This document shows positions 1 to 51,146 of a DNA stretch of 51,146 nucleotides, piece after piece (positions within the stretch are counted from its first letter, which is position 1; each line of letters opens with the position of its first letter). The notes below the pieces were generated by a model. That model saw only the letters and a list, made by a program, of their open reading frames with translations, ran no database searches and was not told the origin of the DNA. A program made the position numbers and the translations under genes. This stretch comes from Terriglobia bacterium (GTDB taxonomy: Bacteria; Acidobacteriota; Terriglobia; Acidiferrales; UBA7541): positions 1 through 51,146 of the forward strand of contig JAIQES010000031.1 of NCBI GenBank assembly GCA_020073705.1. The letters are read 5' to 3'.

Positions 1-24
1 CGTGTTGCAATAGGAGGGATTCAG

Positions 25-1695
25 ATGAGCACGATATCACGGCGAGGATTTGTGAAAGGGGCGGCGTTGGCGCCGCTCGCCTTTACACCTTTCTCCCTAC
101 AGGCCCAGGCGGCTGCCCCGGCGGATCGGTTTGACGTTGTCGTCGCCGGCGCCGGACACAACAGTCTGATCACCACCGCCTACCTGGCCAAAGCGGGCTA
201 TCGCTGTCTGGTTTTGGAGGGCCGGCCCATAGTCGGTGGCTGCGTCAAGACTGCGGAATTGACACTGCGCGGGTTCAAACACGACACATGCTCCTCGGCA
301 CACACCGCCATCTTCGACAACCCGCTGATACGCGACGACGAATTGAAACTGGGCGACTACGGTTTGGAGTATATTTACCCGGATCCGGTCATCCACAGGC
401 CGTTTCCCGATGGAAGTTACATCACGCAGTGGCGCGACCTGGATCGCACCGTTGCGGAATTTGCGAAGTTTTCGAAGAAGGATGCGGCTACCTATCGGCG
501 GATGATGGCTGAATATGAAGCGGTCGCGCCGATCTTTGATGCCGTCACCTTCGCACCGGTCGGTTTTGGGAAATCACTCAACGACCGGCTGGCCGAGCAC
601 CCGCGAGGCAAGTATTGGCAGCGCCGCATCGCCATGGCCGCCTGGGATATCATTCGCGACAGTTTTGAGGACGACCACTGTCGTGCATTTATGCTGGCTA
701 GCCCCTGGTCGAATCAACCGGCCCAATTTCCGATGACGGGCCGGACTGCCTACGGTCCGTTCCAGCAGCAGCGCCACAGCCGGCCACTTCCCAAAGGAGG
801 ATCGGGCGAATTGACGCAGGCGCTGGCGCGCTTCATCGAGGCACATCATGGCGTGGTCCTCACCAACAAACCGGTTCAGCGGCTCATCGTGGAGAACGGC
901 AAATGTGCGGGAGTGGAATGTACGGACGGCAGCTCGTATCGCGCCGACAAGGCCGTGCTTTCCACGATGCACATCAAGCAACTCGTGGACATGGCGCCGC
1001 GCGAGTTGTGGGGCGAAGATTTCATGGACGGGGTGAACACCTGGCAGCCGGATGCCCAGGCGTTCGAAACCGATTACGCTACTACGGAACCTCCGAAGTA
1101 CCCCGTCCAGGGCGGCACGCTCTTGTCGGTGCATACGGAACTGATGTCTACCCCCGAACGCGCCCTCCGTTTTGCATACGACTATTCCATCGGTGTGGTT
1201 GATGTTGATGACCCGCCCCTGCATGTCATCTGCTGCAGCATTGCCGATCCGACGCGAGCCCCGGCGGGAATGCACACCGTCAAGGTTCTCGGCTACCAGC
1301 CCTACGATATCAAGGAAGGCCCTCAGCATTGGGACGCGATCAAGGAGGAGGTCTCTGCCGCGAATCTGAAATACCTGCGTCAGTTCGTGCCGAATCTGAC
1401 CGACGACAAGATCCTTGCGCGGATCGTTCACAGTCCACTCGATATGGAGCGCCAGAATCCGATGAACTGGCAGGGCAGCATTCACGCCGGTTCGCAGGGC
1501 CCGGCGCAGTCCGGCGCCATGCGCCCGGTACCCGGCTGGGCACAGCATCGCATGCCGATCCCTGGCTTATATCAAACCGGCGCGACGACCTTTCCTGGAG
1601 GCTCGGTCACGGGCGCTCCCGGGCGCAACGCAGCCGTGGTGATGCTGAAGGATTGGGGCACCAGCATCGAGCAAGTCTTACAGAAGAAGACGTAA
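25..1695 (+). CDS. Tat-exported FAD/NAD(P)-dependent oxidoreductase, copy 1 of 3 (PYROXD2/phytoene desaturase-like)
   Basis: 556-aa flavoprotein of the large phytoene-dehydrogenase/PYROXD2-like amine-oxidase superfamily. Residues 1-30 form a twin-arginine signal (SRRGFVKG, hydrophobic stretch, AQA-like cleavage region), so the mature enzyme should act in the periplasm. A Rossmann FAD loop (GAGHNS, residues 42-47) is followed by an acidic strand end (VLE) and GGxVK. The C-terminus has the family's second FAD signature (FPGGSVTGAPGRNAA). The start is supported by AGGAGGG 8 nt upstream. It is followed at 60-70 nt spacing by two paralogues and then a multihaem cytochrome, which suggests electrons leave via periplasmic cytochrome rather than NAD. 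Substrate is unknown; related proteins act on isoprenoid, steroid-like or amine substrates. Family is certain, reaction is not. Confidence 0.85.
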   Translation: MSTISRRGFVKGAALAPLAFTPFSLQAQAAAPADRFDVVVAGAGHNSLITTAYLAKAGYRCLVLEGRPIVGGCVKTAELTLRGFKHDTCSSAHTAIFDNPLIRDDELKLGDYGLEYIYPDPVIHRPFPDGSYITQWRDLDRTVAEFAKFSKKDAATYRRMMAEYEAVAPIFDAVTFAPVGFGKSLNDRLAEHPRGKYWQRRIAMAAWDIIRDSFEDDHCRAFMLASPWSNQPAQFPMTGRTAYGPFQQQRHSRPLPKGGSGELTQALARFIEAHHGVVLTNKPVQRLIVENGKCAGVECTDGSSYRADKAVLSTMHIKQLVDMAPRELWGEDFMDGVNTWQPDAQAFETDYATTEPPKYPVQGGTLLSVHTELMSTPERALRFAYDYSIGVVDVDDPPLHVICCSIADPTRAPAGMHTVKVLGYQPYDIKEGPQHWDAIKEEVSAANLKYLRQFVPNLTDDKILARIVHSPLDMERQNPMNWQGSIHAGSQGPAQSGAMRPVPGWAQHRMPIPGLYQTGATTFPGGSVTGAPGRNAAVVMLKDWGTSIEQVLQKKT

Positions 1696-1761
1696 CGGCG
1701 GCAATCGTAGGTGCAGCGCGCACGATTCACTCGACCAGCGCGTGGCAACGGAGGAACCGGA

Positions 1762-3429
1762 ATGAGCGAAATTACGCGGCGCGATTTCGTCAAAGGGGCG
1801 TCCCTGGCGCCCCTGGCCTTCAGGCCTTCAGTTCTCGCGCAGCAAACCGCCCAGCCCGATCGTTTCGACATTGTTGTCGCCGGCGCCGGACATAATAGTC
1901 TGGCCGCAACCGCCTATTTGGCAAAAGCGGGCTATCGTTGTCTGGTGCTGGAGGGCCGGCCAATCGTCGGCGGCGGCGCCAAGACTGCGGAATTGACGCT
2001 GCGCGGATTCAAACATGACACGTGCTCTTCGACACACATTTTTATTCAAGCTAACCCGATGTTGCGCAACAACGAATTGAATCTGGGCGACTACGGGCTG
2101 GAGTACATCAACCCCGATCCGATCTACCATACGGCCTTTCCGGACGGCGGCTATATCACGCAGTGGCGCGACCTGGACCGCACTTGCGCGGAATTCGCCA
2201 AGTTTTCCAAGAAAGATGCACTCGCCTTCCGACGTATGTACAATGAATTTCAGGCTGTCGAATCTCTCTTCAACGCTGTTAGTTTCGCGCCGGTGGGTTT
2301 TGGGAAATCACTCAACGACCGCTTGGCCGAGCATCCCAAAGGCAAGTTTTGGCAGCGCCGTTTGGCGATGTCGTATTGGGATATCCTTCGTGACAATTTC
2401 GAGGACGACCACTGCCGCGCATTTATGCTCCTTAGCCCCTGGGGGCACCAAGCGCCTCAAAACCCAATGACCGGGCGGGCTGCCTATCAGGTGATCTCAC
2501 AACAGAGCACCGGCCGCCCGATTCCCAAAGGTGGATCGGGGAAACTGACAGAGGCGCTGGCGCACTTCATCGAGGCCCATGGTGGCGTGATCCTCACCAA
2601 CAAATCGGTGCACCGTCTCATCGTGGAGAACGGCAAGTGCGCGGGCGTGGAATGTACGGATGGCAGCTCGTATCGCGCCGACAAGGCCGTGCTTTCCACG
2701 ATCCACATCAAGCAACTCGTGGATATGGCGCCGCGCGAGTTGTGGGGACAAGACTTCATCGATGGGGTGGACACGTGGCAGGGCGAAACGACCGAATGCA
2801 ATGCCAGTTACGCCACCACGGAACCTCTGAGGTTTCCGGTCGAAGGCGGCACGCTCACACCAGTGCATTCAAGCGTATTGGCAAACTCTGCGCGAGCCCT
2901 GCGTTTTGCATACGACTACGCCCGCTCCGCGGTCAATATGGAGGACCCCCCGCTATCTCTTATCTGTGCCACCGTTGCGGACCCGACGCGAGCCCCTGCG
3001 GGCATGCACACCATCAAGGTCATCGGCTACCAACCCTACGATCTGAAAGAAGGCCCCCAGCACTGGGACGCGATCAAGGAGCAGGTGGCCGAATCTCAGC
3101 TGAAATACCTCCGGCGGTTCACACCCAGTCTGTCCGACGATAAGATCCTCGCTCGGATTGTAGAAAGTCCTCTTGATATCGAGCGCATGAATCCGCACAA
3201 CTGGCATGGCAGTTGTCACGCCGGTTCCGCGGACCCGGCGCAGTCCGGCGCCATGCGCCCAATGCCCGGCTGGGCACAACACCGGATGCCAATCCCCGGA
3301 CTGTACCAAACCGGCGGCACGACCCATCCCGGAGGTTCGATCACGGGGGCGCCCGGGCGCAATGCGGCGACAGTCATGCTCAAGGATTTTGGCACCAGCA
3401 TAGACGAAGTGGTGCAGAAAAAAACGTAA
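1762..3429 (+). CDS. Tat-exported FAD/NAD(P)-dependent oxidoreductase, copy 2 of 3
   Basis: 555-aa paralogue of the preceding gene. The start at ATG 1762 is chosen over the in-frame GTG at 1711 because GAGGAA lies 5 nt upstream and the twin-arginine signal (TRRDFVKG) then sits at the very N-terminus. The FAD loop GAGHNS, the VLEGRPIVGG segment and the C-terminal GLYQTGGTTHPGG...GAPGRNAA motif are conserved. Similarity to copy 1 is uneven: the segment around residues 290-340 is nearly identical even in DNA, while the region immediately after it (GETTECNASY) diverges. Probably a periplasmic dehydrogenase with a related but distinct substrate (inference). Confidence 0.85.
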   Translation: MSEITRRDFVKGASLAPLAFRPSVLAQQTAQPDRFDIVVAGAGHNSLAATAYLAKAGYRCLVLEGRPIVGGGAKTAELTLRGFKHDTCSSTHIFIQANPMLRNNELNLGDYGLEYINPDPIYHTAFPDGGYITQWRDLDRTCAEFAKFSKKDALAFRRMYNEFQAVESLFNAVSFAPVGFGKSLNDRLAEHPKGKFWQRRLAMSYWDILRDNFEDDHCRAFMLLSPWGHQAPQNPMTGRAAYQVISQQSTGRPIPKGGSGKLTEALAHFIEAHGGVILTNKSVHRLIVENGKCAGVECTDGSSYRADKAVLSTIHIKQLVDMAPRELWGQDFIDGVDTWQGETTECNASYATTEPLRFPVEGGTLTPVHSSVLANSARALRFAYDYARSAVNMEDPPLSLICATVADPTRAPAGMHTIKVIGYQPYDLKEGPQHWDAIKEQVAESQLKYLRRFTPSLSDDKILARIVESPLDIERMNPHNWHGSCHAGSADPAQSGAMRPMPGWAQHRMPIPGLYQTGGTTHPGGSITGAPGRNAATVMLKDFGTSIDEVVQKKT

Positions 3430-3495
3430 TGGCGGCAACCATAGGGGCCGCGCGGACGCTTCCCTGGGCTCGCGCGTTGCCATGGAGGAATCGGA

Positions 3496-5088
3496 ATGAG
3501 CGCGATAACGCGGCGGAATTTTGTAAAAGGGGCAGCACTAGCGCCTCTGGCCCTGACATCCTCGGCTCTGGCGCAAACGGCGTCGTCAGAGCGTTTTGAC
3601 ATTGTTGTTGCCGGCGCCGGGCACAACAGTTTGATCACCGCCGCCTACCTGGTGAAAGCGGGTTATCGCTGTCTGGTGCTGGAGGGCCGGCCAACCGTGG
3701 GCGGGGACGTCAAATCGGCGCAGTTGACCTTGCGCGGATTTCAACACGATACCTGCTCCTCCGCACACAACGGCATTCAAGACAACCCAATGATCCGGGA
3801 CAATGAACTCAACCTCGGGGATTACGGACTCGAGTACATTTTCCCCGACCCCGTCTTCCACATGCCGTTCCTTGATGGGGCTTACATCACCCAGTGGCGC
3901 GATCCGGAGCACACCCGCGCGGAATTCGCCAAGATTTCCAAGAAGGATGGCGACACGTACTGGCGCATGTGGAAAGAATCCGGAAAAATTGAGCCTACAG
4001 AGAAATTTTGGCGGCGACGCTTGGCCATGTCGCATTGGGATATCATTCGCGACAACTTCGAAGACGACCATTGCCGCGCCTTTATGCTGGCGTGCCCCTG
4101 GTCGCAGCAGCCAGCGCAGTATCCGATGACCGGCCGGTTAGCCTATTCAGCTTTCAGTCAGCAGCGCCACAGCCGCCCCCTCCCCAGAGGGGGCTCTGGG
4201 AAGCTGACGGAGGCTCTTGCGCGATTCATCGAGGCGCATCATGGCGTGATCCTCACCAACAAACCGGTGCAGCGGCTCATCATTGAGAACGGCAAATGCG
4301 CGGGAGTGGAATGCACGGACGGCAGTTCGTATCGCGCCGAGAAGGCCGTGCTCTCGACAATCCACATCAAACAGCTCGTGGACATGGCGCCGCGCGAGAT
4401 GTGGGGCCAGGACTTCGTTGACGGGGTGGAAACGTGGCAGGCGGAATGTCAGATGTTTGTCTCAAATTACGCCACTAAAGAGCCGCCGAAATATCCGGTG
4501 TCCGGTGGCACGCTTTCGCCGGTGCATTCGGAACTTCTGGCCAGCCCCGAACGCGCGCTTCGCTTTGCGTACGACTACGCCTGCAGGGCGGTCAACGTCG
4601 AGGATCCACCGCAGCATATTATCTGCTGCAGCGTAGCGGACCCGACGCGAGCTCCGGCCGGCATGCACACCATCAAGTGCGTTGCCTACCAGCCCTATGA
4701 TTTGAAAGAAGGCCCCGAACACTGGGACAAGATCAAGGATCAGGTGGCCGACGCCAATCTGAAATACCTGCGGCGTTTCTCACCTAACCTGACCGACGAC
4801 AAGATCCTCGCACGGATTGTGGAAAGCCCGCTTGATCTCGAGCGCATGAATCCGCACAACTGGCACGGGAGTTGTCATGCCGGTTCATCAGCCCCGTCGC
4901 AGTCAGGCGCCATGCGCCCTATGCCAGGCTGGTCCGAGTATCGGATGCCCATCAACGGTTTGTACCAGACAGGGGCGTGCACCGCGCCGGGGGGTTCCGT
5001 CACGGGAATACCTGGGCGTAACGCCGCAGCGGTGATGCTCAAAGATTTTGGCACCAGCATCGAAGAAGTGCTGCAGAAAAGAACGTGA
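3496..5088 (+). CDS. Tat-exported FAD/NAD(P)-dependent oxidoreductase, copy 3 of 3, internally shortened
   Basis: 530-aa third tandem paralogue, start supported by GGAGGA 6 nt before ATG. Twin-arginine signal (TRRNFVKG), FAD loop GAGHNS and C-terminal GGSVTGIPGRNAA are intact. It lacks about 26 residues present in copies 1 and 2, namely the segment containing FAPVGFGKSLNDRLAEHP. The gap is in frame and the flanks (KKDGDTYWRM and KFWRRRLAMSHWD) align well, so this is a clean deletion in a helical substrate-domain region rather than a frameshift. The gene is therefore probably functional with altered substrate access. The cytochrome gene follows after 50 nt. Confidence 0.84.
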   Translation: MSAITRRNFVKGAALAPLALTSSALAQTASSERFDIVVAGAGHNSLITAAYLVKAGYRCLVLEGRPTVGGDVKSAQLTLRGFQHDTCSSAHNGIQDNPMIRDNELNLGDYGLEYIFPDPVFHMPFLDGAYITQWRDPEHTRAEFAKISKKDGDTYWRMWKESGKIEPTEKFWRRRLAMSHWDIIRDNFEDDHCRAFMLACPWSQQPAQYPMTGRLAYSAFSQQRHSRPLPRGGSGKLTEALARFIEAHHGVILTNKPVQRLIIENGKCAGVECTDGSSYRAEKAVLSTIHIKQLVDMAPREMWGQDFVDGVETWQAECQMFVSNYATKEPPKYPVSGGTLSPVHSELLASPERALRFAYDYACRAVNVEDPPQHIICCSVADPTRAPAGMHTIKCVAYQPYDLKEGPEHWDKIKDQVADANLKYLRRFSPNLTDDKILARIVESPLDLERMNPHNWHGSCHAGSSAPSQSGAMRPMPGWSEYRMPINGLYQTGACTAPGGSVTGIPGRNAAAVMLKDFGTSIEEVLQKRT

Positions 5089-5138
5089 AAGCCAGGACCA
5101 GGAGAGGTTAGCCGAACGATGAAAAGAGAGGAGTGCTT

Positions 5139-5708
5139 GTGAATCAAATAAAGGAAAGCTTCGTCTTGGTGGCGGTGCAAGCTTTGGCATTGCTTCTGTT
5201 GACCACCGTGCCACTGCTCGCCCAACAGGCGGCGACGTCACCGGTGATTCAGCAGACTGTGCCTGACAACCCGCTGCATCCATCGGGGCCCGTGCAACCG
5301 ATCCCTTATAGCCACAAGGTACACTTGGCGTTGGGATTGACGTGTCCGTTGTGCCACACGAATCCGGAGCCTGGCAAGCTGATGACCTACCCGGCCACCA
5401 GCACGTGCATGACGTGTCATGCCGCCACGGTTGACAAGAACAAGGCAGCCGCCCAGAAGCTCGATCCATTCGCCAAGTCTCAGCAGCCCATTCCCTGGGT
5501 GCGCGTCTATACCGTGCTTCCAGGTGTGAACTGGGCGCACCGCACTCATTTGCAGGCCGGCATGCAATGTGAAATGTGCCATGGTCAGGTGGCCCAGATG
5601 GAGGTCATGTCGGAAGCCACCAGCGTGGTGACGATGTATAGTTGTCTCACGTGCCACGTGCAGAACAATGCCAAGTCCACCTGCAATACATGTCATCTGT
5701 GGCCATAG
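5139..5708 (+). CDS. Exported pentahaem c-type cytochrome
   Basis: 189-aa exported protein. An N-terminal hydrophobic signal (VLVAVQALALLLLTTVPLLAQ) is followed by five CXXCH haem c motifs: CPLCH (~69), CMTCH (~90), CEMCH (~144), CLTCH (~169) and CNTCH (~182), with extra His residues (YSHKVH, WAHRTH) suited to be distal ligands, as in cytochrome c3/c7-like domains. GTG 5139 is preferred (AGAGGAG about 6 nt upstream); GTG 5133 is the alternative. Its place directly after three exported flavoenzymes makes it their likely electron acceptor, carrying electrons to the respiratory chain (inference). The exact cytochrome family cannot be fixed by eye. Confidence 0.85.
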   Translation: MNQIKESFVLVAVQALALLLLTTVPLLAQQAATSPVIQQTVPDNPLHPSGPVQPIPYSHKVHLALGLTCPLCHTNPEPGKLMTYPATSTCMTCHAATVDKNKAAAQKLDPFAKSQQPIPWVRVYTVLPGVNWAHRTHLQAGMQCEMCHGQVAQMEVMSEATSVVTMYSCLTCHVQNNAKSTCNTCHLWP

Positions 5709-5748
5709 AATCGATCTGAGGTGCAAGACAGGGAGAAGGGAGAGTGGT

Positions 5749-6636
5749 ATGAGCCGTGTCGTCACAAGTACCATTGCGATTGCCGTCGTGTGCGGCGGCC
5801 TATGGGCCGCGCTGACAAGCAGGCCAGTGGCCGCCACCAATGATCAGAAGGATGATGAGAAGGCGGTCCTCCAGGCCGACCACTCTCTAGTTCAGGCCGT
5901 TGCAAATGGAGACAAAAAAGCAGTAGATGGGTTTCTAGACGCGGATTTCACTTGGACAGACTTGGACGGGATCAGCTCGACCAAGGAGCAGGTCCTGCAG
6001 GACCTCAACGCATTCGCGAGAGGCAGCGAAGGCAATGCAGATCTCAAGGCCTTTCGCCATGGCCAGGTCGGAGCTGTTTTCGGCGCTCAGCATGACGGAC
6101 GCTTCGAACGCGTGTGGGTGAAGCGTCCAGCGGGCTGGCGGGTGCTCGTCTATCAGCAAGTTCCCGATCGGGCGCCATCGTCCCCTGCCTATGCGGGCAA
6201 CGGGCCGGGCCCGGCGGACTGCGAAAATCCCTGCAAGGCGATCCCGTACAAGCCCACAACCGAGGCTGACCGCGAAGTCATTGCTTCGTTTCAGGCAATG
6301 AACACAGCGATCTGGCAGACTGACGCGGATGCCTGGGCCAGACACATCGGGGATGATGACTTTGGAATTACTCCCGGCGTTCTGGTCACCAAAGCGAATC
6401 GGATTGCAACCATCAAGAAGCAAAAGGAGATGAATGGCAAGCCGGTGCCGGCCCCATTGTTGTCCGCCCACTTTTTCGACTTCGGGGACACGGTGGTTAT
6501 GACAGCTCTGCACCAGCCGCGAAACGGTAAACCGCATCACTTTACTCGCGTATGGGTAAAGCGAGAAGGTGCCTGGCAGATCGTCGCAGGAGCACAGACG
6601 GAAATTCAGGCTGCTCCCGCCGCAATTACCCGATAG
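5749..6636 (+). CDS. Exported tandem SnoaL/DUF4440-like (NTF2-fold) protein
   Basis: 295-aa protein starting at ATG 5749 (GGGAGAAGGGAGAG upstream) with a signal peptide-like N-terminus (TIAIAVVCGGLWAALTS). Two similar NTF2-fold modules follow: residues ~40-135 (SLVQAVANGDKKAVDGFLDADFTW, ending in FERVWVKRPAGWRVLVYQQ) and ~165-285 (ending in FTRVWVKREGAWQIVAGAQ). The twin R-V-W-V-K-R...W-x-V/I strands mark the repeat. Such domains occur in ketosteroid-isomerase-like enzymes and in ligand-binding proteins; no catalytic residue can be assigned here. It sits 40 nt after the cytochrome gene, probably in the same operon. Confidence 0.75.
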   Translation: MSRVVTSTIAIAVVCGGLWAALTSRPVAATNDQKDDEKAVLQADHSLVQAVANGDKKAVDGFLDADFTWTDLDGISSTKEQVLQDLNAFARGSEGNADLKAFRHGQVGAVFGAQHDGRFERVWVKRPAGWRVLVYQQVPDRAPSSPAYAGNGPGPADCENPCKAIPYKPTTEADREVIASFQAMNTAIWQTDADAWARHIGDDDFGITPGVLVTKANRIATIKKQKEMNGKPVPAPLLSAHFFDFGDTVVMTALHQPRNGKPHHFTRVWVKREGAWQIVAGAQTEIQAAPAAITR

Positions 6637-6785
6637 AATCTAGAATTGAGTTGCAGCGCAATCACTTACGGCATCGGGCGCCGCACCGGCATGAACGACC
6701 CTGGAGGTTCCGAAGCATGGAGCTACGACAAAATGGGCCGCGTAGGCGTTGCTTGCAGACGCCCGGGGTTAGCTGAGGTCCGCGT

Positions 6786-8888
6786 ATGACCACCACCACT
6801 TTTTGCTCGCAGCCCCTGAAATCACTCTTGCGAATCGGCCTGGTGCTGCTGTGCGCCCTCTTTCTTTTTGTGGAGAGCGCATCGGCGCGTATCGTCCGTG
6901 TGGTCATCCAGCGCGTAGAAGCGCCCACTTTTGGCGGCACCTCATTCGGCGCCGCTGGTCAATATGAAAAACTCGTCGGCGTTGCGTATGGCGAGGTCAA
7001 TCCCAGCGATCCGCGCAACGCCATCATTCAAGACATTGCGCTCGCGCCACGGAACTCGCGCGGGATGGTTGAATATTCGATGGACATCTACATCTTGCGT
7101 CCCGTCGATGCGGGGAAGGGAAATCAGGTTTTGTTTTATGACGTCGTAAATCGGGGGAACAAATTCGCACTGGCTTGGTACAATGCGAGCGCTCCCGGAT
7201 CGAATGACCCGGCCAATGCGGCAGCCGCTGCCGGAGATGGGTTCCTGATGTCTCGCGGGTACACGGTGATCTGGACAGGGTGGCAGGGTGATCTCCTCCC
7301 CGGCAATGCCCGGATGGGGATTCGGGTTCCGACCTTGACGGTCGGATCGTCTGGAGAAGTGCTCAGCGCGACGGTGGATTCGGAACTCATCGTCAACAAT
7401 CGCGAGAGCACACTCAATTTGAACAGCGGGTGGTTCACGGGCCTCTCCACAAGCAGTTATCCCGCAGCTTCAATGGATACCAGGAAAGCGGCACTCACCC
7501 GGCGCATACGCGAACAAGATTCCCCGCAACTCATTGACCCTGTGGATTGGGCGTTCGCGGATTGTTCCAAGACTCCTTTTCCGGGCGTTCCCAGCACCAC
7601 TCAGGTTTGCCTGAAGGGCGGCTTCGACCCGAACTACATCTATGACTTGCAGTACCAGGCAATCGAACCGAAGGTCCTTGGTCTGGGCTTCGCGGCCACG
7701 CGCGATTTCGTCTCGTATCTACGCCACACCGATGAGGGTGAAGAACTCATTGGGCTGAAACGCGGCGAAGGCGAGCCGGGAGCTGCCATTATCTACGGCG
7801 CCTCACAGAGCGGCCGCTATGTCCGAAGCTTCCTTGACTTGGGCTTCAATGCCGACGAACAGGGCCGGATCGTGTTTGAGGGAATGATTCCGCATTTGGC
7901 GCCTGGGCGGCTTCCTTTGAACGTCCGGTGGGGACAACCCGGACGCGCCAACGGCCAGCACGAAGACCACCTGTATCCGGTTGCCGAGCTCCCTGCCACA
8001 TGGGAAAACGAATCAGATCCGATTCAAGGAATCAATGTGGGCTCGCTTCTCGACCGCTGCAGGAAAAACAAAACGTGTCCGAAGATCATGCAGGAGGTCA
8101 CAGCGACAGAATACTGGATGGGGCGGATGTCGCTCGACACGACCGACCCACTCGGGAAAAAGGACCTTCCGATCCCTGAGAATGTGCGGATCTACTTTCT
8201 GGCGGGTACCGAGCATGCCCCTGCAAGCGTTCCGGAGAAGGGAATCTGCCAGCAATTGAGTAATCCCGCTCCTTATCGCGATGCGCTGCGGGCCATGTTA
8301 GTCGCCATGACGGGATGGGTCCTCCACGACAAAAAACCTCCATCCAGCCGGTTTCCTATGATTAAGGACGGTACGCTGGTGAAACCACAAGACGCGGGCT
8401 TCCCGAGCATCCCGGGAGTGACGTTCACCGCCCTGTATAACTATTACCAGCGCCTGGATTTTGGGAAGGACTTCAAACCGCTGCAGATGAGCGGCATTGC
8501 GGCTCCCGCGAAAAAGGTCCCCAACGCCAACTACGTTTTGCTCGTGCCGAAGGTCGATAAGGATGGAAACGATATCGCCGGCGTCCGCTCCACCACCATC
8601 CAAGTTCCCGTGGCCACCTACACAGGTTGGAACCTTCGGGCGGCCGGGGATTCCGAAAACGAATCGTGCGGTATGACAGGCAGTTATATCCCGTTCGCGG
8701 TCCACAAGGCCGACCGCACGGCGAGAGGAGACCCGCGGCTTTCCCTCGAGGAGCGGTACGGCAGCCGTTCAAGCTATGTGGCCGCCGTAACTGCGGCAGC
8801 GAATGACCTAGTCAATCAGGGCTACTTGCTTCCGGAAGATGCGCAGCGCTTGATCAGCGAGGCGCAGGCGAGCAGCATTTTGCAGTGA
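6786..8888 (+). CDS. Large exported alpha/beta hydrolase (Abhydrolase_10-type)
   Basis: 700-aa secreted protein. A long N-terminal signal (hydrophobic GLVLLCALFLFVESASA) is followed by a conserved N-terminal domain (VQRVEAPTFGG-like start) and an alpha/beta-hydrolase core. The nucleophile elbow is GASQSGR with Ser at about residue 342. The C-terminal part carries TYTGWNLRAAG and YIPFAVHKADR, seen in this family. Length fits Abhydrolase_10 proteins, which are common in Acidobacteriota and proteobacteria near exported catabolic genes. Probably an esterase or lactonase releasing or opening a substrate for the upstream oxidoreductases (inference). No good ribosome site precedes ATG 6786, but the signal peptide supports the start. 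Confidence 0.78.
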   Translation: MTTTTFCSQPLKSLLRIGLVLLCALFLFVESASARIVRVVIQRVEAPTFGGTSFGAAGQYEKLVGVAYGEVNPSDPRNAIIQDIALAPRNSRGMVEYSMDIYILRPVDAGKGNQVLFYDVVNRGNKFALAWYNASAPGSNDPANAAAAAGDGFLMSRGYTVIWTGWQGDLLPGNARMGIRVPTLTVGSSGEVLSATVDSELIVNNRESTLNLNSGWFTGLSTSSYPAASMDTRKAALTRRIREQDSPQLIDPVDWAFADCSKTPFPGVPSTTQVCLKGGFDPNYIYDLQYQAIEPKVLGLGFAATRDFVSYLRHTDEGEELIGLKRGEGEPGAAIIYGASQSGRYVRSFLDLGFNADEQGRIVFEGMIPHLAPGRLPLNVRWGQPGRANGQHEDHLYPVAELPATWENESDPIQGINVGSLLDRCRKNKTCPKIMQEVTATEYWMGRMSLDTTDPLGKKDLPIPENVRIYFLAGTEHAPASVPEKGICQQLSNPAPYRDALRAMLVAMTGWVLHDKKPPSSRFPMIKDGTLVKPQDAGFPSIPGVTFTALYNYYQRLDFGKDFKPLQMSGIAAPAKKVPNANYVLLVPKVDKDGNDIAGVRSTTIQVPVATYTGWNLRAAGDSENESCGMTGSYIPFAVHKADRTARGDPRLSLEERYGSRSSYVAAVTAAANDLVNQGYLLPEDAQRLISEAQASSILQ

Positions 8889-9079
8889 CGAAGTCACTTC
8901 ATCACAGCCAAGACTATGTTTAACCATGAATTATTGAATCGCGCAGATCTGGCGCGGGGATATTAGCGCTAACTTCCAAATCCTGGAAATGTGAATGCCG
9001 TGACGAAGTTACTGATTCGGAAGCTATTTCTAACAGCGGCCTAAGGTTTCGCCCTTCCTATCGATCAGCGAAGGCCTTG

Positions 9080-9748
9080 TCATTTCGCCGCAGCAGGTTT
9101 CGGCGCAGGTACTTGATCCCAATAAGGTAGCCAACCGCGGCCCTTGATGCAATTTTGGCAATCCTGATCCGGCGTTGTTTGTGGGGGGTCAGGATAGAAT
9201 CCATGCCGATTCGGCATTTCGATCTTCGGCAGACTGTTCCTATCCATCACATCGGTTTCCTTAATGATGTTGCCCATATAGAGGATATAGGCGCTCAGAG
9301 CGTAGACATTGTCTGGGGTAAGCGCCCTCTTGCCACTGGCCGCGGGGTTCTGCTCTAGGGGCCATGGCGGCATGGAGCGGTTGATGAAGTCCCAAAGCGT
9401 CGTCGCAAACGGCATATAACTCTCTGAGGATATTATAGGGGTAGGAGTGGTGAGTGTGCCCCGGCCTCCCACCAAACGCGGGTACGGATATATGCCCCCC
9501 TCTCCCTTTGGTCCATGACAAACAGCACACTTAGCGGCAAAGATCGGCGCGCCTTCCTTGGCGGTTCCGCTTCCGGGAGGGAGTTCCTTTCCGTCGGAAC
9601 CTACAATTTCATCCGCGAGGCGCAATTCCGCTTCATTCGCCGGCCTCCCCACCTTATAGGTAGGGGACTGCGCCAAGGCTGCCCCGCACGCCAACAGAGC
9701 CATCACCGGCAGTAGAAAATTAGACTTTGAAAGTGCTATATGTCGCAT
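9080..9748 (-). CDS. soxD: SoxD-like c-type cytochrome, partner of SoxC
   Basis: 222-aa exported monohaem cytochrome c. Signal peptide MRHIALSKSNF...ACGAALAQ, then the family pattern YKVGRPANEAEL, LPPGSGTAKEG, one haem site CAVCH, PRLVGGRGTL, ATTLWDFINRSMP and VYALSAYILYMG, matching SoxD-type subunits of sulfur dehydrogenase. The distal Met could be in SMPP. The cytochrome passes electrons from the SoxC molybdenum subunit. An alternative start is ATG 9763; both lie inside the decayed soxC copy, whose reading frame overlaps this start out of phase. A C-terminal CQNC without His is not a haem site. No soxXYZAB genes are in the window. Confidence 0.8.
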   Translation of the reverse strand: MRHIALSKSNFLLPVMALLACGAALAQSPTYKVGRPANEAELRLADEIVGSDGKELPPGSGTAKEGAPIFAAKCAVCHGPKGEGGIYPYPRLVGGRGTLTTPTPIISSESYMPFATTLWDFINRSMPPWPLEQNPAASGKRALTPDNVYALSAYILYMGNIIKETDVMDRNSLPKIEMPNRHGFYPDPPQTTPDQDCQNCIKGRGWLPYWDQVPAPKPAAAK

Positions 9749-9895
9749 CTTCGACGCTCCCATCTGGCTTCACTCTCCATAGTTGAATCGGATCATTGAG
9801 AAATCCCCCGATTGCTGCGGTTTCTCACCAGTGCTCAATTTCACTGGCCGGTATGTGGGGTTCTCTGCTATCGCCCCACAGTTTGGCTAAGCTAC
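9720..9895 (-). pseudogene. Decayed 3' end of a second soxC copy
   Basis: Reading minus-strand in the soxC frame gives a run aligning with the end of the intact SoxC: SLAKLWGDSREPHIPA against ELAGLWGSERPGIHIPA, then ETAAIGGFLNDPIQLW against ETASISEFLNNPIQLW, then an identical RVKPDGSVEDATYS. A TGG codon (W) is adjacent to TGA at 9827-9825, so the frame is broken; homology stops at about 9895, 35 bp from the end of the intact soxC. About 50 bp (9743-9793) are nearly identical to 9965-10015 and the remainder is diverged with small indels. It is what remains of a tandem soxC duplicate, and soxD's start codon and ribosome site lie within it. Confidence 0.85.
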
Positions 9896-9930
9896 GCCAC
9901 ACTCCTTGCTAGTCGCATCTTTGCAGACTT

Positions 9931-11337
9931 CTAAAGCGCGCTGAGATTGGGGAGCTGGCTGTACGTCGCATCTTCGACGCTCCCATCTGGCTTCACTCTC
10001 CATAGTTGAATCGGATTATTGAGAAACTCCGAGATTGATGCGGTTTCCCAGAAGCTCAAAACTTTCTCGGCCGGTATGTGTATGCCAGGTCTTTCACTGC
10101 CCCACAGTCCGGCTAGCTCCAGCAACGTCGGTTGAATGTCGCCGTATTCATTCGTGCAACGGGACATAATCACAGTCTCTGCTCCGTCCCAATTCCAGGG
10201 ATGGCGGAAGCGCGTCCAGGACTTGGTGAATATGGGCTGCTGAAGGTTGGCGTCCTTCCAGGTCCGCCCGTTGTCGGTGCTGACTTCCACTCGGGCGATC
10301 TTGCCTCTGCCGCACCAAGCAATGCCGGAAATCTCATACAAGCCGCGCCCCGGCAGCTTATGCGGGTCCGATGGGAAGGTGATCAAGGACTTCGGTCCGA
10401 CTTGAGATTCGTACCAGCTCGCCTTGCCGTCCGGTTTCAAATTGGTGTAGCCGATGACTTCCGCCTCGAGGTAGTAAGGTTTGTCCACCAACTTAATGCT
10501 CGACAAATACTTTATGTTGAAGGTCCCTTGGAAACCGGGAACGAGCAGCCTCAATGGATAACCCTGTTCGCGCCGCAGCGCCTCGCCATTTTGACCGTAC
10601 GCCACAAACACGTCGTCCATAGCCTTTGCGAGCGTCATGCTCCTCGCACGCCCTTCAGTGCTCTGCCCTTGCGAAATACACCAGCTCGCCTGCTTTTGCA
10701 CACCGACTTCCTTGAGCAGCAGGGACAGAGGAACCCCCGTCCATTCACTGGTAGAGGTTCTGCCATGAACTGCTTGGATCATAGTCATGTCGGTCCGCCC
10801 TGCCTTCTTGTCGTGCGCATAGGCCTTAAAATGCATCAGGCCGCTGTTTCCCGTGCACTCCAAAAAGTGAACTCGGGATACAGAAGGGAAGCGCTTTATT
10901 TCCTCCACGGTGAAGGTCGTGGGACGGTCCACCATGCCGAAAATCGTTAGGATGTGCTTGCTGGGATCAATGTTGGGGATATGATTGTCGTGCATGACGA
11001 TGTAATGGTAAGAAGCTGGCGTGATGACGCCTATCGTATCCTGAAGCGGAGTCAGATTTCGTAGTGCCGTGGCACCGCGTGTCCCCGTCGCTGGCATGCG
11101 TACAGTGGTCTCGTAGCTAGACCGCCCGCCGTATAACAAATCCTGGATGGTGGGTTCGTCAGTGGCAACTCCCAGCTTGTTGGGGATGGGCGTGTTACCG
11201 ATTCCACCGTTGATCAAACCGGGGGTAACGCTCGCGAGCGCTTTGCCCTTCGCGAACGGTATCGAGCCCACGGCCAAGCCGGCCAGAGCTGCACCCCGCT
11301 TCAAAAATGCTCTACGATCAGACTTCTTGGAATTCAT
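9931..11337 (-). CDS. soxC: SoxC-like molybdenum sulfur/sulfite dehydrogenase, Tat-exported
   Basis: 468-aa sulfite-oxidase-fold enzyme. The start ATG 11337 has GGAGGT 7 nt upstream and places a twin-arginine signal (DRRAFLKRG) at the N-terminus. The molybdenum-cofactor domain carries HFLECTGNS with the conserved ligand Cys at ~161, then SEWTGVPLSLLL, and AYGQNGEALRREQGYPLRLLVPG, diagnostic of SoxC rather than plant-type sulfite oxidase. The C-terminal dimerisation domain includes YEISGIAWCGRGKIARVEVSTD. In the Sox pathway SoxC works with cytochrome SoxD on protein-bound sulfane sulfur; without SoxXYZAB nearby it might instead oxidise sulfite or another S-substrate (inference). Confidence 0.88.
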   Translation of the reverse strand: MNSKKSDRRAFLKRGAALAGLAVGSIPFAKGKALASVTPGLINGGIGNTPIPNKLGVATDEPTIQDLLYGGRSSYETTVRMPATGTRGATALRNLTPLQDTIGVITPASYHYIVMHDNHIPNIDPSKHILTIFGMVDRPTTFTVEEIKRFPSVSRVHFLECTGNSGLMHFKAYAHDKKAGRTDMTMIQAVHGRTSTSEWTGVPLSLLLKEVGVQKQASWCISQGQSTEGRARSMTLAKAMDDVFVAYGQNGEALRREQGYPLRLLVPGFQGTFNIKYLSSIKLVDKPYYLEAEVIGYTNLKPDGKASWYESQVGPKSLITFPSDPHKLPGRGLYEISGIAWCGRGKIARVEVSTDNGRTWKDANLQQPIFTKSWTRFRHPWNWDGAETVIMSRCTNEYGDIQPTLLELAGLWGSERPGIHIPAEKVLSFWETASISEFLNNPIQLWRVKPDGSVEDATYSQLPNLSAL

Positions 11338-11745
11338 AGTGGGAACCTCCAACTAAGCTAATGGTGGTTGCAGATTGTATATAGCGCCAAAATTGATTCC
11401 TGTCAACAAGAAGTGGGCCCGAATTTCCGATTTCAACTTTATCTCCCCGTGAAACTACGGGTCGCCAAACCGGTCAAGTTCTCCTCACGCGCCAGCAAGT
11501 CCGTCTCGAACCAGTGCAAGACGGGGTGTTCACCTCCGAAGGCTTCCGTGTGCTCGCCTCACGCATGAGCACAGGCGATGCATAACTTCTACACTCATAT
11601 CGCCGATTTGCAAATCGGAAATCCGAGATTAATGCTTTTCCCTTCTAGCCTGCCAAGCGCGTTCCGACCCTCGGTTCAGCCAAAGAGAAAATAGTGTGGT
11701 GGAATCAATGAATAATTGTACAGTGTGTGGTAGCTGAGAGGTGAA
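11338..11745 (+). other. Intergenic region between divergent soxC and MmgE/PrpD genes
   Basis: 408 bases with no convincing gene. It must hold the promoters of soxC (-) and the MmgE/PrpD-like gene (+). The only clear structure is a perfect 16-bp palindrome at 11603-11618, listed separately. The short open frame at 11368-11568 has no ribosome site and no recognisable protein character. Confidence 0.6.
11603..11618. promoter_or_regulatory. Perfect 16-bp palindrome, possible operator
   Basis: CCGATTTGCAAATCGG reads the same on both strands and lies about 130 bp upstream of the MmgE/PrpD-like gene. Its right half extends into CAAATCGGAAATCC, and the same 14 bases recur at 13678-13691 just before the SMP-30-like gene. 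A dimeric regulator site shared by the two genes is possible; no regulator gene is adjacent. Confidence 0.35.
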
Positions 11746-13314
11746 ATGAAAACTCCCGGTTTAAGAGAGGAGAACGATGTGGACGACCATAGCGACGATC
11801 TGACTACGAGAAAAAAAGACGAAGCAGTCCTAACGCGGCGCCGGATTTTGCAAGGTGCGGGTGGATTCTTCGCAGCAGCGGCGTTACCGGTTGAGAAGCT
11901 TGCGGCCTCAGAATTTCCCGGCAGTCAGGATTCTCGGAAGGCGCCCTCGAGGGCTTCCGCCGATATTACCGGACGCTTAGCGCGCTATATGGTGGAAGCA
12001 CGGAATCGAAATCTCCGGCCGGAAGTGGCTCGGGAAGGCAAGCATCGAATCCTGGACACGCTAGGGGCGATGGTTTCCGGAACTCGCCTCAAACCCGGAG
12101 AAATGGCCATCCGGTTCATACGCGGCCAAGGAGGCGTCCCAGAGGCCTCGATCGTCGCCACGGACATCATGACGTCTGCGGTCAACGCGGCTTTGGCCAA
12201 CGGGATGTTGAGCCACGCCGACGAAACCGATGACTTTGAGCCGGCAACAAAAGCGCATCCAGGTTGTTCCGTGGTTCCGGCCGCCTTGGCCGTGGCCGAG
12301 CGGGATGGTAACTCAGGTATAGAGCTGCTCCGGGCAGTAACGCTAGGGTACGATCTATGCTGCCGGTTTCTCCTGGCCCTGGGGCCGGACTTGGTGCGCG
12401 CAAGTCACCGCAGCGCGGAGGGCACAAGCTCCACATTCGGCAGCGCGGCGGCTGCGGCTTCTTTGGCTCGCTTGGATGAAGTCGGGATGCGTTACGCGCT
12501 CTCGTATGCCGCTCAGCAGGTGTCCGGCCTCTGGAGCTGGACTCAAGACACCGAGCACGTGGAAAAGGCCTTTGACTTCGGCGGGATGGGTGCCCGCAAT
12601 GGCGTTACAGCAGCCATGATGGTCCAGGCTGGGTTTACCGGAGTTCCTGACGTACTGGATTGTGAGCACAACGTGCTCGAGGCCCTTTCCTCCCAACCTC
12701 GGCCCGAGGAAATGGTGGCTGGTCTCGGCAGTCGGTTTTTTGTCACGGAAACCGCCATCAAGACCTATTCCGTAGGTTATCCCATCCAAGCCGCTTTGGA
12801 TGCATTCCTGAAATTACGCAAGGAGCACGGTCTACGCGTAGACAATACAGAGCGCATTGTCGTCAGGCTGCCGGAGGACGGCGCACGTATCGTCGATAAT
12901 AGTTCCATGCCGGACGTCAACTGCCAATACATCATTGCGGTGGCTCTGCTGGATGGCGCGGTCTCCTTCTCGAACAGTCACTCTTATGAGCACATGGCGG
13001 ATCCGCAAGTGCGCGCCGTGAAGGAACGCGTGGAATTGGTGGCCGATCGGAAGCTGATGGACCCAGACGCGCCACGCAGCAGTCTCGTGGAGGTAACCCT
13101 CCGTGATGGACGAACGGTCAGCCACCTGACCCGTTATGCCCCCGGCACACGAGAGAACCCACTGGACACGGAGGGCCTAAACGCGAAGGTGAGGGACCTG
13201 ATGGTGCCGGTGCTGGGAACTGCGAAGACAGAGGCCGTCATCCAGCGAGTGAACGCGCTAGAAGAGTTGGGGAACGTAAAGGAGCTTCGGCCCTTCCTCA
13301 TTCTGTCGAAATAA
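11746..13314 (+). CDS. MmgE/PrpD family protein with a Tat-like signal
   Basis: 522-aa protein whose residues ~65-515 match the MmgE/PrpD fold (2-methylcitrate dehydratase, cis-aconitate decarboxylase and relatives): LDTLGAMVSGTRLKPGEMA, ANGMLSHADETDDF (typically carries catalytic Asp/His) and HPGCSVVPAALAVAER. AGAGGTG precedes ATG 11746 closely. Unusually for this mostly cytosolic family, residues 27-55 contain RRRILQG followed by a hydrophobic Ala-rich run and an Ala-Ala-Ser end, a twin-arginine-type signal after a ~25-residue charged leader. Function is probably hydration, dehydration or decarboxylation of a small carboxylate outside the cytoplasm (inference). Confidence 0.8.
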   Translation: MKTPGLREENDVDDHSDDLTTRKKDEAVLTRRRILQGAGGFFAAAALPVEKLAASEFPGSQDSRKAPSRASADITGRLARYMVEARNRNLRPEVAREGKHRILDTLGAMVSGTRLKPGEMAIRFIRGQGGVPEASIVATDIMTSAVNAALANGMLSHADETDDFEPATKAHPGCSVVPAALAVAERDGNSGIELLRAVTLGYDLCCRFLLALGPDLVRASHRSAEGTSSTFGSAAAAASLARLDEVGMRYALSYAAQQVSGLWSWTQDTEHVEKAFDFGGMGARNGVTAAMMVQAGFTGVPDVLDCEHNVLEALSSQPRPEEMVAGLGSRFFVTETAIKTYSVGYPIQAALDAFLKLRKEHGLRVDNTERIVVRLPEDGARIVDNSSMPDVNCQYIIAVALLDGAVSFSNSHSYEHMADPQVRAVKERVELVADRKLMDPDAPRSSLVEVTLRDGRTVSHLTRYAPGTRENPLDTEGLNAKVRDLMVPVLGTAKTEAVIQRVNALEELGNVKELRPFLILSK

Positions 13315-13724
13315 CCGACCTGAAATCGGGACGATCTGCCGGGTCCACTGAGGATCGGCCCGGCGCGATGCCTTTCTCTGCGACCGGTCCTAACCCGGAT
13401 TTCTCACCAGATGTTGGGGAGGAAGGTTTTGGCGGTCCATTCTTAAGAAATCCGGGCTAGCTGAGGGAATCGCACTCGCGGTTGAATGCCCCGGGCCTCG
13501 ATAAAAAGCCATTTCGTCGCGATGTCAAAATGCGCCTATCTCGTATCACGAACACCGATTCAATTGAACCCTCATTTTTGAGACGAGCTCCTTCCGACGA
13601 TCTCGCCAGAGACCGCTCTGGCGGCAAATTCGTTGTGTCGAGGGCAGGAGAAGAGTACGATGCGCCAGAAAGTGAACCAAATCGGAAATCCCGATTCACT
13701 TCACACAAGTTAGGATGGTGTGCT
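13315..13724 (+). other. Intergenic region before the SMP-30-like gene
   Basis: About 410 bases without a supported gene. It holds a GC-rich inverted pair (GCCGGG 13338-13343 / CCCGGC 13359-13364) that could be the terminator of the preceding gene, a 69-bp inverted-repeat element (13391-13459) and the motif CAAATCGGAAATCC at 13678. An in-frame extension of the next gene back to 13482 is open but has no signal-peptide or family logic, so it was not used. Confidence 0.55.
13391..13459. repeat. 69-bp element with 16-bp imperfect terminal inverted repeats
   Basis: The left end TAACCCGGATTTCTCA and the reverse complement of the right end (TAGCCCGGATTTCTTA) match at 14 of 16 positions, with an 11-bp perfect core (13394-13404 / 13446-13456). 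The size and structure fit a miniature element or the joined ends of a lost insertion sequence. No target duplication is visible and no second copy was seen in the window. Confidence 0.5.
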
Positions 13725-14729
13725 ATGAGGAGACTTCTTGTTTGCCTGATCAGATTGTTGCCGGTCATTTTGATGAGCACGCTGATGAGCACGGTGCGGG
13801 CGCAAACTGTCGTTCGCATCGACCCAGCACTGGATAAGCTGGTACCCGCTGGGGCAAAGGTCGAGAAGGTTCACGGGGATTTTCGATTCATTGAGGGTCC
13901 CGTTTGGGTGAGAAGCGGCGGTTATCTGCTGTTTACCGACATTCCGGCAAATTCGATCATGAAATGGACTCCCGGCGGGACCGTTTCTGTTTTCCGAAAG
14001 GGGATATTCCCCGGTACGTATCCGGACGGAGTATTCATAGGCTCGAACGGCCTGACTCTGGACCCCCAGGGCCGTCTTGTTGCCGCCGAACATGGAAATC
14101 GCAGAGTGGCGCGATACGAGAAGGATGGATCTACCACGGTCCTCGCTGACCGCTATGAAGGAAAGCGTCTGAACAGCCCAAACGATCTGATTTCAAAGAG
14201 CAACGGAGACATTTACTTCACCGATCCCCCGGGGCTCTTGCGAACCTACCCAACCGATGCAAAGGACATACCGCAAAAGGAATTGGACTTTAATGGAGTC
14301 TATCGAATTACGGCGGAAGGGAAGCTGCAGCTGCTTACAAAGGATATACCCTATCCGAATGGCCTGACTTTTTCGCCCGACGAAAAGAAGCTGTATATCG
14401 CCAGTTCACGGCCCGACAAATTCTGGATGGTGTATGACGTCAACGCAGACGGGACTCTAGCCAATGGCCGCAAGTTTTTTGACGCAACCAAGATTCCGGG
14501 AGACGATGTGCCGGATGGAATGAAGGTCGACACCGCAGGCAATGTTTACGCCACGGGACCCGCTGGAATCATGATTTTCTCGTCGGAGGGCAATCTTCTC
14601 GGGACGATCCAGTTTCCTGAGCTCCCTGCGAACTGTGCGTGGGGGGACGCCGACGGCAAGACCCTCTACGTCACGGCACGTACAGGCTTGTACCGCATCC
14701 GCATGAATGTCGCTGGAGTGCGGCCCTGA
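13725..14729 (+). CDS. Exported SMP-30/gluconolactonase-like beta-propeller
   Basis: 334 aa from ATG 13725. Signal peptide: RRLLVCLIRLLPVILMSTLMSTVRAQ. The six-bladed propeller signatures are FIEGPVWVRSGGYLLFTDIPAN (metal-binding Glu), NGLTLDPQGRLVAAEHGNRRV, LNSPNDLISKSNGDIYFTDPP, YPNGLTFSPDEKKLYIASS and DDVPDGMKVDTAGNVYATGP, giving the usual Glu/Asn/Asp metal ligands of lactonases in this family. Likely a periplasmic sugar-acid or other lactonase. Upstream sequence carries CAAATCGGAAATCC; the ribosome site (AGGATGG) is weak. Confidence 0.85.
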   Translation: MRRLLVCLIRLLPVILMSTLMSTVRAQTVVRIDPALDKLVPAGAKVEKVHGDFRFIEGPVWVRSGGYLLFTDIPANSIMKWTPGGTVSVFRKGIFPGTYPDGVFIGSNGLTLDPQGRLVAAEHGNRRVARYEKDGSTTVLADRYEGKRLNSPNDLISKSNGDIYFTDPPGLLRTYPTDAKDIPQKELDFNGVYRITAEGKLQLLTKDIPYPNGLTFSPDEKKLYIASSRPDKFWMVYDVNADGTLANGRKFFDATKIPGDDVPDGMKVDTAGNVYATGPAGIMIFSSEGNLLGTIQFPELPANCAWGDADGKTLYVTARTGLYRIRMNVAGVRP

Positions 14730-14730
14730 T

Positions 14731-15015
14731 TCATCCCGAATCCACCTTGTTCCCGACTTTCAGCAGAGCATTCTTTCGCGGATTACACACCAGCACTTCT
14801 GTGACGTGGGGCTTGAGCAAGTCGTGCAGCCACGCCGCGCAAGTCCCTTCTTCGAAGGTCACCTGCAAACTTCCTCGCAGCCCGTGAATAAACTGGAGAA
14901 GGGTGGCCGCTTTCGTTTCCAGAACGCACTCCATCACCAGCTTGCCGGTCCAGTCCAGAACTGCTGCGGAGGTCGTTGCTTGATGAACGTCCAGCCCAAT
15001 TATACTTAGCGTCAT
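14731..15015 (-). pseudogene. IS110-family transposase, N-terminal fragment
   Basis: 94-aa frame beginning LSIIGLDVHQATTSAAVLD, the start of the RuvC-like DEDD domain of IS110 transposases (first Asp in GLDVH), through FEEGTCAAWLHDLL and CNPRKNALLKVGNK, where a full transposase would continue for about 250 residues. It instead ends at VDSG-stop. AAAGGAG precedes the start. The rest of the element, including the Serine-containing C-terminal domain, is absent, so this is a non-functional relic. It adjoins the 3' end of the SMP-30-like gene with no gap. Confidence 0.85.
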
Positions 15016-15272
15016 TCATGAGGGTGCTCCTTTCTGTGTAGGCGTTGATCCGAACGATCAAGACCTATCCCAAAGGGGCGCCCTTTTATGATGTGTCAGC
15101 TTCTCGGAATGTATGGTCCGCCAGTCGGGGCTGGCGCTGAAAGCGCTTTGCGCATGTGCCGGCAGTACTATCCCCGAGTACTTGGAACAATAGTTCCTCC
15201 GAGCCATTGAGCGCATCGCTCTCAGTTGCGAATATCGAGACAGGAAGGTGAGGAACTTAGGAGGAGCTAATC

Positions 15273-15527
15273 TTGGACAGCCAAGTTTTTCACAATCAAA
15301 GAAGTGCCAATGAAAGGCTCTGGCAGGCCGTCATTGACAGCGCGATCGCGGAGTGGGTGCGTGGTCCGATGCAGTACAAGCGCAAAGCTGAATACTTTCT
15401 ATTCCAGGATGAAGACGACTTCCCACTCGTGTGTCGCTCCGCCGGGCTAAACCCGGAAAGCTTTCGCGAGACCCTCTGGATGATTCGTGCGCGAACGGCT
15501 TCTGGATTGAACACGAACGTTGCGTGA
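15273..15527 (+). CDS. Conserved-looking 84-aa protein of unknown function
   Basis: TTG start with GGAGGA 7 nt upstream. The protein is charged and helical with AIAEWVRGP, KRKAEYFLFQDEDDFPLVCRSAGL and NPESFRETLWMIR. The pattern of a W-x-x-GP segment, an acidic F-x-D-E-D-D-FP stretch, a C-x-x-AGL turn and a final helix resembles small uncharacterised bacterial proteins with a helix-turn-helix-like end, but I cannot name a family. It stands alone between an IS110 relic and an amidohydrolase gene. The strong ribosome site and protein-like composition argue it is real. Confidence 0.6.
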   Translation: MDSQVFHNQRSANERLWQAVIDSAIAEWVRGPMQYKRKAEYFLFQDEDDFPLVCRSAGLNPESFRETLWMIRARTASGLNTNVA

Positions 15528-15797
15528 CAAAATTTCGCGGGTGAGTGGTCCGTTGTCCCCGCACTGGCCGACACGCCCGTGGAGAACCTGTCGCGGCTCC
15601 GACGGCGTGTCCACACGCCGGGACCGAACGAGCCGGCATCAGCCTGCCTTGACCCGCGGCTTCCTCAAATACACCGGTCTTTCTTGCCCTTCATTCTCAC
15701 TCTATTATGCAAACATCATTAGGTCCGACACTTCCCACAACCGATTCGCAACGCCAGGGGCCGCCGCAATAGCGCCAGCCAGAGCCGCGCAGCGCCA

Positions 15798-16880
15798 TTA
15801 CGTCTTCGACTTCAACCGCGGAAACAGCCGCTCGGCATTCCCACGCGCCAGGGCCCGAAGGACTTCGGGTGAAAGGCCATCACTGGGCAGGTTGTCGATG
15901 GTGGTCTCCATAGGCTCAGCCGGATAGTCTGTACCGAACAATAGCTGGGAAGGGCCAACGAACTTCATCAATGCCGCCATGGGCATGGGATAGCTCGCAT
16001 GCGCACATTCGTAATAGAGTTTCTTCAGCTCGTAATACGCGCCCTTCGGAATCTTTTCGTTCTTCCCCTCATGGTTGGAAGGCGCAATACCGGTGTTACT
16101 GGTGTTGCTGCTGTTTGCGCCCGGCACACGGTCCTTTATACGTCCGGCCAAAACCGGCACACACGCTCCGGAATGGGTCACGATAAAGCGGATATCAGGA
16201 CATTGGGACAGAACGCCGTTGTAAAGCAGGCTGGTGATGGCTCTGGTGGTATCGAAGTCATACTCAACCACAGAGTCCGCGACCCCCGTCACAAGCTGGC
16301 GACAGCATTTGTTGACAAAAGGATGAACAAAGACCACTGTTTTGCGGCGATTGAATTCCTGGAAGATCGGCAGTAGCGCGGGATCGCCGGGCCATTTTTC
16401 ACCGTTATTGCTCGTGATCCCGAAGCCGTCGGCCTTCAGCGTATCAAGGGCGTACTCGATCTCTTTTACACTCCCCTCGACGTCGCGGAATGGAAGCACT
16501 GCCAGAAGTCCGAAGCGCCCCGGATAATCGCTGACGACCTTCGCTCCAAATTCATTAACCTTTCGTGCTAACGTCCGCGCCTTCTCGGTTCCCTCAAAAA
16601 GTCCGCCATCGCCGGGGTGAGATAGCAGGGCGGTGGCGACACCGAACTTATCCATCTGTTCTAGCGACTGGGCCGGCGTCCACTGCTGAATCGGCCCAGG
16701 CGTCAGCGACGGCGTCGCGAAATGATGGTGCACATCGATGCGGCGCGGATTGGTGCCGGCAGTTTGTCGCGAGTTTTGCGCGCTTAGCAGGCCCGCAGGC
16801 AAGATCGCCCCGGCTCCGGCAGCCGCAACTGCTTTCAGAAGATCCCGTCGGGATGTGCGCGCACGACCATCTGTTCTCAT
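15798..16880 (-). CDS. Tat-exported amidohydrolase (Amidohydro_2, ACMSD-like)
   Basis: 360 aa from ATG 16880 (GGAGAGAGG just upstream). An upstream in-frame start at 17000 would bury the twin-arginine signal (SRRDLLKA, then an Ala/Gly-rich hydrophobic run). The TIM-barrel metal site begins RRIDVHHHF (HxH), with later FIVTHSGACVP and the terminal FGTDYPAEP Asp, the layout of aminocarboxymuconate-semialdehyde decarboxylase-type amidohydrolases. Members decarboxylate or hydrolyse ring-cleavage or aromatic acid substrates. A periplasmic location is unusual and matches the other exported enzymes in this region. Confidence 0.82.
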   Translation of the reverse strand: MRTDGRARTSRRDLLKAVAAAGAGAILPAGLLSAQNSRQTAGTNPRRIDVHHHFATPSLTPGPIQQWTPAQSLEQMDKFGVATALLSHPGDGGLFEGTEKARTLARKVNEFGAKVVSDYPGRFGLLAVLPFRDVEGSVKEIEYALDTLKADGFGITSNNGEKWPGDPALLPIFQEFNRRKTVVFVHPFVNKCCRQLVTGVADSVVEYDFDTTRAITSLLYNGVLSQCPDIRFIVTHSGACVPVLAGRIKDRVPGANSSNTSNTGIAPSNHEGKNEKIPKGAYYELKKLYYECAHASYPMPMAALMKFVGPSQLLFGTDYPAEPMETTIDNLPSDGLSPEVLRALARGNAERLFPRLKSKT

Positions 16881-17020
16881 AGCCTCTCTCCTTTTCTTAC
16901 ATCCATTGTGGCCACCACTATCTTTGAAAATGGCCATGATAGTCAAGTACGCCGTATCGCGACGTCTAAAATGTAACCGAAGGGAGTATGGTCGCGCCAT
17001 TTAAGCCCAAATTAGTTCAG

Positions 17021-17130
17021 TCATAGTGGCGAACCTTGTATTCCGGGCTTTCGAAATGACGTTCGAGGAAGCGGCTTTGCAGGTGGTAGCCAGGACCCTT
17101 CCGATAGAGAATCAGGACGAAGCCGATTGA
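17021..17130 (-). pseudogene. Possible C-terminal gene scrap downstream of the RND pump
   Basis: In a frame different from the pump gene, the minus strand reads protein-like sequence: LYRKGPGYHLQSRFLERHF and ESPEYKVRHYD-stop. It has no start codon of its own and overlaps the last codons of the pump gene. The aromatic and charged pattern looks like a real protein C-terminus, perhaps left by a deletion, but no family is recognised and chance is possible. Confidence 0.25.
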
Positions 17131-20100
17131 AGGTCGCCGGCCGCTTCCCTCTCGTGAACGAATTGCTCCGGCTCGCTATCGAAGTATCGGTAGAGCGTCG
17201 GCACCATGATCAGCGTCAGCAACGTTGAGGTGATAAGACCTCCGATGACGACAATCGCCAGCGGGCGCTGCACCTCGGAGCCAGGGCCCGTCGCCGAGAG
17301 GAATGGAGCAAGCCCCAGCGCCGTAATCGTGGCGGTCATCATCACGGGACGGAAACGCATCTTGGTGCCTTCGACGATCGCTTCCATAAGGCCGCGGTGG
17401 CCTTCCCGCAATTTTCGGATGTAGGAGACCAGCACCACTCCGTTCAGCACCGCGATTCCCCACAACGCGATGAACCCAACCGATGCGGGAACGGAAAGAT
17501 ACTCACCCGTCACGTACAATCCAACCACACCGCCGATAGAGGCGAACGGCAATACCAGGATGATCAGCGAGGCAAGCCGCAGCGAACGGAACAACAGGAA
17601 AAGAAGAAAGAAGATCGCGCCGATCGTAATCGGCACGATAATCGTCAGATGTTTCATCGCTCGCTGCATGTTTTCAAACTGGCCGCCCCACTCGAAGTAG
17701 TAACCCGGAGGAAGTTGCACCTGGCGCGCAACCTCTTGTTGCAGCTCGGCGACGAAACCGCCGAGATCTCGGTCCACAACGTTCACCCCCACATTGATGC
17801 GGCGACGGGCCATTTCGCGCCTGATCTGGGAAGCGCCTTCGGAGAGCTTGATGTCGGCCAGCGTGCTGAGCGGCACCTGCTCTCCGCCGGGGGCCGTGAG
17901 CAGGATGTTACGAATGTTGCTCACGCTGTTGCGGAAGTTTTCGGGGTAGCGAACTACGGCGGCAAACCGGCGTTCGCCCTCGTAGATCTCCGTGGCGGCG
18001 CTACCGGCAACGGCAGCTTCGATGACGTCGTGAACATCGGAGACATTCAATCCATGGCGGGCGATGGCCTGCCGGTCGATGGTCGCGTTCAAGTTTTGTT
18101 GACCCAGCAGGCGGTCCACTTTGATGTCGCTGGTGCCCCGGATGGACCGTGCCACGTGCGCCACTTGATTCGCCTTCTCAATCAGTTCGTTGATGTCGTC
18201 GCCAAAGATCTTCACGGCCACGTCCGCCCGGACACCGGTCATCATTTCGTCGACGCGGTCCGAGATCGGCTGGGCCATCACCTGATTGATGCCAGGAAAC
18301 GACGACACAATTTCACGGACTTCATGCGTTATTGCTTCCTGCGTCAGGCCTTTGCGTTCCTCAAGCGGCTGAAGCTGGATCATCATGTCGCTCTCGTTGT
18401 AACCTGCCGGATCTACGAGCGAATCACCGCGGCCCAGCCGCGACACAACGTGCTTCACGCCTTTGAGCTTGCGGATCCGGCGGATGGCTTCCATCTCCAT
18501 CTGGATCGACTCGTCCAGCGCGATGTTCGGAACGCGGTCCATATTGGGTGAAATCGTGCCTTCTTTGAGTTCGGGAATGAACGAGGTCCCCAGATATGGG
18601 AACAGCACGAGCGCACCCACGAACATAGCGAGCGCCCCGAATATAGTGACACGCGGATGCTTTAACGCCCACTGGAGAATCGCGAGATACGGCCGTTTGA
18701 GCCAACGGACCAAAAACGTATCGTGCTCCGAACCGCCCTTCAGTAAATAGGAAGACAGCGCGGGCGAAAGCGTCAGCGATAAGACCAATGAAATTCCCAG
18801 CGCGATGGCAATTGTGAACGCCAGCGGCGAAAACATTTTTCCTTCCATTCCCTCCAGCGTCATCAGCGGGAGGAACACCAGAATGATGATGCCGATCCCG
18901 ACAATCACCGGCGTTCCCACCTCAAGAACCGCGTTGTGAATCGAATTGAACCGGCTCTCGCTCTTGTGATGTCCCAGTTTGGCAAAGGCATTTTCCACCA
19001 CCACAACGGAGCCGTCCACCATCAGCCCAATCGCAATCGCTAGGCCTCCCAGCGACATTAGGTTGGCGGACATCCCCATGTGATTCATCACCATGAATGT
19101 GAGTAGCGGAGTCAGCACCAACGTCGCGATTACGATGATGCTGGAACGGAAATCTCCCAAGAAGAGGAACAGAACCACGACCACCAGCGCGATTCCTTCC
19201 AGCAGCACTTTCTCCACCGTCGCCAGGGCCGCGTCCACCAGGTCGGAGCGGTCGTAGTAAGGCACCACGCGCAGTCCGTCCGGCAGCATATTCTTTGAAT
19301 TGATCTCTTCGGCGCGTACCCTTATCCTTTGCACAATCTGCTTGGCGTTGCCGCCCGCGATCATCATGGCAATTCCACCTACGGCCTCGGTGTAACCGCC
19401 CTTGATCATGGCTCCGTATCGCACTTCTTCGCCGAACTTCACCTCGGCCACGTCGCGAACGTAAACCGGCGTCGCGCGGACTTCCTTCAAAACGATGGAT
19501 CGGATATCGTCCAGGTCGTGCACTAGGCCGAGGCCGCGCACCAGGTACACTTCAGGTCCCTGCGGCAGAATTCCGCCGCTCGAATTCGCATTATTGCGTG
19601 CCAGCGCATCGCAGATATCGCGGATGGTGATGCCGTAGTAGCGCATCTTGAACGGGTCAACCAACACGTGATACTGCTTCACGTAACCACCGGTGGAATT
19701 GATCTCCGCCACTCCCGGGATGTTACGGAGCAGAGGCCGGACCACCCAATCCTGAACAGTGCGCCGCTGTACCAATTCTTCTTTCGTCAGCGCACGTTCA
19801 CCGTCATCAGGCCGTTCGAGCGTGTACTGATACACTTCGCTCAGCGCCGTGGAAACCGGTCCCAGAACGGGCGCGATGCCGGCGGGCATGCGGCTGCGAA
19901 CCTCGCCCATCCGCTCGGAAACAAGCTGACGCGCAAAATAAAGAGGCGTGTCGTCCGTGAAGACCAGGGTCACGATCGACAACCCCGGCTTGTTCTGTGA
20001 ACGTAGCTGCGTCAGCCCCGGAAGTCCGGTCATCCCGATCTCGACGGGAATCGTGACAATGCGCTCCACTTCGTCGGGTGATCTGCCGGGCACCACCGTG

Positions 20101-20249
20101 GCCACTTGTACCTGGACGTTGGTGACGTCGGGAAACGCGTCCACGGAAAGACGCTGCGCCGCGTCCACGCCGAATCCAAGCCCAATGGCGGCCAGCACGA
20201 CAATGACAAGGCGTTGCCGGAGAACGCCATAGGTTAGAGAATGCAACAC
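17112..20249 (-). CDS. Heavy-metal efflux RND pump (CusA/CzcA family)
   Basis: 1045-aa inner-membrane RND transporter exporting metal ions by proton antiport. N-terminal TM1 is followed by the porter domain (VSTALSEVYQYTLE, PLLRNIPGVAEINSTGG), TM2-6 with IAIGLMVDGSVVVVENAF, the conserved Asp region of the HME subfamily, a second porter domain (RVDEMMTGVRADVAVKIFGDD) and TM8-12 (IALWGIAVLNGVVLVSYIRKLREG). Length is normal for CzcA/CusA. The TM4 motif is closer to the CzcA type; the metal cannot be decided from sequence alone. It is the last gene of a three-gene operon, 4 nt after the adaptor. Confidence 0.92.
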   Translation of the reverse strand: MLHSLTYGVLRQRLVIVVLAAIGLGFGVDAAQRLSVDAFPDVTNVQVQVATVVPGRSPDEVERIVTIPVEIGMTGLPGLTQLRSQNKPGLSIVTLVFTDDTPLYFARQLVSERMGEVRSRMPAGIAPVLGPVSTALSEVYQYTLERPDDGERALTKEELVQRRTVQDWVVRPLLRNIPGVAEINSTGGYVKQYHVLVDPFKMRYYGITIRDICDALARNNANSSGGILPQGPEVYLVRGLGLVHDLDDIRSIVLKEVRATPVYVRDVAEVKFGEEVRYGAMIKGGYTEAVGGIAMMIAGGNAKQIVQRIRVRAEEINSKNMLPDGLRVVPYYDRSDLVDAALATVEKVLLEGIALVVVVLFLFLGDFRSSIIVIATLVLTPLLTFMVMNHMGMSANLMSLGGLAIAIGLMVDGSVVVVENAFAKLGHHKSESRFNSIHNAVLEVGTPVIVGIGIIILVFLPLMTLEGMEGKMFSPLAFTIAIALGISLVLSLTLSPALSSYLLKGGSEHDTFLVRWLKRPYLAILQWALKHPRVTIFGALAMFVGALVLFPYLGTSFIPELKEGTISPNMDRVPNIALDESIQMEMEAIRRIRKLKGVKHVVSRLGRGDSLVDPAGYNESDMMIQLQPLEERKGLTQEAITHEVREIVSSFPGINQVMAQPISDRVDEMMTGVRADVAVKIFGDDINELIEKANQVAHVARSIRGTSDIKVDRLLGQQNLNATIDRQAIARHGLNVSDVHDVIEAAVAGSAATEIYEGERRFAAVVRYPENFRNSVSNIRNILLTAPGGEQVPLSTLADIKLSEGASQIRREMARRRINVGVNVVDRDLGGFVAELQQEVARQVQLPPGYYFEWGGQFENMQRAMKHLTIIVPITIGAIFFLLFLLFRSLRLASLIILVLPFASIGGVVGLYVTGEYLSVPASVGFIALWGIAVLNGVVLVSYIRKLREGHRGLMEAIVEGTKMRFRPVMMTATITALGLAPFLSATGPGSEVQRPLAIVVIGGLITSTLLTLIMVPTLYRYFDSEPEQFVHEREAAGDLQSASS

Positions 20250-20253
20250 GACG

Positions 20254-21450
20254 CTAGGCTCCGAGCACCGAAAGCCGGGTGCGTTCGTTGTTCAGATGGA
20301 ATGCGCCGTCCACCACGATTTTTTCGCCTGAGCGGAGTCCGTCCACCAAAACGCGCTGTCCGCCGAATTCCTCGCCCAGCGTGACCGGCCGTAGCGTGAA
20401 CACATCCGGCCCGGACTGCACGAACACGTAATCCTTATTTCCATCCCGGACTACCGCAGCGGCGGGAATCACCTGCTTTCTTTGCGCGCGATCCGAGATG
20501 GTCATCGTCGCAAGCATCGCCGGCTTGTATTTATGATGAGGGTTCGGAAGATCCATGCGAACGCGGATCGTGCGCGTTTCGGGGTTCACCGTGACGCTTA
20601 CAAAGGAGAGCTTTCCGCGGATCGGGACGCCGGGCAGGGCCAAGACCTCTGCCCGCACCGTCTGTCCGGCTGTGAGCGTCCCGGCATTCTGTTCCGGGAC
20701 GTCGGCCACCAGCCACAATTGCGTGAGGTCCGCGATCTCCGCCAACGTATCGGCGGGCTGGATCACCTGACCCACGGCCACTTTCCGCTCCAGAACCGTA
20801 CCATCCGTTTTCGCTGTCACGCGCAACAACGAATTGATGGAGCGCGTCCTTTCCAGATTCTCCAGGGCATCCTTCGGCATTCCGAGAATGCGCAACTGAT
20901 CGCGGGACGCGGCCACCTCGGCGGTTGCTTGCGCCAGCTCTGCCTCGCGGCGGCGCAGTTCCGCCGATCCAATCACACCTGCATTCAAAAGCTGTTCGGC
21001 ACGCTCCACGGCGCGTTGCGCCAGTTGCTGCTGCGACATCGCCTTCAACAGACCGAGCTGGGCCTCGGAAAGGCCCGTGCTGTCCAGCACGGCAAGCACT
21101 TGGCCGCGCGTGACCTGCTGGCCTTCGCGAATGTCCAGCTCCGTGATGCGGCCCATCACCGGCGCACCGACACGCGCAACGCGGGTTTCGTCCACCTCCA
21201 CGCGAGCGGCCACCTCGATTGTTCCGCCCACATCCGTCCACGAAACCTCGCCCACTTTCAGGCGCTCCATCAAAGCAGGCGTAGCGCGGATCTCCAGCGG
21301 ATTGGGGAGAGCATTGTGTGGCGCCGCTTCTTCTTTATTCCTGGAGACCGCATTGTTGCAACCGGCCAGCATGATGGCCAAAAACACTGCGGCAACCGCG
21401 CCCCTTTCCGTTCTCAAGGAATGTTTCTTTGCCCTTCGATTTTCGATCAC
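20254..21450 (-). CDS. RND efflux periplasmic adaptor, lipoprotein (CusB/CzcB-like)
   Basis: 398-aa membrane-fusion protein linking the pump to the outer-membrane channel. The N-terminus ends in a lipobox (LAGC, Cys ~30). Then come a lipoyl-like half motif (VGAPVMGRITELDIREGQQVTRGQVLAVLD), a helical hairpin rich in Ala/Glu/Gln, the second lipoyl half (TDGTVLERKVAVGQVIQPADTLAEIADLTQLW) and the beta-barrel (VRAEVLALPGVPIRGKLSFV). The GTG start overlaps the previous gene's TGA as GTGA, implying translational coupling. No His-rich metal-binding N-terminus is visible. Confidence 0.9.
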   Translation of the reverse strand: MIENRRAKKHSLRTERGAVAAVFLAIMLAGCNNAVSRNKEEAAPHNALPNPLEIRATPALMERLKVGEVSWTDVGGTIEVAARVEVDETRVARVGAPVMGRITELDIREGQQVTRGQVLAVLDSTGLSEAQLGLLKAMSQQQLAQRAVERAEQLLNAGVIGSAELRRREAELAQATAEVAASRDQLRILGMPKDALENLERTRSINSLLRVTAKTDGTVLERKVAVGQVIQPADTLAEIADLTQLWLVADVPEQNAGTLTAGQTVRAEVLALPGVPIRGKLSFVSVTVNPETRTIRVRMDLPNPHHKYKPAMLATMTISDRAQRKQVIPAAAVVRDGNKDYVFVQSGPDVFTLRPVTLGEEFGGQRVLVDGLRSGEKIVVDGAFHLNNERTRLSVLGA

Positions 21451-22682
21451 GGAATCGGTCTCCTCAGGTCCTCGGCGCGTGACTGATTGATTTCGAGCAG
21501 CGCGGACCGTTGTTCATACTGCGCGTTCAAATAGCCTTGGCGTACCGTGTGCAGGATGCGCTGTGCGTCCAGCACCTCGATGATTCCTCGCTCGCCCAAC
21601 TGGTATGCCATCTCGGCGCCTTGCAGGGCCAGTTCTGCATTGCGCAAGACGCCTTGCTCAAACGATGCGATTTGCTGGCCGGCAACCTGATAGCGGCCGT
21701 AGGCTCCCTCAAGCAACGCAAGAATCTGGATCTGCCGTGCCTGCGCGAGCTGATTCGCCTGGCGCACGGCTGCAATCGATTCTGCAATAGGACCTTCGCG
21801 GCGATTCCAGAAAGGAACCGGAAGCGCGACGCCAATCCGAAAGGCGGGACTGTCCGGCAATCTCTCGACTTCTGTCCTCAACGAAGGCTGGGGCCGACGC
21901 AATGCGGTCTCATAGTTCACGCGCGCCTCTGCGCGCCGGACTTCTGAGCGCATCAACGCAAGTGTGGGATGACGTTCCAGCACTTCTTGCCGCAATTGAT
22001 CGAGCGGGGGAAGCTGCGCCGGCGGCGGTGGCACGTCTTCCAGTTCCACGTCCGGAGCGAGCGGCGCTCCCACGGCGGCTTGGAATTGCGACATCGCCGT
22101 GACCAACTGAAGCTGTGCGCTGTTCGCCAAAGTCATCGCCGTGGCGGCTTCCGCCTCTGCGCGATTCAACTCGATGGTTCCGGCTTCGCCCAGCTGCACG
22201 CGAACTTCAACACGCTTTCGCAGGTCTTCCACCCGACGGAGATTTTCGCGCGCCAGAGCGATTTCACTCCTGCGCCTCAACACCTCATAGAAAGCGCGGC
22301 GAACGGCGCCCAGAACGGCGAGTCTCGTCTCAGCAAGAAAAAACTGACTGCTTTCCACGCCCAACTCGGCCAGCTTCACGCGGCTTGGGCGAAGCTGCCC
22401 AAGTTCGAGGGGCTGCGAAAACGTGTAGAGGAAATCTGAACCAGCCACGGCGTTTGGAACACGGGCCATTTGGTGTCCGCCGAGGAATGCAGTCTCCGGG
22501 TTCGGATAAGCGCGCGCCGTCATGATTCCCGCCCGTGCCACGTCCACTTGTGCGCCGCTCGCCTGAAGCTGAGGATGCGAGCGGTCTGCCAGGTCCAAGG
22601 CCTGATCGAGCGTCAATTTCACCGCCGCGGGGAGGCTGTTTGCGAGTAGGATAAACGCGACACACGACAGGATGTAGTACAT
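21447..22682 (-). CDS. Outer-membrane efflux protein, TolC/CusC family
   Basis: 411 aa from ATG 22682, preceded by GAGGGG 4 nt upstream; a longer frame to 22817 adds unrelated residues before the signal peptide (YYILSCVAFILLANSLPAAV). Two OEP repeats are visible: LTLDQALDLADRSHPQLQASG opening the first, and QLPPLDQLRQEVLERHPTLALMRSEVRRAEA opening the second, with coiled helices rich in Ala, Glu and Gln (LNRAEAEAATAMTLANSAQ). The end QSRAEDLRRPIP overlaps the adaptor start. First gene of the metal efflux operon; no CueR/CzcR-type regulator lies beside it. Confidence 0.9.
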   Translation of the reverse strand: MYYILSCVAFILLANSLPAAVKLTLDQALDLADRSHPQLQASGAQVDVARAGIMTARAYPNPETAFLGGHQMARVPNAVAGSDFLYTFSQPLELGQLRPSRVKLAELGVESSQFFLAETRLAVLGAVRRAFYEVLRRRSEIALARENLRRVEDLRKRVEVRVQLGEAGTIELNRAEAEAATAMTLANSAQLQLVTAMSQFQAAVGAPLAPDVELEDVPPPPAQLPPLDQLRQEVLERHPTLALMRSEVRRAEARVNYETALRRPQPSLRTEVERLPDSPAFRIGVALPVPFWNRREGPIAESIAAVRQANQLAQARQIQILALLEGAYGRYQVAGQQIASFEQGVLRNAELALQGAEMAYQLGERGIIEVLDAQRILHTVRQGYLNAQYEQRSALLEINQSRAEDLRRPIP

Positions 22683-23204
22683 AAGTCCCCTCGATTGAAA
22701 TTGATACAGTCGATAACCCGATCTACTCATCGGTGAAGGTAGATGCTCCGAACTGGGGAGCAACGGGGTATGGACAGAAAGCAGGATTTTCATTTTGCAT
22801 TCCGAGTCGCCAAGCAATATACACCCAACCGCCTCCGTTGGACCATTTTTTCATCCTTTCCATCGCGAACGATTCCAGCAGCCCACGAAGGGGCCAGCCC
22901 TGCCTCTCCCGGGTACGGGAAAACCAGAAATTGCCTCTTTTTCATGCGATTTCCCAGACACTGCTCCATCCCTTCCATGTTTCTTTGTTGATAGATTTCT
23001 CTGCCTGCCAGGCGGTTTCTGCTTGCCCGCAGGCAACGGTAGCGCTTCGATCCGCCACACCATGCTTCCAAATAGCCGCCGTGTCAGATGACTCTCCGCC
23101 AGGAGCAACCAATCGTACCGAGCGTGTTTGACCAATCGACCGCTGGTTTTCATCAATCGCTGCTGCAAGCTGGTCAGCGACTAGTTGTTGATTCTGCTGG
23201 GCAG
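22683..23204 (+). other. Region between the efflux operon and the integrase relic
   Basis: About 520 bases. The left part should carry the efflux operon promoter (reading left). Several overlapping short open frames on both strands show no protein character or ribosome site. The sequence from ~23088 is in frame with the integrase fragment but does not look like recombinase until about 23205. Confidence 0.5.
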
Positions 23205-23477
23205 CGCCAAGCGCCACCACTTAACCCTGATGTGCTCTGCCAAAATGTGCTCTATCCGATTCTCGACAGGCTGGGGATTTCTCGCCGTTCAGGTGCCTCA
23301 GGCTTTCACACCTTCAGGCACTCAGCTGCGAGCATCCTCAACGAACGTACAGGCAATCTGAAACTCGCGCAGAGGTTGTTGGGACACTCGACGGTCGATA
23401 TGACCGCGAATGTTTACACGCACACTCCTGCGGAGTCAGAACGCGAGGCCGCACTCGCCATAGAATTGGCAATCTAG
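23205..23477 (+). pseudogene. Tyrosine recombinase (phage-type integrase), C-terminal relic
   Basis: About 90 C-terminal residues of a tyrosine integrase: PLNPDVLCQNVLYPILDRLG, then the box HTFRHSAAS (catalytic H-x-x-R), QRLLGHSTVDMTANVYTH (catalytic His/Trp position and nucleophile Tyr), then a charged tail. The SAM-like N-terminal domain and the first catalytic Arg region are missing and there is no credible start, so it cannot be active. It ends 94 bp from the 3' end of tRNA-His, the classic place for an integrase of an element inserted in a tRNA gene. Confidence 0.85.
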
Positions 23478-23570
23478 GGTGTTTTGTTTTCACTTGTTTT
23501 TGAATCGGGGAACAGGAACAAGAAAGAAGCGGTTAATTAAAATGGAAGTACAAGCGGCTGAAGGAGTCGT

Positions 23571-23647
23571 TGGGGTGAGCGGCGGGGTTTGAACCCGCGA
23601 CCCTCGGTGCCACAGACCGATGCTCTACCGGCTGAGCTACGCTCACC
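23571..23647 (-). tRNA. tRNA-His (GTG)
   Basis: The minus strand folds as a full cloverleaf. The acceptor GTGAGCG pairs with CGCTCAC, and an extra G at -1 faces discriminator C, the histidine identity pair. The D-arm is AGCTCAGCCGGTAGAGC and the anticodon loop CTGTGGC gives GTG. The T-arm is GCGGGTTCAAACCCCGC and CCA is encoded. The integrase relic lies just past its 3' end. Confidence 0.95.
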
Positions 23648-24194
23648 ACCGCCTGGTTTTTGACATGTTACCACACTTGCCACAGCGTTAGGTTTTCGAC
23701 CAACGCCGTAAGTATGAACTTCGCAATTGAGACGCCCGGTCGAGGTCTTCAGTGGGGAGACGACCCTTCACGCGAAGGGAAATAGTCAGCCCTATTTGCT
23801 TTTGCCGATCGTACCGAGAAAATACTCTGTGGAGGAGCGACCGAAGCGGTTTGCCGCGGTCAGCATGGGGGCATTTCTTCCGGCCGTTTTTCAATGCTAG
23901 TATGAGACCTTCAAGAAAGTGTTCAGCCCGAACCGAAGAGGATGACCTTTCATTTCATGCGCGTCAGAAGGCTTCAATCTTCAGGAATAGCTCGATTGTT
24001 TGGGTCTTTTCATATAGAATGGGCACCGCCAAAGACCGAGGCATAAAGAGAAAAAACGGTTTATCGCCGGGCGCGGGGAAGAATGTCGTTCCCGCGGACT
24101 TTTTGGTGAGCTGTTAAGCACTAGTTGCGCCGGTCAAACTTGGAGCCCTGTGGTTTATTTTCCACTGGAATTTTAATCTCGGAGGAATTAGGTC
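23648..24194 (+). other. Intergenic region before the DRE-TIM enzyme
   Basis: About 545 bases. I see no supported gene; a 121-residue open frame at 23752-24117 has no ribosome site and an Arg/Ser-rich, non-protein-like composition. The promoter of the next gene should be near the right end, where GGAGG (24180) precedes ATG 24195. Confidence 0.55.
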
Positions 24195-25457
24195 ATGGCA
24201 CAAGAGCCGTGGAAGACGGAAAAGTGGTTTGTCAGTCCTTGGAACTTCAACGAGGCAGTTCGCGGACAGTTCCATTTCCCGAAGCAGATCAAATTTCACG
24301 ATATCACTCTGCGCGACGGGGAGCAGCAAACCGGCGTCATCTTCACGAAGGATGACAAGATCAGGATCGCGGAAGCGCTGACGGAAGCCGGAGTTCACCG
24401 GATTGAGGCCGGGATGCCGGTGGTGTCGCCAAGCGACGAAGCCGCGATCAAAGAGATCGTGAAGCGAAAGCTGGGTCCTCAGATTTTCGCTTTTTCCCGC
24501 TGCATGGTCGACGACGTAAAGCGGGCGGTCGATTGCGGCGTGTCCGGAATTGTGATGGAGGTGCCGTCCAGCGAACACATTATCAAATACGCGTATAAGT
24601 GGCCGCTCGAGAAGGCCATCGATCTCTCCATCGAGTCGACGGCCTTCGCTCACGAGCAGGGGCTCGAGGTTGTGTTCTTTCCGATCGACTTCACCCGCGC
24701 CGAAATGAATTGGGTGCTGGATCTCATCCTGCGCGTCGCAAACGAAGGCCACATGGACGCCCTGGCGCTGGTGGACACGTTTGGCGTGTTGTCACCCCAC
24801 GCCATTCAGTATCTCGTGCGGTCGGTGAAGGCGCGCATCAACAAACGGCTCGAAGCTCATTTCCACATGGATTTCGGGATGGGCGTGGCTAACACGATCA
24901 TGGCGCTGGCGGAAGGCGTCGAGGTGGTTCACTCGACCGTCCTTGGAATTGGCGAACGCGCGGGCAACACACCGATGGAAGAGACCGCGATGGCTCTGTT
25001 GACCCTGTATGGGATCGACACCGGTTTGAAATACGACAAGTTGTATAGCCTTGCGAAGCTCGTGCAGCAGCTTTCTGGCCATGCGGTTGCCTCCAACAGG
25101 CCCGTGGTCGGCGATGCGCTGTTCCAGATCGAGTCCGGCATCATCGCCAGTTGGTTCCAGAACTGCGGCGCCGAAAATCCCACGGAGCTCTTCCCATTCC
25201 GTTGGGACGTTGTTGGCCAGCCAGCGGCGAAAGTCGTTCTCGGAAAGGGAAGCGGCATCGATTCCATCAAGGCCGCCTTGAAGAACATCGGCGTCCAAGC
25301 CAGCGAAGAAGGGGCCATGCAGGTGGTGGCCGCCGTCAAGAATTTCTCGCTTCGTCATAAGCGGCTCCTGACAGATGCGGAATTCCGCACAGTTGTTGGC
25401 GCCACTCTTCCGAACACGGTTGTCAGCACTGCGAAAGGCGTCAAAACAGGGGTCTGA
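24195..25457 (+). CDS. Isopropylmalate/homocitrate synthase-like enzyme (DRE-TIM, HMGL-like)
   Basis: 420-aa condensing enzyme. The TIM barrel starts at IKFHDITLRDGEQQTG, containing the catalytic Arg and metal-binding Asp of the DRE motif. The metal HxH is in AHFHMDFG, where classical enzymes have HxHN/D-D-x-G. GERAGNTPMEE is the usual Gly-Asn loop. The C-terminal KGSGIDSIKAALKNIG is a subdomain-like segment; there is no full LeuA regulatory domain, so feedback control by leucine is unlikely. The reaction should join acetyl-CoA or a related acyl-CoA to a 2-oxoacid, exact acid unknown. No leu or lys genes adjoin; two MFS transporters follow on the same strand. Start supported by GGAGG. Confidence 0.75.
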   Translation: MAQEPWKTEKWFVSPWNFNEAVRGQFHFPKQIKFHDITLRDGEQQTGVIFTKDDKIRIAEALTEAGVHRIEAGMPVVSPSDEAAIKEIVKRKLGPQIFAFSRCMVDDVKRAVDCGVSGIVMEVPSSEHIIKYAYKWPLEKAIDLSIESTAFAHEQGLEVVFFPIDFTRAEMNWVLDLILRVANEGHMDALALVDTFGVLSPHAIQYLVRSVKARINKRLEAHFHMDFGMGVANTIMALAEGVEVVHSTVLGIGERAGNTPMEETAMALLTLYGIDTGLKYDKLYSLAKLVQQLSGHAVASNRPVVGDALFQIESGIIASWFQNCGAENPTELFPFRWDVVGQPAAKVVLGKGSGIDSIKAALKNIGVQASEEGAMQVVAAVKNFSLRHKRLLTDAEFRTVVGATLPNTVVSTAKGVKTGV

Positions 25458-25700
25458 CGAATAAGTCTTTCTATCAAGGCGATGGTTCTCAGGGCCCCGC
25501 GTGAGTTGGGAGTTGACGAAGTCGAACAGCCCAAGCGGGCCACAATCAGGTTTGCGTGGTCTGCCGAGGCCTGAAATTGTAGCGAGCCGCATTTCGTTTG
25601 CTGTGAGAAACGCGAGGAAAAACACATTCTGGACCAACAAGCCACAATTCAAACAAACGCTGCGGAAAGCCGGTCTGGCACACGCGGTGTTGCCATCGCG

Positions 25701-26858
25701 ATGTACTGTGTGCTGCTCGTGGCGTACTCACTGATGGCGGCCGACCGGTATCTTTTCCCGTTCCTCAATTACGACGTGCGCAAGGAGTTCGGCTTTTCCG
25801 TTCCCACTATAGGTCTTCTCTCGACGATCTTTACGCTGGGGTTGGGGATAGGAGGGTTGCCCACCGGATATTTGCTCTCGCGCTTCTCACGCAAGACCGT
25901 GCTGTTGCTCGGAATCGCAATATTCTCCGGGGGAACGGCACTGACCACCGTCACCACCGGTTTTTGGACCATGCTCCTCTGCCTGGCTGCAACGGGCATT
26001 GGCATGGCCATGATGGCGACGTCCATGTTTGCCCTCGCGGCAAGTTATTTTATCAAATACCGTGCCGCCGCCATTGGCTCGGTCAATTTTTGCTACGGTC
26101 TCGGCGGCTTCTACGCCCCGATCTTGGCTAGCGTATTCCTGATTTCATACAAGACTTGGCGCGCTCCGATGCTCGCGTTTGGACTATTCGGCTTCGCCAC
26201 GATTGTTTTGATCCTGCTCTTCGTCCGTTCCTGGTTCAGTGAGACGCATCGTACTGCCGAAGCTCGGAAGGGCGCCGGTGGGGCCTCGACGCTTCTGAAC
26301 AGAAATTCGATACTTCTGACAGCCCTAAGTATGATCCATGGCCTGAGTATGTACGGATTTCTCGGCATGTATCCACTGTATCTGCGGGACGGCCTCCATT
26401 TCCCACCAGGAACGGCCGCAGGAGTCTACAAGTTTTTCGGTGTCGGCGCTCTTGCCTCCATATTATGCGGCTGGCTAGGCGATCGCCTGTCGCCGCGCGT
26501 TGTCCTTAGTGGAGCTTTTCTCTGCAGTGCGGGTCTGGGCTACCTGTTTTTTCACGGTTCGGATTCTGTCTTGGCCGCGTCGATCATGACATGCGCCTAT
26601 GGCGTGGTAGCAAGCTCGATCCTTTACGTGAATCTTGCCGGCTATCATGTCAAAGCCGTGCGCGGCAGTTTGGCGAGCCGCGCATCGGGAATGTTCGTGA
26701 CCAGCCTTTATGCGGCTGCTGCATTTGCTGGCTTATTGATGGGCTGGATCGAAAAGAATCATGGCTGGCCGATGGCGGGAGCGATTCAAATGTCCCTGCT
26801 TTCTCTTGTCGGCGCAGCTCTCGCGCTTGCCCTGCGGCCCAGCGAAATGTCTATGTAG
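25701..26858 (+). CDS. MFS transporter
   Basis: 385-aa major facilitator protein with 12 predicted membrane segments and the loop 2-3 motif GLPTGYLLSRFSRKT. Substrate unknown; an organic-acid type is suggested by the neighbouring acyl-CoA condensing enzyme (weak inference). The ATG at 25701 leaves the first membrane helix short (YCVLLVAYSLMAADRY). The open frame continues upstream through TRGVAIA to a CTG/ATT at 25626-25631 placed behind GCGAGGAAAA, so a non-canonical start giving ~24 more residues is possible. There is no ribosome site directly before 25701. Confidence 0.8.
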   Translation: MYCVLLVAYSLMAADRYLFPFLNYDVRKEFGFSVPTIGLLSTIFTLGLGIGGLPTGYLLSRFSRKTVLLLGIAIFSGGTALTTVTTGFWTMLLCLAATGIGMAMMATSMFALAASYFIKYRAAAIGSVNFCYGLGGFYAPILASVFLISYKTWRAPMLAFGLFGFATIVLILLFVRSWFSETHRTAEARKGAGGASTLLNRNSILLTALSMIHGLSMYGFLGMYPLYLRDGLHFPPGTAAGVYKFFGVGALASILCGWLGDRLSPRVVLSGAFLCSAGLGYLFFHGSDSVLAASIMTCAYGVVASSILYVNLAGYHVKAVRGSLASRASGMFVTSLYAAAAFAGLLMGWIEKNHGWPMAGAIQMSLLSLVGAALALALRPSEMSM

Positions 26859-27102
26859 GCGGAGCAGTATCCGAGAAATGCCACAAAACTGAGACGGGTC
26901 GTGCCGTTTTCCCTGGATTGGGAATGGGTCGTGATTTCTGAGTGACGGACGAAGCATGACGGAAACAACTTGGGCAAGACCCCGACAGCGGGTGTCGTAT
27001 CGACCGCATTTCAGACGGCCAAGGTAGGATCAAGCATTGAGTGATCATCGCTGAAATGACGCTGACGATCCCGCGCAGGGTCCTGGCGCGGCAGGGCCGC
27101 CT

Positions 27103-28320
27103 ATGAGCGTTCTGCAGGATTCTCGAGTCTCGAGTGTGGCGGAACCAGCGGGATTGTCTGCCGCATCGCAGCGCTCGGCGGTGATTTGCGGGTGCATCGT
27201 CGCGTTCGCCTATTCCGCCAATTACACCAATCACGCACCTCTGGCGCCCGCACTGATGCGTGAATTTGGGTTCAATCAGGCCCTTGCAGGTTTTCTGACG
27301 ACCGGCATCTTCGCGACTCACGCAACCATGCAGATTCCGGGCGGACACCTCGTCGACCGGCTTGGCGCCAAGCGCGTGCTTCTGTGCGCCCTTGTGTGGG
27401 TGGCGCTGGGCAACCTCGGGATGGCATTTGCCGGCGCGTATTGGCAGCTACTCCTGTGTAAGATTTTCACCGGCATCGGAACCGGGGTCTGCTTTGTGGG
27501 CGGGGCGCGGTACGTTCACGCAGCGGCGGCCGGGCCGCGGCTGAATTTCGCACAGGGACTTTTTGGTGGTTCAGTCCAGCTCGGTGCGGGGTTCGTGATT
27601 TTGGCGGTGCCGAGGCTCTACCTCTTGGCTGGGTGGCGGGCGACGTTTCTTGTGTCAGCCGGAATGGCGCTGGCAGCAGCAATCATCTGGCTGGCCGCGG
27701 CGCCAAGCGCCTCATCCGGTGTCGCCCCGCCGGGCCGGTTTGGCGAGATGCTGCTGGCCCCTCAGCTCTGGCTGCTCGGGCTCGTGCAGATGGCTACATT
27801 CGGCCTCTCCGTGGTCGTTGGCTCATGGGTGGTCGTTATCCTGACGAAGGTCCTGAAAGTTCCTGCCACTCAGGCGGGACTCATAGGATCACTGGTATTG
27901 CTGCTCGGCATCGTGTCGCGGCCGCTCGGAGGTGTCCTGCGCCGGCATCTGGGCATCCGTCCGCTGATCATCGGCAGTCTCTTGATGATCGCGCTGGGCT
28001 GTTTCGCGTTCGTGCCCTCCTCGAATTCATTGGGCATCGCTCTGACGGCGGTTGTGTTGATCAGCGCTGGCGTCGGCCTGCCATATGCCGCCATGTTCTC
28101 GCGTGCGGGAGCGTTGTTTCCAGGCCGGGCCGGAGCGGCAATGGGGTTAGTGAACATGCTGGGCATTCTCATGATCCTGGGCGGCGCTCCGCTTGTGGGG
28201 CACTTGGCAGACTTGACTGGTACCTTCAGAGTAAGCTTCGTGGTGCTCGGTGGTTTTTCGCTTCTTGTGTGCGCGGCGATCCCTCTGATCGACCGCGATG
28301 AACCCATGCCACGCGCGTAA
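27103..28320 (+). CDS. MFS transporter
   Basis: 405-aa major facilitator. TM1 contains FAYSANYTNHAPLAPAL. The signature loop is GGHLVDRLGAKRV, close to the G-x-L-x-D-R-x-G-x-K consensus and so better conserved than in the preceding MFS gene. TM4-5 and a central cytoplasmic loop follow, then six more helices (LLLGIVSRPLGGVLRRHLG, GRAGAAMGLVNMLGILMILGG). It resembles nitrate/nitrite and cyanate-type MFS families in topology, but substrate cannot be read. It is separated from the previous MFS gene by 244 bases with no gene and ends in a convergent gap holding a hairpin. Confidence 0.83.
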   Translation: MSVLQDSRVSSVAEPAGLSAASQRSAVICGCIVAFAYSANYTNHAPLAPALMREFGFNQALAGFLTTGIFATHATMQIPGGHLVDRLGAKRVLLCALVWVALGNLGMAFAGAYWQLLLCKIFTGIGTGVCFVGGARYVHAAAAGPRLNFAQGLFGGSVQLGAGFVILAVPRLYLLAGWRATFLVSAGMALAAAIIWLAAAPSASSGVAPPGRFGEMLLAPQLWLLGLVQMATFGLSVVVGSWVVVILTKVLKVPATQAGLIGSLVLLLGIVSRPLGGVLRRHLGIRPLIIGSLLMIALGCFAFVPSSNSLGIALTAVVLISAGVGLPYAAMFSRAGALFPGRAGAAMGLVNMLGILMILGGAPLVGHLADLTGTFRVSFVVLGGFSLLVCAAIPLIDRDEPMPRA

Positions 28321-28429
28321 TTGCCCGGCAGCCTCGAGTTCTCCCAGGCCGGATATCTCACAACAAATCGGAGCATCAATAAAATTCGGCGCGTAACCGT
28401 TGGTGAAGCTGCCGCACCGCGAATCGACC

Positions 28430-28457
28430 GTAGGGGCACGGTATGCCGCGCCCCTAC
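28430..28457. terminator. Hairpin between convergent genes
   Basis: GTAGGGGC (28430-28437) and GCCCCTAC (28450-28457) pair perfectly, and the CGG/CCG inside extends the stem across one mismatch. It lies between the end of an MFS gene (+) and the end of the MerR-TPR gene (-), where a bidirectional stop would be useful. There is no T-tract, so it may instead be a small dispersed palindromic repeat. Confidence 0.4.
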
Positions 28458-28559
28458 AACTGCAAAATCACGCTATCCACCGGCATCTGTGTTGCCGAAC
28501 GCTATCGTTCCGGTCCCACCAGCATTTCCGCCAGGATGCAAGCCAGTCTAGAAGCAAAC

Positions 28560-29471
28560 TTAATGATTGCGCCGGAAGGGAGTCAGTTTTCCGGAAGGCG
28601 AAGACGGGCGAGGATTGCGGTGCCGGGCGATGCGCGAGCGGGCGAACTCGGCCCACGCCCCGTTAGGTTCGAAGCGCAGGTACAGAGACAGATGATGAAT
28701 CGCGCTCTGTATATGACCGCGCTTTTCGTAAGCCAGTGCGAGGTTCAAATGCGCATCGGCCAGGGCTGGGGAAAGTTGGATGGCGCGGAGAAGGTGTTTG
28801 ATCGCGTCGTCCGCATGGCCGAGTTGCTCGAGAACGCAACCCAGATTGAATTCGGCAAGCGCGTTGCTCGGTTCGAACTTCACGGCCGTCGCAAACTCCT
28901 CAAGCGCGTCCCCTAGGCGGTTCAGTTGGTAAAGAGCAGTGCCAAGATTGATGTGCGCCTCGACCCACTCCGGGGCGGCCTCGACTGCTTTCCGGTATGC
29001 TTCGGCGGCCTGTGGCAGCGATTCGGCATTCGAATCCCACGCCATCCCCAATTCAAACCACTCCTCAGCCGACCGGGACGGCATCGCGTGAACTTTTCTG
29101 GCCAACTCCGAAGTCTCGAAATGCAGCACGAATTGTCCGGTGAGCGGTTCGAACGGCCGGGCCGCGGCCATGGGCGAGTGAACAACCACCTGTTTCCCGT
29201 TGGTGGATATGCGCAACATGGAAAGAGGGGTACATGCATCTCCCAGTTCGGTTTCGAGCGCGGTAATGGCTCGGCGAATCCGCCCGGCAGGAACCCTGTG
29301 AGCGGTGAGACGCTTGATTGTCTCCAGCGCGACCAGGTCCGAAAAACTGAAGAATCGTTCGCCCCAGCGCGCCCGGGGGAGCACTAGGCGAAGACGAGTC
29401 CAATAGTCCAGCTCGCGGCGGCTGACGCCGATCATACGCTGGACTTCACTTCGTGTGTAGCGATGGTCCAA
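28560..29471 (-). CDS. MerR-type helix-turn-helix protein fused to TPR repeats
   Basis: 303 aa. The N-terminus (residues 4-70) is a MerR-like winged helix: YTRSEVQRMIGVSRRELDYW, FFSFSDLVALETIKRL and VPAGRIRRAI. After a ~60-residue linker come about three to four tetratricopeptide repeats (residues ~135-275): AEEWFELGMAWDSNAESLPQ, AHINLGTALYQLNRLGDALE, AEFNLGCVLEQLGHADDAIK and AHLNLALAYEKRGHIQSAIH. The TTG start has GGAG about 9 nt upstream. It probably binds DNA while the TPR part senses a protein partner. It is divergent from the sensor kinase gene (192 bp), whose expression it might control (inference). Confidence 0.85.
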   Translation of the reverse strand: MDHRYTRSEVQRMIGVSRRELDYWTRLRLVLPRARWGERFFSFSDLVALETIKRLTAHRVPAGRIRRAITALETELGDACTPLSMLRISTNGKQVVVHSPMAAARPFEPLTGQFVLHFETSELARKVHAMPSRSAEEWFELGMAWDSNAESLPQAAEAYRKAVEAAPEWVEAHINLGTALYQLNRLGDALEEFATAVKFEPSNALAEFNLGCVLEQLGHADDAIKHLLRAIQLSPALADAHLNLALAYEKRGHIQSAIHHLSLYLRFEPNGAWAEFARSRIARHRNPRPSSPSGKLTPFRRNH

Positions 29472-29663
29472 GCCTGATACTCCGAATACAATACCCAGTT
29501 TAGCCAGATTATGGCCCCAAAACCCAATGTTGGAACAAGAAATATCCTTGGGGTCCAGCGAAGCGCAGAGAGGCCTCTTGCCAGAGTTGCAGGACAGGAA
29601 CGCCCGGCTTGCGCGGCAGAACAGTCTTGTTAGACTGAATCCCGTTCGATAGTTTCCTCAATT

Positions 29664-31334
29664 ATGCAACCCCACGCAGCCGAGCGGCGCCACCTGGAGC
29701 GGCAAATTACTTATGCGCGTCCTATTTTCATGGTGCTGGCGCTGGTGAACTTGCTGGAGCGGCCTCCAGCCGACCGTGGCCCGCAAGCTGTCCTGTTCGT
29801 CACCGTTTATTTGTGTGTGTCATTAGTTCTGACATTGCTGCAGAAGCTGCAATGGATTGGCGAAGTGCCGCTGCCATTGCCGTTTGATCTGGCTGCGCTC
29901 GCCATATTCCTGTTCCTGACTCACTCCGTTGTGGCTTTCTGGTTCGTATATTTATTCGTTGCGCTGGCGGCCGGAATTCGCTGGGGGTTTCGGCGCTCGG
30001 TAATACTGGCTGGCATTGTGACGTTAGCCCTGTTGGTGCGCACAGTCATCTACGGCCCGCTCGCGTGGGGGGCGATATTTTCCTGGGTCGCACTTTCCAC
30101 GGGGACTTTTGCCGCAGGGGCAGGTACGTCGTTCCTGGCTAGCCGCCAGCGCCGGCATGCGGCCGAGCAGGAGTTTCTCGCACACCTCACCGGACTATTG
30201 GAAGTGGAGCGCGGCGTGGCCGAGTCGTTACGGCTGGTTCTGAACGAACTGGTTCGTGTCTTCGACTGCGACGAGGCGATTCTGGCGTTTCGCGATTCCG
30301 AGCTGGAGCGCATCTTCGTCTGGAGGCTCCGCGCAGGAGACAACTCCCCTCTTGCCCCGGAGAATCTTCCCATGTCGCGCAGCGATGGTTTCTTGCTCGA
30401 TCACCCTGACGCCAGCGTATGCTGGAATCAACTTGAGGGCGCCGGCGATGGCTTTGGTTGGAACCGTAAGGACGGGCGCCGTCTGAAAGATCTTCCACGG
30501 CTGCCCAGACCTATGCGGGAGGAACTCGACTGGCGATCGCTTATTAGTGTGACGATGGATGTGGGCGGCCAGCCTGCCGGCCGCCTCCTGCTTGGCAATG
30601 CGCGGCGCCGCTTGCTCTCCGTGGATTTGCAGTGGCTTGAATCAATTGTCCGGCATCTCGGTCCGCCGCTTCAGAACCTGTTCTTGCTCCGCCATATCCG
30701 GGCGCATGCCATTGAAGGAGAGCGTAGCCGAATCTCCCGCGAAATCCACGACGGCATCCTGCAGACTTTGCTGAGTGTGGATATCCAGCTCGATGTGTTG
30801 CGGCGTAAGGTGCTGACCGCGCCCGAACAGGCTGTCGGCGGGCTATCGTCCCTGCAACAAACGGTCCGCAATGAGACGCAAGAACTGCGCCGCATGGTCA
30901 CCGACATGCGCCCGCTGCACGTGCAGAACGCCGACTTAGTGGACCTGATGCAAGGCTTCGCCGAGCGCTTCCGCAACGAATCCGGTCTGGCTCTCGATTT
31001 GCTCGTCGACGCCGCCGAACTCCGGCTTCCCGACCGCATCTGCCGCGACCTGTTCCAAATCTATAGAGAATCGTTACATAATGTGAACAAACATGCGCAT
31101 GCTTCACACGTCGTGGTAAAACTATGGCAGAATGAGAGCCGGGTTGTTCTCGTTGTGGACGACAACGGTGAAGGCTTTAGCTTCGCAGGGCGCTTTACCG
31201 GCGACGAGTTGGACCGTTTGAGGTTGGGTCCGATTTCGATCAAGGAGCGTACACGCAGCGTCGGGGGCGTGTTAACTGTGGAATCCACTCCGGGACATGG
31301 TTCACGATTGACCGTTGAGGTTCCTCTCGGCTGA
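29664..31334 (+). CDS. Membrane sensor histidine kinase, NarL/DesK type
   Basis: 556-aa kinase. Roughly the first 150 residues contain four to five membrane helices (LFVTVYLCVSLVLTLLQ, FDLAALAIFLFLTHSVVAFW, ILAGIVTLALLVRTVIYG, AIFSWVALSTGTFAAGAG). A GAF-like segment (about 170-330) follows, then the HisKA_3 dimer/phospho-acceptor helix ERSRISREIHDGILQTLL with His362. The ATPase domain has an N-box (ESLHNVNKHAHA), VVDDNGEGF (G1) and GHGSRLTVEVPL (G2). No extracytoplasmic sensor domain of size is present, so the signal is membrane or cytosolic. One base separates its stop from the response regulator ATG. Confidence 0.9.
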   Translation: MQPHAAERRHLERQITYARPIFMVLALVNLLERPPADRGPQAVLFVTVYLCVSLVLTLLQKLQWIGEVPLPLPFDLAALAIFLFLTHSVVAFWFVYLFVALAAGIRWGFRRSVILAGIVTLALLVRTVIYGPLAWGAIFSWVALSTGTFAAGAGTSFLASRQRRHAAEQEFLAHLTGLLEVERGVAESLRLVLNELVRVFDCDEAILAFRDSELERIFVWRLRAGDNSPLAPENLPMSRSDGFLLDHPDASVCWNQLEGAGDGFGWNRKDGRRLKDLPRLPRPMREELDWRSLISVTMDVGGQPAGRLLLGNARRRLLSVDLQWLESIVRHLGPPLQNLFLLRHIRAHAIEGERSRISREIHDGILQTLLSVDIQLDVLRRKVLTAPEQAVGGLSSLQQTVRNETQELRRMVTDMRPLHVQNADLVDLMQGFAERFRNESGLALDLLVDAAELRLPDRICRDLFQIYRESLHNVNKHAHASHVVVKLWQNESRVVLVVDDNGEGFSFAGRFTGDELDRLRLGPISIKERTRSVGGVLTVESTPGHGSRLTVEVPLG

Positions 31335-31335
31335 T

Positions 31336-32004
31336 ATGGCCAAGAATACAAAACAGCAGATTCGTGTCCTGATGGCCGATGATCATGCCATCTTCCGTGA
31401 AGGTCTGCGAAAGCTCCTCGACGGCGACGATGAAATCACCATTGTCGGCGAGGCTTCCAACGGCAACGATTGCATCAAGATGTTGTCCAAACTCAAACCG
31501 GATATCCTGCTGCTCGACTTGCGCATGCCCGATAAAGACGGCCTTGCCGTTCTCGAAGAAGTCAATTTCGACCAACTCCCAACTCGCGTCATCGTATTAA
31601 CCGCTGCCGAAGACGACCGGGACGTGGTTCGCGCCATGCGTCTGGGTGCGCGAGGTGTGGTCCTGAAGCAATCGGCCACAGATCTCCTGATCCGGAGCAT
31701 TCACAAGGTCCACAACGGCGAAATCTGGCTCGATAACCACATGACCACAGAAGTCATGAAGGCTTTCTCGAAGTCATCCGACGGCGGCCCACGCCGCGAG
31801 AAGCCCCTTCTGAGCGATCGAGAAAAAGAAATCGTGCAGCTTGTCGCCCAAGGCTACCGAAACAAGGAAATCGGCGAGAAACTTTTCATCAGCGAGCAGA
31901 CGGTGAAGAATCATCTGCACAATATTTTCGATAAACTCGGCGTCTCCGACCGCCTCGAGCTCGCCCTCTACGCCATCCACCATCGCCTGATTGATCAGGC
32001 CTAG
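31336..32004 (+). CDS. Response regulator, NarL/FixJ family
   Basis: 222 aa from ATG 31336, directly after the kinase stop, implying coupled translation; the TTG at 31315 inside the kinase gene is less likely. The receiver domain has MADDHAIFREG (acidic pair), phosphorylatable Asp61 in LLLDLRMPDKDG, the Thr switch (VLTAAEDDRD) and Lys in VLKQSA. The LuxR-type HTH follows (LSDREKEIVQLVAQGYRNKE, then SEQTVKNHLHNIFDKLGV). Cognate regulator of the upstream kinase; targets unknown, perhaps the PilZ gene downstream. Confidence 0.93.
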   Translation: MAKNTKQQIRVLMADDHAIFREGLRKLLDGDDEITIVGEASNGNDCIKMLSKLKPDILLLDLRMPDKDGLAVLEEVNFDQLPTRVIVLTAAEDDRDVVRAMRLGARGVVLKQSATDLLIRSIHKVHNGEIWLDNHMTTEVMKAFSKSSDGGPRREKPLLSDREKEIVQLVAQGYRNKEIGEKLFISEQTVKNHLHNIFDKLGVSDRLELALYAIHHRLIDQA

Positions 32005-32181
32005 CCTCTCCAGACGGAATTTCCACGTGTTTGCACGGGTCCGTACTGCCCCATCCTCCTAGTACGCCCGTACCAAATTTCTACTGGCATAAATGGGACC
32101 GACGCGCTATTGAGGCGAACATCCCCAAACCGTAATCTCATACGCGTGACATCGATAGGTCCCAGTCTGGAGGGCGACACT

Positions 32182-32517
32182 TTGACACCCGAAGAGCGAC
32201 GCGCGACACAACGGTTTCAGATCCGGCTACCTATGATCGTTCGCTGGACCAGTGGTTCGGCGATCGGTGAGGCTTCGACAGAATCCAGGGACGTGAGTTC
32301 GCGCGGAGTTTACTTCTTCCTGCCGAAGGAGGTCTCCAGCGGCTCTCCCGTGGAGATTTTGCTGACGCTACCGCACGAAATCACGCTCGCCGGACCGGTC
32401 AAGGTTCGATGTCTCGGCCGCATCAAGCGCGCCGATACCGACGACCCCGGCCATTTCGGAGTGGTAGCTCAAATTGAACGGTACGAATTCCTGCGCGGCG
32501 ACGAGCACGCCGCGTAG
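32182..32517 (+). CDS. PilZ-like domain protein
   Basis: 111 aa from TTG 32182, chosen because GGAGGG lies 7 nt upstream; a longer frame back to 32110 lacks a ribosome site. The sequence follows the PilZ layout RRATQRFQIRLPMIVRW, then SRDVSSRGVYFFLPKEV (the D/N-x-S-x-x-G part) and a final beta-barrel strand set ending in HFGVVAQIERYEF. PilZ domains bind cyclic di-GMP through the Arg and the D-x-S-x-x-G motif, here D-V-S-S-R-G, so binding is plausible. It follows the two-component pair and ends at a strong terminator. Confidence 0.72.
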   Translation: MTPEERRATQRFQIRLPMIVRWTSGSAIGEASTESRDVSSRGVYFFLPKEVSSGSPVEILLTLPHEITLAGPVKVRCLGRIKRADTDDPGHFGVVAQIERYEFLRGDEHAA

Positions 32518-32558
32518 CACAGGTCTTGCCCGCCACCTGCGGAGGCGGACAGGGAATA

Positions 32559-32593
32559 CCGTGGCGCTCTGGCCCCTCAGCTGAGCGCCACGG
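32559..32593 (+). terminator. Rho-independent-like terminator after the PilZ gene
   Basis: The perfect 11-bp stem CCGTGGCGCTC / GAGCGCCACGG with a 13-nt loop is followed by CTATATTTTTG. It ends the two-component/PilZ transcript and can also serve the convergent ABC operon. Confidence 0.75.
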
Positions 32594-32677
32594 CTATATT
32601 TTTGTCTGGATTTCGAGTGAAACAACCCCGGAATTGATCCGGCTTTGGTCCTCACGAATTACAATTTACAAGTCACA

Positions 32678-34078
32678 TCACTCATACCGCAGCGCCTCGA
32701 CGGGATCAAGCCGCGCGGCTCGCGACGCCGGATAAATTCCCGACGCCAGGCTGACCAGCACCGCAAATCCGATCGCGCCCAGCACCAGCCACCACGGCAC
32801 GGACCAGATATTCGGTGGATTCAAGCCTTGGCGCTTCAGGTACAACACGGTCCCGAATTGAATCGCACGTCCGATCGCCCAACCCAACAGCACGCCGAAC
32901 ACGCCTCCAACCAATCCCATCACGCCTGCTTCCGCGAAAAACAGTTGCCGTACGTCGCGATTCGCGGCGCCGAGCGCTTTCAGGACTCCAATTTCGCGCC
33001 GTCGCTCGAGGATAGCCATCACCAGCGTGTTGATGATTCCGAGCGACGCGACTGCCAGAGCTAGGCTGCCGAAGATTCCAAGGAAGAGGTCGAAAATGGC
33101 AAAGAATGTCCGCAAGTTCCGCGTCACATCAATCAACGAAAACGCCGCAAATCCCATGTCCGAGACGCGGGACTCGATCTGCGCTACCGCGGCAGGGCTG
33201 TTCACGAGCACGTTCAATGCCGCGTAACGCGTGCCCACGCTCATCGTGGAGCGCGCCACATCTCGCAGATCATCCCGTTGCACGACTTGCAGTTTTTCGG
33301 CCACCGCCAGCGGTAAATATAATCCCGCATTATTGAAGCGGGCCTGCCCGCCTACGGAATCGGATGCGGGAAGCACGCCGACGACGCGGAACTTCTTCTC
33401 GCTCGGAACGATCGAAAAGCCCATAGCATCTTCATCCGGGCTGGCGGCCTGGTTGGGAGCTTCCGGCTGCGCTTGCTCCGAACGCGGCGGTAGAGCCTGT
33501 CGCTGCGCAAATCGCAGGGTAATTTCCTGTCCGAGCAGTGAAGCGGGGGCTTTCCCGTTCGCTAGCAGGCGCTTCGCCAGGTCACCCTGCACGATGGCTT
33601 CCTCCGCATCGGGACCAGAGAAGAAATTTCCGGTCATGTCGTCGAGAGTTCCGCTGGACTGTGACGATTGAGCCATGCCCGACACCGTCACCAGCTGGCT
33701 GTTTGGTTCGCGCCGCGCCTCAGCGGTGAACCGCACTTCGGGATTCACTTCCACGACGTTTGGCAGAGCAGCAATTTCGTTGCGAGCCGCGTCGTCGAGG
33801 ACGCGCGGCGGCTGGAGATCTGCGGCATCGCGCGGCGTTCGCCGTAGGCCGACACCCTGGCCCAAGGGAGCACTCTGACGCGGGCGCACAGAGACCGTGT
33901 CGAACAATCCCGCGCGTGCGACCGAGCGATCCACAAGTTGCTGCAGGCCCACCCCGAGCGACAACAGCGCCACCAGTGAAGCCACTCCGACGGCAATGCC
34001 AAGTGTTGTGAGCGAATTTCGAAGTACGGCTTCGCGCAGGTTACGCGCGGCAAGTTCAGCTAAGTCCGCCACTTTCAT
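32678..34078 (-). CDS. MacB-type ABC transporter permease
   Basis: 466 aa. An N-terminal cytoplasmic stub and TM1 (SLTTLGIAVGVASLVALLSLG) are followed by a large periplasmic MacB_PCD domain (about 45-330), then the FtsX domain with three C-terminal helices (FGSLALAVASLGIINTLVMAI, FAEAGVMGLVGGVFGVLLGW, WWLVLGAIGFAVLVSLASGIYPA) and the end motif RAARLDPVEALRYE. Its length is typical of MacB/LolE-like permeases acting as mechanotransmission exporters of peptides, lipoproteins or small molecules. ATGA overlap with the ATPase gene shows they form one unit. Confidence 0.88.
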   Translation of the reverse strand: MKVADLAELAARNLREAVLRNSLTTLGIAVGVASLVALLSLGVGLQQLVDRSVARAGLFDTVSVRPRQSAPLGQGVGLRRTPRDAADLQPPRVLDDAARNEIAALPNVVEVNPEVRFTAEARREPNSQLVTVSGMAQSSQSSGTLDDMTGNFFSGPDAEEAIVQGDLAKRLLANGKAPASLLGQEITLRFAQRQALPPRSEQAQPEAPNQAASPDEDAMGFSIVPSEKKFRVVGVLPASDSVGGQARFNNAGLYLPLAVAEKLQVVQRDDLRDVARSTMSVGTRYAALNVLVNSPAAVAQIESRVSDMGFAAFSLIDVTRNLRTFFAIFDLFLGIFGSLALAVASLGIINTLVMAILERRREIGVLKALGAANRDVRQLFFAEAGVMGLVGGVFGVLLGWAIGRAIQFGTVLYLKRQGLNPPNIWSVPWWLVLGAIGFAVLVSLASGIYPASRAARLDPVEALRYE

Positions 34079-34806
34079 CGCAGGTTCTCCTCGCGAGAGA
34101 TCGCGCCATCCGAGAGTGTGACGATCCGGTCCGCGTACCGCTCGGCCAGCGCGTGCTCGTGCGTCACCATGATGATGGTTCTCCCAGGGCCCGACGGCGG
34201 CCGGTGAATTTCGGCGATCAGGTTCATGATCTCTTCACCGGTCTTGCTGTCGAGGTTTCCCGTGGGCTCATCCGCCAGCAGGATCATAGGCCGGTTGACG
34301 AGGGCGCGGGCGATTGCGGCGCGCTGCTGCTCGCCGCCGGAAAGTTCCGTCGGGCGATGTTTCACGCGCGCCCCCAGTCGCACACGCTCCAGCGCCTCGC
34401 GCACGCGCCCGGGACGCTCGCTACGTGGGGTTTCCGCAATGCGCAGAGGCAGCTCAACATTTTCTTCAAGCGTCATCCGGGGGAGCAGTTGGAAGGACTG
34501 GAATACGATTCCGATCGTCTGGTTGCGATGGGCCGCGAGTTCCTCGCTCGACATTGCCGCGAGATTACGTCCCTGCGCAAAAATGGCGCCCGAGGATGGC
34601 CGGTCGAGCCCCGCGATCAGATTGAGCAGCGTGGACTTGCCCGAGCCGCTCGCTCCCAACAGCGCCAGAAACTCTCCGGCGCGGACTTCAAGCGAAATCT
34701 GGTCTACAGCGCGAATCAGCGCATCGCCCATTTTGTAATGGCGGGAAACGTGGTCGGCGCGCACCGCAAAACCGTTCGAACTTGCCGGGGTCTCGGGCAC
34801 ATTCAT
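34075..34806 (-). CDS. MacB/LolD-type ABC transporter ATPase
   Basis: 243 aa from ATG 34806; the frame is open further upstream, but that segment overlaps the recQ start and has no ATPase character. Walker A GASGSGKST, Q-loop FQSFQLLPRMT, signature LSGGEQQRAAIARAL, Walker B ILLADEPTGNLDSKTG and the H-loop IMVTHEHALAERY are all intact. The spacing and LPRMT Q-loop are typical of MacB/LolD ATPases. Energises the adjoining permease; no adaptor (MacA) gene lies beside them. Divergent from recQ by 128 bp. Confidence 0.9.
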   Translation of the reverse strand: MNVPETPASSNGFAVRADHVSRHYKMGDALIRAVDQISLEVRAGEFLALLGASGSGKSTLLNLIAGLDRPSSGAIFAQGRNLAAMSSEELAAHRNQTIGIVFQSFQLLPRMTLEENVELPLRIAETPRSERPGRVREALERVRLGARVKHRPTELSGGEQQRAAIARALVNRPMILLADEPTGNLDSKTGEEIMNLIAEIHRPPSGPGRTIIMVTHEHALAERYADRIVTLSDGAISREENLR

Positions 34807-34934
34807 ACTACGCAGGGTAACACGCAAAGGTTTCACGGAGGATTTCGCGACTGCAGGGCAGTTTTCTTGGAGCGGAGAACTTCGACCTCCCCCCTCGAAT
34901 AGACCAATCGCGCCCGTGATTCTATACTGCTTGC

Positions 34935-36893
34935 GTGAATCCTGAGCCGGACCTTCTAACGCCGCTGCGCCGCTACTGGGGATACGATGCGTTTCGCCCC
35001 TTGCAGGAGCGCATTGTACGAAGCTTGTTGGGAGGCCGCGATACTTGCGTCGTGATGCCAACTGGCGGAGGGAAATCGCTGTGCTATCAGTTGCCGGCGG
35101 CGATGCTGTCGGGGCAAACCGTCATCGTTGTTTCGCCTTTGATCGCGCTGATGCAAGACCAGGTGGCAGCGCTCGCGCAAATGGGGATTCCAGCGGCACT
35201 GCTCAACAGCTCTCTCTCGGTGGTAAAGCAATCGCAAGTCATAGACAAAGCGCGCGCGGGCGAGTATCGCCTCTTGTATCTTTCGCCGGAGCGGTTGGCG
35301 CGTGAGGAAACGCTCGATTGGATGCAAGGTATTTCAATATCGTTCTTCGCCATCGACGAGGCGCACTGCATTTCGGAGTGGGGGCACGAGTTTCGGCCGG
35401 ACTACCGCCAATTGAGCCGCCTGCGAGTCCATTTTCCCGACCGCCCCATCGCGGCCTTTACAGCGAGCGCCACGCAGCGCGTGCGGCATGACATCATTCA
35501 TCAGCTTCAACTGCGCGATCCCGATAAATACATCGCCAGCTTCCACCGGCCCAATTTGCGCTACGTCGTGAGGGCTTGCGACGGGCGCTCGCAGCTGGAC
35601 CTGCTCGTCAGCGCTCTGCGGAGCTACAAGGAAGGAAACATCATTGTCTATGCGCCCACGATTGCCAAGGTGGAATCGACGGCGGATTTTCTTCAGGGGA
35701 AGGGAATTCCCGCCATTGCCTATCACGGCCAGATGGAGGCCGGCGAGCGGAGGCGCAATCAGGAGCGCTGGATGTCGGACGAAGTGCGCGTGCTGGTCGG
35801 CACAATTGCTTTCGGTCTCGGCATCAATAAAGCCGCTGTGCGCGCCGTGATTCATCTTTCGCTGCCGAAATCGATCGAGCAGTATTACCAGGAGGCGGGA
35901 CGCGCCGGCCGCGACGGTCTCCCGGCCGATTGCGTTCTTCTGTGGCAGAAGCGCGACGCTGGCCTGCTGGCGCACTTCATCGGCCAGATCATCGATCCCG
36001 AGGAGAAAGAGCGCGGCTGGCAGCGTTATCACGAAATTCGCGGCTTCGTCGAATCGAAAATCTGCCGGCACCGGCGGATCTGCACGCACTTCGGCGAGAC
36101 GCCGAAGTGGCAGACCTGCAATGCGTGCGACGTCTGCGGCTCCGAGCCGGACTGGCTCTCCGTGCCCGAAGAGACGGCGCCGCCAAAGAGATCCAAGTCC
36201 AGACGGCGAAAAGTGGAACAGCAGCGGCATGAGATCAAATTTACGACGCGCCCAGCCGCCTCGGTGCAGCAGAAACAGGCGCGAGGCCCGAAGGAGAGCG
36301 CTGCTTCGGAAATCGATCCTGAACTACGTGAATATCTTCGGGAGTGGCGCAGAGACACGGCGAAGCAGCAGAACAGCCCCGCGTACATTGTCATGCATGA
36401 CACCACTCTGGACGAGATCTGCCGGAGCCGCCCCAGCTCGCTTGCCGGGTTGCTGCAAGTTTCCGGTATCGGCGAGCGCAAAGCAGAGTTGTACGGGCGA
36501 CCGATACTGGATGCGCTGAGGCGATTTCGCGGTGGCGCCCGCGCCGCTGTGGTGCCGGAGAAAAGGCTTAAGCCCGCCGAAGAGACGGTGCGGTTGCTTG
36601 CGGAAGGGCGCACCCTAGACGAGATCGCCAGGATTCGTGGCCGGCAGCGACCGACCATCGTCAGCATGGTCTCGGATCTTGTGGAACGCGGAGAAGTGAA
36701 GTTTCAGCCGGGCTGGGTGGATCAAGAAAAACAGGCAAGGATCGAAGATGCCTGCACGCGTCTTGGTTTCGGTAAGCTTACTCCGCTCAAGAATGTTCTT
36801 CCGCCGGAAATCACATTCGAGGAGATTAGGCTCGTCGTTGCGCGACTACGCCGGCAGCAAAGCAATTCTCGGGAAAACGCATCTGATTCATAA
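34935..36893 (+). CDS. recQ: ATP-dependent DNA helicase RecQ
   Basis: 652 aa, GTG start. The superfamily 2 helicase core has Q-motif FRPLQERIV, Walker A MPTGGGKS, the DEAH box IDEAHCISEWGHEFRP, motif III AFTASAT, motif V (TIAFGLGINKAAVRAVIH) and motif VI QEAGRAGRDG. The zinc-binding Cys set (CRHRRICTHFGETPKW, then CNACDVCG) follows. The C-terminus has an HRDC domain (EICRSRPSSLAGLLQVSGIG) and an extra helix-turn-helix (LAEGRTLDEIARIRGRQRPT) as in HTH_40-bearing RecQs. Acts in recombination repair and fork rescue. Housekeeping-like gene, convergent with fmt. Confidence 0.93.
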   Translation: MNPEPDLLTPLRRYWGYDAFRPLQERIVRSLLGGRDTCVVMPTGGGKSLCYQLPAAMLSGQTVIVVSPLIALMQDQVAALAQMGIPAALLNSSLSVVKQSQVIDKARAGEYRLLYLSPERLAREETLDWMQGISISFFAIDEAHCISEWGHEFRPDYRQLSRLRVHFPDRPIAAFTASATQRVRHDIIHQLQLRDPDKYIASFHRPNLRYVVRACDGRSQLDLLVSALRSYKEGNIIVYAPTIAKVESTADFLQGKGIPAIAYHGQMEAGERRRNQERWMSDEVRVLVGTIAFGLGINKAAVRAVIHLSLPKSIEQYYQEAGRAGRDGLPADCVLLWQKRDAGLLAHFIGQIIDPEEKERGWQRYHEIRGFVESKICRHRRICTHFGETPKWQTCNACDVCGSEPDWLSVPEETAPPKRSKSRRRKVEQQRHEIKFTTRPAASVQQKQARGPKESAASEIDPELREYLREWRRDTAKQQNSPAYIVMHDTTLDEICRSRPSSLAGLLQVSGIGERKAELYGRPILDALRRFRGGARAAVVPEKRLKPAEETVRLLAEGRTLDEIARIRGRQRPTIVSMVSDLVERGEVKFQPGWVDQEKQARIEDACTRLGFGKLTPLKNVLPPEITFEEIRLVVARLRRQQSNSRENASDS

Positions 36894-36929
36894 CCCTGGG
36901 TTGCGGCTCAAGAGTTTTTCCGCAGACTG

Positions 36930-37868
36930 CTAAACAAAGTGGTCGCCAGGAACCAGGCGCGCACCGTTTGCGAATTCCCGCGCGAGGATCCGCTTGCGCC
37001 CCTCGAGTTGCACCGATTCCAGCCGCAAACAAGTCCCTTCACCGCACACCACATACACATCCTTGGTTGAATGAACGATTTCTCCCGGAGCCATGTGGCC
37101 CTCGGCGGCCGCGCCTCTCTCCGGCCGCCCCCATAGATGGCACGTTTGCCCACGAAATGTGGTATACGCCCCTGGCCACGGAGCAAAACCGCGAATGCGG
37201 TTGTAGATTTGCCGGGCGGTGCGCAACCATTCGATCCGGCCATCGTCCTTTTTCAAAATCGGAGCATAACAGGCCGCTTGAGGATCTTGAGGTCGAGGAG
37301 AGATCTCTCCACGGTCAAGCTGCCAAAGCGAATCGACAACAAGCCCAGCGCCCATCTCGCTCATGCGCGCGGCCAGTTCCGGGGCAGTTTCGTCCGGACC
37401 GATTTCCAATTCACGTTGCAGGAGAATCGGGCCTGTATCCATTCCCGCGTCAATCTGCATCGTCGTGAGTCCGGTGACGCTCTCCCCGTTGGCTATGGCC
37501 CAATGGATGGGCGCCGCACCGCGATAGCGCGGCAGCAGCGATGCGTGCAAGTTAATCCAGCCGAGTCGGGGAATTGTTAGCAGCCGTGCCGGAACGATTT
37601 GCCCGTAAGCAATAATCACAACCGCGTCGGGCGCGACCCGTTGCAGGAATTCCTGCGCCGGGGCTGATTTAATGGTTTCCGGCTGATAGACGTGCAAGCC
37701 GGCTTCGATCGCGGCTTCTTTGACCGGAGAATCGCTGACATGCTGCCCACGGCCGCGCGGCCGGTCGGGCTGCGTGACGACGGCCTCAACGGAGATATTG
37801 GTTTCAGCGGCAAGCCGCCGGAGTGAGGGTACGGCGAATTCCGGCGTGCCACAAAAGACAATACGCAT
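36930..37868 (-). CDS. fmt: Methionyl-tRNA formyltransferase
   Basis: 312 aa from ATG 37868 (a GTG at 37877 is the alternative). Begins MRIVFCGTPEFAVPSLRRL, with the folate/catalytic segment (IIAYGQIVPARLLTIP), HASLLPRYRGAAPIHWAI with catalytic His and the SLLPR loop, and GLTTMQIDAGMDTGPIL. Formylates initiator Met-tRNA using 10-formyl-THF. It follows def by 23 bp, the usual def-fmt pairing for N-terminal formyl addition and removal. Confidence 0.95.
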   Translation of the reverse strand: MRIVFCGTPEFAVPSLRRLAAETNISVEAVVTQPDRPRGRGQHVSDSPVKEAAIEAGLHVYQPETIKSAPAQEFLQRVAPDAVVIIAYGQIVPARLLTIPRLGWINLHASLLPRYRGAAPIHWAIANGESVTGLTTMQIDAGMDTGPILLQRELEIGPDETAPELAARMSEMGAGLVVDSLWQLDRGEISPRPQDPQAACYAPILKKDDGRIEWLRTARQIYNRIRGFAPWPGAYTTFRGQTCHLWGRPERGAAAEGHMAPGEIVHSTKDVYVVCGEGTCLRLESVQLEGRKRILAREFANGARLVPGDHFV

Positions 37869-37891
37869 TGCGGTCACTCGCGCGCTGCAGA

Positions 37892-38425
37892 TTACCAGTC
37901 GCCGGTCTTCCGCAGCTTGCGGATTCGGCGCTTGATCAAGTCTCTCTTGAGCATGCTAAGGTGCTGAATGAAAAGAATGCCGTTCAAGTGATCGATCTCG
38001 TGGCAGAAGGCGCGGGCGAGCAATCCCTCGCCGTGCATCTCATACGGCTCTCCGTGGACGTTCTGTGCGCGAATGGTCACGTAGGCCGGTCGCAGAACCG
38101 AGCCGCGAAATCCCGGCAAAGAAAGACAGCCTTCCTCTTCGCGCTGGTCGCCTTCGACATGAATGATCTCAGGATTTGCAAGCACGAGCTTCGCTTCGGG
38201 ATTCTTCCCGACGCTGACATCGATCACCGAGAGCTTCTTCGAAAGGCCGATCTGCGTTGCCGCCAGACCGACGCCTTGCGCCACGTACATGGACTCGAAC
38301 ATGTCCTCGCAGAGCTTGGCGAGTTCTTCGTCGAATTTGTCCACCGGCTTTGCCGGGGACTCCAGCACCGCCGCGCCGTACTTTATAATAGGATAAATCA
38401 TCGGTTCGCCTTGCACCTGTATCAT
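37892..38425 (-). CDS. def: Peptide deformylase
   Basis: 177 aa. All three motifs are present: GVGLAATQIG (motif 1), EGCLSLPG (motif 2, metal Cys) and HEIDHLNG (motif 3, HExxH metal site). Removes the formyl group from nascent proteins, an Fe(II)/Zn metalloenzyme. GAAGG lies 4 nt before ATG 38425; ATG 38401 (MIYPIIKYG) is an almost equal alternative since family proteins often begin there. The start is 7 nt after the aroC stop, so aroC-def-fmt read as one transcript. Confidence 0.94.
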   Translation of the reverse strand: MIQVQGEPMIYPIIKYGAAVLESPAKPVDKFDEELAKLCEDMFESMYVAQGVGLAATQIGLSKKLSVIDVSVGKNPEAKLVLANPEIIHVEGDQREEEGCLSLPGFRGSVLRPAYVTIRAQNVHGEPYEMHGEGLLARAFCHEIDHLNGILFIQHLSMLKRDLIKRRIRKLRKTGDW

Positions 38426-38432
38426 GCGCCCT

Positions 38433-39602
38433 TCAGAAATCCGCGAGCTGCTGCTGATACGCCCTAAAATTGCGGAGCGTTTCGGCCAGGGAATCGCCGC
38501 CGAATTTTTCGAGCAATGATTGGGCCAGCATCAGCGACACCATCGCTTCTCCGACGACGCCTGCAGCCGGCACGACGCAGACATCGGAGCGTTCATACGC
38601 GGCGGAAATGGGCTGCTTCGTCACCATGTCGGCGGTGCCAAGCGGGCTTCGCAAGGTGGATATGGGCTTCAGGTAGCCGCGCACGATGACATCTTCGCCG
38701 TTCGTGATGCCGCCTTCGAGTCCGCCGGCTCGGTTGGTTGCGCGCGTGAATCGCTTGCCCGATGTGTCGTAACCGATCTCATCCATCACTTCGGAGCCGT
38801 ACGAGGTGGCTGCGGCAACCCCCGCGCCGATCTCAACGCCCTTCACAGCCTGGATGGACATGACCGCCTGAGCCAGCCGGCCATCGAGTTTTTCGTCCCA
38901 TTGTGCGTGCGATCCCAGACCCGTGATGACGTTGTGCGCGACCACTTCGAAGATTCCTCCAACCGTGTCACCTGCGCGGTGCACGAGGTCGACTTCAGCT
39001 TTCATGCGCGCTTCGGTGGAGGGATCCACGCAGCGGAGCGGGGAATCGAGATTTGCGCAGACGGCCTTAATTTCGCTCCACGTGGCCGCGCGCTCCAACC
39101 GCGCCTTGCCGACGGCGACCACATGGCTCAGCACGTTACACTCGAATTGCCGGAGAAGCAGCTTTGCGATCGCACCCGCTGCTACGCGCGCCGCAGTCTC
39201 TCGAGCCGATGCTCGCTCCAGGATGTAGCGGGCATCGTGGAAGTTGAATTTCATCGCGCCAGCCAGGTCTGCGTGACCCGGGCGCGGCGCGGTCAGCGGG
39301 CGTGCTTCTTCCTCGCCGGGGATATTCTCCACCGAAAGCGCCTTCTCCCAATTCGCCCAATCCCGATTATCGAGGCGCAACGCAATCGGCGCGCCGATCG
39401 TTTGCCCGTGTCGAACGCCGGCCAGAGCTTCGACGCGGTCCTTTTCGATTTTCTGGCGCCCGCCTCGCCCATAACCCAGTTGCCGGCGGTGCAGCTCCCC
39501 ATGGATGAATTCGAAGTCAATCGGCACACCCGCGGGCAAGCCGCTGATCCACGTAATCAGCGCCTGGCCATGAGATTCCCCCGCTGTGACGTAGCGAAAC
39601 AT
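38433..39602 (-). CDS. aroC: Chorismate synthase
   Basis: 389 aa. N-terminal FRYVTAGESHGQALITWISG is the first AroC signature, with RRQLGYGRGGRQKIEKDRVE and RPGHADLAGAMKF following, and FMN/EPSP-binding segments (RASARETAARVAAGAIAKL) and GEDVIVRGYLKPI later. Converts 5-enolpyruvylshikimate-3-phosphate to chorismate using reduced FMN, the last shikimate-pathway step. Being near def and fmt is a housekeeping arrangement. Confidence 0.95.
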   Translation of the reverse strand: MFRYVTAGESHGQALITWISGLPAGVPIDFEFIHGELHRRQLGYGRGGRQKIEKDRVEALAGVRHGQTIGAPIALRLDNRDWANWEKALSVENIPGEEEARPLTAPRPGHADLAGAMKFNFHDARYILERASARETAARVAAGAIAKLLLRQFECNVLSHVVAVGKARLERAATWSEIKAVCANLDSPLRCVDPSTEARMKAEVDLVHRAGDTVGGIFEVVAHNVITGLGSHAQWDEKLDGRLAQAVMSIQAVKGVEIGAGVAAATSYGSEVMDEIGYDTSGKRFTRATNRAGGLEGGITNGEDVIVRGYLKPISTLRSPLGTADMVTKQPISAAYERSDVCVVPAAGVVGEAMVSLMLAQSLLEKFGGDSLAETLRNFRAYQQQLADF

Positions 39603-39765
39603 GGAAGGCTCCGCATTCTATCGAACCCTGCACCGCGCGTAAAGCCATGAAAACAGATACCTCCTAGAACACCTGGTAAACATTCAGGATGCTTGACGCG
39701 CCCGGCGACGACCAGTACGCTGTCGGGGAACCGATCCACGTGCAAGGGGTACACTCCGGCGGCCC

Positions 39766-40593
39766 ATGGCGACGACAGATCCCAAACTTCTCGAGCCCAA
39801 CTCCATTTCGCTGGCTGAAGCTCTGATGGACGGCGCGAAACGGGCCGTCCGGGACGTCCAAGACTACTCGCTGCTGTCGGTGCGGTCACTCACGAACCTA
39901 TTTCATCCGCCATATTACATCTCCGATGTTCTGGACCAGATGGACATCATCGGCGTGGGATCGGTGCCGATTGTGGTCCTGACAGGCTTTTTCATCGGTG
40001 CAGTCATGGTGCTGCAGACGGCGGCTCAGTTTGAGCGTTTCGGCCAGACAGCGCTGACGGCTGACGTGGTGTCTCTGGCGCTGGTGCGCGAGCTCGGGCC
40101 AACCATCACGGGGTTGCTGGTCGCGGGCCGCAATTCCTCAGGCATCGCGTCCGAGCTGGGTTCGATGGTCGTGACCGAACAGGTGGACGCGATGCGCGCC
40201 ATGGGGACGGACCCGACGCGCAAGCTGGTGACCCCGCGCGTGGTCGCGACCGTATTGATGCTCCCGCTGCTGACGGCGATGGCGGACTTCGTAGGACTGA
40301 TCGGCGGTTTCATTGTGTCGCATTTCACGCTGCGGCTTGGAGCGATTGCGTTCTGGACACGCGCGCTTGATGTGCTGGTATTTTCGGACCTGATGCAGGG
40401 ACTCTCCAAGCCGCTCGTCTTTGGTTTCATCCTCGCAACGGTTGGATGCTATCAGGGTCTGACGGTGCGCGGCGGAACGCAGGGCGTCGGCCGCGCAACA
40501 ACCCAGGCGGTTGTCGTCTCCTCCGTCTTTATCCTCGTCTGCAATTTCTTCCTGACGAAATTGATGCTGTTCCTCGCGGGCCACGTTTTCTAG
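39766..40593 (+). CDS. mlaE: MlaE-type ABC lipid transport permease
   Basis: 275 aa, multi-spanning inner-membrane permease. Conserved MlaE features: VPIVVLTGFFIGAVMVLQTA, VRELGPTITGLLVAGRNSSGIASELGSM (EA-like coupling loop), VDAMRAMGTDPTRKLVTPRV and a C-terminal GVGRATTQAVVVSSVFILV. With MlaF and MlaD it forms a phospholipid transporter between inner and outer membrane. The next gene starts 100 bp later. Confidence 0.9.
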   Translation: MATTDPKLLEPNSISLAEALMDGAKRAVRDVQDYSLLSVRSLTNLFHPPYYISDVLDQMDIIGVGSVPIVVLTGFFIGAVMVLQTAAQFERFGQTALTADVVSLALVRELGPTITGLLVAGRNSSGIASELGSMVVTEQVDAMRAMGTDPTRKLVTPRVVATVLMLPLLTAMADFVGLIGGFIVSHFTLRLGAIAFWTRALDVLVFSDLMQGLSKPLVFGFILATVGCYQGLTVRGGTQGVGRATTQAVVVSSVFILVCNFFLTKLMLFLAGHVF

Positions 40594-40693
40594 ACACCTG
40601 TGCAATCGGCGCCTCACGCGGCCCGTTTCCGTCTATAATCCTCGCAGCGAATGCGCCGGGGGACTTCGGACATGGCGTGGACGCTTACTTCCA

Positions 40694-41521
40694 ATGAGCA
40701 CGGACGCGGCGAGCCAAGCGGTTCTTTCCTTCGAAAACGTACACATTGGTTTCGACCAAGGCGATGTTCTGACCGGCCTGTCGTTTTCCGTTGCGCAGCG
40801 CGAAACCAAGGTCCTGATCGGTGAAAGTGGAACGGGCAAGACCCTCACACTGAAGCTTGCCGCGGGGCTTCTCCGCCCCGATTCCGGCGTAGTGCGCGTT
40901 TTGGGACGCGATCTTTCCACAATGTCTGAAAAGGAGCTGTTGATTTTTCGCCGGCAGATCGGGTTTGTGTTTCAGGAGGGAGCGCTGTTCGATTCACTGA
41001 GCGTTGCGGACAATGTCGCCTATCGTCTGCGCGAGGCAGGTATTAAGGATAGCGAGATTGACGCGCGGGTACGGGAGGTGCTGCGGTTCGTCGAGATGGA
41101 AGACGCCATCGAGAAATTGCCAGCGGAACTCTCGGGTGGCATGAAGCGCCGCGTTTCGATTGCGCGGGCCCTGGTCAACCGGCCGCCTGTCGTGCTCTAC
41201 GATTCTCCTACTGCGGGACTCGATCCGGTGACGTCGCAGACGATCATCACGCTGATCCTGCGCCTGCGCGACACGCTGGGTGTGACGTCTCTGCTCGCGA
41301 CGCACCGCCTACAGGATGCCTTCGGCCTCGCGAATTACCGTTTTGACGGAGTGACAGGCCGCGTCGTGCCGGCCCCGCAGAACGGCAACGGTTCGCAAGC
41401 CGCGATGGGGGCGACGAACTTCGTTGTCCTGCGCGGCGGGAAAGCGTATTTTGAGGGAAGCCCGCGCACAATTGCCGATTCCCGCGATGAATATTTGCAA
41501 CGCTTCTTGTTGCAAGCCTGA
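40694..41521 (+). CDS. mlaF: MlaF-type ABC lipid transport ATPase, Ser in Walker B
   Basis: 275 aa. Walker A GESGTGKT, Q-loop FQEGALFDSLSV (characteristic MlaF), signature LSGGMKRRVSIARAL, H-loop LATHRLQDAF. The Walker B reads VVLYDSPTAGLDP: the residue after the Asp, normally the catalytic Glu, is Ser. The downstream D-loop is intact. Related lipid ATPases usually read D-E-P; whether Ser is normal in this lineage needs an alignment. The C-terminus carries a long extension after the H-loop. The stop is separated from a possible MlaD start by 0 bases (TGA-ATG), but the likelier MlaD start is 36 nt on. Confidence 0.88.
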   Translation: MSTDAASQAVLSFENVHIGFDQGDVLTGLSFSVAQRETKVLIGESGTGKTLTLKLAAGLLRPDSGVVRVLGRDLSTMSEKELLIFRRQIGFVFQEGALFDSLSVADNVAYRLREAGIKDSEIDARVREVLRFVEMEDAIEKLPAELSGGMKRRVSIARALVNRPPVVLYDSPTAGLDPVTSQTIITLILRLRDTLGVTSLLATHRLQDAFGLANYRFDGVTGRVVPAPQNGNGSQAAMGATNFVVLRGGKAYFEGSPRTIADSRDEYLQRFLLQA

Positions 41522-41557
41522 ATGATGGTTGGTGGAATTTGTGAGGAGGAGGCGAAG

Positions 41558-42643
41558 ATGGCGCAACACAAGCAAGTGAGTTGGACCGAGCTGCGTGTGG
41601 GACTATTCGTACTGGCGGCAACAGTCTTATTGGTTTTGGTGATCTTCTACGTAACCGGCGCAGGGGCGCTTGGGCCGAAGTACCGCCTGCACGCCTTCCT
41701 CCCCGAGGTGGATGGCCTCACCGTGGGCGCGCCGGTGCGCCTGGACGGACTCGAAATCGGGAATGTGGAAAACATTGTCGTCGGGCTGCCGAAACCAGGG
41801 GAGCAGCCCACGCGGCAACGCAACATCCGAGTCGATATGCGAATCCAAAAGCGATACCAGGACTATATTCGCTCCGACTCCAGCGCCGGGCTCATCACCG
41901 AGGGGTTGCTCGGGAACCGCTATGTGGATATTGATCGGGGTTTCGTCGGCAATAAGCTGCAGAACGACCAAGAAATTACCGGACGCGAGGAAAAAGCCCT
42001 GAAGGCCGTCGTTGAGCGCAGCGCCGATCTATTGACGAACCTGAGCGCGATCACGCAACAGGCCAGCGAAGTCCTGGATGGCATCAAGGAAGGGCGCGGC
42101 TCGCTGGGTAAATTCCTCGTGGACGAGGAGGCCTATGATCGCCTCAACAGTTCGCTCGGGAATCTCGATCGCATGATGGCTGATGCGGAGGCGGGCAAGG
42201 GAACGCTTGGCAAGCTGGTGACGAACGACGAAATGTATGACCGTGTGAATTCCGTCGCAGGCCGCGCCGATAACATACTTGAAGCCGTGCAAACCAAGCA
42301 GGGTACGCTTGGGAAACTGGTCTATGAACCGGAAATCCACGATAGCGCCAAAAAGTTGATCGATAATGGCAATGCGGTCTTTGCGGACGTGCGCGCCGGC
42401 AAGGGCACGCTTGGCAAGCTCGCCACCGATGACTCATTATTCCTGCAATACCGCCAAGTGGGCGAAAACCTCTCCAGCGCGACGGCGAAGCTAAATGAAA
42501 ATCAGACCACGGCTGGCAAGTTTTTCAGCGACCCGAAATTCTACGACAACATGTCGGGTCTCATGGGAGACATGCGCCTGTTGGTTGGCGATTTCCGGAA
42601 GGATCCGAAGAAATTCCTGCACGTGAAGTTTGCGATCTTCTAG
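41558..42643 (+). CDS. mlaD: MlaD-type MCE protein with five 34-residue repeats
   Basis: 361 aa from ATG 41558 (GAGGAGGAGG 5 nt upstream). One N-terminal membrane anchor (LFVLAATVLLVLVIFYVTG) precedes the MCE beta-barrel (YRLHAFLPEVDGLTVGAPVR, LDGLEIGNV, AGLITEGLLGNRYVDID). The C-terminal ~180 residues contain five consecutive 34-residue units starting G-K-G-T-L-G-K-L, likely a helical needle or tunnel that crosses the periplasm. Ends in KKFLHVKFAIF. Presents lipid to the MlaE/MlaF complex; no mlaC or mlaA homologue adjoins. Confidence 0.9.
   Translation: MAQHKQVSWTELRVGLFVLAATVLLVLVIFYVTGAGALGPKYRLHAFLPEVDGLTVGAPVRLDGLEIGNVENIVVGLPKPGEQPTRQRNIRVDMRIQKRYQDYIRSDSSAGLITEGLLGNRYVDIDRGFVGNKLQNDQEITGREEKALKAVVERSADLLTNLSAITQQASEVLDGIKEGRGSLGKFLVDEEAYDRLNSSLGNLDRMMADAEAGKGTLGKLVTNDEMYDRVNSVAGRADNILEAVQTKQGTLGKLVYEPEIHDSAKKLIDNGNAVFADVRAGKGTLGKLATDDSLFLQYRQVGENLSSATAKLNENQTTAGKFFSDPKFYDNMSGLMGDMRLLVGDFRKDPKKFLHVKFAIF
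42092..42601 (+). repeat. Five 102-bp in-frame repeats within mlaD
   Basis: Repeat units begin at 42092, 42194, 42296, 42398 and 42500, exactly 102 bp (34 codons) apart. Each opens with a G-x-G-T/S-L-G-K-L-like segment (last unit N-Q-T-T-A-G-K-F) and an acidic then Y/H-D turn, followed by helical residues. The DNA is diverged, so spacing is kept by selection on protein structure rather than recent duplication. Confidence 0.9.
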
Positions 42644-42742
42644 CGGGGCGTTTGGTGAGATCGTCTTGTGGGTCGCGGTTTCCGTGGTGAACGCAAACGA
42701 ACCATCAGCCGCGATTTGCAAGGACCTTAAAAAACAGGAGCC

Positions 42743-44083
42743 TCAGCCTCTGAAGCGATCCATAACCCAGCGCCGGAGGCGCTGAACGGAATCCGGCAGC
42801 AGAAAAACGGAATAAAAGGTCGCAGCGAGGGTCATTATGGCGCCAGCCAGGAAAATCTGAGCGGCGTTGAGATGCGCGAACGAGGAAAGTGCAAAATACA
42901 CTCCAGCGGCAAGAAAGATGCCGACAAACGACAGTAGGCTCGATGCAGCGATGACTCCGCCCCTGTGCTCAGGTGCAGGTCGGTGCTGGATTAGCGCGTT
43001 GAGAGGAACTGCGTAGAACCCTCCGAAAAATCCGAGCAATGCCAGATCGGACCGGACCTGCCAGATACTTAGTCCGCTCCGCGACACGAGAAAACCGAAG
43101 ACGGTTACCCCCAGGGCGCCCAGCGGAACGAGGCCGTACTCGATGGTTCCGAAGGACAAATAGCCCGCCGCAAGGCTTCCGATGCCAATGCCGAGGCCCA
43201 CGGCGGCTTGCAGGTAGCTGATTTGTGTTTCATCCACGCGCAGTATGTCATGCCCGTAAATTACGATGACAAATTGAAGCAGCGCGGCCAGAAACCAGAT
43301 GTACATGTTGCCCGCGACCGCCCATGCCAGGACGCGATCCTGCACGATGATGCGAAGCTGGCCGCCGAAATCGGCGAAGGGATTCGCCCGGAACCGCCGC
43401 GCAGGGTCGGCGGCACGCACACGTGAAATACCGAAGCTCGCGGCGAGGCCGGACAGCGTGAATGCGAGAAGAATCACGCCGGACCAGACCTGCCGGCCGC
43501 GAAATGCGGCCGCCAGAAATCCGCTCGCCATAGTGGCCGTAATTGCCGCCAGGAACGTGCCGAGTTCGATGACGCCGTTTCCCCAGGAAAGTTCCTTTGG
43601 GGGAAGCAACTCCGGCAGGAGACCGTACTTTGACGGGGCAAACAAGGCGCCTTGTGTGCTGATCAGGAAGACGGCGGCAGCTTCCATGGGAAGATGGCCG
43701 ATGGCGAGCGCGATCAGAGCAAAAGTCATCATGCCGGCTTCAAAGATCTTAGTGCCGATCGTGACCGAGCGCTTGCTGTAGCGGTCAGCGAAATACCCTC
43801 CCGCCATGGCGAAGATGATGAATGGGAGTGCGAACAGGCTGCCCACCAGCAGAACAAGCCGGTCGCGGACGATGGAAGGGAAATTACGTTCGACGATCAG
43901 ATAAATGACCAGGAATTTCAGCGCGTTGTCGTTGAAGGCCCCTTGAAATTGCGTGACGATCAGACTCCAGAACCCAAAGCGCCAGTTGGCGGCAGGCGCG
44001 GGCGCAACCCGTGGAAAAACATCTGCTCGAACTCCTGCTGCGGTTTCACTCGGCGGGACTGATGGGTTTTCCGGCATCGACAT
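42743..44083 (-). CDS. MFS transporter, LplT-like (lysophospholipid transporter type)
   Basis: 446 aa from ATG 44083; a TTG at 44161 would add 26 residues with no ribosome site. The first helix region contains FWSLIVTQFQGAFNDNALKFL, typical of LplT and the transporter half of Aas, followed by MFS loop GGYFADRYSKRS, APSKYGLLPELLPPKELSWGN and twelve helices. LplT brings lysophospholipids inward for reacylation; an acyltransferase partner is not adjacent, though the mla operon next door is also lipid-related (context supports, not proves). Confidence 0.8.
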   Translation of the reverse strand: MSMPENPSVPPSETAAGVRADVFPRVAPAPAANWRFGFWSLIVTQFQGAFNDNALKFLVIYLIVERNFPSIVRDRLVLLVGSLFALPFIIFAMAGGYFADRYSKRSVTIGTKIFEAGMMTFALIALAIGHLPMEAAAVFLISTQGALFAPSKYGLLPELLPPKELSWGNGVIELGTFLAAITATMASGFLAAAFRGRQVWSGVILLAFTLSGLAASFGISRVRAADPARRFRANPFADFGGQLRIIVQDRVLAWAVAGNMYIWFLAALLQFVIVIYGHDILRVDETQISYLQAAVGLGIGIGSLAAGYLSFGTIEYGLVPLGALGVTVFGFLVSRSGLSIWQVRSDLALLGFFGGFYAVPLNALIQHRPAPEHRGGVIAASSLLSFVGIFLAAGVYFALSSFAHLNAAQIFLAGAIMTLAATFYSVFLLPDSVQRLRRWVMDRFRG

Positions 44084-44165
44084 TCGCGTGGGACTCGGTG
44101 TGGAAAGGGCCGGGTCCGTCTGCGCCGTGCGAAGTGTAGTCAGAGAGATGCTTTCCGGCAAGTCT

Positions 44166-44193
44166 TTGGCAAGTTGCGCGTGTCGTGTAGAAT
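44166..44193 (+). promoter_or_regulatory. Sigma-70-like promoter of tRNA-Leu
   Basis: TTGGCA (44166-44171) and TAGAAT (44188-44193) are 16 bp apart, and the -10 box ends 8 nt before the mature tRNA 5' end. Confidence 0.7.
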
Positions 44194-44201
44194 CTAACGG
44201 A

Positions 44202-44287
44202 GCCGGAGTGGCGGAATGGCAGACGCGGCGGACTCAAAATCCGCTGGCCGCAAGGCTGTGTGGGTTCGACTCCCTCCTCCGGCACCA
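44202..44287 (+). tRNA. tRNA-Leu (CAA)
   Basis: The acceptor GCCGGAG pairs with CTCCGGC, anticodon loop CTCAAAA gives CAA, there is a long class-II variable arm (TGGCCGCAAGGCTGTG), and the T-loop GGTTCGACTCC is followed by encoded CCA. The last 24 bases plus one A are repeated at 47042-47066 with one mismatch, bracketing a two-gene island that starts directly after this tRNA. Confidence 0.95.
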
Positions 44288-44288
44288 A
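44264..44288 (+). repeat. attL-like repeat: 3' end of tRNA-Leu
   Basis: 25 bases from the T-loop through CCA and the next A. They match 47042-47066 at 24 of 25 positions (C/T at the ninth). They include GTTCGACT, the T-arm crossover region used by many tRNA-targeting integrases. Confidence 0.85.
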
Positions 44289-44355
44289 AATTCCCTCAAC
44301 GTTTGCGTCCGGATCGATATGAGAAGTGAATCTCATTATATAATGTGCCATTATC

Positions 44356-46113
44356 ATGTCCCTGACAGAAACCGATATCGCTATCGTCAACGCGGTGACT
44401 CAGGAGTTTCTCACCTCGAAGAAATCAACGTTACGTAAGCCGCTGCTTATCAAGGCAAAGTCGCATGAGGTTCTGGACAGATTAGTTAGATGGTCAATTC
44501 TAGGAACAAATGACCAACGGACATATTTTCCGAAAGCACCAGCGTTTCACTATTGCGGAAATGCTGACACGCTACTGTTGGCAAAGCGATCCGTGGAATT
44601 GATTGTTCGTGTCCTAATAGAACTATTCCCAGATTCTCCTGAGGACAAGTGGTTCTCGCTACACGAAATAGAAATTCAGTCTCGTAAGATGTTTGGCGAG
44701 ATTGACCCAAAACAAATCAGATTGGGTTTGTATCTCGCACCAGAGTTCAATCTCCTCGCTGGATGGAGAGGGGAACAAGCCGAAATGGAGTCCCTACGAA
44801 TTGGCGAGCGTGTCGTAGAGATTGAGAATCCCGAAACGCTATGGGATAGCGATATCAAACGGCAGACTGATTGGATAAGTACACAGATGGCGGGAACCCT
44901 GCATCCTTCTGTGCAAGAGCTTGGCATCCGTCTAGAAGAGGATATCGACGTAGCCGTGCCTGCGCGGGATTCCAATGCAGAGACAATTGAAAAATATGGC
45001 GGATGGCAAATCATCAAGCCGCTCGGCTACAAGACAGGTCAAGGCGAAGTCTTTCTGGTACGAAGCCCGCAGAGAGTAGCTGAGATTGCAGAGGCCGCGA
45101 AAACCATTCAGAAATATGCGGGCGGCACCAGTCTAGACCAAGCCTCTGCCTTCGCCACTGCTGTTTGGCAATCTGCGCGAGCCGATATGGTTTCGGAGTT
45201 AGGGGCGTTGAAGGTATTCAAAATGCGTGGCGATGGCGCGGAAGCAGAACACGAAGTGCTTAACCGCTTGAATGGGGAAATACGAATTCTCAATCAGAAC
45301 AGGCCCGGACTGCTACGGTTGTTTGCCTCTAGCGAAGAAGATAGATGGATCATCACCGAGTACCAGCCAAATGGCACGCTTCAAGATCACCCGGTTAGGT
45401 TCAAGGGACAGGCCGCAGTCGCTCTCAAGGCATTCCGCCCACTCGTTCAGGCAGTAGCTGATTTGCATTCAGAAGGGATCGTACATCGAGACATTAAGCC
45501 TGCGAACGTGTTTGTCGGAAATGAAACCAACCTCATTTTGGGTGACTTCGGGATTGTCTATCTGCCCGGCCAGCCGGAACGCGTGACCCGGACAAACGAG
45601 CGCGTTGGACCATACGACTACATGCCTCTGTGGGCTGATTTAGGAGAGCGTCTTGAGAAGGTTGAGCCCAACTTCGATGTATACATGCTCGGCAAGCTGT
45701 TGTGGTGTATGGTCGCAGGAAAGTTAAAACTACCCCGCGAGTATCATCGAGAGCCCGAATTCGATCTGACCAAAGTGTTTCCCGATGATCCGCACATGCA
45801 CATCATCAACCGTATCCTAGACAAATGCGTGGTTGAAAAGACCAAGGACTGCCTTCCCTCTGCGATGGACCTGCTCTGGGCAGTGAATGCATACCTCCGA
45901 TTGATTGATCGGGACGGACAATTGTTAGATGAGAAGATTCCAAGACCGTGCCGCGTCTGTGGAATGGGCCACTATCATCTAAAAGTATTGGCCCAAAATA
46001 GCCCCGAGGTCGGAATGAGATTGTGGTTTGGAGGAAGCGACAATACCACCGTCCCTGTTCGTGTCTTTGTCTGCGACAACTGTAAACACATCGAATTTTT
46101 CGCGGTGAACTAA
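44356..46113 (+). CDS. Ser/Thr protein kinase-like protein with N-terminal domain and zinc ribbon
   Basis: 585 aa. Residues 1-210: uncharacterised, with a possible winged-helix-like start and an SRKMFGEIDPKQ segment. Kinase domain about 215-515: glycine loop GYKTGQGEVFLV (224-235), Lys286 in ALKVFKM, Glu in AEHEVLNRL, catalytic loop HRDIKPANV (H377-D379, K381, N384) and LGDFG (397-399), all needed residues intact. An extra ~48 residues sit between the glycine loop and the Lys, and the APE region is altered (VGPYDYMPLWADLGER). The C-terminus is a CXXC...CXXC zinc ribbon (C532/C535, C573/C576). Lower GC than the surroundings. First gene of the tRNA-Leu island; no other kinase-system gene is beside it except the HEPN-like gene 80 bp on. 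Likely a defence effector regulator (inference). Confidence 0.82.
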   Translation: MSLTETDIAIVNAVTQEFLTSKKSTLRKPLLIKAKSHEVLDRLVRWSILGTNDQRTYFPKAPAFHYCGNADTLLLAKRSVELIVRVLIELFPDSPEDKWFSLHEIEIQSRKMFGEIDPKQIRLGLYLAPEFNLLAGWRGEQAEMESLRIGERVVEIENPETLWDSDIKRQTDWISTQMAGTLHPSVQELGIRLEEDIDVAVPARDSNAETIEKYGGWQIIKPLGYKTGQGEVFLVRSPQRVAEIAEAAKTIQKYAGGTSLDQASAFATAVWQSARADMVSELGALKVFKMRGDGAEAEHEVLNRLNGEIRILNQNRPGLLRLFASSEEDRWIITEYQPNGTLQDHPVRFKGQAAVALKAFRPLVQAVADLHSEGIVHRDIKPANVFVGNETNLILGDFGIVYLPGQPERVTRTNERVGPYDYMPLWADLGERLEKVEPNFDVYMLGKLLWCMVAGKLKLPREYHREPEFDLTKVFPDDPHMHIINRILDKCVVEKTKDCLPSAMDLLWAVNAYLRLIDRDGQLLDEKIPRPCRVCGMGHYHLKVLAQNSPEVGMRLWFGGSDNTTVPVRVFVCDNCKHIEFFAVN

Positions 46114-46193
46114 CGAATAGACTTTTCAACTTCGCGAGGAACTTCAATGAATTGCTGTTGCAAGGGAACGCATTCGGTTCTTAGGTTGTCCGC

Positions 46194-46889
46194 ATGAGCT
46201 ACGATTCATGGGACGACTATGCTGAGTCTCAAGCGGAATTTGATGCCGAACAGGAATATTTGGCTCGTATTCCGACCGACCTTCACGAGGAAGCGGTTCG
46301 GTCCTACCTTGGTTCCTGTGGAGATGCGGTTGACGCTAGAGTCAAAAAACTGTTATCAGCAGCGACTAGCCTAAGTGCCAGCAAGTTTCCGGGGCCGTCC
46401 GTCGTGGTATCAGCGACAATCCTAGAAGTTATGATTCGATATTTCTGTGTGAGACCAATTTTCGAGGCTGCATTCTTGTCCGACCTCATTGCGCGTGAGG
46501 TAACGGAAAAGATTACGCGTAGCCATTTTTTCCCTGAAAGGAACTTGTTGGCCGGAATCCTCAGACCTTGGAAAATTGAGTTAAATGAAATTTTGCTTGG
46601 CAGCGGAAAACCCCTTTGGAACGAGTTTACGTCGGTTGTCTTAGAGAACCGAAATAACTTTGTTCATCGCGGACAGGATGTTTCGGACGAGATAGCCGCG
46701 ATTGCAATTGAATGCGCAACGGAATTCCGGGCGCAAATTGTAATGGCGATGGCTAACCGTCTAGGCTTTACTCACGATAAGAGTGGGTGCTGGTCGAAGG
46801 TGATTACCGATCCTAAAGAGCATGTTTTTCTTGGCGGGAAGCTCATAAACGGAGAAACGACATATGTGACTCGTAGCCCCTTCGTGTAG
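46194..46889 (+). CDS. HEPN-like protein (RNxxxH motif)
   Basis: 231-aa, mostly helical protein with no signal or membrane segment. An acidic start (SWDDYAESQAEFDAEQEYL) precedes a helical core VVSATILEVMIRYFCVRP, and ENRNNFVHRG holds R153-N-x3-H158, the signature of HEPN-fold RNases (R-x4-6-H, most often RNxxxH). A short C-terminal basic/beta tail (KEHVFLGGKLINGETTYV) follows. Same strand and 80 bp after the kinase gene, inside the same att repeats, so probably the toxin-like half of a pair (inference). HEPN folds also occur in non-catalytic proteins; activity is untested. No MNT nucleotidyltransferase antitoxin is present. Confidence 0.72.
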   Translation: MSYDSWDDYAESQAEFDAEQEYLARIPTDLHEEAVRSYLGSCGDAVDARVKKLLSAATSLSASKFPGPSVVVSATILEVMIRYFCVRPIFEAAFLSDLIAREVTEKITRSHFFPERNLLAGILRPWKIELNEILLGSGKPLWNEFTSVVLENRNNFVHRGQDVSDEIAAIAIECATEFRAQIVMAMANRLGFTHDKSGCWSKVITDPKEHVFLGGKLINGETTYVTRSPFV

Positions 46890-47041
46890 TTCGCAAACTC
46901 GCCAGAAACTCGCCACACTTTTTGGCTTCGATGGAAATTCTGTGTCACCTACACGTCACTTGCTCTAGCGATTCTGGCGCTTTTGAAGGTTCTAGTGCTT
47001 CCTAGAATCAATAACTTACGTGGTTTCAACATGAGTAAGAA

Positions 47042-47066
47042 GTTCGACTTCCTCCTCCGGCACCAA
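47042..47066 (+). repeat. attR-like copy of the tRNA-Leu 3' end
   Basis: GTTCGACT-T-CCTCCTCCGGCACCAA matches 44264-44288 at 24 of 25 bases in the same orientation. It is not part of a complete tRNA (no acceptor 5' half or anticodon arm), so it is the far end of an integration event 2.78 kb long. Confidence 0.85.
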
Positions 47067-47134
47067 GTTTCTTGAATCAGACCAGCATGGATGACAGCGT
47101 GCTTCCTTAACTGTTCACTGAACCATCCAAAGAC

Positions 47135-47243
47135 TGTCATTCCGAGGCACGCCGGGTGCCGAGGAATCTCTCTTTTCCCGGGTCTTGAACAAAGAGAGAT
47201 TCCTCGCCCCGTCCCACAGACGGGGACGGGACTCGGAATGACA
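47135..47243. repeat. 109-bp MITE-like element with nested inverted repeats
   Basis: Terminal TGTCATTCCGAG (47135-47146) and CTCGGAATGACA (47232-47243) are perfect 12-bp inverted repeats. Inside, GAGGAATCTCTCTTT (47161-47175) and AAAGAGAGATTCCTC (47191-47205) pair over 15 bp. The first 18 bases recur at 50047-50064. Looks like a small dispersed element of this genome; no transposase linked. Confidence 0.8.
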
Positions 47244-47262
47244 AAGCTAGGAACATAATCCG

Positions 47263-47982
47263 CTAGGTTTTAGCAGCGATGCGAAAGCCATAGTCGGCAT
47301 ATTTGAACTCCGGAGGAATGCTCGAGCGGGCTGCGGTGCGCGTTACCTTAATGTGGTGCCGCCAGGAGCCGCCGCGCGACGCCCGTCGGCTGCCCGTTGG
47401 GGGTCCTTGCGGATTTCGTTCGGGTGAGACGGCGTAGTAGGCGGGATCGTACCAGTCGGCGCACCATTCGTGGACGTTGTCGCCAAGATTGTAGAGCCCA
47501 TAATCGTTCGGGGAGTAAAGCCCAACCGGCTCAGGTCCTGTCTTCCAGCGCTTGGCGTAGTCGGGAACTTGTTCAGGTTGCGTGTCTCCCCATGGATAGA
47601 GCGAGCCTTCCACGCCGCCACGAGCGGCGCGTTCCCATTCGGCCTCGGTAGGCAAGCGATAACGCTGCCCGGACGCACGGCTGAGCCACTCGCAATAGGC
47701 CATGGCATCGAGCCAGGACACTGCGACGACAGGCTGCTTTGGATGGTTGAAGTTCGAATCGTCCCAGGATGGCGGCTTTGGATGGCGCGTCGTTTCCAGA
47801 AAGCAGGCGTACTCCGCATTCGTGACTTGGTATGCGGCGAGTTTGAAGGCATCGACCCAAACCCGGTGCACCGGTTTTTCGTCATCGCGCCCATCGGCGG
47901 AGCCCATCCAGAACCAACCTTCGGGAATGCTCCGCATGACTGGTTCTATGAATCCGATCCGCGGCGTCTTGGAGGAGGCCAT
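47263..47982 (-). CDS. FGE-fold (SUMF1) protein lacking the catalytic cysteines
   Basis: 239 aa. The formylglycine-generating-enzyme fold is clear: GWFWMGSADGRDDEKPVHRV, YQVTNAEYACFLE, PVVAVSWLDAMAYCEWLS, RYRLPTEAEWERAARGG, YPWGD, YNLGDNVHEWCADWYD and RRASRGGSWRHH...YADYGFRIA. In true FGE a Cys pair follows the RGGS(W/Y) motif and binds copper; here that stretch (RHHIKVTRTAARSS) has none, so sulfatase activation is unlikely. Proteins of this type often have other oxidative or ligand-binding roles, as in EgtB/SenA-related FGE folds. No signal peptide is seen. Confidence 0.85.
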   Translation of the reverse strand: MASSKTPRIGFIEPVMRSIPEGWFWMGSADGRDDEKPVHRVWVDAFKLAAYQVTNAEYACFLETTRHPKPPSWDDSNFNHPKQPVVAVSWLDAMAYCEWLSRASGQRYRLPTEAEWERAARGGVEGSLYPWGDTQPEQVPDYAKRWKTGPEPVGLYSPNDYGLYNLGDNVHEWCADWYDPAYYAVSPERNPQGPPTGSRRASRGGSWRHHIKVTRTAARSSIPPEFKYADYGFRIAAKT

Positions 47983-48018
47983 GCCGTTTCGAAGCTCCTA
48001 CGAGTATGAAACAGTGTT

Positions 48019-48225
48019 CTATTTGGACGATTTGAGGAACGAGAGAAGAGAGAGCAAGTACACGGCGATCCCGACCACAATCAGCAGTCCACCCACCAGG
48101 GCGAAAGCGACAAACGAAAGCGGATGAAACCAGAGCAGGGTGTACGCTTCTACAGCGAGACCCAAGATCGCGAGAACGCCTGAAATCCGCAGAAGCCGGT
48201 CGAATCCCAGTGCGTTGAATTTCAT
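48019..48225 (-). CDS. Small two-helix membrane protein coupled to a tetrahaem cytochrome
   Basis: 68 aa from ATG 48225, overlapping the cytochrome stop as ATGA; the longer frame from 48306 lies wholly inside the cytochrome gene. Hydrophobic segments LRISGVLAILGLAVEAYTLLWF and LSFVAFALVGGLLIVVGIAVYLLSLLSF flank one short turn. No motif names it. Coupling suggests it helps anchor or assemble the cytochrome or passes electrons to it (inference). Confidence 0.7.
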   Translation of the reverse strand: MKFNALGFDRLLRISGVLAILGLAVEAYTLLWFHPLSFVAFALVGGLLIVVGIAVYLLSLLSFLKSSK

Positions 48226-48845
48226 GGCTGTCCCGGCCTCCAGAGCTTCTCCTTCGCAAGGCCGGATGTGTTGTGAACGACGTCGTGACATCCGCTCGAC
48301 AAACACGAAATCGAATTGGATTTGAATTGGTCCATCATCGCCGCGTGCACCGGGCCTTCTTCAAAGACGCGCATGCCCGAGTGGCAGTGCAGACATTCGC
48401 GATTGTTATATGGCGATGAGATGCGGATGACTTTGGGAGGACCGGCGATATATTGCATGTAGATGTGTTTGAGGCCGCTCAGCTTCGCCTGCGCATCTCC
48501 AAATATCGTGTACGTCGTGTGGCAAGTGAAGCAGGCTTGGCTGTGTGGAACAAGGTGATTCTGGAAGTGCGTGGCGGCGAGGTGATGCAGATCATCCACG
48601 TACAAGCTTTGCCCCCAGGGCGTCATGGCGTGGCAGGAAATACAGAACTGCGTTTGTTTGGATCGTTCCATGTGCACTTGAAATCCCATGGCCAGACAGA
48701 CCGATGGAAGAATGAACAGGGCCGCGAAATCCAGAATTTTCCGAGTTGGCGTAGTTGTTACCGACGGGCGAAACGCGAACAAAGCGATAAGAAGGATCGC
48801 CAGGCCAATCAAAACGAACAGGATCACGACGGGTCCGCTCACCAT
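48222..48845 (-). CDS. NapC/NrfH-like membrane tetrahaem cytochrome c
   Basis: 207 aa; GGAGAT lies immediately before ATG 48845. Two hydrophobic helices (VILFVLIGLAILLIALFAF and FAALFILPSVCLAMGF) anchor the protein. The periplasmic part has three CXXCH motifs (CISCH, CFTCH, CLHCH) and a fourth, CLSSGCH, with four residues between the cysteines. The neighbouring His-rich segments (DDLHHLAATHFQNHLVPHS) can supply axial ligands. NapC/NrfH proteins take electrons from menaquinol to periplasmic cytochromes, so a quinol dehydrogenase role is likely, but the two-helix anchor and CX4CH motif differ from the classical family. Confidence 0.82.
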   Translation of the reverse strand: MVSGPVVILFVLIGLAILLIALFAFRPSVTTTPTRKILDFAALFILPSVCLAMGFQVHMERSKQTQFCISCHAMTPWGQSLYVDDLHHLAATHFQNHLVPHSQACFTCHTTYTIFGDAQAKLSGLKHIYMQYIAGPPKVIRISSPYNNRECLHCHSGMRVFEEGPVHAAMMDQFKSNSISCLSSGCHDVVHNTSGLAKEKLWRPGQP

Positions 48846-49163
48846 ATCTCCTTTTTCATCTTGTCGTGGCTTCTATGAGGGGCTCCAGTCGACGGGCTTC
48901 CGCGCCTATTCTATCGCGATCCTGTGGCATTGTATCGGTCATTGCAGGAGAGTTGCGGCGAAGCGCCGGGTTGCGATGGACCGGACTCGAAAAGCGGCAT
49001 GCCGGTGCACGGTGCAGACCAGCTTGCAGTACAATGATGGCAGAAAGCTTGGGAAAGAGATTGCCGTTGCCGCGTACAGTCGGTGCCCAGCCGAAGAGAA
49101 GTGCTGCGGAATGTTTGGAAAGAATGATTAACCGCAGGCTCCGATGAACTCAAGGAGGGGGAA
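48846..49163 (+). other. Gap between divergent cytochrome and glycine-zipper genes
   Basis: 318 bases with several chance open frames and no ribosome sites that match. It should hold divergent promoters; AAGGAGGGGG at its right edge is the ribosome site of the next gene. Confidence 0.55.
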
Positions 49164-49985
49164 ATGAAAAGTGCTACAAGGCTAGTTGCCGGGCTCGCAT
49201 GGCTTGTGCTCGTTCTGATAGCTGTCCCCGTTTCGGCCGACACATTGCAGATGAAAGACGGCAGCGTCATCCAGGGCAGGTTTCTGGGCGGAACACAAGC
49301 AAGCGTGCAGTTTGAAGTGAATGGCAAGATCGAGCTTTACAACGTGGATCAAATTATTTCTCTGACATTCACCGGTGCGCCCCCAGCAACATCCGGGACG
49401 CAGGCGGCCCCAGCCGCTCCGATGGCGGATACTTCCGCGCAGATGGCGCCCGTGGCGGCCGCTGCTCCGGCGGCAACTGCCGCCAGGAATGGCTCGAGTG
49501 TGACGATTCCTGCGGGCACCAGGTTGCTCGTGCGCATGATTGATAGCGTGGATTCGGACAAGAATCACGTGGGGGACCGATTCCGAGCCAGCCTGGAGCA
49601 GGATCTCACGGTGGATGGAGTTGTTGTAGCCCCACGAGGGACCGATGTATATGGCCGGCTGTCCGAGGCGAAGGAGGCGGGACATTTCGGGGGCAAGTCA
49701 CAGCTCAAGCTTGAGCTGACCGACATGCTTATTAACAACCGTCTCCAGCCGATCATGACTGGTGACTACGATGTAGCCGGATCCTCGCGCGGGTCAGACA
49801 CGGCGAAGAAAGTGGGCATTGGCGCGGTTGCCGGCACGGTCATTGGGGCGATTGCGGGCGGGGGGAAGGGCGCGGCTATCGGAGCGGGCGTTGGTGCAGG
49901 TGCAGGCGCAGCCGTACAGGTAATGACCAAGGGCGAGCAGGTGCGCGTGCCGAGTGAGACGGTGCTCGAGTTTCGCGTTGAGTAG
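49164..49985 (+). CDS. Exported protein with N-terminal beta domain and glycine zipper
   Basis: 273 aa. Strong ribosome site GGAGGGGG. Signal peptide ATRLVAGLAWLVLVLIAVPVSA. A small domain like LQMKDGSVIQGRFLGG...VQFEVNGKIELYNVDQI follows, then a Pro/Ala linker, a beta-rich middle (SVTIPAGTRLLVRMIDSVDS, and VAPRGTDVYGRLSEAKEAG) and a C-terminal glycine-zipper segment of repeated GxxxG (VGIGAVAGTVIGAIAGGGKG). Such proteins are frequent in Acidobacteriota and may sit in or near the outer membrane; role unknown. Confidence 0.75.
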   Translation: MKSATRLVAGLAWLVLVLIAVPVSADTLQMKDGSVIQGRFLGGTQASVQFEVNGKIELYNVDQIISLTFTGAPPATSGTQAAPAAPMADTSAQMAPVAAAAPAATAARNGSSVTIPAGTRLLVRMIDSVDSDKNHVGDRFRASLEQDLTVDGVVVAPRGTDVYGRLSEAKEAGHFGGKSQLKLELTDMLINNRLQPIMTGDYDVAGSSRGSDTAKKVGIGAVAGTVIGAIAGGGKGAAIGAGVGAGAGAAVQVMTKGEQVRVPSETVLEFRVE

Positions 49986-50046
49986 GCATTTTTCGTACAG
50001 GGTTCCGAACGTTAATCTAAACAGGCTGCGGAAAAACTCAAAACGT

Positions 50047-50064
50047 TGTCATTCCGAGGCACGC
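50047..50064 (+). repeat. Partial copy of the 47135 repeat end at a sequence junction
   Basis: TGTCATTCCGAGGCACGC is identical to 47135-47152. The rest of the element is absent; immediately to its right the sequence turns into an unrelated FecR-like coding fragment. Confidence 0.8.
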
Positions 50065-50243
50065 TGCCCTGACGAATGGGCAGATTGGCGATGGCCGATT
50101 CCCAGGCCAGGTGCTGATCGGCCAGGGGATCGTTCTTCTGGGCGGAGCGCGTGAAGCGCACATCGCCCTGCACCAGGCTCAAACGCACAATGCGCGCGTG
50201 GCTGGGACGGGCCGCGGCGGGGCGGGCGGCGGCGGAGAGCAGG
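50065..50243 (-). pseudogene. FecR-like protein, N-terminal fragment
   Basis: Minus-strand frame reads LLSAAARPAAARPSHARIVR, then LSLVQGDVRFTRSAQKNDPL and ADQHLAWESAIANLPIRQG, the signal-peptide end and start of a FecR domain as found in acidobacterial proteins (R-I-V-R-L-S-x-V-x-G-D-V, then W/F-x-x-A-x-x-N-x-P-I). It is cut on both sides: at ~50243 it abuts AT-rich DNA and at ~50065 the repeat end. So it is a fragment, not a gene. Confidence 0.7.
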
Positions 50244-51146
50244 CTTTTCTTTCAGTTACTGCAGCTAAAAACTGACCGCTATCTCCTGAAGAAACAAGAG
50301 TAGTCGCGGTGGAAGGGATATTTTCAATAACCCAATTCATTAATGACATGTCATTCTGGTTTAGAGTCTCGTAGGTGTGTAGAGTAGTTTTAGCTTGGTC
50401 ATAAACACCTTGCTGTTCTTTAATTATTGGAATACTCAATAGAGCGAAATTAAATAGTAGTAAAATCAGTAACACAAAAGTGAATATTGTATTTTTATTT
50501 AGTTTTCGTAGTTTCGTCAAGTTACTGCTAATACCAAATAACCGTTTAATTCCCAAGTATGACAAGTAAACAAAGAAAAAGACAACCACTGCCGTCAGAA
50601 TTGTTCCAAAAATAAAAATATGTTGCAACACTCTCTCAGGATTTATAAAAGTTAGAAGAATATTAATCGGTAAATAAAGCGTTAGTGTTAGATAACTCAT
50701 TATTAAAAGCATAAAAAAATAAATTAAAAACAAGCTAGTGGCAAGTTGTTTTGAGGAAAAAATTTGGCCTAGCCTTTGAGATACTTGTGGGATAAACAAC
50801 ACAACGAGTATGATGAGTGAGAAAGGCGCTAATGCCAGCAATTTCCCAAATCCTGAAAAAAAAGCTTACAGCGAAGGAATATCCACTAACCAATTGAACC
50901 CGATAAACGATTTCACCGTGTCTGCCGAGATTACTGACCCAGAACCTAAATTGCTAAATTGGATACCTGCAATACGATTTGCATAAATATAGTAGAAGTA
51001 AGGAATGCATAGTGTTATTGGGATTAAAAAGCCACCTATAATAAGCATATTTTTTTGGGTGATTAAAGGGGGCGAAATATTATTTTTAGTAGTACGAATT
51101 TTTGCTAGAAGAATTGTACTTAGAATTAGTAAAAACCATATTAACA
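50244..51146 (-). CDS. AT-rich polytopic membrane protein, partial, with in-frame TAA
   Basis: A single minus-strand frame runs from the window edge with ~7-8 hydrophobic segments (LIIGGFLIPITLCIPYFYYIY, FSLIILVVLFIPQV, FIFGTILTAVVVFFFVYLSYLG, TIFTFVLLILLLFNFALLS) and a C-terminal part WVIENIPSTATTLVSSGDSG, a pattern seen in GT39/oligosaccharyltransferase-like membrane proteins. A TAA at 50866-50868 interrupts it next to an eight-base T run (minus strand), where a Tyr-like codon would be expected. At ~50244 it breaks into the GC-rich FecR fragment. Codon use is strongly AT-biased unlike everything before it. Its place here is probably an assembly or contig-end artefact. Confidence 0.55.

Follow-up and report, generated by a model that had tools for sequence, protein, structure and literature searches.

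The conserved unit at the left end of the window (the whole stretch of DNA analysed, 51,146 nt) is a two-gene module composed of a Tat-exported flavoenzyme and a pentahaem cytochrome c; here three flavoenzyme genes precede a single cytochrome gene. We consider it likely that the three enzymes, F1 to F3, are periplasmic flavin dehydrogenases which pass their electrons to this dedicated cytochrome, a relative of ActA of alternative complex III (ACIII). A sequence-only reading of the same DNA had described three tandem paralogous Tat FAD enzymes followed by a signal-bearing five-haem cytochrome, a description which the ORFs, the PF01593 matches and the motifs bear out. The span which it gave for the chain, 25–5708, ends with the cytochrome, and the DUF4440 and PF20091 hydrolase genes (to 8888) fall outside it. 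The genes are as follows:

25..1695, + strand: F1, Tat-exported CrtI/CrtO-fold FAD oxidoreductase, 556 aa (PF01593, 1.9e-12; SRRGFVK motif)
1762..3429, + strand: F2, paralogous Tat-exported FAD oxidoreductase, 555 aa (PF01593, 2.3e-16; TRRDFVK)
3496..5088, + strand: F3, paralogous Tat-exported FAD oxidoreductase with a 24-aa deletion, 530 aa (PF01593, 6.5e-14; TRRNFVK)
5133..5708, + strand: pentahaem cytochrome c, Sec signal, ActA-like, 191 aa (five CxxCH; PF14522, 3.6e-11)
5749..6636, + strand: secreted DUF4440 protein with two NTF2-like domains (PF14534, 1.7e-12, two copies)
6786..8888, + strand: exported alpha/beta hydrolase (Abhydrolase_10; PF20091, 6.2e-42)

The F1/F2 and F2/F3 intergenic gaps are 66 nt each, 44 nt separate F3 from the cytochrome gene, and the PF20091 hydrolase gene lies 149 nt beyond its predecessor. 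F2 starts at ATG 1762, preceded by the ribosome binding site GGAGG, where the ORF list opens instead at an upstream GTG. The cytochrome gene starts with GTG and has the ribosome binding site AGAGAGGA; the true start of the DUF4440 gene is probably ATG 5749 and not 5668. A scan of the locus for promoters and terminators gave no informative signal, the counts lying within those of shuffled sequence.

All three flavoproteins belong to PF01593 (47.7–60.5 bits, gathering cut-off 19.8), and F2 and F3 are 74–75% identical to F1 (F2 74%). Their N-termini show M-x-x-[ST]-R-R-x-F-V-K and a hydrophobic stretch, which is the Tat consensus; Tat calls throughout are consensus readings of N-termini (S/TRRxFVK), and the motif is kept in relatives. 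The AlphaFold2 model of F1 (58-row alignment, mean pLDDT 89) has gamma-carotenoid desaturase 4rep as its nearest PDB fold (Z 35.1, 2.8 Å over 473 residues). Its top structural matches are 4rep, 3ka7 and 3nrn (Z 27–35), with CrtI among the nearest folds, and NicA2 structures appear in the Foldseek list at 12–14% identity in the alignment, such lists being taken as evidence of fold only. The three genes are under purifying selection (F1 versus its L016 counterpart, dN 0.08, dS 0.86; F1 versus F2, dN 0.17, dS 1.12).

The cytochrome possesses a signal-like N-terminus and exactly five CxxCH motifs, and over 29 aligned cytochromes, all with five haems, the haem spacing is nearly constant. Its best relatives in the PDB by phmmer are ActA proteins (8k9e, 3e-21), and Foldseek matched its model (pLDDT 79) to ActA chains only (8k9e, 6f0k and 6lod; E 5e-6 to 9e-6). 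With these it shares the five haems, the pentahaem fold and 28–32% identity. Unlike ActA, it is free-standing, its N-terminus seems cleavable, and it falls in a separate clade; no gene for ActB or any other ACIII subunit lies beside it. Nor is it a QrcA (NF041781), for which it scores 69 bits against a cut-off of 180. Elsewhere in the genome, on contig C21, an ActA-like protein 32% identical to the window cytochrome adjoins a 1000-aa ORF, which we read, from its position only, as ActB-like.

At two further loci of the same genome (C44 and C57), that of a soil acidobacterium, homologues of the Tat flavoprotein and of the cytochrome are again paired. A third, on C25 (L009 323–6764), carries a tandem Tat flavoprotein pair with no cytochrome nearby; this pair is preceded by FrsA-like and LVIVD-repeat proteins, and a related arrangement occurs in L022. 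When the flavoprotein alignment was run against 84,980 species genomes, 78 loci were retrieved, 76 of them usable; since the query was the flavoprotein alone, the presence of a cytochrome at these loci is a fair test. A cytochrome was found within 6 kb, usually at less than 100 nt, at 37 of the 42 loci with a Tat-bearing member, and at none of the 34 with Tat-less members only, these counts including the four loci from the genome to which the window belongs. The concern that homologous operons might be without the cytochrome, on which the earlier reading was to stand or fall, is thereby answered. The five Tat-bearing loci with no cytochrome nearby are that on C25, L022, L032, L065 and L057, of the last of which only 2.2 kb is visible.

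The Tat group is made up of Acidobacteriota and some Gammaproteobacteria; the loci with Tat-less members only come from Alphaproteobacteria, Actinomycetota, Chloroflexota and others. Tat presence marks approximately one clade (three changes on the flavoprotein tree), so that the two counts are not made up of independent events, and the contrast between them reflects a single evolutionary pattern that persists to about 50% identity. In 13 sampled genomes of the family, where flavoprotein and cytochrome were each searched for separately, the pairing was the same as in the main scan: all subfamily cytochromes but one had such a flavoprotein at a distance of about 150 nt or less, and the lone exception follows a Tat-bearing spermidine dehydrogenase (SpdH) homologue. 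The module is present in dozens of other genomes, and because the pairing is repeated both within the genome and at most Tat-bearing loci it is not due to chance.

The principle of such a partnership is already established. NicA2 and Pnao are characterised flavoprotein amine oxidoreductases, exported by Tat, which have a dedicated cytochrome c, CycN, encoded beside them (PMC9396064) and also exemplify two flavoenzymes on one cytochrome (PMC9396064, PMC12224317), and more than 100 cases of a Tat flavoprotein amine oxidoreductase with an adjacent cytochrome c have been predicted (PMC12224317). The earlier statement that no pathway with this gene set is known has therefore to be given up. As in that Pseudomonas putida S16 system, the window locus has FAD enzymes of amine-oxidase/CrtI fold bearing Tat signals, a neighbouring gene that encodes a secreted cytochrome c, and several flavoenzymes with what appears to be a single shared cytochrome; unlike NicA2 and Pnao, its flavoproteins belong to the CrtI/CrtO branch. 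CycN is a monohaem cytochrome c, unlike the window cytochrome, which is five-haem and C7/ActA-type and so not a CycN-like partner. What appears to be new, judged by this analogy, is that both the flavoprotein subfamily and the cytochrome fold are different ones; searches of the literature turned up no relevant paper on a CrtI/CrtO-type enzyme that has a Tat signal and a multihaem cytochrome partner.

By this model F1–F3, one subfamily of flavin dehydrogenases with presumably differing substrate preferences, would fold in the cytoplasm with FAD and then be exported by Tat. In the periplasm the co-encoded soluble pentahaem cytochrome would reoxidise the reduced flavin in place of O2, NAD(P) or quinone, O2 probably being a poor acceptor. 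The single cytochrome would serve all three enzymes, as CycN serves NicA2 and Pnao, and would deliver the electrons, through some further acceptor, to the respiratory chain. The genome carries genes for TatC and for cytochrome c assembly (PF01578). This explanation draws support from the counts of paired loci, the sampled family genomes, the single clade of flavoenzyme-linked cytochromes, the correlated distances and the fold. A Tat signal with an adjacent cytochrome c gene also predicts a cytochrome-reducing dehydrogenase (PMC12224317; PMC9396064), and there is the precedent of an IorAB-like dehydrogenase whose same-operon cytochrome c is required for growth on deoxyribose (PMC6365646). It is weakened by the five Tat-bearing loci noted above and by the Tat-less paralogues found in the same operons in some acidobacteria. 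Of the periplasmic dehydrogenation chain linked directly to cytochromes which had been proposed, export to the periplasm stands and the cytochrome is, on the gene arrangement, the most likely electron route; a pathway of six genes does not survive.

The deoxyribose dehydrogenase of Pseudomonas simiae, an IorAB Mo hydroxylase with a cytochrome c, offers an analogy as a periplasmic dehydrogenase with a dedicated cytochrome. Unlike it the window enzymes are flavoproteins, and IorAB shares the operon only in some relatives. In gp2 acidobacteria IorAB joins the operon; it is absent from the window locus. Ten Acidobacteriota loci have the order flavoprotein(s)-cytochrome-IorA-IorB, in which cytochrome and IorA are separated by about 30 nt or less, or overlap, and IorB carries a Tat motif where its N-terminus was read.

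With IorAB placed directly after the cytochrome in those ten loci, one might suppose that the flavoenzymes are periplasmic oxidases using O2 and that the cytochrome, merely co-transcribed, serves another enzyme such as IorAB. Some Tat-only flavoprotein amine oxidoreductases with no nearby cytochrome are indeed fast oxidases (PMC12224317), and the five Tat-bearing loci devoid of a cytochrome would fit. We nevertheless think this unlikely: cytochrome and flavoprotein stand together with no IorAB near at the window, C44, C57, L016, L017, L031, L035, L041, L054 and other loci, and the cytochrome clade tracks the flavoprotein.

The Tat-less paralogues form a nested clade and lie upstream of a Tat-bearing paralogue and cytochrome at eight of nine loci (L023, L024, L025, L026, L029, L030, L033 and L036); at the ninth, L027, the contig ends early. 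IorA is thought to travel with IorB in export, and by analogy the arrangement suggests that the Tat-less protein may be exported as a pair with its Tat-bearing partner (hitch-hiking).

A little less likely than the oxidase reading is that F1–F3 are CrtO-like ketolases or desaturases which modify isoprenoids of the membrane, reaching them from the periplasm and using the cytochrome as an electron sink. In sequence family and fold they do resemble the CrtO beta-carotene ketolase and the CrtI desaturases: the nearest fold is CrtI/gamma-carotenoid desaturase and CrtO (NF045689) is the best NCBIfam profile. Their scores, however, are 249–266 bits against a cut-off of 1000, on which ground a carotenoid ketolase identity was rejected, and unlike CrtO and CrtI they are cytochrome-linked and predicted to be exported. 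In relatives the module has upstream of it 2-oxoacid dehydrogenase subunits, an M24 enzyme, a DctA-like symporter and GntR regulators (the symporter and regulator names having been assigned by eye), and the catabolic and transport genes of these neighbourhoods include none recognised as isoprenoid. Neighbours such as IorAB, the FrsA-like hydrolase, the M24 enzyme, 2-oxoacid dehydrogenase and transporters suggest a role in breaking down small organic compounds and not in carotenoid synthesis. For the terpenoid, steroid or polyaromatic substrates put forward earlier there is nothing in favour beyond the common CrtI fold.

The two genes downstream of the cytochrome are less closely tied to it, and the six-gene order raised by the sequence-only reading is not conserved. 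The window and L016 are the only loci where DUF4440 comes straight after the cytochrome in this order; about ten Acidobacteriota loci have DUF4440 genes somewhere close to the module, but the genome as a whole holds about 20 copies, and the protein is an accessory, weakly conserved in place. The PF20091 hydrolase, absent from all other homologous loci examined, is probably outside the module.

As to the origin of the triple, the counterpart of F1 in palsa_360 (L016:10001–11665) is 86% identical and is followed by its own cytochrome, the order flavoprotein-cytochrome-DUF4440 there matching the end of the window array (F3-cytochrome-DUF4440). The nearest relatives of F3 (L031, L034 and L035) are about 80% identical, 536 aa long and similarly short, and each is again followed by its own cytochrome; in the tree F1 groups with L016 and F3 with these three. 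Since the relatives of both have cytochromes of their own, the three genes are old paralogues that have been brought together locally round one cytochrome. F3 is short by about 24 residues, and two congeneric genomes have the same indel (seen as split hits) in a member which adjoins a cytochrome. Because the indel is common to congeners and the three nearest relatives are also short, F3 represents a real subclade and not damage, and decay was rejected on the shared deletion and low dN/dS. That the three genes arose by recent duplication and are redundant in function, or that they have decayed in part, as their tandem position, 74–75% identity and the deletion in F3 might suggest, is most improbable given the age of F1 and F3 in the tree, the sharing of the deletion and the low dN/dS.

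The partnership of flavoenzyme and cytochrome is clade-specific. All flavoenzyme-linked cytochromes fall in one clade (39 rows, SH-aLRT 98), and flavoprotein and cytochrome distances over 37 loci are correlated (Mantel r 0.73, p 0.0005), a correlation to which gene linkage and common ancestry contribute. A close cytochrome relative follows a Tat-bearing SpdH homologue (L094 2420–4926, G022:C151; phmmer 3e-137 to 7d9i), and in the phylum sample more distant relatives lie beside GMC oxidoreductases, PQQ dehydrogenases and Mo/FeS proteins. Placed on the cytochrome tree, which has few columns, partner type (CrtO-like, SpdH, GMC, PQQ or Mo/FeS; checked by Pfam for representatives only) requires no more than the minimum of 7 changes, the SpdH partner being one locus and the PQQ partner four genomes of one genus. 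We propose tentatively, at somewhat short of even chances, that Acidobacteriota use the ActA-like pentahaem cytochrome as a plug-in acceptor for unrelated periplasmic dehydrogenases (CrtO-like, SpdH, GMC and PQQ, with IorAB sharing the operon), that each of these has a cytochrome clade to itself, and that the CrtI/CrtO fold, which is otherwise familiar from carotenoid desaturation, has here become a cytochrome-reducing catabolic dehydrogenase family, in some species with a Tat-less and Tat-bearing pair exported together. If this is true, cytochrome-linked flavin dehydrogenation reaches the CrtI/CrtO branch, a flavoprotein family which in this survey came almost exclusively from metagenome-assembled Acidobacteriota gains a role, and a dominant soil phylum has a modular periplasmic electron-collecting cytochrome. 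The cytochrome partner clade would then be a genetic handle for predicting dehydrogenase versus oxidase among exported oxidoreductases.

In other Acidobacteriota, cytochrome relatives adjoining GMC oxidoreductases or PQQ dehydrogenases were seen at L099, L101–L107 and L109–L112, and at L113 and L119. The window holds another dehydrogenase-cytochrome pair at 9080–11352 (minus strand), a Tat sulfite-oxidase-type molybdopterin protein adjoining a monohaem cytochrome c. F1 starts only 25 bases from the contig end. Positions 1–73 of the window are found again at 99% on contig C77 (L013 4210–4282; C77:19209–19281), where two DUF4440 genes precede them, in the arrangement seen ahead of F1's counterpart in L016, and sequence of no relation takes over beyond them. 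The true upstream neighbour of the window is thus probably C77, the join being an assembly or strain-variant breakpoint. The MFS transporters on C56 (window 25701–26858) and C77 (L012 8019–9176) are alike, as judged by eye from their N-termini.
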